The notes beneath the pieces are model-generated. The model was given only the letters and a program-made list of their open reading frames with translations. It ran no database searches and was not told the origin of the DNA. From Flavobacteriales bacterium (GTDB lineage: Bacteria; Bacteroidota; Bacteroidia; Flavobacteriales_E; Vicingaceae), in the NCBI GenBank assembly GCA_002401955.1, contig NVUQ01000001.1:124001-188000 (forward strand): 64,000 nt of DNA, in the 5' to 3' direction. A program made the translations under genes and the position numbers. Shown here piece by piece: positions 1 through 64,000 of this stretch (positions within the stretch are counted from its first letter, which is position 1; the number at the start of each line of letters is the position of its first letter).

Positions 1-2
1 TT

Positions 3-1673
3 TTAGGTAATGGAGAGTTTACTTTACCTTTTGGAGATTACAAAGTAAATATTACTGTTCCTTCAGATCATATTGTTGGAGCTACAGGAACCTTAACAAA
101 TGCATCTTCTGTTTTAACAGCAGAAGAAAGAGCTCGATTTAAAAAAGCACAATCAGAATATAAAACTCCAGTTATTATTGTAACACAAGATGAGGTTGAA
201 GAAAAAGAAAAGACAAAATCAAAATCAACTAGAACTTGGTCGTTTAGTGCTACTAATGTTAGAGATTTCGCATTTGCATCATCACGTAAGTTTATCTGGG
301 ATGCGATGACAGTTAAATATAACGGAAAATCAACTTTAGCTATGAGCTTTTATCCTAAAGAAGGAAATCCTTTATGGGAGCGTTACAGTACTAGAGTTGT
401 TGCTCATACAATAGCTTCTTATTCTAAACATACTTGTGATTATCCTTATCCAGTAGCTATTTCAGTTCATACCAAAGAAATTGGAATGGAATACCCAATG
501 ATTTGTTTTAATTATGGTAGACCTGAAGAAGATGGTACCTATTCTGAAAGAATGAAATACGGAATGATTGGAGTAATTATTCACGAAGTAGGACATAACT
601 TTTTTCCTATGATTATTAATTCAGATGAAAGACAATGGACATGGATGGATGAAGGGTTAAATACCTTTACTCAATATTTATGTGAGCAAGAATGGGAAAG
701 AGATTATCCTTCTAGAAGAGGTCCAGCTAGTAATATTGTAGATTATATGAAAGGAGATAAAAGTAACATTACTCCAATTATGACTAATTCAGAATCATTG
801 TTCCAATTCGGAAACAATGCTTATGGAAAACCAGCTGCAGCGCTTAATATTTTAAGAGAAACAGTTATGGGAAGAGAGTTGTTTGATTTTGCTTTTAAAA
901 CTTATGCCGAAAGATGGAAATTTAAACACCCAACACCAGCAGATTTCTTTAGAACAATGGAAGATGCTTCTGGAGTAGATTTAGATTGGTTTTGGAGAGG
1001 TTGGTTCTTTACAACAGACCACTGTGATATTGCAATAGAAAATGTAGAATGGTTTAAGATTGATACGAGAAATCCTAAAGTAGAAAAAGCAATTGCAAAA
1101 GAATTAGAAGCAGCTCAGGCAGTTCATATAGGAGTAACTAGAAACGAAATAGAAAAACAAGTAAAAGAAACATACAGTGAAAGAGATGCTGAAATACTTG
1201 ACTTTTATAGTAAATACGACCCGTTTGAGCCTACTTTAGTAGATAAAGAAGAGTACGATAAATACATAACAAAGTTGAGTAAAGATGATATTGCTATTTT
1301 AGAAGCAGATTTCAATTATTACAACATAGATTTTGTTAATAAAGGTGGACTAGTAATGCCAATTATTTTGAATTTTACGTTTAAAGATGGTTCAACAGAA
1401 GAGGTGAGAATACCTGCTGAAATATGGAAAAGAAACGATAAGAATGTATCTAAAGTGTTCTTCTTTAAGAAAGAAGTAGTAAGTGTAGATATGGACCCTT
1501 GGTTAGAAACAGCTGATGTTAATTTAAATGACAATAGTTGGCCAAGAAAAACCCAACTTTCTAAATTTCAGGTATTCAAAGAGAAGAAAATAAACAGAAG
1601 AGGAAACGGAGATAAAGAGAATCTAATGCAACGAGATAGACGTAACGAAGAGTTGAAGAAAGACCTGAATTAA
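3..1673 (+). CDS. M1 family metallopeptidase, 5' truncated by window edge
   Basis: Frame is open from base 3 (LGNGEFTLPFGDYKVNITVPSDH...) into the listed ORF at 306; contains HEVGHNFFPMIINSDERQWTWMDEGLNTF (HExxH-like ... E zinc motif). Confidence 0.85.
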   Translation, partial: LGNGEFTLPFGDYKVNITVPSDHIVGATGTLTNASSVLTAEERARFKKAQSEYKTPVIIVTQDEVEEKEKTKSKSTRTWSFSATNVRDFAFASSRKFIWDAMTVKYNGKSTLAMSFYPKEGNPLWERYSTRVVAHTIASYSKHTCDYPYPVAISVHTKEIGMEYPMICFNYGRPEEDGTYSERMKYGMIGVIIHEVGHNFFPMIINSDERQWTWMDEGLNTFTQYLCEQEWERDYPSRRGPASNIVDYMKGDKSNITPIMTNSESLFQFGNNAYGKPAAALNILRETVMGRELFDFAFKTYAERWKFKHPTPADFFRTMEDASGVDLDWFWRGWFFTTDHCDIAIENVEWFKIDTRNPKVEKAIAKELEAAQAVHIGVTRNEIEKQVKETYSERDAEILDFYSKYDPFEPTLVDKEEYDKYITKLSKDDIAILEADFNYYNIDFVNKGGLVMPIILNFTFKDGSTEEVRIPAEIWKRNDKNVSKVFFFKKEVVSVDMDPWLETADVNLNDNSWPRKTQLSKFQVFKEKKINRRGNGDKENLMQRDRRNEELKKDLN

Positions 1674-1675
1674 TT

Positions 1676-1810
1676 TTATTGTCCTTTCGAATTTAAACGA
1701 AGCAATCTCAACCTTAAGATTGCTTCATTCCTTGTAATAACGTTTTTTAATTCTGGATTTTCTGTAAAAAGTAAGTCAAACCATAATTTCTTTTCCTCAG
1801 ATAGATTACC
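1676..1810 (-). pseudogene. Start-less 44-codon reading-frame remnant
   Basis: Open minus frame GNLSEEKKLWFDLLFTENPELKNVITRNEAILRLRLLRLNSKGQ* between stops, no ATG; coding-like composition. Confidence 0.3.
1699..1726. repeat. Inverted repeat GAAGCAATC-N10-GATTGCTTC
   Basis: 9-bp perfect arms just downstream of the M1 peptidase; may act as terminator or be an intergenic repeat remnant. Confidence 0.5.
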
Positions 1811-1939
1811 CTATGGAGTTGTTTGAATACAAATAGGTATAACACTTTAATAAATTTCCTAAATAAGTTTTGGTTGATACAGAATGAAGTTAGCGTTTTT
1901 TTGATTTATCATTTCAATTGCTTAACTTAGAGAGTTATT

Positions 1940-3121
1940 ATGTCTGAATATCAAATAGATAATAGATTTAAGCAGGCAATGGTTTCTGCAGCGTTAATGG
2001 GGGTGTTAACAAATGTTTACATTGCAACTATTTTTTTATTTGTAGATATTTATGAAGCATTATTTAGTCCAGTAATTGGATTTATTATTTTTTTAGTTTG
2101 TTTTTTTCTATTGAAAAAAGATAAGATTGATGCTGAAAAATCCTTTTTATCTGTTGCTTATATAGTAATAGTTGAGGTTTTTGTGCATACTTATTTTTTA
2201 GGTTGGGAAAGCGGCTTTTATTATTTCATGTTTCTTTTACCGATAGTGTTTCTTTTAAATGCAAATTGGAAGCTGTTTACTATAGTGTTGTTTAATAGCT
2301 CAGTACTTATAGCTACAATTGTTTTGTGGTGGTGGTTTAAGGATGGAGAGTCATTTATTTCAGAAGATATAAGTTCGTATATTAACATTATTAATATGGC
2401 AGGTACAGGGCTTATTGTTTTTGTAATTATGATTTATTATAAGAGAACGGTTCTTGAAAAAGATGTAGCCCTAATTTCAGCAAATAGAGAATTAAAACGC
2501 AAGAATAAAAAAATTGTAGGACAACATCAAAACCTAGAAATTCTCTTAAAAGAAGTTCATCATAGAGTTAAAAATAATCTTCAAATTATTTCATCTTTAA
2601 TGTCTTTGCAAAAAGATACTATTGAAAATAAAGAAGCTATTGTGGTTCTTAGTGATAGTAAAAGAAGAGTGGAAGCAATAGCTTTAATTCATCAAAAACT
2701 TTATCAGGATGAAAAGTTTAATAGTGTTGATTTTAAATCTTATATAGAAGAAATATTGAGCTCTCAGCAAATAATGAATGCAACCCTTAAATGTATTATA
2801 GAATCACCAGAAGTGGTTTTAAGTTTAGATACTTCAGTTCCTTTAGGCTTAATTATATCTGAAATGATTGCCAATTCAGTAAAGCATGCTTTTAAGGGGG
2901 TAGATAGCCCAGAGCTTAAAGTAGTTTTGACTGAAGTTGATAGAGGCTATGAATTATTGATAAAAGATAATGGAGTTGGTCTTCCTGATGGATTTGATAT
3001 AAATAATCCTAGTTCTTTAGGAACAGAAATTATCAGTGCATTAACCATGCAGATTGGAGCAACAGTAGAGTGTTTTAATGATAATGGCGCAGGGTTTAAG
3101 ATTAGTTTTCAAAATATATAA
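1940..3121 (+). CDS. Membrane sensor histidine kinase, HisKA_2/HWE-like
   Basis: N-terminal TM segments; EVHHRVKNNLQIISSLMSLQ phosphoacceptor motif and C-terminal HATPase (DNGVGLPDG). Confidence 0.85.
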   Translation: MSEYQIDNRFKQAMVSAALMGVLTNVYIATIFLFVDIYEALFSPVIGFIIFLVCFFLLKKDKIDAEKSFLSVAYIVIVEVFVHTYFLGWESGFYYFMFLLPIVFLLNANWKLFTIVLFNSSVLIATIVLWWWFKDGESFISEDISSYINIINMAGTGLIVFVIMIYYKRTVLEKDVALISANRELKRKNKKIVGQHQNLEILLKEVHHRVKNNLQIISSLMSLQKDTIENKEAIVVLSDSKRRVEAIALIHQKLYQDEKFNSVDFKSYIEEILSSQQIMNATLKCIIESPEVVLSLDTSVPLGLIISEMIANSVKHAFKGVDSPELKVVLTEVDRGYELLIKDNGVGLPDGFDINNPSSLGTEIISALTMQIGATVECFNDNGAGFKISFQNI

Positions 3122-3126
3122 GAATA

Positions 3127-4296
3127 CTAATGTATTATCTTCTCAGTAAACTGCATAGTAGGAGATGACATCACTAAAGTATAAATCCCTGCAGGAAGAT
3201 GATTTAATGATATTTTTTCTATTGAATTAGTTACTTGCTTTTCAATTACTGTTTCACCAATAATGTTTATCAATTTTAACATAGTTTTTTCCGTTGTAAG
3301 TACCCCTAAATTTATTGTTAATTCATCTTTTACAGGATTAGGATAAATTTTAATATCCCTTATGTTAGAAGAGTTTAAATCATTAATACCAACAGAGCTT
3401 TGAGATGCAACTGCAAAATATAGAGAGGCACCAATACTTGCCTGAGTCACTTCATATACATAATTGGTATCCATATTAATTAAAAAATCTGTTGGTGAGT
3501 GAGCATGGCTGGTTTGATTTTTTTCAAATAAGCCAGTAATAATGTTTTCATTTGCCTGAAATGGCATGTAATCTGAAGAGTAAGCATAGGAAATTTCGGT
3601 AAGTAAATTCGAATATAATCCAACGCATGTAGCTAAGGTGTCGGTAAATGCATAAGAAGCCGCATTTGAAAGGGTAGGTATACTTTGATCTCTTTCGCAA
3701 ACGATCGTATTGTTTACTAATCCATTCACACCACCAACTTCATCAATGTTAAAAACCAATTTAATATCCATGCTGTTAGGAATAACAGTGTTGTTTACGT
3801 ACCAAGTACTTCCAATTAGACCATCTTCTTCGCCACTAAAATTGATAAATTTGATAGAGTATTCAGTGTTTACATTTTGTAAAAGACGAGCAATTTCTAA
3901 AATTACGGCAACACCAGATCCATTATCATTGGTTCCTGTTCCTGATTTAGTATCATAATGACCATCAACAATTAAATACGTATTAGGATATACGGTTCCT
4001 ATCTTGGTAACTATAAGATTGTAATCGTCTTGAGAATTGTAGTTAAACGTATCAATTTTAATATCGGTATAACCGTAATTGCTGTATTTATCAATTAACC
4101 AATTTAGTGTGTTTGTTAACGGAGTTGTTCCGTGCTCTTTAACACCTAAACCTTCAAATTCTACTAAGTTTTTATGAATAGTGTCAGGAGAATACTGGTT
4201 AACAATACCTCCGTAAAAGGTATTGTAAGATTGAGAATAGCCTAAAAAACTTAGAAGAAGAGTAACTAACGTTAGGTATGTTCTCAATAATTTCAT
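3127..4296 (-). CDS. M28 family zinc peptidase with T9SS C-terminal sorting domain
   Basis: Signal peptide; VDGHYDTKSGTGTNDNGSGVAV and FSGEEDGLIGS motifs; C-terminal IKIYPNPVKDEL...LPAGIYTLVM. Confidence 0.85.
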   Translation of the reverse strand: MKLLRTYLTLVTLLLSFLGYSQSYNTFYGGIVNQYSPDTIHKNLVEFEGLGVKEHGTTPLTNTLNWLIDKYSNYGYTDIKIDTFNYNSQDDYNLIVTKIGTVYPNTYLIVDGHYDTKSGTGTNDNGSGVAVILEIARLLQNVNTEYSIKFINFSGEEDGLIGSTWYVNNTVIPNSMDIKLVFNIDEVGGVNGLVNNTIVCERDQSIPTLSNAASYAFTDTLATCVGLYSNLLTEISYAYSSDYMPFQANENIITGLFEKNQTSHAHSPTDFLINMDTNYVYEVTQASIGASLYFAVASQSSVGINDLNSSNIRDIKIYPNPVKDELTINLGVLTTEKTMLKLINIIGETVIEKQVTNSIEKISLNHLPAGIYTLVMSSPTMQFTEKIIH

Positions 4297-4391
4297 TTAG
4301 CTAAGTTAAGAAAACGATTTCTAAAACTTTAAATTCTAAAATCAATTAAGTTAAGAATATAAGTATTGATAATTCTTCCATGCGTTTTTAC

Positions 4392-4399
4392 TATCTTTA
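4392..4399 (+). promoter_or_regulatory. Candidate -7 box TATCTTTA (Bacteroidota TAnnTTTR)
   Basis: Located 24 nt upstream of the preferred ATG of the E1 gene. Confidence 0.35.
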
Positions 4400-4422
4400 C
4401 GACCCTTGTAAAAAAAAATAGA

Positions 4423-6501
4423 ATGGCAGAAGTAATGGCAAAAAAGGAAAAGGTATCAAAAGAAACATCATTAGAGGCATTTCGATTAATGAGTACCGCA
4501 AAAGCTTTAACTGAGTTATATGAAAAAAACAAAACTGTTTGCTCTAAATATGTGCATGCCACTTCAAGAGGTCATGAAGCCATTCAATTAGCTTGTGGAC
4601 TTCAATTAAAACCCCAAGATTTTGTATTTCCTTATTATCGCGATGATTCTATTTTATTAGGAATTGGAATGACTCCATTTCAATTGATGTTACAAGTTTT
4701 AGCGAAGCGTAACGATCCGTTTTCTGGAGGAAGAACATATTATTCTCACCCCAGTTTAAAGGATGATGATAAACCAAAAATTCCTCATCAAAGTTCGGCA
4801 ACAGGGATGCAAGCAATTCCAGCAACAGGTGTTGCAATGGGTATTCAGCACAAAGAAAAAATTGGATTAGCAGAAGATTATAAAGGAGAAAACCCTGTTG
4901 TAGTTTGTAGTTTAGGAGATGCCTCTTGTACCGAAGGAGAAGTTTCTGAAGCTTTCCAAATGGCAGTTTTAAAACAAATGCCAATTATTTATTTAGTACA
5001 AGATAACGAGTGGGATATTTCTGCTAATGCTGAAGAAACTCGAGCTCAAGATATAACACATTATGCTAAAGGGTTTAAAGGGATGGAGGTTAGAACCATT
5101 GATGGAACTAATTTTCAAGAATCTTATGAAACCTTTAACGAAGTATTGGCTATTGTTCGTAAAGAACGTAGACCATTTATTATTCATGCTAAAGTTCCAT
5201 TATTAAATCACCATACTTCTGGTGTGCGTATGGAAATGTATAGACATGATAAAGAAGAGTTGGCAGAAGCATGGAGCAAAGACCCATATCCAAAATTGTT
5301 TGATGCTTTGATAAAACAAGGTGTTGAGCAAAAGGAATTGGAAAAGATAGAAAACGAAGCTAAAGAGTTGGTAGAAAAAGAATACCAATTAGCTTTAAAA
5401 GAAGAAGATCCTAGGCCAGAAGATTTAACAACATATCATTTTGCTCCAACTCCAATTACAGAAGAAAAAGGACAAAGAGAGCCAGCAGGAAAAGAGAAAA
5501 CAGTTATGGTTGATTCTGCTTTGTTTGCCATTAGAGAAATTATGGCAAAACATCCTGAAAGTTTATTGTATGGACAAGATGTTGGAGCTAGAATAGGTGG
5601 TGTTTTTAGAGAGGCAGCAACCTTAGCTCAACAATTTGGAGATGATAGAGTATACAACACCCCTATACAAGAAGCGTTTATTGTAGGGAGTACTGTTGGT
5701 ATGGCTGCAGTTGGCTTAAAACCGATAGTTGAGGTGCAATTTGCCGATTACATTTGGCCTGGTTTAAATCAATTATTTACTGAAGTGAGTAGGTCTTACT
5801 ATTTATCTAACGGTAAATGGCCAGTAAGCATGATTTTAAGAGTTCCTATTGGAGCCTATGGCTCTGGTGGTCCTTATCATTCTTCAAGTGTAGAATCTAT
5901 TGTTACCAATATTAGAGGAGTTAAAGTAGCCTATCCTAGTACTGGTGCTGATTTAAAAGGTTTGATGAAAGCAGCTTATTATGATCCAAATCCAGTAGTA
6001 ATGTTGGAGCATAAAGGGTTGTACTGGAGTAAAATTAAAGGAACAGAAGGAGCTATGACAGTTGAACCAGATGAGGACTATGTAATTCCTTTCGGTAAAG
6101 CAAGAACGGTTTTAGCAGCTCCTCAACAAGATAATTCTGTTGCTATAATTACTTACGGGATGGGAGTTTATTGGAGTTTAGCTGCAGAGAAAAACTTTAA
6201 AGGACAAGTAGAAATTATAGATTTACGTACACTTCACCCTTTAGATGAGGAAGCTATGTATACCGCTGCTAAAAAGCACAACAAAATATTAATCGTTACC
6301 GAAGAATCTGTAGAATGCTCTTTTTCTTTAGGCTTGGTTGCACGTATCCAAAAAAACTGTTTTGAGGCTTTAGATGCTCCAGTAGAAATTATTGGCTCGA
6401 TTGATACCCCAGCTATACCATTAAATTCTATTTTGGAAGAAACGATTTTGCCTAATGGAGAAAAGGTAAGTGATGCTATAGCTAACTTGTTGAGTTATTA
6501 A
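4423..6501 (+). CDS. Thiamine-dependent 2-oxoacid dehydrogenase E1, fused alpha and beta subunits (branched-chain type)
   Basis: TPP motif GDASCTEGEVSEAFQMAV in N-half; E1-beta GQDVGARIGGVFREAATL...RVYNTPIQEAFIVG in C-half; ORF track start 4366, preferred start ATG 4423. Confidence 0.88.
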   Translation: MAEVMAKKEKVSKETSLEAFRLMSTAKALTELYEKNKTVCSKYVHATSRGHEAIQLACGLQLKPQDFVFPYYRDDSILLGIGMTPFQLMLQVLAKRNDPFSGGRTYYSHPSLKDDDKPKIPHQSSATGMQAIPATGVAMGIQHKEKIGLAEDYKGENPVVVCSLGDASCTEGEVSEAFQMAVLKQMPIIYLVQDNEWDISANAEETRAQDITHYAKGFKGMEVRTIDGTNFQESYETFNEVLAIVRKERRPFIIHAKVPLLNHHTSGVRMEMYRHDKEELAEAWSKDPYPKLFDALIKQGVEQKELEKIENEAKELVEKEYQLALKEEDPRPEDLTTYHFAPTPITEEKGQREPAGKEKTVMVDSALFAIREIMAKHPESLLYGQDVGARIGGVFREAATLAQQFGDDRVYNTPIQEAFIVGSTVGMAAVGLKPIVEVQFADYIWPGLNQLFTEVSRSYYLSNGKWPVSMILRVPIGAYGSGGPYHSSSVESIVTNIRGVKVAYPSTGADLKGLMKAAYYDPNPVVMLEHKGLYWSKIKGTEGAMTVEPDEDYVIPFGKARTVLAAPQQDNSVAIITYGMGVYWSLAAEKNFKGQVEIIDLRTLHPLDEEAMYTAAKKHNKILIVTEESVECSFSLGLVARIQKNCFEALDAPVEIIGSIDTPAIPLNSILEETILPNGEKVSDAIANLLSY

Positions 6502-6585
6502 ATTGTGTTTTATTCTGAACAATTTATTTTCAAATAAAAATAAAGTGAAAAAAGTAGATGATTTCTATGTGATAGGATTGAAAAT

Positions 6586-8373
6586 ATGATCGATAAAGAT
6601 TATATAAAAGAACTAGATGCATTAAAAATAGATGCAGATCGTGTTGTGTATATGAATAAGTATGCGTGGAAAATTAGACGTTCTTATCCTGAAAAAGCGT
6701 TAAAAATTGCTAATGAGGCAAAAGAACTTTCAGAACAACTAGATGATAATAATGCATTAGCTTACAGCTTTCGGAATTCTGGAACAGCTTATTATTTACT
6801 TTCAATGTTTGAACAAGCATTGGTTGATTTGCATAAAGCGTTAGGGCTTTTTAAAAAAGAAAACAATAAGCATGCAGAAGCCACAACCATCAGAACCATT
6901 GGTAATATTTATCATTCTATAGAGGAAAATGAAAAAGCAATAGAATTTTATCACAAAGCCATAGAAATTACTGAGGTTCTTAATGATAAACAAGGTACAG
7001 CTTACAATTTAGGGAATATTGGTTATGTATATCAAAAACTAAAAGAGCAAGATAAAGCATTAGATTTTATGCTTCAGACCTATGAATTATTATCAGAAAT
7101 AGATGACGATTTAGGATTGTGTGATGTGATGGGGAATATTGGTAGGACTTATTTTGTTACAGGAAAAAAAGAACAAGCAATAGAATATTATAACCGATCT
7201 TTAGCTAGAGCTGAAAAAATCAATCACTTAAGAGGAATTGCTACCGCTAACAACAGTATAGGAGAGTATTTTGCTGAAAAGAAAGAATATACAACTGCCG
7301 AAGAGCATTTGAATAAGGCCCTAGCTGCTGCAAGTGAGATGGGTGAACGTTTACTTATTTGTCAGGTGTTAAAAAGTTTAAGTTCATTACACGAAAAAAC
7401 AGGAGACTTACAAAAAGCATTAAATACATATAAAGAGTTTCAGACCTTAAATAATGAAATTCTTTTGAGTGATAAAAAGAGTTCGTTAAATGCGATTAAA
7501 GTTGAAGCAGAATTACAAATAGCTGAAACAGAAAAAGAACTATTTAAAGTTAAAAACATAGAATTAGCCAACGCTAATACCATTATTGAAGAAACAAATA
7601 AAGAAATTACAGATTCTATTAAATATGCTCAACGAATTCAAGAAGCAATTCTACCCTCTAACGAATTAATAAAACATCTTGTTCCCGATAGCTTTGTAAT
7701 GTACCGACCTAAAGATGTGCTGAGTGGTGATTTTTATTGGGTTTCTGGTGCGAGAACTCGTTATGGAGAGGATTTTTTATTAGCCTCTGTGGCAGATTGT
7801 ACAGGTCATGGAGTTCCTGGTGCTTTAATGAGTATTATAGGTAACAATTACTTAAGGCTTTGCGAACATGAAGAAACTGTTAATCGGCCTTCAGAAGCCT
7901 TAGATTTTATCAATAATGGAGTATCAAAAACTTTAAGACAAGAACTTTCCTCTAGTACTATAAAAGATGGAATGGACATGTCTTTTATTGCGATTGATTA
8001 TAAAACCATGAAGCTTCATTTTGCTGGAGCAAAAAATGCTATATTTCTAGTTCAAAAAGACGGGCTGACTGAATATAAAGGGGATAAACAGCCAATAGGA
8101 AGTTATGTTGGAGAAGAGTTAATCCCTTTTACAAACAAGGAGATTAATGTAAATAAAGGAGATACAGTTTACTTATTTTCTGATGGTTACCCAGATCAGT
8201 TTGGAGGTCCGAAAGGAAAGAAATTTTTATATAAAAAATTTAGAGAACTCATAGCTTCTGTGAGTAGTTTATCAATGTTAGAACAAAAAATAGCACTAGA
8301 AAAAAGGTTTGACGATTGGAAAGGAGATTTAGAACAACTCGATGATGTGTGCATTTTTGGAATTAAAATATGA
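6586..8373 (+). CDS. TPR-repeat protein with C-terminal SpoIIE/PP2C-type phosphatase domain
   Basis: Multiple TPRs; PSNELIKHLVPDSFVMYRPKDVLSGDFYW, ADCTGHGVPGALMS, LFSDGYPDQFGG. Confidence 0.87.
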   Translation: MIDKDYIKELDALKIDADRVVYMNKYAWKIRRSYPEKALKIANEAKELSEQLDDNNALAYSFRNSGTAYYLLSMFEQALVDLHKALGLFKKENNKHAEATTIRTIGNIYHSIEENEKAIEFYHKAIEITEVLNDKQGTAYNLGNIGYVYQKLKEQDKALDFMLQTYELLSEIDDDLGLCDVMGNIGRTYFVTGKKEQAIEYYNRSLARAEKINHLRGIATANNSIGEYFAEKKEYTTAEEHLNKALAAASEMGERLLICQVLKSLSSLHEKTGDLQKALNTYKEFQTLNNEILLSDKKSSLNAIKVEAELQIAETEKELFKVKNIELANANTIIEETNKEITDSIKYAQRIQEAILPSNELIKHLVPDSFVMYRPKDVLSGDFYWVSGARTRYGEDFLLASVADCTGHGVPGALMSIIGNNYLRLCEHEETVNRPSEALDFINNGVSKTLRQELSSSTIKDGMDMSFIAIDYKTMKLHFAGAKNAIFLVQKDGLTEYKGDKQPIGSYVGEELIPFTNKEINVNKGDTVYLFSDGYPDQFGGPKGKKFLYKKFRELIASVSSLSMLEQKIALEKRFDDWKGDLEQLDDVCIFGIKI

Positions 8374-8390
8374 CTTTATTCAAAATTTAG

Positions 8391-8398
8391 TAAATTTG
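8391..8398 (+). promoter_or_regulatory. Candidate -7 box TAAATTTG
   Basis: TAnnTTTG 5 nt upstream of ATG 8404. Confidence 0.4.
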
Positions 8399-8403
8399 GT
8401 TAC

Positions 8404-8970
8404 ATGTTAAAATACAGTTTAATAACGTTGCTATTGTTTTTTTCACTCTTGGGCTTTTCTCAAGAAGATGGTTATGTGGCAGGAGATAATACGAGCAGTT
8501 CTTCAACTTCGAACTCTTCAAATGATAAAGGATTTGATTGGGATAAAGTAACGATAGGAGGTGGCTTAGGCTTATCTTTTGGAACGATAACTGTTATAGA
8601 AGTTGCTCCAAATATTGGTTATTATTTAACTGAGAACATTATAGCTGGCATAGGTGGAAGGTACTCATATTATAAAGATAATGTGTACAATTATAGTACA
8701 AGTATTTACGGAGGAAGAGTTTATGGGCAGTACTTATTTAATAATATGCCACTTTTAGCTCATGTAGAAGTTGAATATGTAAATTTAGAATGGGTACAAA
8801 ATGAGCGAATAAATATGACAAATGTTTATGTTGGTGGAGGATTTAAGCAATCGTTAGGAGGTGGCTCTTATTTGTCTATTTTGGGTTTGTGGAATTTAAA
8901 TGAGACTAAAGAATCATACATTCTTCAACCAAACCCAGTTATTAGAGTTGGATTCGCAATAGGTCTTTAA
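8404..8970 (+). CDS. Outer-membrane beta-barrel-like secreted protein
   Basis: Signal peptide; Gly/aromatic alternation (IAGIGGRYSYYKDNVY...); C-terminal VIRVGFAIGL. Confidence 0.6.
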   Translation: MLKYSLITLLLFFSLLGFSQEDGYVAGDNTSSSSTSNSSNDKGFDWDKVTIGGGLGLSFGTITVIEVAPNIGYYLTENIIAGIGGRYSYYKDNVYNYSTSIYGGRVYGQYLFNNMPLLAHVEVEYVNLEWVQNERINMTNVYVGGGFKQSLGGGSYLSILGLWNLNETKESYILQPNPVIRVGFAIGL

Positions 8971-8978
8971 TTTATATT

Positions 8979-11645
8979 ATGAGAACCTTTTTATTTTTTC
9001 TAATATTAGTGTTCCCTTCCTTATTGTTTTCACAAATAAAATTGGTTGAAAATAATTATCAACACGAGTTTGCTAATGCTTACGCTCAATATCCGAATGT
9101 TCCTAAAGGAGTTTTAGAAGCAGTTTCTTATACAACAACTCATTTTCAACATATTCAAAATATTACAGAAAGCTGTGCTGGTTTACCTAAGGTTTATGGA
9201 GTAATGGGTTTAACCTTAGATGGTGAAAATTATTTTAAAAACAATTTAAAATACATTTCTCAAGTGTCAGGAATATCTGTTAATGATATCATAAATAGTC
9301 CACAACATAATATAACGGCTTTTGCAGCAGCTTATAACCATGAGTTAACATTAAGCCCCTTTAAAAATAAAGGTCAGAATTATGCTCGTATTTTATCAAA
9401 ATTAAGTGAATTACCTAGTACTGGAATTCAACAAGATTATGCTTTAAATGCTCATTTGTATGCTGTGTTATCATTTTTAAATGATGCTAACATGCAGCGA
9501 GTGTATAATTTCCCAGATCACAATTTAGATTTAGAAATAGTTTTCGGCTCAGAAAACTTAAAAGTACTTCAGTCAACTGCTGTTATCGTTCAAAATAATC
9601 ACATAGAGGGAGATGATGGACAAATTTATAAGCCATCAACAATTAATAATAAAACAGCTGATTATCCTCCAGCAATTTCTGATTTTACAACTTGTAATTT
9701 TAGCTCAAGAAGTGGGGTGTCAGTTGATGCTGTAACAATTCATACTGTTCAAGGAAGTTATGCTGGTTGTATCTCATGGTTTAAAAATTGTAGTGCAAAT
9801 GTATCAGCACATTATGTTTTACGTTCGTCTGATGGACAGGTAACACAAATGGTTTTGGAATCTGAGAAGGCTTGGCATGTTGGTAATGAAAATCCTTATA
9901 CCATTGGTTTAGAGCATGAAGGTTTTGTAAATGATTCTACTTGGTATACTGCTGCAATGTATCAATCGTCAGCCGATTTGGTTAGAGACATTGCGCAAAG
10001 TGGTTACGGAATTGATCCATTAAGAACTGCTTATTTTCCTTGGGCTCCTACAACAAATTACAATGTATCTAGTATTCCAGGAAGCTGTGTTAAAATTAAA
10101 GGACATCAACATTACCCTAATCAAAGTCATACAGATCCTGGTTCAAATTGGGATTGGAAATATTATGATAATTTAATTAATGATACCACTTCGGTTACTA
10201 CAATTACAAGTGGTTCTGGAGTAATAACAGATAATGGAGGGTCTACTGGGAATTATACAGGAGAAAGAGATCTCATTTTAATTCAACCAACTAATGCAAG
10301 TAGCATTACCTTAACAACCGTTCAGTTTGATGTAGAAAGTACATGGGATTATTTATACGTTTATGATGGAACTACTACATTGTCTCCTTTAATTGGATAT
10401 TATACAGGAACAACTATTCCTGCCACTATAACATCAACTGGAGGAAGTATGCTATTAGAAATTCGTGCCGATTGTGCTAATGATGCTCCTGGGTTTGAAT
10501 TTAATTTCACTTCTGTTATTCCAGATTTAATTAAACCTACAACAGCTATTTCTGCTTCACCGGCTCCAAGTGCAGTAGCAGATTTTACAAGCAATTTTAC
10601 TGATGCTGATAATGTTGGAGGAAGTGGAGTAATGCATCAGTTTTATCAGGTAGCAGATTATGATAACATAGAATGGAGAGCAAATAAAGATAATGGATTT
10701 TTTAATGATGATTTTGATGTTGCTATTCATACTGATTGGATTGATTCTTCGGGTGTTTGGAATATACTAGGAACAAAACTTAATCAGAATGATGAGGCTA
10801 ATTCTAACACCAATATATATACTGTATTAGATCAAAACAATAGTGGGAAATTTCTTTACCATTACAAGGCTACCATTAGCGGAGTAGGAAGTAATAAACG
10901 AGCGGGATTTCATTACATGTGTGATGATGCTTCTCAAACCAATAGAGGAAACTCTTACTTTGTTTGGTTTAGACAAGATGATGGGAAACTGCAATTCTAT
11001 AAGGTGAATAATAATGTATTTTCATTAGAAAAAGATGTGGTTTACAATTTTAATGCAGGGCAAGAGTATGATTATAAAATTGTTTACGATAAAGCCACAG
11101 GAATAACAGAAGTTTACGTAGATGATGTTTATGCTGATTTTTGGCAAGATGGTTCACCAATAATGCTTGGAAATGCCATTTCTTTTAGAAGTGGTGATTG
11201 TATTTATGATGTAGATGATTTAAGCGTTTACCATGCTAGAACAGCATCTGAAACCATTTTAGTTGGAGCAGCAGCCACTAACGATATTCGATATGATAAT
11301 TTAAGTGTACCCAGTGGTCGAATAAATTCTATAGTAATTGATACAGCTCATAATATTTCAATAAAGGCAACCGAAATGGTTGATGTAGATTTTACTTTCA
11401 CCTGTGTTAAGGAGTTTGATAATGATGCTTTTTTAATTTATCCCAATCCAGCAAAAGAACAAATAACGATAACATTTAAAGAAGCAAAAACTGGTCAGTT
11501 AATGATTAGAGATGTTGTTGGAAGAGAGGTGTCAACTAGAAGACTAAATCAAACAAGAAAAACCACTCTTTCTGTTCAGGAGTTGTCTTCGGGTGTTTAT
11601 TTCTTAAATTTTGAAGGTGAGTCGATTCGATTTGTTAAGGAGTGA
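8979..11645 (+). CDS. N-acetylmuramoyl-L-alanine amidase (Amidase_2) with CUB-like module and T9SS domain
   Basis: Amidase core VDAVTIHTVQGSYAGCISWF...SAHYVLRSSDGQVTQMV...KGHQHYPNQSHTDPG; CUB-like WDYLYVYDGTT; C-term FLIYPNPAKEQITITF. Confidence 0.8.
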   Translation: MRTFLFFLILVFPSLLFSQIKLVENNYQHEFANAYAQYPNVPKGVLEAVSYTTTHFQHIQNITESCAGLPKVYGVMGLTLDGENYFKNNLKYISQVSGISVNDIINSPQHNITAFAAAYNHELTLSPFKNKGQNYARILSKLSELPSTGIQQDYALNAHLYAVLSFLNDANMQRVYNFPDHNLDLEIVFGSENLKVLQSTAVIVQNNHIEGDDGQIYKPSTINNKTADYPPAISDFTTCNFSSRSGVSVDAVTIHTVQGSYAGCISWFKNCSANVSAHYVLRSSDGQVTQMVLESEKAWHVGNENPYTIGLEHEGFVNDSTWYTAAMYQSSADLVRDIAQSGYGIDPLRTAYFPWAPTTNYNVSSIPGSCVKIKGHQHYPNQSHTDPGSNWDWKYYDNLINDTTSVTTITSGSGVITDNGGSTGNYTGERDLILIQPTNASSITLTTVQFDVESTWDYLYVYDGTTTLSPLIGYYTGTTIPATITSTGGSMLLEIRADCANDAPGFEFNFTSVIPDLIKPTTAISASPAPSAVADFTSNFTDADNVGGSGVMHQFYQVADYDNIEWRANKDNGFFNDDFDVAIHTDWIDSSGVWNILGTKLNQNDEANSNTNIYTVLDQNNSGKFLYHYKATISGVGSNKRAGFHYMCDDASQTNRGNSYFVWFRQDDGKLQFYKVNNNVFSLEKDVVYNFNAGQEYDYKIVYDKATGITEVYVDDVYADFWQDGSPIMLGNAISFRSGDCIYDVDDLSVYHARTASETILVGAAATNDIRYDNLSVPSGRINSIVIDTAHNISIKATEMVDVDFTFTCVKEFDNDAFLIYPNPAKEQITITFKEAKTGQLMIRDVVGREVSTRRLNQTRKTTLSVQELSSGVYFLNFEGESIRFVKE

Positions 11646-11659
11646 TTCTTTTAAGTTTT

Positions 11660-11962
11660 CTAGATAAATATAATTCCGATAGCAAATAAAAATCCTAATG
11701 TTATTCCAAGTACAATACTAAGTACAGCTTTATACTTTCCTTGGTACTTTTTTAATACCACCTTATACAATAATAGTTGAAATAGAAAAATTAAGATTGC
11801 ATAGATAAAGAATGTAATCCAGTTTCCTATATCTGTCATCCAATTAAAATTGTAATAACCCTCATCTATAAAACAAAAGAACAATGTAATTAAAATTGAA
11901 CTAAGAGGTAAAAGTAATATCTCATTTTTTTTAGTTGGTTTAATCGTGTTTGAAGCTGTCAT
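11660..11962 (-). CDS. Small hypothetical membrane protein
   Basis: 100 aa with three hydrophobic segments. Confidence 0.5.
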   Translation of the reverse strand: MTASNTIKPTKKNEILLLPLSSILITLFFCFIDEGYYNFNWMTDIGNWITFFIYAILIFLFQLLLYKVVLKKYQGKYKAVLSIVLGITLGFLFAIGIIFI

Positions 11963-12070
11963 GGTATAATTTTAAGTACTACAACGGCTGTTTCAAAATT
12001 TTATTGAGTTAGGTTTAAGAAATTATCCTATTCAAGAAGGTTAATTTAAATCTCTTTAGAACTTGTTTTT

Positions 12071-12223
12071 TTACTTATTGAGAAGAGTTCTATTTAATAG
12101 TGGTTCAGCAAGGTGTTCTCCTATAACGTTATCAACTTTTGGCAGACCATTTCCTATAGTGATAGGTAGTGGTTTAAAGTTGGGGCCATTTGCCACATTT
12201 ATTTTATCTAGTACACTAACCAT
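12071..12223 (-). CDS. Possible 50-aa orphan ORF or remnant
   Basis: MVSVLDKINVANGPNFKPLPITIGNGLPKVDNVIGEHLAEPLLNRTLLNK*; not in track; no family recognised. Confidence 0.2.
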   Translation of the reverse strand: MVSVLDKINVANGPNFKPLPITIGNGLPKVDNVIGEHLAEPLLNRTLLNK

Positions 12224-12298
12224 TACTTAAAAACCCAATTTCGTGGTCACATTTAGTCATTATTTAAGCTCAGTTATTTAAAAACAAAGAAGAAGATC

Positions 12299-12502
12299 TT
12301 AAAATAAGAGTTGATTTTTTTTAATAAGAATATGTTCATTAACTTCTTCGCACCATGAGATGTAGGTGTTTTCTATTTTTAACAACTGAGCATTGTTTTC
12401 TGTAAATACTTTCTTTAGGTTGTGTTTTATTTTTCCACAAATAGGACATTTGTGTTTTAACATAAATAATTCATCAGTTTTTTGTAAATCATTTTTAATC
12501 AT
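12299..12502 (-). CDS. Small hypothetical protein with CPxC motif
   Basis: 67 aa, HKCPICGKIKHNL... Confidence 0.35.
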   Translation of the reverse strand: MIKNDLQKTDELFMLKHKCPICGKIKHNLKKVFTENNAQLLKIENTYISWCEEVNEHILIKKNQLLF

Positions 12503-12547
12503 AAAGTATCTAGTATTAAGACATATAATAATTGCTAATGTAAATAA

Positions 12548-12569
12548 CCTCGGGGCAAGCCCTACGAGG
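12548..12569. repeat. GC-rich REP-like nested palindrome CCTCGGGGCAAGCCCTACGAGG
   Basis: CCTCG/CGAGG outer and GGGC/GCCC inner pairing in an otherwise very AT-rich spacer. Confidence 0.55.
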
Positions 12570-12956
12570 CATTAAAACATCTTTATTGTTTTGACTGCTT
12601 TAACATTTTATATTATTTTTCTAATCCTTGCTATTTTATCCTCAGTTTTATGTTAATCTACTCTATTGATAAAATAACCTTTCCCCTAAAATTCTCCTCC
12701 CGCTTAATCGCTTTTTCACTTCTGGATATTATTTAAATACCTCTCACTATTATATTCTATTAGTAAAGAATAAAAACAATAGGATTAAGGATGTTGAAAT
12801 AAGCATCTTTGTATTCATCTTTTGTTAATTTAACTTTCTGTTGTTTTATACTTTTTTGCAAGGTTTTGAATACTAGTTTCTGAGAGGATAACAACAATTG
12901 TTATTACCTTACAAAGGTGCTCTTAGTTTAGTTTAAAATCCTTAATTATAGTCTTA

Positions 12957-13003
12957 CAAAATCTTACATAAATAAAAAAAGCTATTATAAAATCTTACAT
13001 AAT
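12957..13003. repeat. Two direct copies of AAAATCTTACATAA
   Basis: 14-bp repeats about 32 bp apart in the non-coding stretch. Confidence 0.4.
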
Positions 13004-13208
13004 AGTTTTAAGTGAATTAACTAGCTACATAAATAGCAAATTACACATTCAAGTCATCGCTCTTTTAATGGGTTTATTACCAATACTATTACTGCACTTA
13101 TAGCTTATCTTTATCCTCTCAATTTTCATCATAAAATTTGAGAGAGTAATTACGAATCAAGTTGCTCTATTTTAGAATCGATACTTAATTTATTGTCAAT
13201 TACGAAGC

Positions 13209-14822
13209 TTAAAGATTTACGAAATAGCTCTCTATGGTCTGATTTTTATCCAATTCTAATTTAGATTTGAGTCTATATTTTGCCACATTAATACTATTTA
13301 CAGACTGTTTGGTAATGTTAGAAATTTCTTTGGTAGAAAAATTCAGTTTAATGAATGTACACAAGCGAATTTCTGATTTTGTTAAGGGATTAGGTAGAGA
13401 AATAAGTTTTTCATGAAAACCTGGATCCACATCTTTGAAGCGAATTGCAAAATCATCCCAAAAGTCTTCATTTTTAATTTCCCCTTTCAAATCATTTAAT
13501 AAACTCTTTAATTGAACATTATCACTTTCTGAGAAGTCTGACAAATGTGTCTCTAGCTTTGAAATAGTACTATTTATCACTTCATTTTTGCTCACAAGCT
13601 GTGTAGAGGAATAGGCTATTTCTTTTTTTCCAGATGCAATCTTTCTTTTGAACCTCTTGCGCATTTGATGCCCAATAAACAAGATCACTAATAAAATCAG
13701 TATAAAGCTAACGCCAATCAATGCTGATTTTAATTTGTTTTTATCTTCTTTTAACCTCGCTTCTTTCTTGCCTCTAGCCAAATCTAACTCCAGAGTTCTG
13801 AATTCTTGAACAAGAAAGATTGATTCAATTTTAGTTTGGTTGTTTATTGCGTTAAGTGTGTCATTTATTTCATTTAAACGAATTAAATAGGTCAAGGCTG
13901 TAATCGAATCTTTTTTGGCAAGGTAAATATCATACAGTTGTGACAAACAAACACGGCTGGGTGCTAGTTTAATTTCGTTGGATTGGAATTGGGTTAAACA
14001 TTCGTTGAAAAGTGCCACCGACTGTTTTTCGTCACCGTTTAAATAAAGTAATTTTGCTTTTTGCATTTTGTTGTGTGACAATCTTACCATGTCTCTATTT
14101 ATAGAGTCTAATTCAATTGCAGTCTCTATCATGTCCAATGCTTTCTTGTATTCCTTTTTGTATAATAGTATATTAGATTGTGTAATACAAATAAATGAAT
14201 TTAAAGGATAGACTAAAGAACTATCAGAAATCCTGTACATCATTGAAATATTTGATTCTACTGAGTCAATTTTCTCAATTGCCATATAAGCACCTGCTCT
14301 ACTTGCATATGTAGTGGCAACATGCATAGAAATGAGAGAATCAGTAATTGAATTTGAAATAGGTGTATTTTGAAATGTGAGGGTTGCTTTGTTATAATAA
14401 GATATACCTTTTTCGTATTCAAGAAGCTCAATGTAACAATTACCAATATTTGCATGAACCAAGCCTTTGTAATGTTGAATCCACGAAATGAAATCTTTGG
14501 AAACAATTAGAGAATCAGACCTTTCAATAAGATCTAGACTCTTGAGATAGCATTCTATTGTCGCTGTCATATTCCCCGTTATAGACAGAATTTTCCCCTG
14601 ACAATTCATTACTTCTAATATTCCTTTCAAATTACCCTTTTGGCTAAACTCTTCGTGTTTAATCAGCGTTTTTTTCCATGCCAGTGTTAAGCTATCGTTG
14701 CGGATGTCATCAAAGATATTTTTTATAGAAATCTTAATTGACAAATCGAATTCACTTTTCTCTTGTGAGAAAATTAGGTTGCTCCAAAAGAAAAGCAAAC
14801 AATACATTAAAAGATACTTCAT
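13209..14822 (-). CDS. TPR-containing transmembrane regulator with C-terminal LuxR-like HTH
   Basis: Signal peptide, TPR-like region, TM LIGVSFILILLVILFIG, HTH PLTKSEIRLCTFIKLNFSTKEISNITKQSVNSINVAKYRLKSKL. Confidence 0.75.
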   Translation of the reverse strand: MKYLLMYCLLFFWSNLIFSQEKSEFDLSIKISIKNIFDDIRNDSLTLAWKKTLIKHEEFSQKGNLKGILEVMNCQGKILSITGNMTATIECYLKSLDLIERSDSLIVSKDFISWIQHYKGLVHANIGNCYIELLEYEKGISYYNKATLTFQNTPISNSITDSLISMHVATTYASRAGAYMAIEKIDSVESNISMMYRISDSSLVYPLNSFICITQSNILLYKKEYKKALDMIETAIELDSINRDMVRLSHNKMQKAKLLYLNGDEKQSVALFNECLTQFQSNEIKLAPSRVCLSQLYDIYLAKKDSITALTYLIRLNEINDTLNAINNQTKIESIFLVQEFRTLELDLARGKKEARLKEDKNKLKSALIGVSFILILLVILFIGHQMRKRFKRKIASGKKEIAYSSTQLVSKNEVINSTISKLETHLSDFSESDNVQLKSLLNDLKGEIKNEDFWDDFAIRFKDVDPGFHEKLISLPNPLTKSEIRLCTFIKLNFSTKEISNITKQSVNSINVAKYRLKSKLELDKNQTIESYFVNL

Positions 14823-14998
14823 GTAATATTTATGTAAGTTAAGTGTGATAATATTTGCTAACGTTATGGCTAAACTGTGTTTTAATACTGTTTTAGGTTT
14901 TGTGCCTGTTTAACAATTTTTTGTCAAAGATATTTAAAAAAAATATATACCTAAAAGTTAGGAGTTTTTTTTTGCTAATAATTTAAAGTTTTTATACA

Positions 14999-17677
14999 CT
15001 AAATATTGTCAAAATCTTCGAACTCTTCATCATCAGGCTCGGCAATTTTATCGATAAACTTTCCTAAACCCTTTTTCTTTTTCTTCTTTTTGGTTGTTTT
15101 TGTTTTATTATTTTTTGTCTTGCTTTTTTGTTTCTTCTTCTCTTTTCCTTCTTCCTCTTCTTCCCACTCTATAATAAAACCATCATCTTTTGGTTTCTCT
15201 TCTTTTTTAATGATACTGTCTTTTTTAAACCAACCAAACTCTTTGTTTAATATCTTTTTTAGCGTTGTTTTTTCTTCTTTTAAATCTTCTTTCCAGCTCT
15301 CTTTTAATCCTTTTGTATCATAGCTTATTTTGTAATCATCTATTGTTCCAGTCATGAGTAAAAACAATGTTGTTCTTCCTAAGCCATCATCTTCAATGTA
15401 ACCAAATTCAGAGTTCTTAGTGTTGTTTTTCGCTTTGCCCCATAAAACATCGCTCATTAGTACTTTAAAGCGATAATCAATTTCATTATTAAAAGTATGC
15501 GTTCCTGAAAAGGTTAAATCTAACGCATTCGATTTTATTTCAGTTTTTGGAATGTAAACAGTTTGATCTTTTATTTCTATTTGTGTTTCTAAACTGTTAA
15601 ATTTAATGTGTTCTAATTCCTCTATTTCTATATATTTACTAAGTGCTAAAACAGGCTTGTAGTTTATCAATTCTCCATCTTTAATATTGACATTGGCCAA
15701 TACATAAATTTTATCTTTCTTTACTTTAAGATGTTTATCAAAAATGGATGCAAATTCAATAGTAGTGTTTGTTGTTCCTTTAATATTCTCGGCTTTAATT
15801 GCTTTCTGATTAAAGTTTTCAAACTGATAAAACAATTCGTAAACATCAACTTTGTTCGCACTTAACTTACTGGTAATCAACACTTCATTTTCTTTAGAAT
15901 CATCAAAGGCAATATTCCCATATACTTTTCCCTGCATGGCGTTAAACGATACATCTGTGGCAGTTAGCACTTTATCTTCTAGCTGAATGGTTCCCTTAAA
16001 ATTAGTTGCTGTAAATCTTCTAAACTGAAATGTATCAACATTAGCTCTAAAATTTAATACAACGTTTTTAGGTAAATTTAAGGTGTATTGAGATGAGTTT
16101 TTGTCTTCTTTATTATTAGTTAATAGCTCATCTAAATTTAGTTTATTGGAGTAGAAATTGGTTTTAACAGCCAATTGTTCTCCTTCGGCAAATAAAAATG
16201 CGAGTAAGTTTTTAAATTTTCCGTCTAATTCAAAATTACTGTTGTTAATACGGAATTTTAAGGTGTCGATTTGTACATCATTGTTGTTAAACTTAAATAA
16301 TCCGTTAATGTTTTTTATGCTTTTAGAATCATGTATTAATTTTAGATTGGTATTACTTAAACGAGCTGTTCCGTTTGCATTTAGCCTCCTTAGTTCAGAT
16401 GCTTTTATATCGCTAAGTTCTTTAATATAACCATCATAATTGAGGTTGATTTCTAGCTGTCCATTGGCTATTTCTAAGCTGTCCAATTTAAAAAAATCTT
16501 TAGCTGTTGCTATGTCTATATTGGCTTTAGAGTTAAATTCAATGTATGGATTTGAAAAATTGGTAATCACATAATTTCCAGAAATATTTCCCGCACCAAA
16601 ATTAGCACTCAAATCATTTAAGTTAAGTTCTGAAGTATTACTGTTGTTATTTTTGCCATTGGTAAAACTTCCTGTTAGGCTTAAATTAGTAAGTGATTTG
16701 TTTGATGAACGTTCAGTGATAACACCATTTTCTATACTAAAATTAGCATCAAAAGAAGGAGAATTTTTAATGGAAAATTCGCCATTGATAGTTGAGGAAT
16801 AAGTAATTTTTCCTTCAGACTTATAACTTGATAAAGCTTCTCTTTGCTTTTCTGGAAATAAAGAAAATAGTTCTTCAATTTCTAATCCCTCGCCCTCAGA
16901 TTTGATGTCTAAATCAATACCTACTTCCTTATTTATGATTTTTCCTGTAAGATTAAAGTGAAGTTTTTCTAACTCTATTTCTCCTTTTTTTATGGTGTAT
17001 ATTTGGGTAGTTTGATTAACCGCTAAAGAAGTGTTTATGATGATGTTTTTATCTTTTAAAATAGATTTTTCATTTTCATTAATTTGATGAACCATTAAAT
17101 TGGCTTGAGTATTAAGGGTAAATTCATCTTTAGAAAAGTTCCCAGATAATGAAATACCAATAGCTTCAATACTCATATCAATGTTTTTGTATTCATTTAA
17201 AACGTAACATGTTACATGTTTTATGGTAAGCTTTTCTAATTCAATAGCTAATTGATTTTCCGATTTCCCAGAGGTTTTCCAAAAATGATAGTTATCATTA
17301 CCGAACTTGTCAATTTTAATATTTACGATACCATCTTCTATCTGAACGGTTTTAATGGTGTAGTTTTCATTTAAAATGTCAATAATATTAAATTGAAGAT
17401 AAACGGACTGAGCCGAAAACAAGGTCCCTTTTTTCTCATTTTTGGTTACCTCATCAACAGTTACCTTTTTAAATTCTAATGATGCATAAGGAAATTTCTT
17501 AAAGACCGAAAACTCAACCTCTTTTACATTAATCTTTGTATCAATACTGTTGTTGATGCGTTCTATGATAAAGGCTTTTACTTTATTCTCATAAATAGTC
17601 GAAAAAACAACACCTATCACCACAAGTATTGCGATGATAACACCTAGTATTATTGATATGGTTTTTAATTTTTTCAC
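14999..17677 (-). CDS. AsmA-family envelope protein
   Basis: N-terminal TM anchor, long beta-rich body, Lys-rich C-terminal tail. Confidence 0.75.
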   Translation of the reverse strand: MKKLKTISIILGVIIAILVVIGVVFSTIYENKVKAFIIERINNSIDTKINVKEVEFSVFKKFPYASLEFKKVTVDEVTKNEKKGTLFSAQSVYLQFNIIDILNENYTIKTVQIEDGIVNIKIDKFGNDNYHFWKTSGKSENQLAIELEKLTIKHVTCYVLNEYKNIDMSIEAIGISLSGNFSKDEFTLNTQANLMVHQINENEKSILKDKNIIINTSLAVNQTTQIYTIKKGEIELEKLHFNLTGKIINKEVGIDLDIKSEGEGLEIEELFSLFPEKQREALSSYKSEGKITYSSTINGEFSIKNSPSFDANFSIENGVITERSSNKSLTNLSLTGSFTNGKNNNSNTSELNLNDLSANFGAGNISGNYVITNFSNPYIEFNSKANIDIATAKDFFKLDSLEIANGQLEINLNYDGYIKELSDIKASELRRLNANGTARLSNTNLKLIHDSKSIKNINGLFKFNNNDVQIDTLKFRINNSNFELDGKFKNLLAFLFAEGEQLAVKTNFYSNKLNLDELLTNNKEDKNSSQYTLNLPKNVVLNFRANVDTFQFRRFTATNFKGTIQLEDKVLTATDVSFNAMQGKVYGNIAFDDSKENEVLITSKLSANKVDVYELFYQFENFNQKAIKAENIKGTTNTTIEFASIFDKHLKVKKDKIYVLANVNIKDGELINYKPVLALSKYIEIEELEHIKFNSLETQIEIKDQTVYIPKTEIKSNALDLTFSGTHTFNNEIDYRFKVLMSDVLWGKAKNNTKNSEFGYIEDDGLGRTTLFLLMTGTIDDYKISYDTKGLKESWKEDLKEEKTTLKKILNKEFGWFKKDSIIKKEEKPKDDGFIIEWEEEEEGKEKKKQKSKTKNNKTKTTKKKKKKKGLGKFIDKIAEPDDEEFEDFDNI

Positions 17678-17695
17678 AATTGGCCTTGTTCAAAA

Positions 17696-17810
17696 TGTGA
17701 TTTCGAGTGATTTCGATTTTTTTTATCGAAATTTTATCGAGAACATAATTTTGATATTAAATCATTGATTATCGATACGATTCGCTTTAGGCGAATCACT
17801 CGAATTGACA
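17696..17810. repeat. TGTSA-type inverted-repeat element
   Basis: TGTGATTTCGAGTG ... CGAATTGACA ends (imperfect); internal ATTTTATCGA and TCGATACGATTCGC/GCGAATC. Confidence 0.5.
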
Positions 17811-17928
17811 ATGATTTAACTATTAAACGTAAAGTTTAAAATTCTATTTTATACAAGTAAAAAATCCTTTTTTATGAGAAACTTATTAGCAATAAGATGT
17901 GGAGAAGGTGTAGGTCTACTTTGGGTGT

Positions 17929-19302
17929 TTATCCGAACAAATGCCCAAAAACTTCCTCAACTTTACTTACGAATACAATTTCTATTTTGATCTTTTCTAA
18001 AGAAAGCCCTTTTTTATTGTATTTTGAGATGAATATTTTATCAAAACCTAACTTTTGAGCTTCCATAATACGTTGGTCAATCCTACTAATTGGTCTTATC
18101 TCTCCAGATAAACCTACTTCGGCAGAAAAACAAACTTTAGAATCAATGTAAATATCTTCTCCCGAAGATAATATAGAACTGATAACTGCTAAATCAATAG
18201 AGGGATCATTTACTTTTAATCCTCCAGCAATGTTTAGGAAAACATCTTTAGAAGCTAAACGAAATCCACAACGTTTTTCTAAAACAGCCAATAACATGTT
18301 TAATCTTTTGCTATCAAAACCTGTTGTAGAACGTTGAGGTGTTCCATAAGCTGCAGAGCTCACTAAGGCTTGTATTTCTATTAATAAAGGCCTGTTGCCT
18401 TCCATGGTTGCTCCAATAGCGGTTCCACTTAATTGCTCTGCTTTATCGCTAATTAATATTTCTGAAGGGTTTTCAACCTCTCTTAAGCCTGCTCCATGCA
18501 TTTCGTAAATGCCAAGTTCATTGGTGGAGCCAAACCTGTTTTTTATTGAACGTAATAAACGATAAATATGGTTACGATCGCCTTCAAATTGAAGCACAAC
18601 ATCTACCATGTGTTCTAAAATTTTAGGACCAGCAATGTGTCCATCTTTGGTAATGTGTCCAATTAAAAAAACAGGGGTATTGGTTTCTTTGGCGTAACGC
18701 ATCAGTTCAGAAGTACATTCTCTAACCTGAGAAATACTTCCGGGTGAAGAATCGATATTTGCTGTATGTAAAGTTTGTATAGAATCTATTACTAATACTT
18801 CTGGTTGCAACTCTTTAATGTGGTGAAATATATTTTGTGTTGAAGTTTCTGTTAGAATAAAGCAGTCAGGGTTTTTGTTGCCAATTCTATCTGCTCTCAT
18901 TTTAGTTTGTTGCTCACTTTCCTCACCAGTTACGTAAAGTATTTTTTTACCTTTTAATCGTAATGACATTTGTAACATTAAGGTCGATTTTCCTATGCCA
19001 GGATCACCACCAAAAAGAATTAATGAGCCAGGAACTAATCCACCACCAAGTACTCTATTTAATTCTGTTCCAGGTAATTTAATGCGAGGAATATCAGCAA
19101 TTTCAATGTTATCTAACTGTTGAGGTTTGTTGGTTCTGTTTGTGTTAAAAGTTGCTTTAACATCATTCGGGTTGGACTTATTTACTAGCTCTTCTACAAT
19201 GGTATTCCACTCGTTACACGAGGTACATTTACCATTCCATTTATCATATTGAGAACCGCAATTCTGGCAAAAAAAGGCTGTTTTTACTTTTGTTTTTGCC
19301 AT
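17929..19302 (-). CDS. radA: DNA repair protein RadA
   Basis: N-terminal zinc finger CQNCGSQYDKWNGKCTSC; Walker A GGDPGIGKST; KNRFGSTNELG motif. Confidence 0.95.
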   Translation of the reverse strand: MAKTKVKTAFFCQNCGSQYDKWNGKCTSCNEWNTIVEELVNKSNPNDVKATFNTNRTNKPQQLDNIEIADIPRIKLPGTELNRVLGGGLVPGSLILFGGDPGIGKSTLMLQMSLRLKGKKILYVTGEESEQQTKMRADRIGNKNPDCFILTETSTQNIFHHIKELQPEVLVIDSIQTLHTANIDSSPGSISQVRECTSELMRYAKETNTPVFLIGHITKDGHIAGPKILEHMVDVVLQFEGDRNHIYRLLRSIKNRFGSTNELGIYEMHGAGLREVENPSEILISDKAEQLSGTAIGATMEGNRPLLIEIQALVSSAAYGTPQRSTTGFDSKRLNMLLAVLEKRCGFRLASKDVFLNIAGGLKVNDPSIDLAVISSILSSGEDIYIDSKVCFSAEVGLSGEIRPISRIDQRIMEAQKLGFDKIFISKYNKKGLSLEKIKIEIVFVSKVEEVFGHLFG

Positions 19303-19311
19303 TTTTTGAGC

Positions 19312-21117
19312 TTAGGCTAGTACTAAATTATCTTTTTTTTTTGCAATAGAAGTTTTAATGTCATTCACTTCTCCTTTAGGAATAGCATCAATCAATTGTT
19401 TAGTATATGCTGTTTTTGGATTAGCATAAATTTCATCGGCTAAGCCAAGTTCAACAATTTTACCTTCCTGCATTACAATCATTCTATCACTCATGAATTT
19501 AACAACAGATAAATCGTGAGAAATAAAAATATAGGTAAAGTTAAATTCTTCTTTTAATTCGTTTAAAAGGTTTAATACTTGTGCTTGTACTGAAACATCT
19601 AATGCAGAAACAGACTCATCACAAATAATAAATTTAGGGTTTAATGCCAATGAACGAGCAATACAAATACGTTGTCTTTGTCCACCAGAAAACTCGTGTG
19701 GATACCTGTAAAAGTGTTGTTCTAATAAGCTAACTCTTTTAAGTAACTCCATTACTTTAGCTTTACGCTCTGTGTCATTGTTAAACACATTATGAACACG
19801 CATTGGCTCCATAATAGCTTCTCCAATTGTGATACGAGGATTAAGTGATGAATAAGGATCTTGAAAAATGATTTGTATTTCTTTACGATACGCTCTCATT
19901 TCTTTTCTGCTTAAATCGGTTAAATCTTTTCCTTCAAAAATAATCTGACCTTTTGTTGGCTCAATTAGTTTTAAGATTGTTCGTCCTAAAGTTGTTTTTC
20001 CACAACCAGATTCTCCAACTAAACCAAGTGTTTCTCCAGGGTAAACATCAAAACTAACTCCATCAACTGCTTTTACATATTCTTTAGCTTTTCCGAATAA
20101 ACCTTTATTTATAGGGAAATGTGTTTTTAAATTATTAATTTTTAAAAGGGGTTCTTGTTGGTATAATATTTCGTGTTTTTTTGCTGTTTCTTCAGGAGTA
20201 ATAACTAAACTATTGGTTACTTCTGTAACCGATTTGTTAGTTTCTCGCATTACACCTTTATCATCAATGGTCATAAAATCAGAAACAGTTGGCAGCCATT
20301 GTAACCTTCTGTTTAATGGAGGTCTACATGCAAGTAAGCCTTTTGTATATGGGTGTTGAGGATTGGTAAAAATATCCATTACATTACCTTGTTCAACAAT
20401 TTTACCTTTGTACATTACAACTACTTTATCGGCTAACTCTGCAATTACACCTAAATCATGGGTAATAAATAGAATTCCCATATCTTGTTCTCGCTGTAAT
20501 TTCAACATCAATTCAAGAATTGTTTTCTGAACTGTTACATCTAGTGCGGTGGTTGGTTCATCGGCAATTAAGATACTAGGGCTGCACGACATTGCCATTG
20601 CAATCATTACTCGTTGCTTTTGACCTCCAGAAATCTGATGAGGATAGGCATCGTATATCGCTCCTGGCCGAGGTAGTTCAACATCATTAAATAATTTAAT
20701 GGTTAAGTTTTTTGCTTCTTTCTTGCTCACGTTTTGATGAAGCATTATGGCTTCAGCAACTTGATCGCCACAGCAGTAAACTGGATTTAAAGAAGTCATA
20801 GGCTCCTGAAATATCATAGCGATATCATTTCCTCTATAACTCCTCATTTCCTTTGTTGTTGCTTTCACCAAATCAACAACACCATCTTTAGAATGAAATA
20901 AGATTTCTCCGTTAGTGATTCTACCTGGAGGATCAGGGATTAAACTCATTATAGATAGCGAGGTAACTGATTTTCCAGAACCAGACTCTCCAACAATTCC
21001 TATGGTTTCTCCTTTTTTAAGAGTGATAGAAATTTCATTGACAGCCTTTATGCTATTTCCCTCAGTATAAAATTCGGTTACTAAGTTTTTTATTTCTAAT
21101 AATGTTCTGTTGCTCAT
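19312..21117 (-). CDS. Peptide-type ABC transporter, two fused ATPase domains
   Basis: Two Walker A (GESGSGKS, GESGCGKT) and two LSGGQ-like signatures (ISGGQKQR, FSGGQRQR); preferred start MSNRTLLEIKN at 21117 rather than 21174. Confidence 0.9.
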   Translation of the reverse strand: MSNRTLLEIKNLVTEFYTEGNSIKAVNEISITLKKGETIGIVGESGSGKSVTSLSIMSLIPDPPGRITNGEILFHSKDGVVDLVKATTKEMRSYRGNDIAMIFQEPMTSLNPVYCCGDQVAEAIMLHQNVSKKEAKNLTIKLFNDVELPRPGAIYDAYPHQISGGQKQRVMIAMAMSCSPSILIADEPTTALDVTVQKTILELMLKLQREQDMGILFITHDLGVIAELADKVVVMYKGKIVEQGNVMDIFTNPQHPYTKGLLACRPPLNRRLQWLPTVSDFMTIDDKGVMRETNKSVTEVTNSLVITPEETAKKHEILYQQEPLLKINNLKTHFPINKGLFGKAKEYVKAVDGVSFDVYPGETLGLVGESGCGKTTLGRTILKLIEPTKGQIIFEGKDLTDLSRKEMRAYRKEIQIIFQDPYSSLNPRITIGEAIMEPMRVHNVFNNDTERKAKVMELLKRVSLLEQHFYRYPHEFSGGQRQRICIARSLALNPKFIICDESVSALDVSVQAQVLNLLNELKEEFNFTYIFISHDLSVVKFMSDRMIVMQEGKIVELGLADEIYANPKTAYTKQLIDAIPKGEVNDIKTSIAKKKDNLVLA

Positions 21118-21251
21118 TCTAAAACTAATCTTGACAGGGGCAATAAAACTACGTTTTCTTAAAAAATAAAACAAGAAATAATGTTAATACCTATAAAAGT
21201 TTAGACTATTTCCAATTTATTGAAGATGAATAGATTCTAAGTGTCTATCAG

Positions 21252-21761
21252 TTAGTAGTCTAAATCTCTAACTAAAATAGTGATAAAACCATAACTTTCA
21301 CTATCGTTAATCATTGATATAGCTACTCGATTGTTCGAATTACTTGAATGTGTATGCCAAGTTATGTAGCCATCATCTTCTGTTTTTCCAACACTGTATT
21401 TTCTATTAAAATGATTAGAGAAATTATTAAAAAGCATTTCAGCATCTTCAATAACATCTAAAAATACAGCAATTTCAATTTCGTATAATTCATTATCTTC
21501 AGAAAAATCATAGGTTGCCGTATAGGTATTTCCCATACTTATTTCATAATCATAATGTAGATAATCAGTCATTTTATCTCTTAAAAACTCCTCATTTTCT
21601 AGATTGTTAACGGTTTCTATATTGGCATCAATTTCAATTCCTCTAAAATGCCCTTGTTCTGATCTTAGTATTTCATCATAAAAAGGACTTTTGTTCTTAC
21701 CACAAGAAAATAAAAGACAAACGAGGAATAATAGAAGTGTGTTTTTTAGAGATATTCTCAT
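21252..21761 (-). CDS. Hypothetical lipoprotein
   Basis: LLFLVCLLFSCGK lipobox. Confidence 0.5.
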   Translation of the reverse strand: MRISLKNTLLLFLVCLLFSCGKNKSPFYDEILRSEQGHFRGIEIDANIETVNNLENEEFLRDKMTDYLHYDYEISMGNTYTATYDFSEDNELYEIEIAVFLDVIEDAEMLFNNFSNHFNRKYSVGKTEDDGYITWHTHSSNSNNRVAISMINDSESYGFITILVRDLDY

Positions 21762-21764
21762 AAA

Positions 21765-22481
21765 TTATAGTGTGATAATGTTTTCTAGTTCAACTAAACT
21801 TTCGTTTCTAAATTTAAGAAATAATTGGGTTAAAGCGATAACATCTTTTTCGCAATAAATAGCAATACGTTTTAAATCTTTGTCCTTCCAATAAACATCA
21901 TTTACCATGCTTCCATCAATATCATCTTTTGGGGTAGGGATGTTAAAAATAGTTGTTAATAAACTTAATGAAGTGTAATGTTTGTAGTCTCCAAACTTCC
22001 ATAATTGCAAGGTGTCTAAATGATTCACTTCCCAAGGTTTTTTACCTGCTAAATCTAAAATTTCAGGAATAGTAATCCCATTGACTAAAGCTCTTCTGGC
22101 AATGTAGGGGAAATCAAATTCCTTACCGTTATGTGCACAAAGTTGTGCATCTCTGTAATTGTAATAACTGTTTAGTAATTCAAAAAAATCAGATAATAAA
22201 ACTTTTTCATGATCATGATAAAAAGATTTTAAACGCAGTGTTTTTACTCCGTTTTCCATTTTAATAAAACCAACAGAAATACAAACAATTTTACCAAATT
22301 CGGCATAAATTCCTGCTCTACCATAAACATCTTCGGCAGTTTCATTTTCTTTTCCTATAAAGTTAGCTTTCCGTTCCCAATGGGTTTTAAAATCTTCAGC
22401 TAATTGAGAAAATTCAGGACTTTGAGCAACTGTTTCTATATCTAGGAAAAGTACTTTTTCTAGGTTAAGTTTTGTGAGCAT
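21765..22481 (-). CDS. Predicted 3'-5' exonuclease, PolB-like/DEDD
   Basis: VLFLDIETVAQSPEF, CAHNGKEFDFPYIARRALVNGI, YCEKDVIALTQLFLK. Confidence 0.8.
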   Translation of the reverse strand: MLTKLNLEKVLFLDIETVAQSPEFSQLAEDFKTHWERKANFIGKENETAEDVYGRAGIYAEFGKIVCISVGFIKMENGVKTLRLKSFYHDHEKVLLSDFFELLNSYYNYRDAQLCAHNGKEFDFPYIARRALVNGITIPEILDLAGKKPWEVNHLDTLQLWKFGDYKHYTSLSLLTTIFNIPTPKDDIDGSMVNDVYWKDKDLKRIAIYCEKDVIALTQLFLKFRNESLVELENIITL

Positions 22482-22570
22482 ATTTTGTATTTAAATTCAG
22501 AAACACAAGTTAGTACTTTTTTAGGAAATGAGAAAGTCTGTTTTTTCGAAAAATTCGTTTACCAACTGTG

Positions 22571-22594
22571 TTAGGAACGTTTCAATGTTCTTTA
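22571..22594. repeat. GGAACGTTTYAATGTT dispersed motif, copy 1
   Basis: ttaGGAACGTTTCAATGTTcttt; compare 51177 and 52231. Confidence 0.45.
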
Positions 22595-22644
22595 CATTAT
22601 AGTGTTAATGAAGTTAGCTGTTTATTAATAAGAAAGTAAAACAC

Positions 22645-23052
22645 TTACTTAATCATTACCCCTTGTTTGTTTAAAACAGGTATGTTAATGAGGTTTTCTT
22701 CTTTAATGGTTTCCGCTAAAAAAATGTATTTTTTATCGAGTATTCTACCATTACTAAAATAGCTGACCCAATATTCGTTATGTAAAACAAATACATTCTC
22801 CATAATAGGTTCTATTATAGCATAATCATTTGATTTTAGGCTACCTATGGCATGGCGTAGTACAGATGTTTTTGTTTCAATACCTTTTAAATCTTTTAAA
22901 TAGCCTTTAGAGGTAACCAAAACTTCATTAATGGTTTCTTTCTTATAGTTGATGATATAGACGTTCCATATGTATTCCTGTAAATCGTTTTTTTCTTTTA
23001 CAACAGCTACAGCTATATCTTTTACAAGAGGAGGGTTAATGTCTTTTTTCAT
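22645..23052 (-). CDS. Conserved-looking hypothetical protein
   Basis: 135-aa ORF immediately downstream of the S41 peptidase on the same strand. Confidence 0.6.
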   Translation of the reverse strand: MKKDINPPLVKDIAVAVVKEKNDLQEYIWNVYIINYKKETINEVLVTSKGYLKDLKGIETKTSVLRHAIGSLKSNDYAIIEPIMENVFVLHNEYWVSYFSNGRILDKKYIFLAETIKEENLINIPVLNKQGVMIK

Positions 23053-23058
23053 GATGAA

Positions 23059-24681
23059 TTATTTAAAAGATTTTACCGCTTTTTGAACCGTTTTATCATA
23101 ATCGTTAATTATGACATAATAACCAAAATCGTTGTAAAGATTACGGCTAATTGCAGCTTTTAAACCTCTAGAAATTAATTCTTTGGATGTGATAATTTCA
23201 GATAGGTTTCTTTCTACTTCGTTTTCTTCGGCATATTTTATAATACTATTAAACAAATCGTTATTTATGTTGAATTTGTTTTTAAAAGCAATGGCATTTT
23301 TATATTTCCCGTTTAATGCTGTACGTTGTTTATCTACATAGTTTAAAGCAAAATTTTGAATAATTCCTCGATATCTTAATTCATATAAATAAGGAGTTCC
23401 GTTAGCAGTATCTAGCGGAATAAAAATGTCTGGCATAATACCACCACCACCATAAACTACTTTGCCTTCGGGAGTATAAAATTTTAATGAATCAGGTAAC
23501 TGAATACTATCAGCAGATAATAACTCTCCATTTTCGTAACGGTTGTAAGCTTCTGCATGGTATTGTTCAATGTTGGTTCCATAATCTTTTTGAATGCATC
23601 TTCCGGTTGGCGTGTAGTATCTGGCAACGGTTAATCTTAACGCGGATCCATCTGGCCACACTACTTGTTCTTGTACTAATCCCTTGCCGAATGAACGCCT
23701 TCCAAGAATGGTTCCTCTATCATTATCTTGAATTGCTCCAGCTAAAATTTCACTAGCCGATGCGGAGTTCTCATTAATTAAAATGGCAATTTCACAGCTT
23801 TCTAAAATCCCACCAGAAGTAGAAAATTCTTTTTCTTTGTTTCGTGTTCTTCCATCAGTGTACACAATCATTTTGTTCTTCACTAAAATTTCATCAGCAA
23901 TTTTGGTTGCAGCGTGTAAAATTCCACCACCATTACTTCTTAAATCGATAATAAGTTTTTCCATGCCTTTTTTCTTGAGGCTTTGAGCTGCCTCAAGAAA
24001 TTCTGAGTAAGTGGTTTTAGAAAAACGAGTAATACGTAAATAACCAATCTTTTCATCAATCATGTATGGAGCATCAATACTAACTATTGGTATTTTATCT
24101 CTAACAATAACAAAATGCTTTTTCTTTTTAGATCCTGCTCTAATAATTTTAACTTCTACTGTAGTTCCTCTAGGGCCTTTTAAAAGTTTAATTACTTTTT
24201 CGTTGGTTATTCCTACACCAGCAACATCTGTAGTATCTACTTTTACAATTCTATCTCCTGCTTTAATGCCAAGTTTATCGGATGGTCCGTTTACTATTGG
24301 TGAGATAATTAAAATGGTATCATCTTTTATTCTAAATTCAACACCAATGCCTTCAAAACTACCCTCTAAAGGATCATTCATTCCGTTAAAATCTTTAGCA
24401 GGAATGTAATAGGAGTGGGGGTCTAATGTGGTAAGCATTGAAGTGATGGAACGTTCTGTTAAGTCTTTTTTGTCTACAGAATCAACATAAGTCTCTTCAA
24501 TAAAATTTAAGATTTCGTTTAATTTAGTAGCAGTATTAAATCGTTGGGTTTGAGAAAAAATTAAATTTTTATCATTAGAGTTGGAAGGAGTTAAAAAAGC
24601 GCCTAAAAATATTCCGAAAACAATGCATGATGCAATGATTAAAGGAAGAAATATGAATATAATGCTTTTGTTTTTACTCAT
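23059..24681 (-). CDS. S41 family C-terminal processing peptidase
   Basis: PDZ domain then LIDLRSNGGG, NENSASASEILAGAIQDNDRGTILGRRSFGKG. Confidence 0.93.
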   Translation of the reverse strand: MSKNKSIIFIFLPLIIASCIVFGIFLGAFLTPSNSNDKNLIFSQTQRFNTATKLNEILNFIEETYVDSVDKKDLTERSITSMLTTLDPHSYYIPAKDFNGMNDPLEGSFEGIGVEFRIKDDTILIISPIVNGPSDKLGIKAGDRIVKVDTTDVAGVGITNEKVIKLLKGPRGTTVEVKIIRAGSKKKKHFVIVRDKIPIVSIDAPYMIDEKIGYLRITRFSKTTYSEFLEAAQSLKKKGMEKLIIDLRSNGGGILHAATKIADEILVKNKMIVYTDGRTRNKEKEFSTSGGILESCEIAILINENSASASEILAGAIQDNDRGTILGRRSFGKGLVQEQVVWPDGSALRLTVARYYTPTGRCIQKDYGTNIEQYHAEAYNRYENGELLSADSIQLPDSLKFYTPEGKVVYGGGGIMPDIFIPLDTANGTPYLYELRYRGIIQNFALNYVDKQRTALNGKYKNAIAFKNKFNINNDLFNSIIKYAEENEVERNLSEIITSKELISRGLKAAISRNLYNDFGYYVIINDYDKTVQKAVKSFK

Positions 24682-25111
24682 CTAAACTTTCTATTTGAGT
24701 GAGCTCAATTTTTGATGTTTTTAAAAAATCTAATCCAGAACTGTCTTTGTAGCCTTTAATATAAACAACGCGTTTAATACCTGCTTGCAATATTAGTTTG
24801 CTACATTCTTTACATGGGGAAAGAGTAATGTAAAGTGTCGCATTATTTGCATTTTGGTTAGATTTTGCAATTTTTGTTAACGCATTTGCTTCAGCATGTA
24901 GAACGTACCAAAGGGTTTCTCCTAGTTCGTTTTCGCAGCAATTATCAAAACCTGTAGGTGTTCCATTGTAACCGTCAGAAATAATCATGTTATCCCTCAC
25001 AATTAATGCTCCAACCTGTTTTCTAGCACAATGGGAAAGTTTAGCCCATTCTAATGCCATTCTTAAATAAGCGCTATCGTAACGGAGTTGTTTTTCTTTA
25101 CTGTATTGCAT
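24674..25111 (-). CDS. dCMP deaminase family protein
   Basis: HAEANAL and SPCKECSKLI zinc motifs; 8-bp overlap with the S41 gene. Confidence 0.9.
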   Translation of the reverse strand: MQYSKEKQLRYDSAYLRMALEWAKLSHCARKQVGALIVRDNMIISDGYNGTPTGFDNCCENELGETLWYVLHAEANALTKIAKSNQNANNATLYITLSPCKECSKLILQAGIKRVVYIKGYKDSSGLDFLKTSKIELTQIESLDE

Positions 25112-25194
25112 TTAAATTTTGAAAAAATCAAAAGTAAGGAAAAGCAGTTTGGTTACAGATTTTTTTAACTGATAGTTTTTAGTTTGAAAACGAG

Positions 25195-26940
25195 CTAAAA
25201 AGAATATGTTAATCCACCTAATACTCCAAAACGTTGAGTTGGGTAATCGTCCCATTTTTTATATGGAGTAGAAGCAATGTTATTGAACTGAATAAAAGCA
25301 GATAATTTTTTAGTGTAGCGGTACTCAAAACTTAAATTAATATCAAAAACACCATCTAATTCTTTTGCATCTTCAACAATTGTAACAGTATTGTTAGTCG
25401 TTATAGTGTTAAGTGTTTTAGCGTATTGTTTGCTAAAATGATAAATATCTGCTCGTACCATAATTTTATCACTCAAATCATAAATACCAGATAACGATAG
25501 TTTAAAATTAGGCTTGTGCCAAGCTTCAATTTCATTTTTAGTACTATAGCTGTAGTAATTTCCACCAAATAATATCTTTATTTTTTCTAGCTTTTGATAA
25601 GTTAATTCTCCTGTTACTTTTGATAAGCTTACGGTGTCATAAACTAATACAAACTTGTTTTCTATAAGGTTGCTAAAGTCTTTTACATAAAGGGGCATCC
25701 CTTGTATCTTTTGTTGACTAAAACTGGTGTTGAATGTTATTTTAGAACTTAAACTTCCTCTAATTCCTCCGTAGATATCATATTTCTGATTACTGTTTTG
25801 TATCACTAATGATTCCGTATTAATAAAAGGGTTTTCATTATAGAAGTCATTTAAATTATTACTAATTAACCCACCTCTAATTCCTACATAAGGAATAACT
25901 ATGTGTTCTACTACATTGTATTTAAACTCTGCTTGTGGGTAAAAATGGAATTTTGTATTAGGATAAGAGTTTAAGTACAAACCAACTCCAACTTGAAATT
26001 GCCATTTATCTGTACTGGTTTTAATATGAGGATTTAGCCCTACCACCATGTTGTTGTCTTGATTTAAAGGGTTTATTAGTTTATTGTAATTCATGTCTAT
26101 ACCAATAGCGTAAAGTTCTTTTTTATGGTATTTACTCAGTTTACCGTTGGCTTCAAAATGGTTTTCAGAAACTTGGTATAGGTCATTAATGTTATGAAAA
26201 TCAATATCAAAATTGTAATCAAATTGGCTGCTATCGGTAAAGTTTCGGGTTAAAGAAAAAGCAGCACTAAGTTTATCGAGCTCTTGTCTAATGGCATCAG
26301 CATTTTCAATAATTGGAGCGTTTTGTTCTGGAAATCCATAATAATGATTTACATTTTTGGTGTAGCCTAACTTACCGTAAGTAGTAAAATCTTTAGAAAA
26401 ATGTTTGCCAAAAACATTTAATTTATTTTCGCTAAAACCACTATAATCAATACTAGAAATACCTTTAGAAGAGAAGTGTTTTCCATAAATTCCGTAAGAC
26501 ATTGTTTTAGATCTTTTGGCATTGTAATAAATTTCAGCCAGTGGAGTAGCGTTGGTTCCGAAACCAACTTTAGCATAACCACGGTAAAGTTTTACCAAAG
26601 GTTCCCCTTTAATTTTTGCAGCTTTAATCGGATCAATTTCAAAACTTACAGGAATTTGTTTGTTTAAAAAACTGTATTTCAATTCTGGAATAAGCTTGTT
26701 GGTATCTTTAATACTGGGATTGCTTTTTATTTTGAAAGCATCAGAAAGTATTGGTTTATATGGGTCAATAGATATTATTTCTGTAGAATCTCTTGATTTA
26801 TTTACTTGAGAAAATCCTGTTGATGAAAATAACAACATCACTAACCCTGTTAGGAAAAGATAGCTTCTTTTCCTTTTGGCTCCGCTCAAGCTACTTTCGC
26901 AATAACGAAGGGCGGTTAATATGTTCTTAGAATTACTCAT
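25195..26940 (-). CDS. Outer-membrane beta-barrel (TonB-receptor-like) protein
   Basis: Signal region, beta-rich body, C-term QRFGVLGGLTYSF; overlaps the upstream TPR gene by 8 bp. Confidence 0.65.
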   Translation of the reverse strand: MSNSKNILTALRYCESSLSGAKRKRSYLFLTGLVMLLFSSTGFSQVNKSRDSTEIISIDPYKPILSDAFKIKSNPSIKDTNKLIPELKYSFLNKQIPVSFEIDPIKAAKIKGEPLVKLYRGYAKVGFGTNATPLAEIYYNAKRSKTMSYGIYGKHFSSKGISSIDYSGFSENKLNVFGKHFSKDFTTYGKLGYTKNVNHYYGFPEQNAPIIENADAIRQELDKLSAAFSLTRNFTDSSQFDYNFDIDFHNINDLYQVSENHFEANGKLSKYHKKELYAIGIDMNYNKLINPLNQDNNMVVGLNPHIKTSTDKWQFQVGVGLYLNSYPNTKFHFYPQAEFKYNVVEHIVIPYVGIRGGLISNNLNDFYNENPFINTESLVIQNSNQKYDIYGGIRGSLSSKITFNTSFSQQKIQGMPLYVKDFSNLIENKFVLVYDTVSLSKVTGELTYQKLEKIKILFGGNYYSYSTKNEIEAWHKPNFKLSLSGIYDLSDKIMVRADIYHFSKQYAKTLNTITTNNTVTIVEDAKELDGVFDINLSFEYRYTKKLSAFIQFNNIASTPYKKWDDYPTQRFGVLGGLTYSF

Positions 26941-29900
26941 CTTCTGACCTTTTTTCTACTTCATCTTTGGTTTCTTCAATTTTAGTATCTAGCTCAGTTT
27001 CTGTTTCTGGAGTTGCTTCAGGGATATCTAGTTTAGGAAGTTTTTCATCAATTATTTCTTCATCTTCATTAAATAATTTTTGGAATTCAGCATCATCAAA
27101 TAATTCTATATCAATTTCTTCTTCAGTTTCAACAACTCTTAAAGCAGCTTCTTCTAGTTCTATTTTTGCTAATTTTTCCTTCGCAGTATTTACTAATTCA
27201 GGAAACTTACTGTTATCAATTACATTGTTTAATGTTAACTTAGCTTGAAACAAATCTTCTTTAGAAACATAATTATCAGCTAATAAAATCAATGATTTTC
27301 CTATCCAATAACCGTAAGAAGGGAATTTCTTAATCAAGCTAATCACCTCTGTTTCGCAATTATCATATTCACTTCTAAGATGTATAATGTAAGCTACATT
27401 GTATTTTGCTTCTGCACCAAAATCATTACTAGAAGAGGCAGCTGTTGCAAATTCTGTTAATGCTAAATTGTAATCATCTTTAGCCATTGCTATTTTACCA
27501 TAAAGTAAATGGGCTTCAGTAATCAAGTTAGCATCATCAGCATCTTTATTAATTACAATTTCACAATATTTAATTGCTGCATCAGCATTATTCAATTGGA
27601 AATTCAATCGCATTTGCTCTACCTGAGCTTTAAATGTATTAGCAGGAATGTCAGCTAAATATTCTAACTTACTGTAGTTATTTAATGCTTCTTCGGTTTT
27701 TCCTAAGTTGTTATTTAGTTCGCCAGCCCTTAATAAGGCAGTTTCTGTAAACTTATTTTTAGGTTGATTAATTATATAATTAAAATCAAGTAGTGCTTCA
27801 TTTTCAAAACCTGATTTATATTCACAATCGGCTTTATAAAAATGAGCGTTTAAGGAGTAAGTTCCGTTTGGGTATTTTTCTAGGTAGTTACTTAATTTTG
27901 TAACCGCTTTAGAACAATTTTCTTTCATATAGCTGTTTTCTGCAACTTCATAATAATCAGCATCCATTATTTGTGCAGATGAATCGGCTCCTCCAATACT
28001 TGCTAGGTAATTCTCGTAATCAGCAAGTTCTCCTTTATCAATGTGTATTTTTTTAATTTGTTTGAGAGCTTCATTTGCTTCATCTGTTTTTGGATAATCG
28101 TTTACCACTTTTTTAAAAGCAACAAGTGCGTTATCGTCTTCTTTACGATTATAGTAAATTAAACCTTCCTTAATTAACGCTTGTTTTAAATAAGGGCTGT
28201 TTGGGTGATCTTGAATTAAAAGCTGAAAATTTGCTAATGCTTTATTATTTTCATTTAAAATTTCTTGTGTTTTTCCTAATTGAAAAATAGCATCATCCAT
28301 TAAATGAGATTTTTCACTTCTGCTAATTAATGTGTTTAACAAGTTTTCTTTGTCTGTATGATTACCTACAACGCCATTGGTAATAGCACTTTGATACAAA
28401 GAGTAATCTACTTTATCTAGGCCTAACATTGCTGCTTTATCATAATATTCAATAGCTGCTTTGTATTTTTTATCAATGTAAAAACAATCACCAATTCTAT
28501 TTAAAGCATCATTTTTAGTTTTGGTGTTTTCTTCTTTCGCATTTTGAACATATTTTCTAAACCACTGGTTGGCACTATTGTATTCTTTTAGTTTAAAGTA
28601 GGCATATCCTAGTCCATAATGTGCTTTGTTTACCTCGTTAGCTGCAATTGCTTCTGGTTCAAAAATGTAGTTTTTAAACTCCCCAATAGCTGGTTGATAT
28701 TGATTTAATCGATAATTTGCTTCTGCCCTCCAATAACTATTTTGAGCTTTTACTTTTTTGTTAATGAGGTATTTATCAGATTTATTAAAGTGAGTAATTG
28801 CATCGGGGTATTTTCTGTTGTTAAACAATTCTACACCTCTGTAATAAGCTATTTTTTGATAAGCTTCCTCTAGTTTTAAATCTAACACCTTAATGTTTTC
28901 TATAGAAGTTAAAGCTGCTTTATAGTTTTTAGTTGTAAAATAAACAGCTATCAAAAACTCATAAGCATTGTTTAGTTTGGTTGAGTTTGGGTAGGTATTT
29001 ATAAATTCTTCAAAAGCTATAATGGCATCATTGTAAGGGTGCAATGAAAGTTCGTAAGAAATTTTAGCAAAACTAAACAAGGCATCTTCTTTTATTTGAG
29101 GATCAAAATTGATGTCTGAAGCAATTCTAAAAGAGTTTTGAGCATATCTTTTTTCTCCAGTTTTTAAGTAACATTCAGCTAAATGATAATGAGCTGCTTG
29201 AGATAGACTATCATTTTTAGCAATAGATTTTTTTAGCCATTTTATAGCTAAACCACAACTATCTACTTTATAATAAGCATAACCTAATTGGTATTTGTCA
29301 GCACGATTTGCAGCATAAGCTTTTTCTTTGTGATAGCGTTTTAAATGGGGTATTGCTTCGTTAAATTTATCAGTATTATAATAAGCTTCACCTAATAATC
29401 GAGCAATTTCGGCAAATCTTTTAGGAATAGCTTTTTCTAATAAAGCTGGAGCATATTCAATTACTTTATCATATTTTTTTTGTAAAAAATAAATTTGAGT
29501 AATGTAATAGGGTACAATAGGTGCAAATTTTTCATTATCGCTTAATGATAAAAAAGTTTGTAATGCCGATTCGTATTTCTTTTGCAGATAAGCAATGTGT
29601 GCATAATAATACCTTGCCGGAGCAGTATATTTAGTATCCGCATCTTTTATTTCATATAAAGATTTAGAGGCTTTATCTAATTCATTTTCTTTGAAATAAC
29701 TATAACCTATTTTAAAGTGATATTCAGCTAATTCATCATCATCTAAATCGTAAATATCTATTTTAGCAAACCAGTCAAGGGCTTCATCGTATTTCTTCTT
29801 TCTAAACTTGTAACGCCCTAAATGATAATAAGCTAATTTAACCTTCGGGCTTTCTGGATAAGCGAAAATGAATTCAATGAGTAAATTTTCTGCATCAATA

Positions 29901-30148
29901 TTAAATAGGTTTAATCCGCAAATGGCATGATAATACTGAGAGTTTACTGCTACTTCTGATTTTTTATCGTCAATTTGTTTTAAAACACTCGCAAACTTCT
30001 CTTGAGCAGCACTAAACTTTTCTTTATCGTAAAGCTCCAATGCTGTATTATAAGAGGCGTTTTGATGTGTGTAAATAGTTGTTTTTTGACCAGACACTAC
30101 AGTATTTGCAGTGCAAAATAAAACAAGTATGATGATTACGTTTTTCAA
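26933..30148 (-). CDS. Large tetratricopeptide-repeat secreted protein
   Basis: Signal peptide and many TPR-like repeats (ALDWFAKI, AIEYYDKAA, ALANFQLLIQDHPNSPY). Confidence 0.8.
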   Translation of the reverse strand: MKNVIIILVLFCTANTVVSGQKTTIYTHQNASYNTALELYDKEKFSAAQEKFASVLKQIDDKKSEVAVNSQYYHAICGLNLFNIDAENLLIEFIFAYPESPKVKLAYYHLGRYKFRKKKYDEALDWFAKIDIYDLDDDELAEYHFKIGYSYFKENELDKASKSLYEIKDADTKYTAPARYYYAHIAYLQKKYESALQTFLSLSDNEKFAPIVPYYITQIYFLQKKYDKVIEYAPALLEKAIPKRFAEIARLLGEAYYNTDKFNEAIPHLKRYHKEKAYAANRADKYQLGYAYYKVDSCGLAIKWLKKSIAKNDSLSQAAHYHLAECYLKTGEKRYAQNSFRIASDINFDPQIKEDALFSFAKISYELSLHPYNDAIIAFEEFINTYPNSTKLNNAYEFLIAVYFTTKNYKAALTSIENIKVLDLKLEEAYQKIAYYRGVELFNNRKYPDAITHFNKSDKYLINKKVKAQNSYWRAEANYRLNQYQPAIGEFKNYIFEPEAIAANEVNKAHYGLGYAYFKLKEYNSANQWFRKYVQNAKEENTKTKNDALNRIGDCFYIDKKYKAAIEYYDKAAMLGLDKVDYSLYQSAITNGVVGNHTDKENLLNTLISRSEKSHLMDDAIFQLGKTQEILNENNKALANFQLLIQDHPNSPYLKQALIKEGLIYYNRKEDDNALVAFKKVVNDYPKTDEANEALKQIKKIHIDKGELADYENYLASIGGADSSAQIMDADYYEVAENSYMKENCSKAVTKLSNYLEKYPNGTYSLNAHFYKADCEYKSGFENEALLDFNYIINQPKNKFTETALLRAGELNNNLGKTEEALNNYSKLEYLADIPANTFKAQVEQMRLNFQLNNADAAIKYCEIVINKDADDANLITEAHLLYGKIAMAKDDYNLALTEFATAASSSNDFGAEAKYNVAYIIHLRSEYDNCETEVISLIKKFPSYGYWIGKSLILLADNYVSKEDLFQAKLTLNNVIDNSKFPELVNTAKEKLAKIELEEAALRVVETEEEIDIELFDDAEFQKLFNEDEEIIDEKLPKLDIPEATPETETELDTKIEETKDEVEKRSEDE

Positions 30149-30376
30149 ATTAAAAGTGTCTTTTCTGACTATTTACAATGGTTAAAATTAGAAATGATAC
30201 AGCGTGGTGGTTTTCTAAATCCCTTTAGTTTTCAACGTGAGAATGTTTACATTATTTCATTTTAAAATACTTGCTATAACCAATTTAGTAGAATTATTAG
30301 ATATATTTGTTAACGCATATTTAATTTATGCTTAGGGATAGATTTTCAGTTAAGTTGAAGATGACAAATTAAAGCT

Positions 30377-31123
30377 ATGATAATAGACATTAAATCAACT
30401 AAAGTTTTTCAGAAAAAAAACTTGATTTTACAAGATGTAAATGTGCAAATTGATAAAGGTGAATTTGTTTATTTAATTGGTAAAACTGGTTCTGGAAAAA
30501 GTAGTTTGCTAAAAACCATTTATGGTGATTTACCTTTGCAAGAAGGAGAAGCAACGGTTTGTGATTTTGATTTAAAAACGATAAAGCGAAGAAAAGTTCC
30601 TTTTTTAAGAAGAAAGTTAGGAATTGTTTTTCAAGATTTTCAGTTGTTAACCGATAGAAGTGTTGATGAAAATTTAAAATTTGTTTTAAAGGCAACTGGT
30701 TGGAAAGACAAAGCCAAAATGACTGAAAGGGTTACAGAAGTGTTAGAGAATGTTGGGTTAGGAGCCAAAGGCTATAAGTTTCCTCATGAACTTTCTGGTG
30801 GAGAACAACAAAGAGTAGTAATTGCACGAGCATTGTTAAATGAACCAGATTTGATTTTAGCTGATGAGCCAACTGGGAATTTAGATCCTGAAACATCAGA
30901 AGAAATAATGAAATTGCTTTTTGATATTAGTAAGAAAGGTAAAGCAATATTAATGGCAACACACGATTTTGATTTGATGGGGAAATTCAAATCACGAACA
31001 ATTAAGTGTGAAAATAGTACTGTTGTAGAGGTTTTGGGAACAGCACAAAGTGCATTTAAAACAACAACCCAAGAAACATCCTTTTCAACTCCAACCGAAA
31101 GAGCAGAAGGAGAGAATCTTTAG
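30377..31123 (+). CDS. ftsE: FtsE-like ABC ATPase
   Basis: GKTGSGKSSLLK, HELSGGEQQRVVIARALLNEPDLILADEPTGNLDPE. Confidence 0.8.
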   Translation: MIIDIKSTKVFQKKNLILQDVNVQIDKGEFVYLIGKTGSGKSSLLKTIYGDLPLQEGEATVCDFDLKTIKRRKVPFLRRKLGIVFQDFQLLTDRSVDENLKFVLKATGWKDKAKMTERVTEVLENVGLGAKGYKFPHELSGGEQQRVVIARALLNEPDLILADEPTGNLDPETSEEIMKLLFDISKKGKAILMATHDFDLMGKFKSRTIKCENSTVVEVLGTAQSAFKTTTQETSFSTPTERAEGENL

Positions 31124-31126
31124 TTA

Positions 31127-32209
31127 TTACTTCGGGGCTTTTTTTAATAGGTATAAAGCCAATACACTAAATAGTATGTTTGGAATCCAAACGGCAATTA
31201 TTGCTGGAACTCCTGAGTTTAAAGCAAAAGTTGAGGATATTTGCATGAAAAATATATAAGAGAAACTAATTAGTAAGCCTATACCGATATGTAAACCAAT
31301 GCCTCCTCGTACTTTCCTACTAGAGATAGAAACGGCTATTATTGTTAAAACAAATGTTGCAAAAGGGTAGGCTCCTCGTTGTTGTTTTTCAAGTTCATAA
31401 ATAATAACTTGTTGTGAGCCCTTAAATTTTTGTTCTTTAATAAAATCGTTAAGTTCAAACCAATCCATAGTGGTAACATAGTTGTTCCTGCGTTTAAACT
31501 CTTCGGGTTTTAAATTAAGTACGGTATCTTTTCTTTCTCCTTTTGTAATTGTTTCGTTTAATCCATTAATGTGTCGTTCAACATAATTGGTAATACTCCA
31601 TTTGTTAATAGTCGAATCCCATTTCACATTGTCTGAAAGTAGTTTGTATTCCAGTTCACCTTTATCATTAAATCGTTCTATCGAAAAATTGTTCCCTAAA
31701 TTTAAATCTACAACAAAATTAGACATATAGATAAAGGTATTGTCGTTAATTTTCATGTGAATATCTTGCGAATAATTTCTTAGTTTATTTCTATAGTAAA
31801 GCTCTTCAAACGCGATACGTTTTTTATTTGCATCAGGTATCATAAAGTTGTTAAGGTAATAGGATAAGCCAGCTAAAAGAAAAGCACAAATTAAAAATGG
31901 TCTGAGTAATCTTTTGAAGCTGATACCTCCAGAAAGGATGGCAACAATTTCTGAATTACTCGCCATTTTTGAAGTGAAAAAGATAACAGAAATAAAGATG
32001 AACAACGGACTAACCATATTGGCTAGGTAAGGGATGTAGTTTAAATAGTAGTCAAAAATAATGGCTTTTAAGGGAGCTTCCTTTTCTATAAACTCTTCTA
32101 ATCTTTCTGATAAATCAAAAATAATGATGATACCAATGATTAGAATTAGTGTAAAGAAAAATGTACTTAAAAATTTCTTAATAATGTATATGTCAATTTT
32201 TTTAAGCAC
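31127..32209 (-). CDS. LptF/LptG family permease
   Basis: MLKKIDIYIIKKFLSTFFFTLILIIGIIIIFDL N-term and C-terminal TM block; adjacent to tgt. Confidence 0.88.
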   Translation of the reverse strand: MLKKIDIYIIKKFLSTFFFTLILIIGIIIIFDLSERLEEFIEKEAPLKAIIFDYYLNYIPYLANMVSPLFIFISVIFFTSKMASNSEIVAILSGGISFKRLLRPFLICAFLLAGLSYYLNNFMIPDANKKRIAFEELYYRNKLRNYSQDIHMKINDNTFIYMSNFVVDLNLGNNFSIERFNDKGELEYKLLSDNVKWDSTINKWSITNYVERHINGLNETITKGERKDTVLNLKPEEFKRRNNYVTTMDWFELNDFIKEQKFKGSQQVIIYELEKQQRGAYPFATFVLTIIAVSISSRKVRGGIGLHIGIGLLISFSYIFFMQISSTFALNSGVPAIIAVWIPNILFSVLALYLLKKAPK

Positions 32210-33340
32210 TTATAGTCGTTCACCTAATTGTTTAACCATTTTCTTTTTCCAATCGTAAAAAGTACCTGCTATAATTTGTTCGCGAGCTTCATTTACTAAC
32301 CACATATAAAAACTTAAATTGTGCAAGGTGGCAATTTGTGCTCCTAAAATTTCTTTAGAATGGATTAAATGTCTTAAATAAGCTTTAGAATAATAGCTAT
32401 CTACATAACTTGTTCCATCAGGGTCGATAGGAGAAAAATCATCCGCCCATTTTTTATTTTTAATGTTGATGGTTCCTTTTTGAGTAAAAAGCATTCCGTT
32501 TCTGGCATTCCGTGTGGGCATTACACAATCAAACATATCAATGCCTAAAGCAATGTTTTCTAATAAGTTTAATGGAGTACCAACACCCATTAAGTAACGC
32601 GGTTTATCTTCTGGTAAAATATCCGTAACAATTTCGCACATTTCATACATTTCATCGTCAGGCTCACCAACAGACAAGCCACCAATAGCATTTCCTTCTC
32701 GTTCAAACGAAGCAATCTTTTCTGCCGATTGTTTTCTTAAGTCTTTATAAGTGCTTCCTTGAATAATAGGAAATAAAGTTTGGTTATAATCATATCTAGG
32801 TTCTGTACTATCAAATCTATCACAACAACGCTTTAGCCAACGGTGGGTCATGTGCATAGAATTTTTTGCATACTTGTAATCACAAGGATATGGCGTACAC
32901 TCATCAAAAGCCATAATGATATCTGCACCAATTTTTCGTTGTACATCCATTACGTTTTCTGGTGTAAATAAATGTTTAGAACCATCAATGTGAGAAGAAA
33001 AAGTAGCTCCTTCTTCTTTAATTTTTCTTCTTCCCGATAAAGAGTAGACTTGATATCCGCCACTATCTGTAAGAATTGGTCCGTTCCAGTTCATAAATTT
33101 GTGCAAACCACCGGCTTTTTCCATTACATCGATACCAGGTCTTAAATACAAGTGGTAAGTATTTCCTAAAATTATCTGAGCTTTAACATCATCTTTTAAC
33201 TCAATTTGATGCACCCCTTTAACTGTTGCAGCAGTTCCTACAGCCATAAAAACAGGTGTTTTTATTTCGCCATGATCTGTCTTTATTCTTCCTGCTCTAG
33301 CTTTAGATTGAGGGTCTTTTTTTTCTAATGTAAAATCCAT
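32210..33340 (-). CDS. tgt: tRNA-guanine(34) transglycosylase
   Basis: LTDSGGYQVYSLSGRRKI, GGLSVGEPDDEMYE, FDCVMPTRNARNG. Confidence 0.95.
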   Translation of the reverse strand: MDFTLEKKDPQSKARAGRIKTDHGEIKTPVFMAVGTAATVKGVHQIELKDDVKAQIILGNTYHLYLRPGIDVMEKAGGLHKFMNWNGPILTDSGGYQVYSLSGRRKIKEEGATFSSHIDGSKHLFTPENVMDVQRKIGADIIMAFDECTPYPCDYKYAKNSMHMTHRWLKRCCDRFDSTEPRYDYNQTLFPIIQGSTYKDLRKQSAEKIASFEREGNAIGGLSVGEPDDEMYEMCEIVTDILPEDKPRYLMGVGTPLNLLENIALGIDMFDCVMPTRNARNGMLFTQKGTINIKNKKWADDFSPIDPDGTSYVDSYYSKAYLRHLIHSKEILGAQIATLHNLSFYMWLVNEAREQIIAGTFYDWKKKMVKQLGERL

Positions 33341-33419
33341 TAACGATATTAACTATTTGGTTTTAAAAACTTGCCCAAAGATAGTTATTTAGCCTAAAGT
33401 ATCGGGTTACATTTGAGAA

Positions 33420-34562
33420 ATGGATGTGAAAGAATTGATAAGGTTTATAGAATTTAATAGTTGGTTAGATTACTTAATAGCTATTTACCTTGGAGCTTTT
33501 ATTGTTCAGTTGTATTACTACCTAGTTATTTTTACGAGATTGGCTTTTTTTAAGCAGAAAGAAACTAACGAAGAAATGTTACCTATTTCGGTAATTATTT
33601 GTGCAAAAAATGAAAGAGATAATTTATTAGAGTTTTTACCAGCTTATCTCAACCAAGATTATCCAAAATTTGAAGTAATTGTTGTAAATGATAACTCTGT
33701 AGATGATACAGAAGATGTTTTGAGAGCATTTTTATTACAGTATAAAACACTAAAAATTGTTAATGTTCCTGATACGGATCGCTTTTACGGAAGTAAAAAG
33801 TTTGCTTTAACCTTAGGAATAAAAGCGGCACAATATGATAACGTTTTATTAACTGATGCAGATTGTAAGCCAGCATCACCAGATTGGATAAAGTTGATGA
33901 GTCAGTATATTAAAAAGAAAAACATTGTTTTAGGTTTTGGAGCTTATGAGCGTAAAAAAGGCTTATTGGACAAATTAATTCGTTTCGAAACATTTTACAC
34001 TGCTTTACAATATTTATCTTTTGCTCAGGCCAAACTTCCTTATATGGGAGTGGGCAGAAATTTGGGTTATCAATCAGAAATATTCTTTAAGAACAAAGGT
34101 TTTGCATCACATCAACATATTTTATCTGGTGATGATGATTTGTTTATTAATGAAGTGGCTAACAGGAGAAACACCCAAATTATGATTCATGCAAATTCAC
34201 ATACCATCTCCAACGCAAAAACGACTTATAAGGGTTGGTTTCGACAGAAAAAACGCCACTTTTTAACAGGTTCACATTATAAGTTTAAGCATAAAATTAT
34301 GTTAGGACTATTGCAATTTTCTCAGCTGTTATTTATAGGTCTGTTTATCGCTTTAGTATTTATGGTAAAGCCTGTTTATCTAATAGTAGCGGTATTTTTG
34401 TTTCGTTATATCATTCAAATGCTTGTCTTTAAGTTGTCGGCAAATAAAATTGGAGGAAAAGATTTAATTATTTTATCTCCTCTGTATGAAATATTTTTTA
34501 TGATTTTTAATCCTATATTAGTGATCTCAAATCAAATTATTAAAAAAACTAAATGGAATTGA
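33420..34562 (+). CDS. Membrane glycosyltransferase family 2
   Basis: ISVIICAKNERDNLLEFLPAYLNQDYP, DADCKPAS, C-terminal TMs. Confidence 0.85.
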   Translation: MDVKELIRFIEFNSWLDYLIAIYLGAFIVQLYYYLVIFTRLAFFKQKETNEEMLPISVIICAKNERDNLLEFLPAYLNQDYPKFEVIVVNDNSVDDTEDVLRAFLLQYKTLKIVNVPDTDRFYGSKKFALTLGIKAAQYDNVLLTDADCKPASPDWIKLMSQYIKKKNIVLGFGAYERKKGLLDKLIRFETFYTALQYLSFAQAKLPYMGVGRNLGYQSEIFFKNKGFASHQHILSGDDDLFINEVANRRNTQIMIHANSHTISNAKTTYKGWFRQKKRHFLTGSHYKFKHKIMLGLLQFSQLLFIGLFIALVFMVKPVYLIVAVFLFRYIIQMLVFKLSANKIGGKDLIILSPLYEIFFMIFNPILVISNQIIKKTKWN

Positions 34563-35161
34563 ATTCAAATTTATCACCAAAAGCAAAAATTGACTTTGAG
34601 CTAGTTTGTAGAGCTAGAGATAAAAAGGATGAGAAAGCTTATGCTGAATTAATGGGTAAATACAAAGATTCCATTTATTTTATGATGCTTAAAATGGTTA
34701 AAAATACTGATGATGCAGATGATTTGACTATTGAAGCATTTGGTAAAGCATTTAACCGTTTACATCAATACATACCTAATTATGCATTTAGTACTTGGTT
34801 GTTTAGGATAGCTACTAATAATTGCATTGATTTTATCAGAAAGAAAAAAATGGTAACCATGTCAATAGATAAAACGATTGATGATGGAGAAGGTGGGGGG
34901 ATGAGTATTGAAATAAAATCAGAAAACCTTAATCCTGAGGAGCGTTTTGTGAGAAAACAAAAAATTAGAATTATGCGAGAAATCGTAGACAAGCTAAAAC
35001 CTCGTTACCGAGAATTGGTGGTGTTGCGTTATTTTAGAGAGCTTTCTTACGATGAAATTGCTGTTGAAACAGAATTGCCTTTAGGAACTGTAAAAGCACA
35101 ACTTTTTAGAGCCAGAGAGCAACTTTATAAGCTAATGCAAAACAAAAAAGGGAAAATTTAG
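34553..35161 (+). CDS. Sigma-70 family (ECF-like) RNA polymerase sigma factor
   Basis: DADDLTIEAFGKAFNRLHQY (region 2), LSYDEIAVETELPLGTVKAQLFRAREQL (region 4); overlaps GT2 by 10 bp. Confidence 0.9.
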   Translation: MELNSNLSPKAKIDFELVCRARDKKDEKAYAELMGKYKDSIYFMMLKMVKNTDDADDLTIEAFGKAFNRLHQYIPNYAFSTWLFRIATNNCIDFIRKKKMVTMSIDKTIDDGEGGGMSIEIKSENLNPEERFVRKQKIRIMREIVDKLKPRYRELVVLRYFRELSYDEIAVETELPLGTVKAQLFRAREQLYKLMQNKKGKI

Positions 35162-35374
35162 TTTTTAGGAGTTAAGTAGTCAGGAGATAGGAGTTAAGAA
35201 ATCAAAAAAAAATAGGATTGCGAATTTTTATTTTGGATAGGCATATCAAGAATTTGATGTTCTAAAAGAAATAAAATCTTAGTAAAACCGAGAAGTTGAG
35301 AGCTTGCTCGAAAATCACTCGGCTGCATTTAGAGTTTATGAAATTTAGGTTGTCAAATTCTTGTAAGCCTTGAA

Positions 35375-35412
35375 TTTTTTCTTTCTTTTTGTTTCAAGAC
35401 AAAAAGGAAAAG
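35375..35412. repeat. CTTTTTGTTTCAAGACAAAAAG palindromic segment
   Basis: 8-bp arms CTTTTTGT/ACAAAAAG in non-coding spacer. Confidence 0.45.
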
Positions 35413-35441
35413 AGTAATTAAAAAAGTAGCAGAATAAACAT

Positions 35442-36080
35442 ATGAAACCATCAATTAAAACGATCATTAATTACTTTCCAAACTTATCTGAAATTCAGAT
35501 AGAACAGTTTACTAAACTAGAACCGTTATATAAAGATTGGAATAGCCAAATTAATGTGATTTCTCGAAAAGATATAGATGAACTTTACATCAAACATGTT
35601 TTACATTCTTTAGGAATAGCTAAGGTGATTGATTTTAAGGACAATACTAAAATATTAGATGTTGGTACAGGAGGTGGGTTTCCAGGAATACCTTTAGCGA
35701 TATTGTTTCCTAAAGTACAATTTGTGTTAGTAGATTCTATTGGTAAAAAAATAAAAGTGGTTAACGAGGTAGTTAACCGATTAGAGTTAGAAAATGTAAA
35801 AGCTTACCATAAAAGAGCAGAAGAAGTAGAGGGTCAATTTGATTTTGTGGTAACTAGAGCTGTTGCTCGAATTAAAAAGTTTATACCTTGGGTAAAAGGA
35901 AAATTACACCCTGAGAGTTTTAATGAGTTAAAAAATGGACTCTTATTTTTAAAAGGTGGGGATTTATCTGAAGAAATAGAAGAAAGTAAAAAGCAAGTAC
36001 ATCTTTACCCATTATCAGATTATTTTAAAGAAGAATTCTTTGAAACCAAAATGGTGGTTTATACCAGAGTGAAGAAGTAA
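35442..36080 (+). CDS. rsmG: 16S rRNA (guanine(527)-N(7))-methyltransferase
   Basis: NVISRKDIDELYIKHVLHSLGIAK, ILDVGTGGGFPGIPLAILFP, VVTRAVARI. Confidence 0.94.
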   Translation: MKPSIKTIINYFPNLSEIQIEQFTKLEPLYKDWNSQINVISRKDIDELYIKHVLHSLGIAKVIDFKDNTKILDVGTGGGFPGIPLAILFPKVQFVLVDSIGKKIKVVNEVVNRLELENVKAYHKRAEEVEGQFDFVVTRAVARIKKFIPWVKGKLHPESFNELKNGLLFLKGGDLSEEIEESKKQVHLYPLSDYFKEEFFETKMVVYTRVKK

Positions 36081-36104
36081 GTTGTTTTGTTTAAAAGTTC
36101 GGTT

Positions 36105-36126
36105 AAACTGCATTTTAATACAGTTT
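36105..36126. terminator. Weak hairpin AAACTG-N10-CAGTTT between convergent genes
   Basis: 6-bp arms between rsmG and the convergent PAS kinase stop. Confidence 0.3.
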
Positions 36127-37132
36127 AGGTTTTGTTTGCTACCGTTTTCTTTTTTTCAAAGGTTATTACGTATTTAAGTCCACAATTAGAAGTAACATCT
36201 ATTGTTCCATTAATTTGCTCAGTAAGAGCTTCAACAATTTCAAGTCCGAGAGATTGGTGGGTATTAATGTTATCCGTTATGCCTATTCCATTGTCGGCAA
36301 TAATGAGTTTGTATTTGCCAGCCTTGTAGGTCAACTCCACCTGAATTTCCCCATCTGGCCTGCCTTTAAATGCGTGTTTGAAAGCGTTGGTCAGCAATTC
36401 GGTAATAATAAGCCCCAGATTAATACTAAGGTCAATGTCAAAACTCGCGACCGATTTCTTTACTATACATTTTATATTGTTGTGGATAGAATAACTGGCA
36501 GTAATGGATGCCGTGAGTTGGTTGATGTAATCACTAAAGTTGATTGAGGCAAGGTCTCCTGATTGGTAGAGCTTAGTGTGTATAAGAGCCATGGAGTTGA
36601 TACGATCCTTGCTTTTGGAAAGTGCTTCATGAACCAGTTTATCATCAATGTTGTTAAATTGAAGGTTGAGCAAACTGCTTATGACTTGCAGGTTGTTTTT
36701 TACTCGGTGGTGTATCTCTTTAAGCAACAGTTCATTTTCAAGGTTCTTTTTTATGATTTCCTCCTCTAACTTCTTCTTTTCTGTTATGTCCTGAGCAATA
36801 CCTACTAGATATCCGTCAGCGGTTCGTGTATTTGTCCACTGTGTCCAAACTTTACGCCCATCCTTGGCGGGCAAAAGGTTTTCGAAAAGGTGCCTGTCTT
36901 TAAGATCAGTCTTTCCAGTTGCCATCGCTGCAGTTTTTGCTTTTCTTGTATCGATATTTCCCCCCAAAGAAGTTAACTCCCACCAACCATTCCCAAGCAT
37001 ATCTTGTGGGTCATAACCCAGAATGGTTTTTATGGCTTTATTAGCGAAAACGATGTGTCCATTTGAATCTGCCACTAGCACAATGGCATTAATGTCATCT
37101 AATGTCGCAAATGGTTTATCTTTTTTTGGCAT
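36125..37132 (-). CDS. PAS-domain sensor histidine kinase, HisKA_2/HWE-like
   Basis: PAS (LVADSNGHIVFANKAIKTILGYDPQDMLG), EIHHRVKNNLQVISSLLNLQ, DNGIGITDN. Confidence 0.87.
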   Translation of the reverse strand: MPKKDKPFATLDDINAIVLVADSNGHIVFANKAIKTILGYDPQDMLGNGWWELTSLGGNIDTRKAKTAAMATGKTDLKDRHLFENLLPAKDGRKVWTQWTNTRTADGYLVGIAQDITEKKKLEEEIIKKNLENELLLKEIHHRVKNNLQVISSLLNLQFNNIDDKLVHEALSKSKDRINSMALIHTKLYQSGDLASINFSDYINQLTASITASYSIHNNIKCIVKKSVASFDIDLSINLGLIITELLTNAFKHAFKGRPDGEIQVELTYKAGKYKLIIADNGIGITDNINTHQSLGLEIVEALTEQINGTIDVTSNCGLKYVITFEKKKTVANKT

Positions 37133-37307
37133 CTATTTTAAAAGGCTGTTAACACTATTCTTTTCACGTTTCAATAATTCGGCTTTGTTCAAAAAGTGTG
37201 ATATATAACTTAGTGTTAAACGAAGTTATCGTTTTTTAAGGAGAAAATCAAGTCTTCATCCCTTATCATTTAAGATTTTCCTACATTTACGTTTTGGTTA
37301 AAATCAT

Positions 37308-37445
37308 TGTCAGTTCGAGTGTTCCAAAATTTTACACTGAGTTTATCGAAGTGTTATTTTTGAATGTATCGAGAACCAATGATTTTAAGATAAGAGTTAT
37401 GCTCGATATAAATTCCGATAAAAATCGGAATAATTCGAATTGACA
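37308..37445. repeat. TGTCA-type inverted-repeat element
   Basis: Ends TGTCAGTTCGA / TCGAATTGACA (10 of 11 matching as inverted repeat); internal TTCCGATAAAAATCGGAA palindrome. Confidence 0.65.
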
Positions 37446-37479
37446 CTCTTAAGATATAATTATAGATAGAGAAATAACT

Positions 37480-39564
37480 TTGTTACTAAGCATAAATATC
37501 ATTACCGACTATCCACTTTGGTTTAGCATTTTTTGTGTTTTACTAGGAGCTATTTATGCTTTTGTATTGTATCGTAAAGAAGAAAAGTTTAATGAAATTG
37601 CTCCATGGCTTATTAAATTAATGGCCAGTTTTCGATTTTTATTGGTAACAATTTTAGCATTTCTATTGTTATCACCATTTATTAAAACCTTATTTAATAA
37701 GGTAGAAAAGCCAGTAATTGTAATAGCTCAAGATAATTCATCTTCTATATTATTAAATAAAGATTCAGCATTTTATCAAACCGAATATCTAGAAAAACTA
37801 AAAAATTTAAAAGCTAGTTTAGAAGAAAAGTATGAAGTGAAAACTTACACTTTTGGTCAGAATTTAGAGGAAGGTGATAAAATAGATTTTTCTAAAAAAG
37901 TAACGGATTTATCTAATGTATTTGATGAAATAAGCAATAAATACTACAACAGAAATGTAGGTGCTTTAATTTTAGCTTCAGATGGTATTTTTAATCAAGG
38001 CTCTAACCCAGTTTTTAATTCGGGTATTGAGTTTCCGATTTATACTATTGCTTTAGGTGATACATCTATTCAAAAAGACATTATTTTAAAAGAAGCCATC
38101 CACAATAAGATTACTTTTTTAGGTAATCAGTTTCCGATAGAAATTGCTGCAGAAGCCTTACAGTGTGTAGGAAATGAAACGAGATTAACAGTTACACATA
38201 ATGGAAAAAAATTGTTTGCTAAAGAGTATAAATTGAATACAGAACGTTTTGTAATGAACGAGAATGTATTGTTTGAAGCTGAAAAAGTAGGGGTACAGCA
38301 TTATCAAATTTCATTATCAACTATTGAAGGAGAGGTAAGTACTATAAACAATGTAAAAGATATTTATATTGAGGTATTAGATGGGAGGCAAAACATTTTA
38401 ATTCTTGCTAATGCTCCTCATCCAGATGTTAAAGCTTTAAAATTGAGTATAGAGAATAATGAGAATTACAAAGTAACCAATCAGTTAATGAGTGATTTTG
38501 ATGGGAATACAGAGGCATATAGTTTGGTTGTTGTACATCAACTCCCAAGTAACATAAGCCCTACTTTAAAAAAGGCATTAGAAAGTGATGTTTCTGTTCT
38601 TTATTTTTTAGGAAATCAAAGCAATATTGGTAAATACAATTCATTAAATATTGGATTAAACATTGCTAAATCTGGTAATCGATTTAATGAAATTTTACCG
38701 GCTTTTACTAATAATTTCCCATTGTTTACCTTGTCTGAAAATACCATTAAAAGCATAAATACAATGCCGCCAGTTGTTGGTCCTTTTGGAGATTATCAAT
38801 TAAAAACTAATGGTTACGTATTGTTAAATCAGAAAATAGGGAGTGTAGAAACAGATAGCCCGTTAATGGTGTTTTTTCAGGATAACGGTAAAAAGTCTGC
38901 AATATTGGCTGCCGAAGGAATTTGGAAATGGCGAATGCAAGATTTCCTAAAGAACAAAAATCATGATGCTTTTAATGAATTGATTAATAAAACAGTTCAG
39001 TTTTTATCTGTTAAAGAGGATAAAAGTAAGTTTAGAATTATTACTAAAAACAATTATTTCGAAAATGAAATAATTCAGTTTAATGGCGAGTTGTACAATG
39101 ATAGTTATGAGTTGGTAAATGATCCAGAAATTACCCTTGAGTTGTTTGAAGACGCTGGAGATAAATATGATTTTGTTTTTAACAGAACTTCAACTTCATA
39201 CATATTAAATGCAGGAATTTTACCAGCAGGTTTTTATAACTATAAAGCCAAGGTTAAATTTGGGACTAAAGATTATACAGAAACAGGTAAGTTTCAAATT
39301 AAACAATTATTGTTAGAAGCAAATAACACTATTGCTAATCATCAGTTATTACAAAATATTGCAGAGAAATTTGGTGGTAAACTGTTTTATCCAACACAAA
39401 CCGGAGCGCTTGCTAAAGCAATTAATGAGAACACTGATATTACTTCTATTATTTATGAAGAAAACGATTTAAAAGAACTGATTAGTTTAAAGTGGATCTT
39501 CTTTGTATTGCTTGCTTTGTTAAGTGTAGAGTGGTTTTTACGAAAACGAAATGGAGCGTATTAA
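37480..39564 (+). CDS. Membrane protein with VWA/GATase-like core (BatA-like)
   Basis: N-terminal TMs, VIVIAQDNSSSI, two late TM segments; track start is TTG. Confidence 0.6.
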   Translation: MLLSINIITDYPLWFSIFCVLLGAIYAFVLYRKEEKFNEIAPWLIKLMASFRFLLVTILAFLLLSPFIKTLFNKVEKPVIVIAQDNSSSILLNKDSAFYQTEYLEKLKNLKASLEEKYEVKTYTFGQNLEEGDKIDFSKKVTDLSNVFDEISNKYYNRNVGALILASDGIFNQGSNPVFNSGIEFPIYTIALGDTSIQKDIILKEAIHNKITFLGNQFPIEIAAEALQCVGNETRLTVTHNGKKLFAKEYKLNTERFVMNENVLFEAEKVGVQHYQISLSTIEGEVSTINNVKDIYIEVLDGRQNILILANAPHPDVKALKLSIENNENYKVTNQLMSDFDGNTEAYSLVVVHQLPSNISPTLKKALESDVSVLYFLGNQSNIGKYNSLNIGLNIAKSGNRFNEILPAFTNNFPLFTLSENTIKSINTMPPVVGPFGDYQLKTNGYVLLNQKIGSVETDSPLMVFFQDNGKKSAILAAEGIWKWRMQDFLKNKNHDAFNELINKTVQFLSVKEDKSKFRIITKNNYFENEIIQFNGELYNDSYELVNDPEITLELFEDAGDKYDFVFNRTSTSYILNAGILPAGFYNYKAKVKFGTKDYTETGKFQIKQLLLEANNTIANHQLLQNIAEKFGGKLFYPTQTGALAKAINENTDITSIIYEENDLKELISLKWIFFVLLALLSVEWFLRKRNGAY

Positions 39565-39605
39565 GAATTTAGGAATTAAGAGTTTGATAAGTTAAGTAGA
39601 TAGGT

Positions 39606-40838
39606 ATGAAACCAGAAACAATATTCAACATCATTATTACCATTATTGTTGTCAATTTTTTGTTGGAGCGATGGATGGATTGGTTAAATGATAAAAATTC
39701 ATCAGAGACATTACCAGAAGAGTTAAAAGGAATTTATGATGAAGAAAAGTATGCAAAACAACGTGCTTATGATAAAGTAAAAGGTAGGTTTTCTACTGTT
39801 TCATCAACTTTTAGTTTTGTGTTGATTTTAGCAATGTTATTTTTTAAAGGCTTTGCTTTTGTAGATGCTTACGCGAGAACTATTACTGATCATGTTCTTT
39901 TTTTACCATTAGTATTTTTTGTCATTTTAATGATAGCCTCTGATATTTTAACTACCCCATTTTCTATTTATAGCACTTTTGTAATTGAAGAAAAATTTGG
40001 TTTTAATCGAACAACGATTAAAACATACATTTTAGATAAGCTAAAAGGAGCTTTGGTAGGTGTAATTATTGGGGGTGGATTAATGATGCTTTTTATTTGG
40101 TTTTATAATTATACTGGAGAATTATTTTGGCTGTGGACTTGGGGAGCGATTGCCATTTTCATGATTTTAATTACGATGTTTTATGCTTCAGTTATTGTTC
40201 CTTTATTTAATAAATTAACACCTTTAGAAGAAGGAGAGTTAAAAACGGAAATTATTACTTACTGTAAAAAGGTAGGATTTAATTTGGATAATTTATTTGT
40301 GATGGATGGATCAAAAAGATCATCTAAAGCAAATGCTTTTTTTAGTGGTTTAGGTTCTAAAAAACGAATTGTATTATACGATACTTTGGCTAATGAGTAT
40401 TCTAAAGAAGAAATTACAGCGGTTTTAGCACATGAAATTGGTCATTATAAAAAGAAGCATACATTAACTACAATGGTTGTTTCTGTGGTTCAAATAGGAG
40501 TGATGTTGTTTATTCTATCTTTAGTAATTAATAAGCCTGAATTTTCGATGGCTTTAGGAGTTCAAGAAAAAAGTTTTCATATTGGTTTACTTGTCTTTTC
40601 AATGTTGTATTCACCACTTTCTATGTTAATAGGAATAGTAATGAATGTGATTTCTCGTAAGAATGAATATGAAGCAGATGACTATGCTAAAACTACGTAT
40701 AGTGCTGATCCTTTAGTAAGTTCTTTGAAAAAACTTTCGGTAGATAGCTTGAGTAATTTAACCCCTCACCCTTATTATGTTTTCATGAATTATTCACATC
40801 CAACACTATTGCAGCGTATAAAGGCCTTGTATAATTAA
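39606..40838 (+). CDS. M48 family (Ste24-like) metallopeptidase
   Basis: VLAHEIGHYKKKHT zinc motif with N-terminal TMs; ENEYEADDYAK. Confidence 0.9.
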   Translation: MKPETIFNIIITIIVVNFLLERWMDWLNDKNSSETLPEELKGIYDEEKYAKQRAYDKVKGRFSTVSSTFSFVLILAMLFFKGFAFVDAYARTITDHVLFLPLVFFVILMIASDILTTPFSIYSTFVIEEKFGFNRTTIKTYILDKLKGALVGVIIGGGLMMLFIWFYNYTGELFWLWTWGAIAIFMILITMFYASVIVPLFNKLTPLEEGELKTEIITYCKKVGFNLDNLFVMDGSKRSSKANAFFSGLGSKKRIVLYDTLANEYSKEEITAVLAHEIGHYKKKHTLTTMVVSVVQIGVMLFILSLVINKPEFSMALGVQEKSFHIGLLVFSMLYSPLSMLIGIVMNVISRKNEYEADDYAKTTYSADPLVSSLKKLSVDSLSNLTPHPYYVFMNYSHPTLLQRIKALYN

Positions 40839-40848
40839 ATAGGTCAAC

Positions 40849-40880
40849 TTTGTTTATTATAAATAAAAAGTTTAACTTTA
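40849..40880 (+). promoter_or_regulatory. Candidate promoter TTTG-N20-TAACTTTA
   Basis: Matches Bacteroidota TTTG / TAnnTTTR layout upstream of the 63-aa lipoprotein. Confidence 0.45.
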
Positions 40881-40902
40881 GCGGTATAAAATTTTTTGTA
40901 AA

Positions 40903-41094
40903 ATGAAAAAGTCATTCTTAAGCAAATTCTTAGCATTCTTTTTTTTATGCAGCTTAATGGTACCTCTTACGGTTTCATTACAATCTTGCGGTGGTACCAA
41001 ATACAACAAATCTAGAAATGGAGGGAAAAGAATCAATTCTTCTGGTAGTGTTGGACTTAAAAAGCATAAGAATCGCCATGTTTGGGGTAAATAG
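40903..41094 (+). CDS. 63-aa micro-lipoprotein A
   Basis: Signal peptide and lipobox VSLQSC; CGGTKYNKSRNGGKRINSSGSVGLKKHKNRHVWGK. Confidence 0.65.
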   Translation: MKKSFLSKFLAFFFLCSLMVPLTVSLQSCGGTKYNKSRNGGKRINSSGSVGLKKHKNRHVWGK

Positions 41095-41140
41095 CCTCTT
41101 TTTTCACTAACTTTTTTTCATATTAGACGTAAACTGGTTT

Positions 41141-41278
41141 ATGTCTAATAAAACATTTTCCATATTACTTTTGTTTATCTTTTTAGTTGGATTAGGATGT
41201 TCTTATAGTGGTCCTAAATACAATAAATCCAGAAATGGAGGAAAAAGGATTGTTGCCAATGGCAATATGCGAGGTTAG
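41141..41278 (+). CDS. 45-aa micro-lipoprotein B, paralogue of A (absent from ORF track)
   Basis: MSNKTFSILLLFIFLVGLGCSYSGPKYNKSRNGGKRIVANGNMRG*; lipobox VGLGC and the same KYNKSRNGGKRI core. Confidence 0.65.
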   Translation: MSNKTFSILLLFIFLVGLGCSYSGPKYNKSRNGGKRIVANGNMRG

Positions 41279-41298
41279 TTGTAGCGATTGAATTGGTA

Positions 41299-43530
41299 TT
41301 ATTGGATAACCAGTCGCTTTACAATTCTTTCTTTTTCTGATTCAATTAAAATTAAATAGATTCCTTTTTTATTATTACTTAAATTCAATTGAGTAGTGTT
41401 TTGAGCTATATTTTCTTCTTTATATACCACCTGTCCGATCACATCATAAATTACAACATTAAATGGTTTTTTACTTTGAGTAATGATAGTGAAAATACCT
41501 GTGTTAGGATTAGGGTAAAGATTAAATGAGGCATTTGTATATTCGTGTATTCCCGTTAAGGAATCCATACAAAAAGCAAAATTAATACTATCTGTACTAA
41601 AGGTATTATCAATACCTAATGTATCTCCACTACTGTTTTCTGTTATTAATGTTGATCCGTTTCCAAAACTACAACAATAGCCATCAGGTGTAGATGCATT
41701 ATCATAAAGAGTTAATGTAAAACACCCTCCATATAAACATAAGGTTTCATTATATGTTTGTCCGCCAGTAATATTTGGGTAGCCACCACCTTCTAACAGT
41801 GTAGCTCCAGAAGTATTATCCCTAACTACCCATGATAGTTCTGATCCATAATCATCTGTAGTTAAATCCATTGTTGCTAAAACAGGATTGCTGTTAGAAG
41901 TAAAATTAACGTAAGCACTGTCATTCATCGGGTTACCGTCAAAAGTTCCATTAGGGTTCGAGCATGTAGCAATAAAAGTATGAGGTCCATTAGAGGTATA
42001 AAATGTTGGTAGAGTAACATTTTCTGAAGCGTAAGAAACTAAACTTCCTGTCCAATTTAAGGTGTTAAAACCTCCACCATCTAATTCATAATTAATTGTT
42101 AATGAATTTAATGTGTTTGAACCATGATTTCTAATAGTGATTTGTGGGAAAATAGAATCTCCGCAAATAAAAGAGTTGATTCCATCAATATTTAATAAAA
42201 CAGCATCTGTTGTTAATGTTGCTCCGTTTGGGTCATAGCCATCAAGAGTAGTTGCTCCAGAATTGTTAGGATCTAACCAATGTTTTAATTGTTTACCAAT
42301 AAGCGTGTTGGTTTCCCATGAGTAAGAGAATTTTCCGTAATAGTCAAAAGCATCATTTCCACAAGCGGCATTTCCTCCGTGTAATTGACCAACAATTCTA
42401 TGGTTTTGATCGAATAAAGGAGAACCAGAAGAACCACCCTCAGTTGTGCCAGAATTCCAATCTAATACTTCCCAGTGATCATTACCTGAGCTATAATAGC
42501 CTGATTCAATAACGTTATCATCATCATGAGAAATCTTTTTTACATCTAAAGACGGAAAATGAATTCCTGTACCTTTTGTTGGAGCAATATTTATATTAGA
42601 CCAACCAGCATAAAACACATTGTAATTTGCTGGAGGAGCACTTGAGAGTTCTACTAGTGCAAAATCTGAAGGAATATCTATTGCTCTTAAAGTGCACCCA
42701 CTTATTGTTTGAGATGTTATTCCATCAATATTTGTTACGCAATCTGAAGATTGATAGTTAAACATAAAAATATTATTAAAAGAGGGGTTGCAGTGTTTAG
42801 CAGTTAATACATAGGGTGTTCCATCCTGTAAAACATTATTAATTAAAGCAGCAGAGCAGATCCTAGAATTACTTGAAGTTAAAAGCATTACTGCAGATCG
42901 TATTTCATTACCCCAAAAAGCAGTATCGCAAATAGCATTAACATTACAAGCTCCAGAGCTTCCAAATGATTTAGCGTGGTTAAATAAATCTCTATAGCCA
43001 TGTATTATGGATAAAATTTCAATTGTTCCTTGGCCTTGTACAGCAGCAGGTTCATAGTATTCTAATGTTGAATAATCTCCTTTTAATAATGAAGTAGAAA
43101 ATTGGCCATTTGCTTTATTATTTTCATTCGTAAAAGAACCTAGTCTTTCATTTTTAGTATAAACAAAGAAAGTAGCTCCAATAGGTAAATTAAAAGCACT
43201 GTAGTTTAAGTTAGTGGTTTTTGCATTTGGTGATTGTATGGTTAATCGCCAAATTCTATCTCCGTTAGAAAGGGTTGTCCAAACACCAGAATTGTTAAGG
43301 TTTAAATTTACAAATTGCTCAATACCAAAACGCCAAGCAATGTCTTTATGGGTATCTGTTATTTTATCTTCTTTAATATAGGATTGAAGGTTTAAAGTTG
43401 GTGTAATGTGGATTGGCGCAGTAGATAGATTTTTATTAAAACTAACTGGATTTCCTCCATGACTTATCTGACTAAAGCCATGTAAAGAAATAAGAATACA
43501 TAAAATGAGGGATAATTTTTTCATAAACAT
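41299..43530 (-). CDS. Secreted trypsin-like serine endopeptidase with T9SS domain
   Basis: YVLTAKHCNPSF, GTTEGGSSGSPLFDQNHRIVGQLHGG, FNLYPNPNTGIFTI... Confidence 0.85.
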   Translation of the reverse strand: MFMKKLSLILCILISLHGFSQISHGGNPVSFNKNLSTAPIHITPTLNLQSYIKEDKITDTHKDIAWRFGIEQFVNLNLNNSGVWTTLSNGDRIWRLTIQSPNAKTTNLNYSAFNLPIGATFFVYTKNERLGSFTNENNKANGQFSTSLLKGDYSTLEYYEPAAVQGQGTIEILSIIHGYRDLFNHAKSFGSSGACNVNAICDTAFWGNEIRSAVMLLTSSNSRICSAALINNVLQDGTPYVLTAKHCNPSFNNIFMFNYQSSDCVTNIDGITSQTISGCTLRAIDIPSDFALVELSSAPPANYNVFYAGWSNINIAPTKGTGIHFPSLDVKKISHDDDNVIESGYYSSGNDHWEVLDWNSGTTEGGSSGSPLFDQNHRIVGQLHGGNAACGNDAFDYYGKFSYSWETNTLIGKQLKHWLDPNNSGATTLDGYDPNGATLTTDAVLLNIDGINSFICGDSIFPQITIRNHGSNTLNSLTINYELDGGGFNTLNWTGSLVSYASENVTLPTFYTSNGPHTFIATCSNPNGTFDGNPMNDSAYVNFTSNSNPVLATMDLTTDDYGSELSWVVRDNTSGATLLEGGGYPNITGGQTYNETLCLYGGCFTLTLYDNASTPDGYCCSFGNGSTLITENSSGDTLGIDNTFSTDSINFAFCMDSLTGIHEYTNASFNLYPNPNTGIFTIITQSKKPFNVVIYDVIGQVVYKEENIAQNTTQLNLSNNKKGIYLILIESEKERIVKRLVIQ

Positions 43531-43615
43531 AATTATAACATAGATGTAAAGATATCCAATTTTAAGTTTATGAAAAAGCTTTAATCAATTAAAGGTAAAA
43601 AAGACTAGGATGAAA

Positions 43616-44437
43616 CTATAGTGATTTTCCGCAAAATTTACAATGTTTAGCGTTATCATCATGCCCTTCTAAAGAACAGCTTGGACAAACTTGTGTATTA
43701 GATTTTTTACTTGTTATAGCTATTTCAGCACCAACAATACCCGTTGGTACAGCAATAATGGCATAACCAATTATCATAATAATAGAAGCCAAAGTCTGCC
43801 CTAAAATGGTTTGCGGAGCAATATCTCCATACCCAACAGTAGTTAACGTTACAATTGCCCAATAGATACTTTTTGGAATACTTGTAAATCCACTTTCGGG
43901 AGTTTCTATAAGGTACATTAGTGTTCCTAAAATAAATGTTAAGCTTAATAGTGCAAATAAAAATACGACTATTTTGGGTCTGCTGGCTTTAAGTGCTTTT
44001 ATTAAAACATTGGCCTCACCCATAAACTGTGCGAGTTTTAAAATTCTAAAAACCCGTAACAATCTTATGCTTCTGATAATTGCTAATGAATGTGTTCCAG
44101 TAATAAATATTCCTAAATAGGTTGGAATGATAGAAATAAAATCAACAATTCCATAAAAGCTGAAAACATATTTTAAAGGTTTTCCGATTGATACCAATCG
44201 AGCAATGTATTCTATAGTAAATAAAATGGTAAAGGTCCATTCAATAATTCTAAGTTCTTCTCCATATAAGGCAGATATACTGTTAACACTTTCGAGCATA
44301 ACAGTGGTAACACTCAGAAAAATAGCAATTAATAAAACGATGTCAAACCATTTTCCTGCTCGTGTGTCGGCTTCATAAATTACTTCGTGTAGTTTATTTT
44401 TCCATGGCGATAATTGATTCTTTGATGTAGTACTCAC
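43616..44437 (-). CDS. Kv-type voltage-gated ion channel with C-terminal zinc ribbon
   Basis: S4-like SIRLLRVFRILKLAQFM, selectivity filter TLTTVGYGD, tail CPSCSLEGHDDNAKHCKFCGKSL. Confidence 0.88.
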   Translation of the reverse strand: MSTTSKNQLSPWKNKLHEVIYEADTRAGKWFDIVLLIAIFLSVTTVMLESVNSISALYGEELRIIEWTFTILFTIEYIARLVSIGKPLKYVFSFYGIVDFISIIPTYLGIFITGTHSLAIIRSIRLLRVFRILKLAQFMGEANVLIKALKASRPKIVVFLFALLSLTFILGTLMYLIETPESGFTSIPKSIYWAIVTLTTVGYGDIAPQTILGQTLASIIMIIGYAIIAVPTGIVGAEIAITSKKSNTQVCPSCSLEGHDDNAKHCKFCGKSL

Positions 44438-44440
44438 TAA

Positions 44441-47323
44441 TTAATTTTTCATGATTTTTCTTACAAATTTTTCATCACCTATTCTTAGGTGGATAAAATA
44501 TAACCCTTTACTTTGCTTCGAAATATCAATATTAGTAGTTGATTGAGATTTGTTTAAAGTTTCTTCTAAAATCAATTTACCTTCAACTGTATATAGTTGG
44601 ATGTTAATTGATTGGTCTAAATTAGCAGGTTTTGTTATGTTAAACGAACCAGTGTTAGGATTAGGGAAAATACTAATATCATATAAATCTCCTAATTCGT
44701 TAATGTAAGTACAAATGTTAACGGTTATATTAACAGTATCGTTAACAATACATGAGCCATTACTAACGGTGATGATAAATTGATTCGTTCCAGGAGTGTT
44801 AAATGTTCCTATAGGATTAAAAATTGTGGAATCACTTAACAATCCTCCTGGCGACCATAAATAGCTATACGTTCCAGGAACACTTGTTGCAACATTAAAA
44901 TTAACTGTATTTCCTACACAAATAGTATCATCCGGAGTTAATTGTAATATATAATTTGCCACTGTAGTTATTGTTTGAGAGTTGCTAGTAGAACAACCAG
45001 TAGCAGTATCTGTTACAGTTAAGGTGTAATTTGTAGTTACTGTTGGTGTAGCAATAGGGTTAGTAATTGTAGAGTCACTTAATGTGTTTCCTGGAGACCA
45101 AGAGTAAATATAGTTATTGTTACTACAGCTTAAGTTAATATTATCTATAGACCAATTGTCTATTGTTGTGCCATAAAATCCAATTTGAGCCCATTTAAAT
45201 TGGGTGTTATTTGTTAAAGCTCCAGCTGGAATTGGAATAGAAAAACATTGCCAAACGTTAGCATAAGGACCTCCAGTGTCCCAATTTGAAGTTAAAAATG
45301 TTTGGATAGTGATCCATGTAGCACCACCATTAGTAGAATAACTTAATTCAATATCTTCGTTTAAATCTGCATTTTCACAGCCTGTTACTCCTGTAGAAAT
45401 ATCGTTTCCTATCCATAAACAAAAATCAAATGTTGTGCAATTAGAAGTCAATAAAGAGTTACTTATTAATTCTCTGTTTGGAGTATCAAAATTTAAAGCA
45501 GTACCGTTAAATGGTACACAAGGGTTTCCTACTGAAGCACCAGAAACAGTAGACCATTGGCTTGGGTCAAAACTTCCTGTAAAATTATCTACTAGAGTAG
45601 ACGTTAATACATCAAATTGTATTGGAGTTCCTGCACAAAAAGTAGAATCACCTGGTGATATAGTAGGGATAGGAGTTGGGTTTACTGAAACGTTAACGGT
45701 GTCAGTTTTACTACATCCTAAAGTTGAGGTAACCGTAACGTTGTATGTAGTTGTTTCTGAAGGGGTAGCAAGAGGTGTTGAAATGGTTGGATCATTTAAT
45801 GAGGCTGCAGGAGTCCAATTAATTGTGTAGCTACCCAATGGACTCATGTTAACACCTATTGGAACTACTGAAGAAGCACACAATAAGGTATCTCCGTATG
45901 CTGTAATTGTAAAATCTAGAGCTACATTAACGATAACAGTATCTGTACTACCACACCCCGCTATTAAGTCACTAGTTACTAAATATGTAGTTGTTACAGA
46001 TGGTGAAGCAATAGGGTTACTACAGGGATTACAGCTAAAATTTGACCCTACATTAATTGGGTCTCCAGCTATACTTGTCCATGTAAAAACTGATCCACCA
46101 GCTGCTGATAGCTGAGCTGTTTGGCTTCCACAAATCGTGATGTCTGGGTTTACTGTTGTGTTGTTGATGATGTTGAAGTTTATTAATTGAGCAGCATTGG
46201 CTATAACTGGACAAGCACCGTCATTAACAGTTAGAGTTGTGCTTAATGATGAATTGCTTCCTGCAGGAACTGTCCAACATATACTAACAGTGTATGGATT
46301 AATGCCAGTAGTAGTAATTGATGCACCCGGAAGGAGTGTGAATAAACTGCTTAATGCTGTGTCTATAGCTAGAGTATCAAGTGCATCAATGTCAGTAAAT
46401 GTTACATCAAAGCAAGTAGAAGCTCCTTCACAAATTTCTAATAAGCCTGGCCCTAACAATGTTGCATTTCCGCTCGTTAATACAATTCCTCCTGAAATAG
46501 GAGGTGTGTTGGAGCAGTTAAGTACTTGAAATTGGAAATCATGAACAATAGAGCCAGTCATATTGCCAGCATTATCATAAGCTTCAATTAAATAGGAAAC
46601 CACATAGTTTCCAAGAGTAGCTTGATTAAATGTAATACACCCTGTTTGAGAATCAAGTGTAAAATTATTAAGGGGTACTGCAGCACTATATCCTGCAGTA
46701 TGAGCAATTGGGGTTCCATTTGTACCCATAGGGTTTATTGATTGAACATATATACTATCTCCATTTGGATCAACAATTCCAGGGCAATATGATTGTGGAA
46801 TTCCTGCACAAACAAAAGGGTAAGGTTGATTAGTAATGTAAGGCGAATCATCACAAGGTGCTGTTTGAGAATTCATAATGGTTTCAAAGTATATATTATT
46901 ACTGCTAGCACCCGAAAGATTTGAAGATGTATTTCTACAGCAAATGTCATACACAAATTTCCAGCTATCACAAGTGTCAGGTAGTGTAATAGTTGCTTCG
47001 TAGGTAAACATTTTTATACCAGGTAATGTTCCTCCATTACACAAACTTGTTTGAGAAGGGCAGGCAGAAGAGATTTCTTGTTCTATTCCAGTTTGAATTA
47101 AAGTAATAAATGGATTAGTTAATCCACAATCATTATAAGTAGTTATCATGTATTGGTTCCCTAAGGAGTTCGGGCAATTAACGTATAACTCCAGAGTAAT
47201 AACATACTCATTGGGGTTTCCTGTACATTGGTAGGTTATGTTTCCTCCAGGAATATGTGAGGCATATAAGTTTGAACTGGTGCTTATAAGGGTAACAAGT
47301 AATAGTGTAAGTAAATTTTTCAT
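44441..47323 (-). CDS. Secreted multi-repeat adhesin-like protein with T9SS domain
   Basis: Start MKNLLTLLLVTLISTSSNLYASHIPGG preferred over 47368; repeated D.TI.NPIA.P..TT.Y.VTVT modules; ISIFPNPNTGSFNI tail. Confidence 0.8.
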   Translation of the reverse strand: MKNLLTLLLVTLISTSSNLYASHIPGGNITYQCTGNPNEYVITLELYVNCPNSLGNQYMITTYNDCGLTNPFITLIQTGIEQEISSACPSQTSLCNGGTLPGIKMFTYEATITLPDTCDSWKFVYDICCRNTSSNLSGASSNNIYFETIMNSQTAPCDDSPYITNQPYPFVCAGIPQSYCPGIVDPNGDSIYVQSINPMGTNGTPIAHTAGYSAAVPLNNFTLDSQTGCITFNQATLGNYVVSYLIEAYDNAGNMTGSIVHDFQFQVLNCSNTPPISGGIVLTSGNATLLGPGLLEICEGASTCFDVTFTDIDALDTLAIDTALSSLFTLLPGASITTTGINPYTVSICWTVPAGSNSSLSTTLTVNDGACPVIANAAQLINFNIINNTTVNPDITICGSQTAQLSAAGGSVFTWTSIAGDPINVGSNFSCNPCSNPIASPSVTTTYLVTSDLIAGCGSTDTVIVNVALDFTITAYGDTLLCASSVVPIGVNMSPLGSYTINWTPAASLNDPTISTPLATPSETTTYNVTVTSTLGCSKTDTVNVSVNPTPIPTISPGDSTFCAGTPIQFDVLTSTLVDNFTGSFDPSQWSTVSGASVGNPCVPFNGTALNFDTPNRELISNSLLTSNCTTFDFCLWIGNDISTGVTGCENADLNEDIELSYSTNGGATWITIQTFLTSNWDTGGPYANVWQCFSIPIPAGALTNNTQFKWAQIGFYGTTIDNWSIDNINLSCSNNNYIYSWSPGNTLSDSTITNPIATPTVTTNYTLTVTDTATGCSTSNSQTITTVANYILQLTPDDTICVGNTVNFNVATSVPGTYSYLWSPGGLLSDSTIFNPIGTFNTPGTNQFIITVSNGSCIVNDTVNITVNICTYINELGDLYDISIFPNPNTGSFNITKPANLDQSINIQLYTVEGKLILEETLNKSQSTTNIDISKQSKGLYFIHLRIGDEKFVRKIMKN

Positions 47324-47372
47324 TGTAAGTAATTTTACGAAGATATCTAAAGTCAAAGAATTAGGCAAATAA

Positions 47373-47404
47373 AAAAAGGCTTGAACAAATGCTCAAGCCT
47401 TTTT
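47373..47404. terminator. Intrinsic (bidirectional-looking) terminator
   Basis: AAAAGGCTTGA-ACAAATGC-TCAAGCCTTTT hairpin flanked by A and T runs. Confidence 0.85.
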
Positions 47405-47416
47405 AAATATAATATG

Positions 47417-48796
47417 TTATTTAACGATAAATCGTTCAACAACTTTTTCGTTATCTAAAGTAAATTCAATAAAATAAACCCCTTTAGAGAAGCTAGAAGT
47501 ATTGAATGATTCTCTATACGTTCCTGAGGATAAATGACCTAAAGAACGATTAGTTAACTCTTTACCTAGAGCATCAACTAGTCTTATGGTTACATCATTA
47601 TTATTTTGGATGTTAAATTTAATTTTTAAAACATCTGTTGCAGGGTTAGGGTAGGCAACTAGTTTTTCAACCCTTAAGTTTTCACTTATTCCTACAGGGA
47701 ATACAAAATCAATGTTATCTATAAATAATTGAGATCCTGGATTATCTCCTGAAAATGCACCTAGCAATACCGTGTCTGGAGTTGAAGGTAAACTAATAGC
47801 TTGACTAAACAATGTGTAGCTTGCTGCAGGAGTTAATTGAGCACCATATTGCCCAAGAGAACCACTAGTAGTTTTAAATTCTATGCTTAGCCAAGAGGTA
47901 TCAGTTCCTGAAAGGGTGTTTTTGTAATAAACTTCTACACCGATAGGATTAGCTGTATAGGGGGCACCTCCTGTAAACCCGTTTGATCCAAAATCACCGT
48001 TTGTAACAAGTCCTCCAATAGTATCTCCTTGTTGATTCTCTACAGTAGTTAACTTAGCTGCAAAGCTTCCTGCGTATTGATCTGTAGTTTTTTCAACAGC
48101 CAAGATTGGTTCTCCTATAGAGTATGATGCGGTAGTCACCCATCCATTTGGTTCTTCCCAGTTAATAGGTGACCAATTTTCAAAACTGTAATTTTCTAAA
48201 TTCTGAGTACCTCCAAGTCCTTTTATTTGAATATCATCAAATTGTATCCATGAGCCTGGTATTCCATTAAAATCATTAACAGGATCCCCTGTTGCAGAAG
48301 CCAGTAATAAGGAGTCAGATAATATTGCATTTATAGGATAAGCAAATCTTTTCCATGTATTTTGAGTTCCTTTTATATACCATATACCTCCTCCAGTAGT
48401 TGTTCCTGCAATAAAGGTTGTACAAGAAAATACTGCAGAATCACCTGCTTGTATATCGTATTTGTAATACCCGATAATACTGTCTACACCAGAAGGAAAA
48501 AGGGTTACTGCTTGACCAGGGATTTGATTTTCAAAATCACCACTCATAAAAAAACCAAAAATAGTATCGCCACTTGGTATTTGAACTGTTTCTAGTCTTA
48601 TTGAATAGGTTCCAGTAAAAGCATCTGTAGATTTATAAGTGGTAGTAGATCCAACAATTGCATTTTCATTGACCATTGTTTCGTAATCATCAAGAGTCTC
48701 TACTGAATTGTTGGTCCAATTCTCAAAGCCCTCATATTGAGCGTACGAAGAAAATCCAACCAACATAGTTGAAATAAAAAGTAAATGTTTTTTCAT
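47417..48796 (-). CDS. Secreted T9SS-domain protein with two related N-terminal modules
   Basis: YEGFENWTNNSVETLDDYETMV and YSFENWSPINWEEPNGWVT modules; LVAYPNPATDVLKIKF C-term. Confidence 0.8.
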   Translation of the reverse strand: MKKHLLFISTMLVGFSSYAQYEGFENWTNNSVETLDDYETMVNENAIVGSTTTYKSTDAFTGTYSIRLETVQIPSGDTIFGFFMSGDFENQIPGQAVTLFPSGVDSIIGYYKYDIQAGDSAVFSCTTFIAGTTTGGGIWYIKGTQNTWKRFAYPINAILSDSLLLASATGDPVNDFNGIPGSWIQFDDIQIKGLGGTQNLENYSFENWSPINWEEPNGWVTTASYSIGEPILAVEKTTDQYAGSFAAKLTTVENQQGDTIGGLVTNGDFGSNGFTGGAPYTANPIGVEVYYKNTLSGTDTSWLSIEFKTTSGSLGQYGAQLTPAASYTLFSQAISLPSTPDTVLLGAFSGDNPGSQLFIDNIDFVFPVGISENLRVEKLVAYPNPATDVLKIKFNIQNNNDVTIRLVDALGKELTNRSLGHLSSGTYRESFNTSSFSKGVYFIEFTLDNEKVVERFIVK

Positions 48797-48863
48797 AGTT
48801 TAATTTTTAAGGTTAAAGGATAAAAATAAACTATTTTATCGGAATAAAAAGTAGTTTGAAGAA

Positions 48864-49481
48864 CTAAATAACATCGATAGAGCCAATTCCTTCACGGATA
48901 ACCTCTGGTTCATTACCTGTACAATCAATAATTGTTGAGGCTTCATTTTGTCCATAACCACCATCAATTACTAAGCCTAAAGTATTCTCATATTTTTCGT
49001 GTATGAGTTCTGGATCGGTAATGTACTCTAAAATTTCATCATCGTCATGCACAGATGTGGAGATTAAAGGATTACCTAATTGTTCTACTAATATTCTTGC
49101 TATGTTGTTATCTGGAACACGAATACCGATAGTTTTCTTTTTAGATTTAAATAACTTTGGAACACTATTGTTTGCATTTAAAATGAATGTATAAGGTCCT
49201 GGCAAAGCCCTTTTCATCATTTTATAAATTGAATTACTAAACTGAACGGTATAATCTGATATGTTGCTTAAATCATGGCAGATAAGAGAGAAGTTAGCTT
49301 TTTCAATTTTTATTCCTTTGATCTGAGCCATACGCTCAACTGCTTTACGATTATTTAAATCGCAAGCCATAGAATATACTGTATCAGTTGGATAAATGAT
49401 AACGCCACCTTTTTTTAAGACTTTTATTACTTGATTTATTTTTCGTTGATCAGGATTATCTGGGTGGATGGATAATAGCAT
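48864..49481 (-). CDS. Sua5/YciO-family threonylcarbamoyl-AMP synthase
   Basis: GGVIIYPTDTVYSMACDLNNRKAVERMAQIKG and STIIDCTGNEPEVIREGIG. Confidence 0.92.
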   Translation of the reverse strand: MLLSIHPDNPDQRKINQVIKVLKKGGVIIYPTDTVYSMACDLNNRKAVERMAQIKGIKIEKANFSLICHDLSNISDYTVQFSNSIYKMMKRALPGPYTFILNANNSVPKLFKSKKKTIGIRVPDNNIARILVEQLGNPLISTSVHDDDEILEYITDPELIHEKYENTLGLVIDGGYGQNEASTIIDCTGNEPEVIREGIGSIDVI

Positions 49482-49506
49482 AATAAGTTATAAAGTCTAA
49501 AAGTTG

Positions 49507-49531
49507 AAAGTTTTTAAAATTTAAAAACTTT
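49507..49531. terminator. Near-perfect palindrome AAAGTTTTTAAA-A-TTTAAAAACTTT
   Basis: 12-bp perfect arms around 1 nt between fsa and sua5-like gene. Confidence 0.4.
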
Positions 49532-49569
49532 ATTTGGTAATGATACAATGAAAAATAAAAATAAACACT

Positions 49570-50226
49570 TTAATTATTCACTTTCGCGTGATCAGCCAAA
49601 AATTGAGCTAATCCATTTTCTGTTAAAGGGTGTTTTAGTAATCCTACAATTGCATTTAATGGTCCAGTCATTACATCAGCACCAATTTCTGCACATTGAA
49701 TAATGTGCATGGTATGACGAATAGAGGCTGCTAAAATTTGAGTTTCATAACCGTAATTGTCATAAATTAATCGAATACTGTCAATTAAATCAACACCATC
49801 AGTAGAAACATCATCTAATCTACCAATAAAAGGTGATACATAAGTTGCTCCAGCTTTGGCAGCCAATAAAGCCTGGCCAGAAGAAAAAATTAAGGTGCAA
49901 TTGGTTCTAATACCTTTGTTAGAAAAATATTTTATGGCTTTTATCCCTTCTTTTATAGCAGGAACTTTAACAACAATTTGCTTATGTAAAGAAGCTAAAT
50001 GTTCGCCTTCTTTAACCATTCCTTCAAAATCGGTAGCAATAACTTCAGCACTAACATCACCATCAACAATTTCGCAAATGGCTTTGTAGTGATTAAATAC
50101 ATTTTCATCACCACTAATTCCTTCTTTTGCCATTAATGATGGGTTGGTAGTAACACCATCTAATATTCCTAAATCTTGAGCTTCTTTTATTTGCTCTAAG
50201 TTTGCTGTATCTATAAAAAACTTCAT
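49570..50226 (-). CDS. fsa: Fructose-6-phosphate aldolase / small transaldolase
   Basis: [79 protein letters not shown]. Confidence 0.92.
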
Positions 50227-50408
50227 TAAAAACCGTTTAAGTTAGTTACCAAAAATAGACAGGCTTTAAGGTGAAACCAAATAAAGATGTGAACAGGTGT
50301 TGATAATGGAACCGTTTACTTAAATAGTTCTTTTTTTAGTTTCATTTTAGAGTAGAGAGTAGGGTTAAGTTATCGAAGATTTTGTCTTGAAAAATAACGT
50401 TGAATTTT

Positions 50409-50578
50409 CGCTTTGTTAAGCGATGTTTGTTTACCGTGTCGTTTTTTGCTTAACGTTCCTGACTATGCGTAATGCGGGATTTGAAAGCTGAAAGTTTCAA
50501 ATCTGCACGTAGCTAAGAGTTTATATTTTGTTTTTAACTTAATTTCCTATTAAAACGTCAAAACAAAGTTTTGACGTT
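50409..50578. repeat. Hairpin-rich cassette-junction-like segment
   Basis: CGCTT-TGTT-AAGCG; GATTTGAAA-N8-TTTCAAATC with outer CTATG/CGTAG; AACGTCAAAAC-AAA-GTTTTGACGTT. Confidence 0.5.
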
Positions 50579-50643
50579 GATGATTTACTGCTTTGCTAAC
50601 TTACTGTCCAATAAAATATAGATGATGTTAGGGGGTGTATCTT

Positions 50644-51156
50644 TTATCGTTTTAAAAAGTCATTTCTTATTACAGTACATCTTTTTGGTTTCTTTATTAT
50701 ATGCTTTAATGTGTCATTGACAATGTAAAACTCTTCGTCTCTAAATTCTATGTATTCTGTTTCATCTTTAGGATTACAGTTAGAAATGGTCTTTTCAATT
50801 GCATATTTAGAGGTGTCAATTTCATTTATTGTAATACAGTCGCCCTCAAAAAGTGAGAGATGCATACAAGAGTCAGGTTTAAAGCTATTTAATATTATTA
50901 AATTGTCTTTCATTTCCCATTTCCCATTTGAAAGTCCACTTGCTAAACAAGCTCCATATTCAAAGTGAAAGGTACTATCATTCTTTATTATCAAATACGA
51001 TTTGTAAGGATAAATTCTTTTTAATGATTCCCAACTTCCAATGAATGTCTTTGAGGATATATTTTGATCAACTCTTATTGTTTCTTGACTTGATCCTTGA
51101 ATACAGCTAATACTTAAAATTATTGATAATATGTATAGTTTCATATCTGTAATCAT
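50644..51156 (-). CDS. Hypothetical secreted protein
   Basis: Signal-like N-terminus and 170-aa ORF within the accessory island. Confidence 0.45.
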   Translation of the reverse strand: MITDMKLYILSIILSISCIQGSSQETIRVDQNISSKTFIGSWESLKRIYPYKSYLIIKNDSTFHFEYGACLASGLSNGKWEMKDNLIILNSFKPDSCMHLSLFEGDCITINEIDTSKYAIEKTISNCNPKDETEYIEFRDEEFYIVNDTLKHIIKKPKRCTVIRNDFLKR

Positions 51157-51176
51157 ATAGCTGCCAACGTTCTTGT

Positions 51177-51201
51177 TGGAAACGTTTTATGTTTCTTGCA
51201 T
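51177..51201. repeat. GGAACGTTT dispersed motif, copy 2
   Basis: TTGGAAACGTTTTATGTTTCTTGCA. Confidence 0.45.
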
Positions 51202-51240
51202 GTGTGTGCCTTGAATGGCATGTGTGTCAGCTTTTTGGGG

Positions 51241-51408
51241 CTATGAAGTATATACAGGGTTAGCGGTAGTTTTTATTTTTTCATAAGGTATTTCAATAAC
51301 TTTTCCGTCTTTACCAATAACCATAGGAGTCTTTTTATACTTTTTAAATTCTACAAGTTTCTTATATGCTTGTTCAAGACCTTTTAATATTTTATCTCTA
51401 TTTTCCAT
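51241..51408 (-). CDS. 55-aa partner ORF of zeta-like toxin (putative antitoxin; absent from ORF track)
   Basis: MENRDKILKGLEQAYKKLVEFKKYKKTPMVIGKDGKVIEIPYEKIKTTANPVYTS*, starts 7 nt after the restored toxin frame stops. Confidence 0.6.
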   Translation of the reverse strand: MENRDKILKGLEQAYKKLVEFKKYKKTPMVIGKDGKVIEIPYEKIKTTANPVYTS

Positions 51409-51415
51409 AGTTCAA

Positions 51416-51990
51416 TTATTTAACGTAATTATTATTTAACATTTTCCATTGCGATTTATTAGAAATGTTTTCAGTTTCTATATTTCCCTCTGCAATTATT
51501 TCATAGGGACTTCCTGAATTATCAATAAACATCCACTCATCTACGATTGATTTAAATATGTTGAAGAAATTGTTTAGACCATTATTATATCTTCTTAAGA
51601 TTACATCTCTGTAGGTATGTTATGCCCACCCTCTTTAACTCTAATCTCAACTCGTTTTAAGGCTAATTCGGGAGTTCGTAACCAAAAAAACAGTAAAGTA
51701 ACTTTGTAGCCATTTTCTTTCGCTCGGGCTACTAATTTTTTATAACTCTTTGTCGCTAACGTTGTTTCAAATGCAAAATCTTTGTCTGATTTAATTAGAG
51801 TATTAATTTTTTCAAGCATTAATCTTCCTGCCTGAATGGTTGCGTTTTCAGGAGTAAAGGGAGATAGCCCTTTTGCAATCTCGTCTGCATTCACAAATTC
51901 TTTACAATTTAATATTTCAGGTAATATAGTATAGGAAGCAGTTGTTTTTCCTGCTCCATTGCAACCTGATATAATATATAAGTTTTTCAT
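51416..51990 (-). pseudogene. Zeta-toxin-like P-loop kinase, frameshifted
   Basis: MKNLYIISGCNGAGKTTASYTILPE...FAFETTLATKSY...KEGGHNIPTEM* then, in another frame, VILRRYNNGLNNFFNIFKSIVDEWMFIDNSGSPYEIIAEG...NNNYVK*. Confidence 0.8.
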
Positions 51991-51995
51991 TGATG

Positions 51996-52003
51996 CAAAG
52001 GTA
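51996..52003 (-). promoter_or_regulatory. -7 box TACCTTTG of the toxin-partner operon
   Basis: TAnnTTTG 5 nt upstream of the toxin ATG. Confidence 0.4.
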
Positions 52004-52007
52004 CAGA

Positions 52008-52160
52008 TTATTTGTTTTTCTGATTATAATAACCATTACAGATGACTTTACTTTGGTTAAACTTTATTGATTCTTCTCCGAATAGTTCAACCAGTCCATT
52101 TTTTTCATTGCTATCTAAATAAACTACAATTAATTTATTGCCTGTTAATTCGATTATGTT
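52008..52160 (-). pseudogene. Start-less frame remnant upstream of the toxin
   Basis: NIIELTGNKLIVVYLDSNEKNGLVELFGEESIKFNQSKVICNGYYNQKNK*; upstream part may lie in another frame (RQYLVTKKKLVGLK). Confidence 0.35.
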
Positions 52161-52230
52161 TTAAGCCAACTAGTTTCTTTTTAGTAACCAAATATTGTCT
52201 AGTTGTGATACAAACATAACTGTGCCATCC

Positions 52231-52254
52231 GGAACGTTTTAATGTTTCTTATAC
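52231..52254. repeat. GGAACGTTT dispersed motif, copy 3
   Basis: GGAACGTTTTAATGTTTCTTATAC. Confidence 0.45.
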
Positions 52255-52337
52255 CAATTTAATTTCAAAACACCCAATAATGGTATTACATGTTGTTAAG
52301 CGAAATTAAAGTTTTTTAAGGGGAAACTCAAGGGGGT

Positions 52338-53087
52338 CTATTTAAACCGCTCCAGCAATTCTTTTTTTCGAGTAGCAGAAACATCAACATAACTATCATC
52401 AGACATGCGAACTTGTCCGCCTTTTCCTTTAATGTATTTGGTGATGTATTGTAAATTTACTAAGTGAGATTTGTGTGTTCTAATAAAATCAAAATCGCAT
52501 AAAAGTTGGTCAAAATGTTTTAATGTTTTAGAAACCAAAAACGTTTTACCATTGGTTAAATAGAAATTAGTGTAATTATCATTGGCTTCAGCTCGTATAA
52601 TATCACACACATTTATCACTTCAAAACCATCCATCTGAGGCAATACAATTTTCTTATGCTGAATGGTATTTGATTTAATGTTATCCATTAAAATTTTGGT
52701 GTGGAAGTTGGCATCACCCTCTTTTTTTCTTTCTACAATCTTATCAACTGCAGAAACTAACTCATCAATGTCAATTGGTTTTAAAATGTAATATGCTGCG
52801 CTGAGGTTTAACGCTTTTATAGCATAATCTCTATAAGCAGTAACAAAAATAATTTCAAATTCAATTTCATCAAGCGATTCTAACAAATCAAAAGCGTTAC
52901 CATAAGGCATCTCAATATCCAAAAAAACAACATCAGGATTGTGTTTTTTTATGGCTTCTAAACCTGTTTTTACAGAATCAGCCATGCCTAACACTTCAAC
53001 ATCAGTACAATATTTAGCAAGGTAATTGTTTAGTGTTTCTCTACTAGCGGCTTCATCCTCAACTATTACGGCTTTTAGTTTGCTCAT
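52338..53087 (-). CDS. LytTR-family response regulator
   Basis: Receiver VVFLDIEMPYGNAFDLLE, LytTR DGFEVINVCDIIRAEANDNYTNFYLTNGKTFLVSKTLKHF. Confidence 0.92.
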   Translation of the reverse strand: MSKLKAVIVEDEAASRETLNNYLAKYCTDVEVLGMADSVKTGLEAIKKHNPDVVFLDIEMPYGNAFDLLESLDEIEFEIIFVTAYRDYAIKALNLSAAYYILKPIDIDELVSAVDKIVERKKEGDANFHTKILMDNIKSNTIQHKKIVLPQMDGFEVINVCDIIRAEANDNYTNFYLTNGKTFLVSKTLKHFDQLLCDFDFIRTHKSHLVNLQYITKYIKGKGGQVRMSDDSYVDVSATRKKELLERFK

Positions 53088-53097
53088 GGTTAATCTT

Positions 53098-55131
53098 TTA
53101 AAGGTTATCTTGATGAATTTTAACGGTTACAATTGTTCCAGATTCATTTACTTTATCAGCATCTTCAATAATTACATCTAGCTTTGTTTTGTAGATGTCA
53201 CTAATAATTTTTAAACGAGAATCGATATTTTTAATTCCTGTAGATTTTTGTGTTTTTTGATTGTCGGTTTTAATTTCTTGCGATTTTTTTCTTCCAATAC
53301 CATTATCTTCAATGGTAACAATAATGGTGTTTTTGTTTTGTTTGATATTCACTTTTAAAAATCCTTTTTCTTTTTTGTAACGTAATCCATGCCACACAGC
53401 ATTTTCTATATAGGGTTGAATTAACATTGGTGGTATTACAACATCTTCTGTGTTAATACTGTCATCCACATTAAAAGAGTAATCGAATTTATCTTTAAAA
53501 CGATGATTTTCTAATTTTAAATAGACTTCTAAAATGTCAATTTCTTTAGAAAGAGAAATAAAATCTTCTTGAGAATTTTCCATTACATCGCGCATTAAGC
53601 GAGAAAAATCTGCTAAATATCTGTTAGCTGCACGCTCATCATTTTTAGAAATAAAACTATTAACAGAATTCAACGCATTAAAAATAAAGTGAGGATTCAT
53701 TTGAGCTCTTAATGATTTTAAAACCAGTAATTTATTGGCTTTATTTTTCGCCTTATTACTTCTATAAACTAAGAATGCAGTAATGATAAGAATCAGTATC
53801 CCTAAAATTAAAGAATAGGTAAGAATACGCTGCTTATTAATAAACTCTTCTTGTATTATTCTTTCTTTCTTTAAGAGTTCAATGGTGTTTTCGCTGAGTT
53901 GCTTGTCTTTTTCTAGTAAAGAAAGTTTGTTTTGAGCATTCTCTAACATTGCACCTTTTTTGTTTTGAGCTGTTAATTGCTTTTTCCGGATGTTGTATAA
54001 AGAGTCTTCTAGAATAAGGTATTCTTTGTATTTTATTAGAGCTTCAGACTCTTTTCCAGTTTTATCGTAAGCTTCTGATAAAGCTTTAAATGCTCTACTT
54101 TTATTTTTAATATCACCAGATTTTTGAGCAATGATAATACTGTTTTCTAAGTATTCAATTGCTTCTTCATCTTTATCATTTTTAATTAAAAAATTAGCTA
54201 AATCAATGTTGTTTTGAGATTCTTGTACTTTGTTATTTCTTTCTTGATTATAATTTAGAGCTTCTTGATTAATCTGAATTCCTTCATCAAAATTGTTTTC
54301 ATTTTCGTAGATGTTAGAAATATCGGTATATGCCTGATTTACTGACTGATCGTCATTAATTTGTAGGGCTGTGTTTTGTGAACTCCTATAATATTCAATT
54401 GCTTTTACAGTGTTCTTTTTTTCTGTTTCTAGTTCTCCTAATTTTAAATTAAGATTAACAATTCCGCTTTTATTATCTCTTTTCTCTTCCGTTTTAAGTG
54501 CTTGTTGATAGTTACTTTCAGCATTTTTTAAATCTTTATTTTTAAGATAAACATCACCTAAAGCAATTTTTACTTTAACAACATCATCAGATGATTTGGT
54601 GTACATTAAATACTTATTGTAATAATGGATACTGCTTTTATAATCACCTATTAATTCAGCAGATTTTCCGGTAGGATAATAAAGGTTGATTAATTTTTGG
54701 AGGTAAGAAATGTTTTTTTTTGTTTTAAGGTTATCCGAAGCCTCTTGTAAGTTGGTATATATAGCGATTGCTTTCTTATAATTTTTAAAGGAGAGACGGT
54801 ATTCATTTAAATCGAAATTAAATTCACCCAAAATTTGGTAAGCTTCCGCTTCTTCATTTAAGTAACTTTCTTTAATAGCGATTAATAATCCATCATGAAC
54901 TAAATCTAATGCCTCTTCAGGGCTGATTTTAAATAGCGTTTTAGCTTTTTTAAGTTTTTTTCTTACTTCATTTACTCGAGAAGGTGAAAAGGATGAATTA
55001 CTACTAAACTTAGAATAGCGATTTTTCTTTTGTTGATAGACTTCATCTTTTGTTTGCTCTTGTGCAACAACAATCTGAACACTAAATAAAAGTGTTAATA
55101 CTAAACAGTAATATGTTATCTTTTTTATCAA
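53098..55131 (-). CDS. TPR sensor histidine kinase, LytS-like (His_kinase)
   Basis: TPR region, one TM, SLRAQMNPHFIFNALNSVNSFISKNDERAANRYL, HATPase IEDNGIGRKKS. Confidence 0.9.
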   Translation of the reverse strand: MIKKITYYCLVLTLLFSVQIVVAQEQTKDEVYQQKKNRYSKFSSNSSFSPSRVNEVRKKLKKAKTLFKISPEEALDLVHDGLLIAIKESYLNEEAEAYQILGEFNFDLNEYRLSFKNYKKAIAIYTNLQEASDNLKTKKNISYLQKLINLYYPTGKSAELIGDYKSSIHYYNKYLMYTKSSDDVVKVKIALGDVYLKNKDLKNAESNYQQALKTEEKRDNKSGIVNLNLKLGELETEKKNTVKAIEYYRSSQNTALQINDDQSVNQAYTDISNIYENENNFDEGIQINQEALNYNQERNNKVQESQNNIDLANFLIKNDKDEEAIEYLENSIIIAQKSGDIKNKSRAFKALSEAYDKTGKESEALIKYKEYLILEDSLYNIRKKQLTAQNKKGAMLENAQNKLSLLEKDKQLSENTIELLKKERIIQEEFINKQRILTYSLILGILILIITAFLVYRSNKAKNKANKLLVLKSLRAQMNPHFIFNALNSVNSFISKNDERAANRYLADFSRLMRDVMENSQEDFISLSKEIDILEVYLKLENHRFKDKFDYSFNVDDSINTEDVVIPPMLIQPYIENAVWHGLRYKKEKGFLKVNIKQNKNTIIVTIEDNGIGRKKSQEIKTDNQKTQKSTGIKNIDSRLKIISDIYKTKLDVIIEDADKVNESGTIVTVKIHQDNL

Positions 55132-55251
55132 TCTAAATTGAGTTTTGATTTGATAAATGTACCATTTCTTTTATAATTATAAGATCAGAAAATACCATAA
55201 AACCTTGTTTGTAAGGGGTTTTAATTAATCTATTTCGGTTTAACTAATACA

Positions 55252-55282
55252 ACAGGGCATTTAACTCAATTAAACGACCTGT
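55252..55282. promoter_or_regulatory. Symmetric dyad ACAGG-N3-TTTAA-N5-TTAAA-N3-CCTGT
   Basis: Both arm pairs are centred on the same base in the divergent intergenic region. Confidence 0.45.
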
Positions 55283-55358
55283 TCCCTAATTCTGGGTTGA
55301 AATCCCTTTGATTCACTTGTAGTTTAGTAGAAACTTTAACCGTTAAAATACAAGTAAA

Positions 55359-56033
55359 ATGAAGAAATTAATTAGTGTAATAGTAATAATCTTTATTACA
55401 AATAATTTAAGTGCTCTAGAAATAAAAGATAGTACAATAACTGTTTCGGCTACTGCTGAAATGTTTGTTGTTCCTGATGAAATTGAACTTGAAATCACCT
55501 TAGAAGAACAAGGGAATGAGAGAATAGCTGACCTTGAAAAAACTTTTTGGCAAGCTTTAGGTATTCATGAAATCAATAAAAAACAATTATCTTATTATAA
55601 TTTGAATGTAATGTATTACTGGTACTATTGGTGGAATAGTAGAAAAGCATCAAAAAAATCAAAAAAAATAGTTCTGAAGTTAAATCAAAAAACCAATTTC
55701 TTAAAACTAGTAAAAAGTCTAAATAAGGATTGGGTTGTTGATATTAAAATAGTTGGAATCTCCAATAAGAATATAGAGAGATATAAGAAAGAAGTAGAAA
55801 TAAAAGCAATGAAATCCGCAAAGGAAAAAGCTTCTTATCTGTTAGAAAGTATTGACGAAAAAATTGGACGAGTTATTTCTGTAGTTGAATTAGATGTTAC
55901 TAAAAATCACACAACTAATAATATGCAAATTGAAACAAGAGGCTATTTAAAGTCGAGTTATAGAAGTTTTGAAAGTATTCCTGAGATAAGATTAAAATAT
56001 AGCGTTAAAACAAAATTTCAAATTAATTATTAA
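55359..56033 (+). CDS. SIMPL (DUF541) domain secreted protein 1
   Basis: Signal peptide; ITVSATAEMFVVPDEIELEITLEEQG; IERYKKEVEIKAMKSAKEKASYLLESIDEKIGRVISVVEL. Confidence 0.82.
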   Translation: MKKLISVIVIIFITNNLSALEIKDSTITVSATAEMFVVPDEIELEITLEEQGNERIADLEKTFWQALGIHEINKKQLSYYNLNVMYYWYYWWNSRKASKKSKKIVLKLNQKTNFLKLVKSLNKDWVVDIKIVGISNKNIERYKKEVEIKAMKSAKEKASYLLESIDEKIGRVISVVELDVTKNHTTNNMQIETRGYLKSSYRSFESIPEIRLKYSVKTKFQINY

Positions 56034-56052
56034 TCATTTAAAACCAACTATT

Positions 56053-57207
56053 ATGAATCCATTTAAAATTATCAGAAAATTTAAAAAACCATTAGCAATG
56101 TTGTTTTTGGTTGTATTCGGAATGGCTTGCACCGAAACTGTTCAGGCAGATCCTCCAACACCACCTCCAGCTAAACACATTAAATTAGGTTTATTGCTAG
56201 ATACTAGTGGCAGTATGAACGGTTTAATTAACCAAGCACAATCTCAATTGTGGAAAATTGTAAACGAATTGGCAGCAGCAAGGTGCGAAGGAGTAGCCCC
56301 TAAATTAGAAATTGCTTTGTATGAGTACGGTAACGATGGTTTGCCAGCATCTGAAGGTTATATTAGAATGGTAACGCCATTAACTTCAGATTTGGATCAG
56401 ATTTCAGCAGATTTATTTGCTTTAACTACTAATGGAGGGGAAGAATATTGCGGACATGTAATTCAAACTGCTACCAATCAATTGGATTGGGGAGCAGGAA
56501 ATGAAGATTTAAAATTGCTTTTTATTGCTGGTAACGAACCATTTAACCAAGGAAGTGTTAATCCTGATGAGGCTTGTAAAAAAGCAAGTAACAAAGGCAT
56601 TACGATTAACACTATTTTTTGTGGAGATTTTAATGAAGGATTAAGAACTGGATGGAAAAATGGTGCTACAGGTCATTACATGAGCATTTCTCATAACAGT
56701 AAAACAGTTTACATAGAATCACCTTATGATGATCAAATTGATGAGCTAAATACTGATTTGAATGATACTTATGTTCCTTACGGAAGCTTAGGTCATTCTA
56801 AAAAAGCTATGCAGTTATCCGAAGATGTAAATTCAGAAAAATATGGTAAGCAAAACAAAGTATCTAGAATTATGTCGAAGAATTCTCATGTGTACAAAAA
56901 CACTAAATGGGATTTAGTTGATGCCAATAAAGAGAAAAGTTTCGACATGAGTAAAGTGAAGAAAGAGCAGCTACCAAAAGAAATGCAGACAATGACACTT
57001 GAGCAACGAAAATCACATTTAGCCAAGAAAACAGCCAAACGAACTCAAATCAATAAAACCATTAAAGAGTTGAGTATTAAACGAAATAAGTTTGTTTCAG
57101 AAAAAAAGAAAGAAGCTGGCGAGAAAGAAGGGAGTTCTCTTGATGTAGCAATGATAAATGCCATTCATTCTCAGGCAAAATCGAAAAATTTCACTTTCGA
57201 AAAATAA
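56053..57207 (+). CDS. VWA-domain lipoprotein
   Basis: Lipobox VVFGMACTE; MIDAS LGLLLDTSGSMNGLI. Confidence 0.82.
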   Translation: MNPFKIIRKFKKPLAMLFLVVFGMACTETVQADPPTPPPAKHIKLGLLLDTSGSMNGLINQAQSQLWKIVNELAAARCEGVAPKLEIALYEYGNDGLPASEGYIRMVTPLTSDLDQISADLFALTTNGGEEYCGHVIQTATNQLDWGAGNEDLKLLFIAGNEPFNQGSVNPDEACKKASNKGITINTIFCGDFNEGLRTGWKNGATGHYMSISHNSKTVYIESPYDDQIDELNTDLNDTYVPYGSLGHSKKAMQLSEDVNSEKYGKQNKVSRIMSKNSHVYKNTKWDLVDANKEKSFDMSKVKKEQLPKEMQTMTLEQRKSHLAKKTAKRTQINKTIKELSIKRNKFVSEKKKEAGEKEGSSLDVAMINAIHSQAKSKNFTFEK

Positions 57208-57224
57208 TTATTAAATAAACAGAT

Positions 57225-58115
57225 ATGAAAAATTTAAGCATTAACCCAATTTACATTATCGTTATAATTCTTGCACTAGTTGCATTTAAAACTCCGAGCA
57301 GTTTTAATTATAATAATAGTTCAGAAAGAATAATTACTGTTACCGGAAGCGCAGATATGCTGGTTCCTCCAGATGAAATTTTGGTTGACATTTCTTTTAG
57401 AGAATATTGGTTTCAACATCAACATAAAAATAAAGGGAAAGAAAGTATTAATAAAATTGAAAAGGCGATTATACAAGCAGTAAATGACATAGGGATTGGT
57501 ACTGAAAATATTACTGTAAATTCTGAATTTACTTGGAAATACAGACATGATTATTGGTCTTACTGGTATCATTATCACAATACACTTAGGAATACACTGG
57601 TGCAAAAAAACTTGACAGTGAAACTTTCTTCCTCTGCTCAATTAAATGAAATGATGCAAAAATTAAAAGAGAGTGATATTCGACAAGAAGGAATTGTGAA
57701 TATCACCTTGAATGGATCTAGCAATAAAAAAATACAAGAGTACAGAAAGATGGTTAAAGAAAAAGCTATGCAAGCGGCTAAAGAAAAAGCAAATTATTTG
57801 TTAGAATCAGTTGGTGAAGAATGTGGGGTGGTATTAGCTGTTGAGGAATTAGCAGATTCTAAACGAACCACAACAACTTCACATCATGGAGGTTATCCGT
57901 TACATCATCCTTATTGGGGATGGGGAGGTGGTTATGGCGGAACCACTACTATTAATAATGGAGGGTTAAATGCAATTTCTAATTCTTCTGTAAGTGTTCC
58001 TTCCGCAGGAAAAAACTCTTCATCAAATAAGGAAAATGATTTAAGTATGAAGCCTATTAAGTTGAGGTATGAAATTCAAGCTCAATTTCAAATTGTTCCT
58101 AAAAAGAAGTATTAA
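57225..58115 (+). CDS. SIMPL (DUF541) domain secreted protein 2 with Gly/His/aromatic insert
   Basis: ITVTGSADMLVPPDEILVDISFREYW; IQEYRKMVKEKAMQAAKEKANYLLESVGEECGVVLAVEEL; HHGGYPLHHPYWGWGGGYGG. Confidence 0.82.
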   Translation: MKNLSINPIYIIVIILALVAFKTPSSFNYNNSSERIITVTGSADMLVPPDEILVDISFREYWFQHQHKNKGKESINKIEKAIIQAVNDIGIGTENITVNSEFTWKYRHDYWSYWYHYHNTLRNTLVQKNLTVKLSSSAQLNEMMQKLKESDIRQEGIVNITLNGSSNKKIQEYRKMVKEKAMQAAKEKANYLLESVGEECGVVLAVEELADSKRTTTTSHHGGYPLHHPYWGWGGGYGGTTTINNGGLNAISNSSVSVPSAGKNSSSNKENDLSMKPIKLRYEIQAQFQIVPKKKY

Positions 58116-58143
58116 CAAATCTATTAACTAAAATCAATTTATT

Positions 58144-58659
58144 ATGAAAACTCTAATATTTATAGCAACTACACTAATTACATTAAACATATCGGCACAA
58201 CCAAAACAACCAGTAGAATACCCAAAAGCAGATATAGATTATTCTGGGTTTACTAAACTTACAATAGAAGCTGAAGAGCATCGTAAAACACATATGGCTT
58301 CGTTAGAAGATTTTATGAAATGGGCTAAAGAAAAAGATGTAATTGTTTTAGATACAAGATCAAAAAAAATGTATGATATGAAACATGTAAAAGGAGCAGT
58401 TCATCTTAATTTTTCTGATTTTACAGCTGGAAAATTAGCTAAAGTAATACCATCAAAAACCACTAAGATTCTTATTTACTGTAATAATAATTTAGATAAA
58501 GATGAAATGTATTTTGCTAGAAAAATGACTCCATTAGCACTTAATATTCCAACATTTATTAACCTCTATGGTTACGGTTATAAAAATGTTTATGAGTTGG
58601 ATCGTTTAGTACCTACTATTGGTTCGCCATTAGAATTAGCAGGAAAAGCTGTTAAGTGA
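58144..58659 (+). CDS. Periplasmic rhodanese-like domain protein
   Basis: Signal peptide; VIVLDTRSKKMYDMKHVKGAVHLNFSDF, KILIYCNNNLDKDEMYFARKM. Confidence 0.78.
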   Translation: MKTLIFIATTLITLNISAQPKQPVEYPKADIDYSGFTKLTIEAEEHRKTHMASLEDFMKWAKEKDVIVLDTRSKKMYDMKHVKGAVHLNFSDFTAGKLAKVIPSKTTKILIYCNNNLDKDEMYFARKMTPLALNIPTFINLYGYGYKNVYELDRLVPTIGSPLELAGKAVK

Positions 58660-58677
58660 TTTTTAACTAACGAACTC

Positions 58678-58736
58678 CGTCACCTAGAACTTGTTTCAGC
58701 ATCTAAATTAGACCCTGAAACAAGTTCTGGGTGACG
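58678..58736. repeat. Long palindromic repeat CGTCACCTAGAACTTGTTTCAG...CCTGAAACAAGTTCTGGGTGACG
   Basis: Nearly complete inverted arms around ATCTAAATTAGA. Confidence 0.85.
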
Positions 58737-58759
58737 TGAAGAGTTTAAATAAATACATA

Positions 58760-59356
58760 ATGCCTAAACTTTGTTTGATATTATTGATATTTCTAGTGCT
58801 TGCTTGCAACACAAAAGCAGAACTAAAAGAAGAGACTGTTCATCGCTTAAAAACCAAGGCAATACTAGCTAAAGCTTATTGTGCCAAAAATAATATGAAT
58901 GTTGATCTCTGCATTTTGGTAGATATGAAAATCCCTTCAGGGAAAAAACGATTTTTCCTGTGGGATTTAAAAGGAGATTCTATCTTAAAATCAGGTATGT
59001 GTAGTAATGGAAGTTGTGGTAACCTAGCAAGTTATGATGCCAATAAATCACCACAGTTTAGTAATATTCCTGAAAGTCATTGTTCGTCTCTAGGGAAATA
59101 CAAGATTGGTAAAAGAGGCTATAGCACCTTTGGAATAAACATTAATTATAAATTACACGGTTTAGAAAAAACGAATAATAACGCTTACAAAAGGTTTATT
59201 GTATTTCATTCTTGGGGAATTTCAGATGAAGAAATATATCCTTTAGAAATATCAGAAAGTTGGGGTTGTCCAGCAGTTTCTAATAACTTTATGAAAGAGA
59301 TGGATGGAGTGCTTAAAACAAAAGAGAAGCCTGTTTTGCTTTGGATTTACGTTTAA
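58760..59356 (+). CDS. Murein L,D-transpeptidase catalytic-domain family lipoprotein
   Basis: Preferred start MPKLCLILLIFLVLACNTK (track GTG start 58736 lies in the repeat); HSWGISDEEIYPLEISESWGCPAVSNNFM. Confidence 0.75.
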   Translation: MPKLCLILLIFLVLACNTKAELKEETVHRLKTKAILAKAYCAKNNMNVDLCILVDMKIPSGKKRFFLWDLKGDSILKSGMCSNGSCGNLASYDANKSPQFSNIPESHCSSLGKYKIGKRGYSTFGININYKLHGLEKTNNNAYKRFIVFHSWGISDEEIYPLEISESWGCPAVSNNFMKEMDGVLKTKEKPVLLWIYV

Positions 59357-60078
59357 AGAACGATAACGTTCTGGCTATAAATTTGGTTTTCAGAAGTAGC
59401 AGTAATCAAGTAATCACCTTTAGGGATTTCTTGTTCAATAGGTACAGCTACTAGGGAATCATCTTCAACATTAATAATTACTTTAGAATAGAATTCGTTT
59501 CCTCTTTTATCTCTAATAACTATTAAGATTTCTTTTTCAAAAACCTCTTCAAAAGCAATATTGATGATTTTATAATCTTCAGAAAAATCTGGATGTAAAT
59601 TCATTCCTGCAGTAGCACCTTGTTTCTTTAAATAGTTGACTGGAACAATATTAGAAATACTTTCTTTTCCATCTTTATTTATTGATTTTAGCCTGTAATA
59701 TGAGAGATTACTTGATGGATTATCATCTAAATGGAAAAATTCAGTTGGTTGGTTCACGTGAGGAGCACCATAGATTGTTGCAATTTCTAGCCAGTCTTCT
59801 TTATTGGCACTTTTTTCAATAATATAAGATGCAGTATTAATAGCGAATGATTTTTCCCATTTTAATTGAACAGCATCTAACTCTAAATCAACATTTGCTT
59901 CAAAACTTGTAATGGTTGCGTCCCCTTTTTTTAATGCTTTGTTAAGCGATGATTGTAAAGAGTTTTCCTCAGTATTTGTTTGTTCTTTTTTAAGTGCTTT
60001 ATTTAATGATTCTTGTAAAGACTGTGCAGATAAATTAAAGCAAAAGGTAATTGTAATTAGGGTTATTAAAGTTCTCAT
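59353..60078 (-). CDS. Secreted hypothetical protein with N-terminal heptad-like duplication and FN3-like body
   Basis: SLQESLNKALKKE / SLQSSLNKALKKG; NTASYIIEKSANKEDWLEIATIYG...SYYRLKSINKDGKESISNIVPV. Confidence 0.6.
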   Translation of the reverse strand: MRTLITLITITFCFNLSAQSLQESLNKALKKEQTNTEENSLQSSLNKALKKGDATITSFEANVDLELDAVQLKWEKSFAINTASYIIEKSANKEDWLEIATIYGAPHVNQPTEFFHLDDNPSSNLSYYRLKSINKDGKESISNIVPVNYLKKQGATAGMNLHPDFSEDYKIINIAFEEVFEKEILIVIRDKRGNEFYSKVIINVEDDSLVAVPIEQEIPKGDYLITATSENQIYSQNVIVL

Positions 60079-60224
60079 TTTTCTAAATTTTCACTAAAGT
60101 TAATCAAAAATTCAATATACTATAAAATCGTAAAAAGAGCTTATTGCTTTTTCGTTGTTAATAAACTAGTTATTCCCTTAAAATAAAGGGCTTTTGGAGG
60201 TGAGTGTTGTGTATAAAACCTTGA

Positions 60225-60605
60225 TTATTTGGCTGGTATGAAAATTAATGTGGAGGTAATAAAGTCACCATTCTGATATTCTATGGCAATTTTATCTTTA
60301 TTGAAAGCTTTTACTTTTGTCCAATTAATTTTGAGCTTAGTGTGCTCTTTTTGGATGGATATAATCAGTTTATTATTATCAATTAACCACATTCCTTCTA
60401 CATATTCGTTTTCTATAATGCCTTCAAATTTTTCATTTTCAAAAAAATCAATCATATCATTTTTTTGATTTTCGTTAGGAGGATATTTTTGACCAAACTC
60501 TTCTACTTTATTGAGCTTCCATTTTTGAACTAAGATCTCTTTTTTAGACTGGCTAAAAATAGTTGTGCTTAACAATACGAATAGGATAAGAATATATTTT
60601 TTCAT
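60225..60605 (-). CDS. Hypothetical secreted lipocalin-like small protein
   Basis: Signal peptide; KKEILVQKWKLNKVEEFGQKYPPN...EGMWLIDNNKLIIS. Confidence 0.5.
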   Translation of the reverse strand: MKKYILILFVLLSTTIFSQSKKEILVQKWKLNKVEEFGQKYPPNENQKNDMIDFFENEKFEGIIENEYVEGMWLIDNNKLIISIQKEHTKLKINWTKVKAFNKDKIAIEYQNGDFITSTLIFIPAK

Positions 60606-60647
60606 TTTAAGGAATTTATGGTTTCATAAATATAACGGAAAACAAAT

Positions 60648-61157
60648 TTAATGGTAAGGAGTTTCAGAAAAAGGGCTGTTTTTTTTCTTTCTAATTACTG
60701 CTCTAATTAAATTTCCTTCAATATCAAACTCAAAATTTATTACACTTTTAATTTCAAGGTTTTCCGCATCACCAAAACTAAACTCACTTCTTATATCAAA
60801 TACAACAAGTTGCAGTTCTAGTAATTTTTTTTTTGCTTCTTTAATGTATTCAATATCTTTAGTAATACACAATAAAGAATCTATCTGGTACCACATGTTG
60901 TAGTGGGTTTCTTTATGGGTTTCTTTGTCTTCAGGTTTAAATTTTAATCTAGAAAACGTTAGTTTTTTTGGTAGATTTAAAGAGTCTTTGTGTTGGATTA
61001 CCCAAGCATCAACTATTTTTTCGCATTTCTTTTTAACCTTTCTTTTTTGTTTATGAATTACTTTATGTTCGTTTTCGCATAAGTATTGCGATTGTACATT
61101 TATATGAAAAAGAACAATAAGTGAAAATAAAATAATATGTTTAACAACGCTTGTCAT
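60648..61157 (-). CDS. Hypothetical secreted protein
   Basis: Signal-like N-term; 169-aa ORF. Confidence 0.45.
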   Translation of the reverse strand: MTSVVKHIILFSLIVLFHINVQSQYLCENEHKVIHKQKRKVKKKCEKIVDAWVIQHKDSLNLPKKLTFSRLKFKPEDKETHKETHYNMWYQIDSLLCITKDIEYIKEAKKKLLELQLVVFDIRSEFSFGDAENLEIKSVINFEFDIEGNLIRAVIRKKKNSPFSETPYH

Positions 61158-61202
61158 AGTAGATAAATGACTGTTGTATAGAACGAAAAAAATAGAAAAA
61201 AG

Positions 61203-61304
61203 TTACTGTTTCATTATCTTCTTGGTAGTTGTTTTTCCATCAAGTTTTAGTTGTAAAAAGTAAATGTCAGCGGGGCAATCAGATATACATCCGTTAAACC
61301 TCAT
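61203..61304 (-). pseudogene. Remnant of a T9SS C-terminal sorting domain
   Basis: MRFNGCISDCPADIYFLQLKLDGKTTTKKIMKQ*: the last ~20 residues match the terminal strand of type A sorting domains, with no body upstream. Confidence 0.6.
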
Positions 61305-61387
61305 CTTTAAAATAAGAAAGGATTGGGGCTTTTAAAACATTAGTTACTTCATTACTTTTGATGTGGTAAATGTAGATTATTAAGCAT

Positions 61388-61479
61388 TGTCATACCGAGC
61401 AAAGCCGAGGTATCTTTTGAGTTTTTAGTACAGATTTCAATAGATTCCTCTGTTACGCTACGCTCCAATCGGAATGACA
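61388..61479. repeat. TGTCA-type inverted-repeat element
   Basis: TGTCATACCGA ... TCGGAATGACA (10 of 11 inverted match). Confidence 0.65.
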
Positions 61480-61748
61480 TTCGTTGCTATTGCACCATTT
61501 CTCTCTCCTCGCAATTACCTTAGTTCATTTTTATTAGTTTTTTGAAAATATAGTGGCAACCTAGCTGCCTGATTAATAAAATAAGGGTGTTTGATGCTAA
61601 AAAAGTGGAGCATATATGGAGCAAAATAGTTCCAAAGTCAATAAAAAGTGTTGATATTAGGAAAAACTATGTAAGAATAGAATCTGCGGATGTTTTCCTA
61701 AAACAAAGAAAGAAGTGTAATAAAATTAAGTGTTTGAAGAGGTAAAAA

Positions 61749-61848
61749 GTGGGCAAGCTACTTACATCACACCGCTCAACTTAATATCCTTGCTCTGTTC
61801 CCAGCCTGGGGAAGTTCAAAAGGAGCTGGTTGTATAAGACTTGCCCGC
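61749..61848 (-). ncRNA. ffs: Small SRP RNA (4.5S type)
   Basis: Minus strand GCGGGCAAG...CUUCCCCAGG-CUG-GGAA-CAG-AGCAAGGAUA...CUUGCCCAC; GGAA tetraloop, CAGG/AGCA loop, 9-bp terminal helix and downstream UUUUU. Confidence 0.88.
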
Positions 61849-61850
61849 TG

Positions 61851-61879
61851 CAAAAGTAGAATTATCTTTTAAATTGCAA
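61851..61879 (-). promoter_or_regulatory. Promoter of ffs: TTG-N18-TACTTTTG
   Basis: Matches Bacteroidota -33 TTG / -7 TAnnTTTG layout directly upstream of the SRP RNA. Confidence 0.7.
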
Positions 61880-62014
61880 TGTCATTCTGAATAAAATTTT
61901 ATATCCAATTTTATCGGAGCTATAAAATGTAGTGAAGAATCTATGTAAATAGAGATTCTTCATTTCGTTTTGTTGTTAAAATAAATTTTAGACAAAACAG
62001 AATTCAGAATGACA
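61880..62014. repeat. TGTCATTCTGAAT ... ATTCAGAATGACA inverted-repeat element (MITE-like)
   Basis: 13-bp perfect terminal inverted repeats, plus internal GAAGAATCT / AGATTCTTC arms. Confidence 0.85.
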
Positions 62015-62045
62015 TTCAACTATACTTTTGTTATCTTTGACGGAA

Positions 62046-62999
62046 ATGAACCAAGAATTAGACATATCCATTGTTATTCCTCTATTAAACGAAGAGGAAT
62101 CTTTAAAGGAATTAACTGATTGGATAGGTAAAGTAATGCACGATAATAATTTTGCTTACGAAATTATTTATGTAGATGATGGAAGTACTGATGGTTCATG
62201 GAAAATTATTGAAGAATTAAAGCTTCAAAACTCCAATGTAAAAGGGATTAAGTTTAGACGAAATTATGGTAAATCTGCTGGCTTAAATGTAGGTTTTGCA
62301 GCGGCTATAGGCAGTGTTGTTTTTACCATGGATGCCGATTTGCAAGATAGTCCGGACGAATTACCAGAAATGTATCGAATGGTTATTGAAGATGGTTGGG
62401 ATTTGGTTTCTGGATGGAAAAAGAAGCGTTATGATCCACTAACAAAAACGATACCCACCAAGCTTTTTAATTTGGCAACTAGAAAAATGTCAGGTATAAA
62501 CAACTTGCACGATTTTAATTGTGGATTAAAAGCATACCGTAAAGATGTAATTAAAACCGTTGAGGTTTATGGTGAAATGCATCGTTACATACCTGTACTA
62601 GCTAAATGGGCTGGGTTTGCTAAAATAACTGAAAAAGTAGTTTCACACCAAGAAAGAAAATATGGTGTTACCAAGTTTGGTTTAGAACGTTTTATCAACG
62701 GTTTCTTAGATTTACTATCCATTTCATTTATTTCAAAATTCGGAAAACGACCAATGCACTTGTTTGGTTCATTAGGAACTTTAATGTTTGCAGTAGGTTT
62801 TTTAATTTCATTTTGGTTAGGAGTAAATAAATTATTTATTAATACTGGAGCACCATTAATAGCCGACAGAGCTGAATTTTATTTAGCATTAACTGCTATG
62901 ATTTTAGGGTCATTATTATTTGTAGCAGGTTTTTTAGGCGAATTAATATCAAGAACTTCTCCAACAAGAAATCAGTACAACATCGAAAAAGAAATCTAG
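62046..62999 (+). CDS. Glycosyltransferase family 2, DPM1/GtrB-like
   Basis: DISIVIPLLNEEESLKELTDWIG, DDGSTDGSW, MDADLQDSPDELPEM; two C-terminal TMs; ATG 62046 preferred over TTG 62028. Confidence 0.9.
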   Translation: MNQELDISIVIPLLNEEESLKELTDWIGKVMHDNNFAYEIIYVDDGSTDGSWKIIEELKLQNSNVKGIKFRRNYGKSAGLNVGFAAAIGSVVFTMDADLQDSPDELPEMYRMVIEDGWDLVSGWKKKRYDPLTKTIPTKLFNLATRKMSGINNLHDFNCGLKAYRKDVIKTVEVYGEMHRYIPVLAKWAGFAKITEKVVSHQERKYGVTKFGLERFINGFLDLLSISFISKFGKRPMHLFGSLGTLMFAVGFLISFWLGVNKLFINTGAPLIADRAEFYLALTAMILGSLLFVAGFLGELISRTSPTRNQYNIEKEI

Positions 63000-63062
63000 C
63001 AGACAATGTTTGCGGATAATTATTGAGTAGGATGCTCATTAGTATATTCTAATAACTCTAAC

Positions 63063-64000
63063 ATGAAAATTACTATAGTAGGAACAGCACACCCTTTTAG
63101 AGGAGGAATAGCAGTTTTTATTGAACGACTTGCAAGAGCCTTTAAAGAAAATAAGGATGAGGTAAGGATAAGTACGTTTACACTTCAATATCCAAAAATT
63201 CTCTTTCCTGGTGAAACACAGTATTCATCTAGTTCAAAACCAACGGATATAGCTATTACACAAGAAGTAAATACCATTAATCCATTTAATTGGCTAAAGA
63301 TTGGAAATAGGATAAGGAAAGAAAAGCCAGATATTGTAATCTTTAAATATTGGATTCCTTTTATGGCTCCTAGCTTAGGAACTATTGCACGTAGAATTAG
63401 AAAAAACAAACACACCAAAGTTATTGTAGTGGTTGATAATATTATACCTCACGAAAAACGTATTGGAGATAATACTTTGAATAATTACTTTGTAAATAGC
63501 GTTGACGGATTTATTGCCATGTCGCAAAGTGTGTTGGATGATTTAAACACTTTTAATCGTGAAAAACCAAAACTCCTTTCGCTACATCCTTTGTATGATA
63601 ATTTTGGTGCTTCAAAAAGTAGAGAGGAAGCTTTAAAAGAATTAAATCTTGATTCTCAATTTCGATATATGTTGTTTTTTGGAATTATCCGTCAGTATAA
63701 AGGCTTAGATATTTTATTAAAAGCTTTTGCAGATGAACGATTGAACAATGGGAAAATTAAATTGATTGTAGCGGGAGAATTTTATGAAGATGATACAGTT
63801 TACATGGATTTGATTGAAAAGCATCAACTTCAAGATTCGGTAATTTTAGCTACTAAATTTATACCGGATGAAGAAGTAGTAAACTATTTTTGTGCAGCAG
63901 ACATTATTGTTCAGCCCTACAAACACGCTACACAAAGTGGTGTAACACAAATAGCGTATCATTTTGAAAAACCAATGTTGGTTACTGATGTAGGAGGATT
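63063..64000 (+). CDS. Glycosyltransferase family 4-like, 3' truncated by window edge (absent from ORF track)
   Basis: MKITIVGTAHPFRGGIAVFIERLARAFKENKD...LFFGIIRQYKGLDILLKAF...AADIIVQPYKHATQSGVTQIAYHFEKPMLVTDVGG, open to the end. Confidence 0.88.
   Translation, partial: MKITIVGTAHPFRGGIAVFIERLARAFKENKDEVRISTFTLQYPKILFPGETQYSSSSKPTDIAITQEVNTINPFNWLKIGNRIRKEKPDIVIFKYWIPFMAPSLGTIARRIRKNKHTKVIVVVDNIIPHEKRIGDNTLNNYFVNSVDGFIAMSQSVLDDLNTFNREKPKLLSLHPLYDNFGASKSREEALKELNLDSQFRYMLFFGIIRQYKGLDILLKAFADERLNNGKIKLIVAGEFYEDDTVYMDLIEKHQLQDSVILATKFIPDEEVVNYFCAADIIVQPYKHATQSGVTQIAYHFEKPMLVTDVGG

Follow-up and report, generated by a model that had tools for sequence, protein, structure and literature searches.

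The 64-kb window analysed here (64,000 nucleotides of a 4.2-Mb draft genome, 83% complete, whose nearest named relatives are genomes of uncultured Flavobacteriales and Vicingaceae) contains two small genes, lip1 and lip2 (Table 1), that are almost certainly a real, conserved and lineage-specific micro-lipoprotein pair. They belong to a known kind of protein, of which they make up a new family restricted to one lineage. Very small lipoproteins usually escape gene callers and family databases. The two open reading frames, of 63 and 45 aa and each with its own lipobox, were first pointed out in a sequence-only reading of the window, and their positions, plus-strand orientation and lengths were confirmed.

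Table 1. Features of the lip1-lip2 region and its neighbours (window coordinates).
Feature	Coordinates	Strand	Remarks
M48 (Ste24-like) membrane peptidase, upstream neighbour	39606..40838	+	Adjacent in g1 and one g16 locus examined (G042)
Putative lip1 promoter	40849..40880	+	TTTG, 20-base spacer, TAACTTTA
lip1	40903..41094	+	63-aa micro-lipoprotein; tailed orthologues in 39/46 family genomes; pN/pS 0.21
lip1 signal peptide, lipobox SLQS-C	40903..40986	+	Cys invariant across all aligned members
lip1 linker KYNKSRNGGKRI (motif of the sequence-only reading)	40999..41034	+	Differs or is missing in other genera
lip1 conserved C-terminal tail SSGSVGLKKHKNRHVWGK	41038..41091	+	Family form S-x-SG-x-x-GN-x-K-x-KN-x-HVWGK; tail codons vary synonymously
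lip2	41141..41278	+	45-aa lip1 paralogue without the HVWGK tail; profile match to lip1; counterparts after lip1 in other genera
lip2 linker KYNKSRNGGKRI	41216..41251	+	Same protein sequence as the lip1 linker
T9SS-secreted lysyl endopeptidase (Lys-C/API type) with Por secretion tail, convergent neighbour	41299..43530	-	Adjoins lip1 or lip2 in 10 genera

The proteins read MKKSFLSKFLAFFFLCSLMVPLTVSLQS-CGGTKYNKSRNGGKRINSSGSVGLKKHKNRHVWGK (lip1) and MSNKTFSILLLFIFLVGLG-CSYSGPKYNKSRNGGKRIVANGNMRG (lip2). To judge from sequence alone, both have the layout of signal peptidase II substrates, with a basic N-terminus, a hydrophobic stretch and a lipobox Cys, C29 in lip1 (SLQS-C29) and C20 in lip2 (VGLG-C20); many lip1 members have an unusual residue (Q, E, N, D, P) at position -2 of the lipobox. 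The predicted mature products have 35 and 26 residues and are very basic, as had been proposed, carrying net charges of about +10 and +6 and no acidic residues. Across members the net charge ranges from +6 to +12 for lip1 and from +3 to +8 for lip2. AlphaFold2 is confident for the signal helix alone (pLDDT 53-62 in the mature part), and the mature chains are predicted to be unstructured.

A loose search found lip1-like matches, some of them weak, in 43 of the 46 family genomes, and a profile of the mature part detected tailed lip1 in 39 of the 46 (E 1e-14 to 5e-9), including 30 of the 32 of good quality. Lip1 is not a chance reading frame, since it recurs across the family. Conservation thus extends beyond the window's genome, and the frames stay open in relatives, where the sequence-only reading had considered that frameshifts might appear. 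Selection on the pair, which it had proposed to measure, is visible in raw pN/pS values within the window's genus of about 0.2 for lip1 and 0.27-0.29 for lip2, at near-saturated synonymous change; these values support purifying selection on both genes. This selection and the promoter-like sequence suggest that the genes are expressed.

The boxes of the putative lip1 promoter are presumably of the Bacteroidota -33/-7 type. The TA..TTTA box is invariant in 11/11 species of the window's genus, and the -33 box varies among them. The sequence CGTAAACT preceding lip2 shows no enrichment within the window. A near-perfect inverted repeat (ATTAGACGTAAAC / GTTTATGTCTAAT, 41120-41152) overlaps the lip2 start codon; CGTA at the position of this repeat also precedes lip2 in other genera, where the palindrome is only partly conserved.

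The micro-lipoproteins seem to be confined to a single Vicingaceae-like order, which in the genome collection used contains only the taxonomic family of the window. No credible relative was found with the mature-part profile in 395 genomes of the class, or with the full-length profile in about 200 genomes of the class and about 200 (198) of the phylum; because searches with proteins of this small size have limited reach, relatives of greater divergence may exist. No credible match came from Pfam, NCBIfam or PHROGs either, from the solved structures of the PDB, or from phage families and phage genomes, and the literature yielded nothing on small lipoproteins in this Flavobacteriales group. Weak matches outside the family (G058, G106 and others) have no start, lipobox or tail and were dismissed as chance, as were apparent extra paralogues in G018 and G024.

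The near-invariant segment of the family is the C-terminal tail of lip1. Lip2 is without this tail. The sequence-only reading had called the tails divergent; that of lip1 is the strongly conserved segment in the family. Residues S46, G51, N57, H59, V60, W61, G62 and K63 are invariant in lip1 (alignment A4). Synonymous codon differences are found at the H, G, K and N residues of the tail, which places the constraint on the protein and not on a DNA element. The C-terminal residue is Lys in most lip1 proteins, Arg in G001 and G042 and Gln in G044, and lip1 of G007 extends beyond WG. The two good-quality exceptions, G021 and G041, retain lip1 copies in which the tail is altered or missing, so that the tail is not indispensable in every species. 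In G041 (99% complete) the sole lip1-like copy is tail-less (CASNKPKMQTRNGGKRINSTGSMGRGAK) and lies at a different locus (L033:668-814).

The 12-residue segment KYNKSRNGGKRI had been regarded as the conserved functional core of the pair. Its identity in lip1 and lip2 at the protein level is correct, the two copies being separated by 5 synonymous differences and no non-synonymous one. As a functional core, however, it was rejected: it is a linker that varies freely across the family and is missing in most genera, its RNGG part is limited to genera g1, g6, g15 and g16, and three species of the window's genus have a different linker in lip2. The binding function that had been suggested for the basic core is plausible, and would reside in the lip1 tail more likely than in the linker.

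The tandem is an ancient paralogous pair. Small lipoproteins of lip2 type lie directly 3' of lip1 in genera g1, g7, g9, g13 and g14. A core (K/R)(V/I)x(S/A)xxx(M/I) with the same spacing is present in 12/12 deep lip1 and 5/5 deep lip2 members; it occurs in 0.2-0.4% of shuffled sequences, a figure that is supportive and not a test, because the core was derived from these very sequences. The lip1 and lip2 profiles built from deep members alone match each other with a probability of 87% (E 4e-6). Two tiny adjacent lipoproteins are also the layout of an entericidin-like antidote/toxin tandem targeting the cell's own envelope. Such a role is scarcely credible here: in several genera lip1 is found with no lip2 detected, neither Pfam nor NCBIfam gives an entericidin match, and lip1 and lip2 are strongly basic, which entericidins are not.

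Within the window's genus, the lip2 linker is KYNKxRNGGKR in five species and GKP(P/S)KK(H/Y)HKGPK (the GKPPKKHHKGPK type) in three, and a rough species tree interleaves the two types, leaving room for old exchange, transfer or differential loss. These unrelated types alternate among close species (L008, L026 and L027 vs the window's lip2, 41141-41278). Recent gene conversion of the linker in the window's genome is unsupported, because 5 of the roughly 7 synonymous sites differ between the copies.

No gene neighbour is common to all carriers. The upstream M48 peptidase is probably not a functional partner, since its adjacency was seen in g1 and in the one g16 locus examined. The convergent lysyl endopeptidase (matching PDB 4nsy, E 1e-38) stays linked in 10 genera through at least three differing flanking contexts (M1 aminopeptidase/TsaD; 694-aa/M48/channel; a third one in G015). 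This persistent convergent adjacency and the Lys-C/API type of the protease would fit lip1 and lip2 acting as inhibitor, decoy or immunity peptides, in which the Lys-rich chain and C-terminal Lys occupy the lysyl endopeptidase as it crosses the periplasm. The same reading gains from g16, a genus without a detected protease of this type, where lip1 ends in Arg or Gln instead of Lys in two of the four species, and from family f32, where an unrelated His/Lys-rich small lipoprotein is likewise convergent to a Lys-C homologue. It is improbable all the same. Lip1 is retained in each of the four species of g16 and in G026 (97% complete, and keeping lip2 as well) with no lysyl endopeptidase at E<=1e-60, and the lip1 and protease genes are apart in g4, g5, g6 and g15, so the protease is not an obligate partner; moreover, lip1 of G001 ends in Arg despite an adjacent protease, and the f32 peptide reaches a probability of 0.2% against the lip1 profile. 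An obligate partnership is disfavoured by g16 and G026.

The f32 lipoprotein, different from lip1 and lip2, occupies the same convergent position beside the Lys-C homologue; without profile support, it was rejected as a lip1 homologue. In this other family of the class, His/Lys-rich small lipoproteins (YNYAKHNKRSNK...) lie convergent to the Lys-C homologue at L202:1156-1362 and L199:1175-1420, and further His/Lys-rich copies with YNYxxHxK occur elsewhere (L216, L217). They are possibly a separate micro-lipoprotein family.

The best overall explanation, which we hold tentatively and at somewhat less than an even chance, is that lip1 and lip2 are an ancient paralogous pair in the standard gene set of a Vicingaceae-like lineage, encoding periplasm-facing cationic lipopeptides with docking through the lip1 tail. 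Within it, the sequences establish the genes themselves, their lipoboxes and extreme basicity, the conserved lip1 tail, the order-restricted distribution and the ancestral tandem. Both proteins would be exported by Sec, cleaved by signal peptidase II and acylated, and would then stay anchored on the periplasmic side of the outer membrane, a placement proposed because neither has a Bacteroidota surface-export signal. The anchored products would be short, largely unstructured, positively charged chains. The GNxKxKNxHVWGK tail of lip1 would serve as a linear recognition motif, docking without a covalent bond on a partner in the periplasm or outer membrane, and the variable basic linker may provide reach and cling electrostatically to anionic wall or lipid. 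Lip2, without the tail, may be an auxiliary or competing version. Taken by itself, a non-covalent docking tail that faces the periplasm is possible and rather doubtful.

A specific form of this explanation makes lip1 a subunit or docking peptide of a particular outer-membrane machine, such as type IX secretion or BAM. The near-universal presence of lip1 in the lineage, its strongly conserved linear tail and the T9SS cargo encoded next to it are consistent with such a role, which is nonetheless unlikely: solved structures give no match, the family is confined to one order and such machines are phylum-wide, and the terms searched in an open-access paper on Bacteroidota BAM found no small lipoproteins. 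It is similarly unlikely that the tail is a new linear motif read by some envelope machine or by the lysyl endopeptidase, carried on a fold-less 30-residue lipopeptide near-universal across the order. Nearly all members of this environmental Flavobacteriales order retain lip1. Its sharply conserved tail, its lack of annotated relatives and a size within reach of synthesis make it a convenient tool for probing a periplasmic interaction so far unrecognised in the envelopes of Bacteroidota.

Among known systems, Braun's lipoprotein (Lpp) is similar in being a very small lipoprotein, and a C-terminal Lys is common in lip1. An analogous role, with this Lys covalently joined to peptidoglycan by an L,D-transpeptidase, is very improbable. 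Seven good-quality genomes with tailed lip1 (g3, g7, g9, g10, g13) have no YkuD-domain protein at E<=1e-5, in a search that at the same settings does match E. coli and 33 of the 46 family genomes. The last residue is not invariant, since some members end in Arg or Gln, and one protein runs past WG; covalent wall anchoring is disfavoured on both grounds. Unlike Lpp, lip1 is extremely basic, and its Gly/Asn/Lys-rich mature chain has no predicted helical heptads.

Entericidin A/B and other tiny enterobacterial lipoproteins share with the pair the tandem arrangement and mature lengths of about 20-35 residues; they differ in giving no profile match and in having neither the basic linker nor the HVWGK tail. 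Surface-exposed Bacteroidota lipoproteins are signal peptidase II substrates, as lip1 and lip2 are predicted to be, and their export signal after the Cys, C-X-K-(D/E)2 or S-D-rich, was defined in other Bacteroidota families (PMC5080379). Neither this signal nor its SDDDD-type form is present in any member of the lip1/lip2 family, and surface display is disfavoured; in place of the acidic signal, lip1 and lip2 have basic or polar residues after the Cys.
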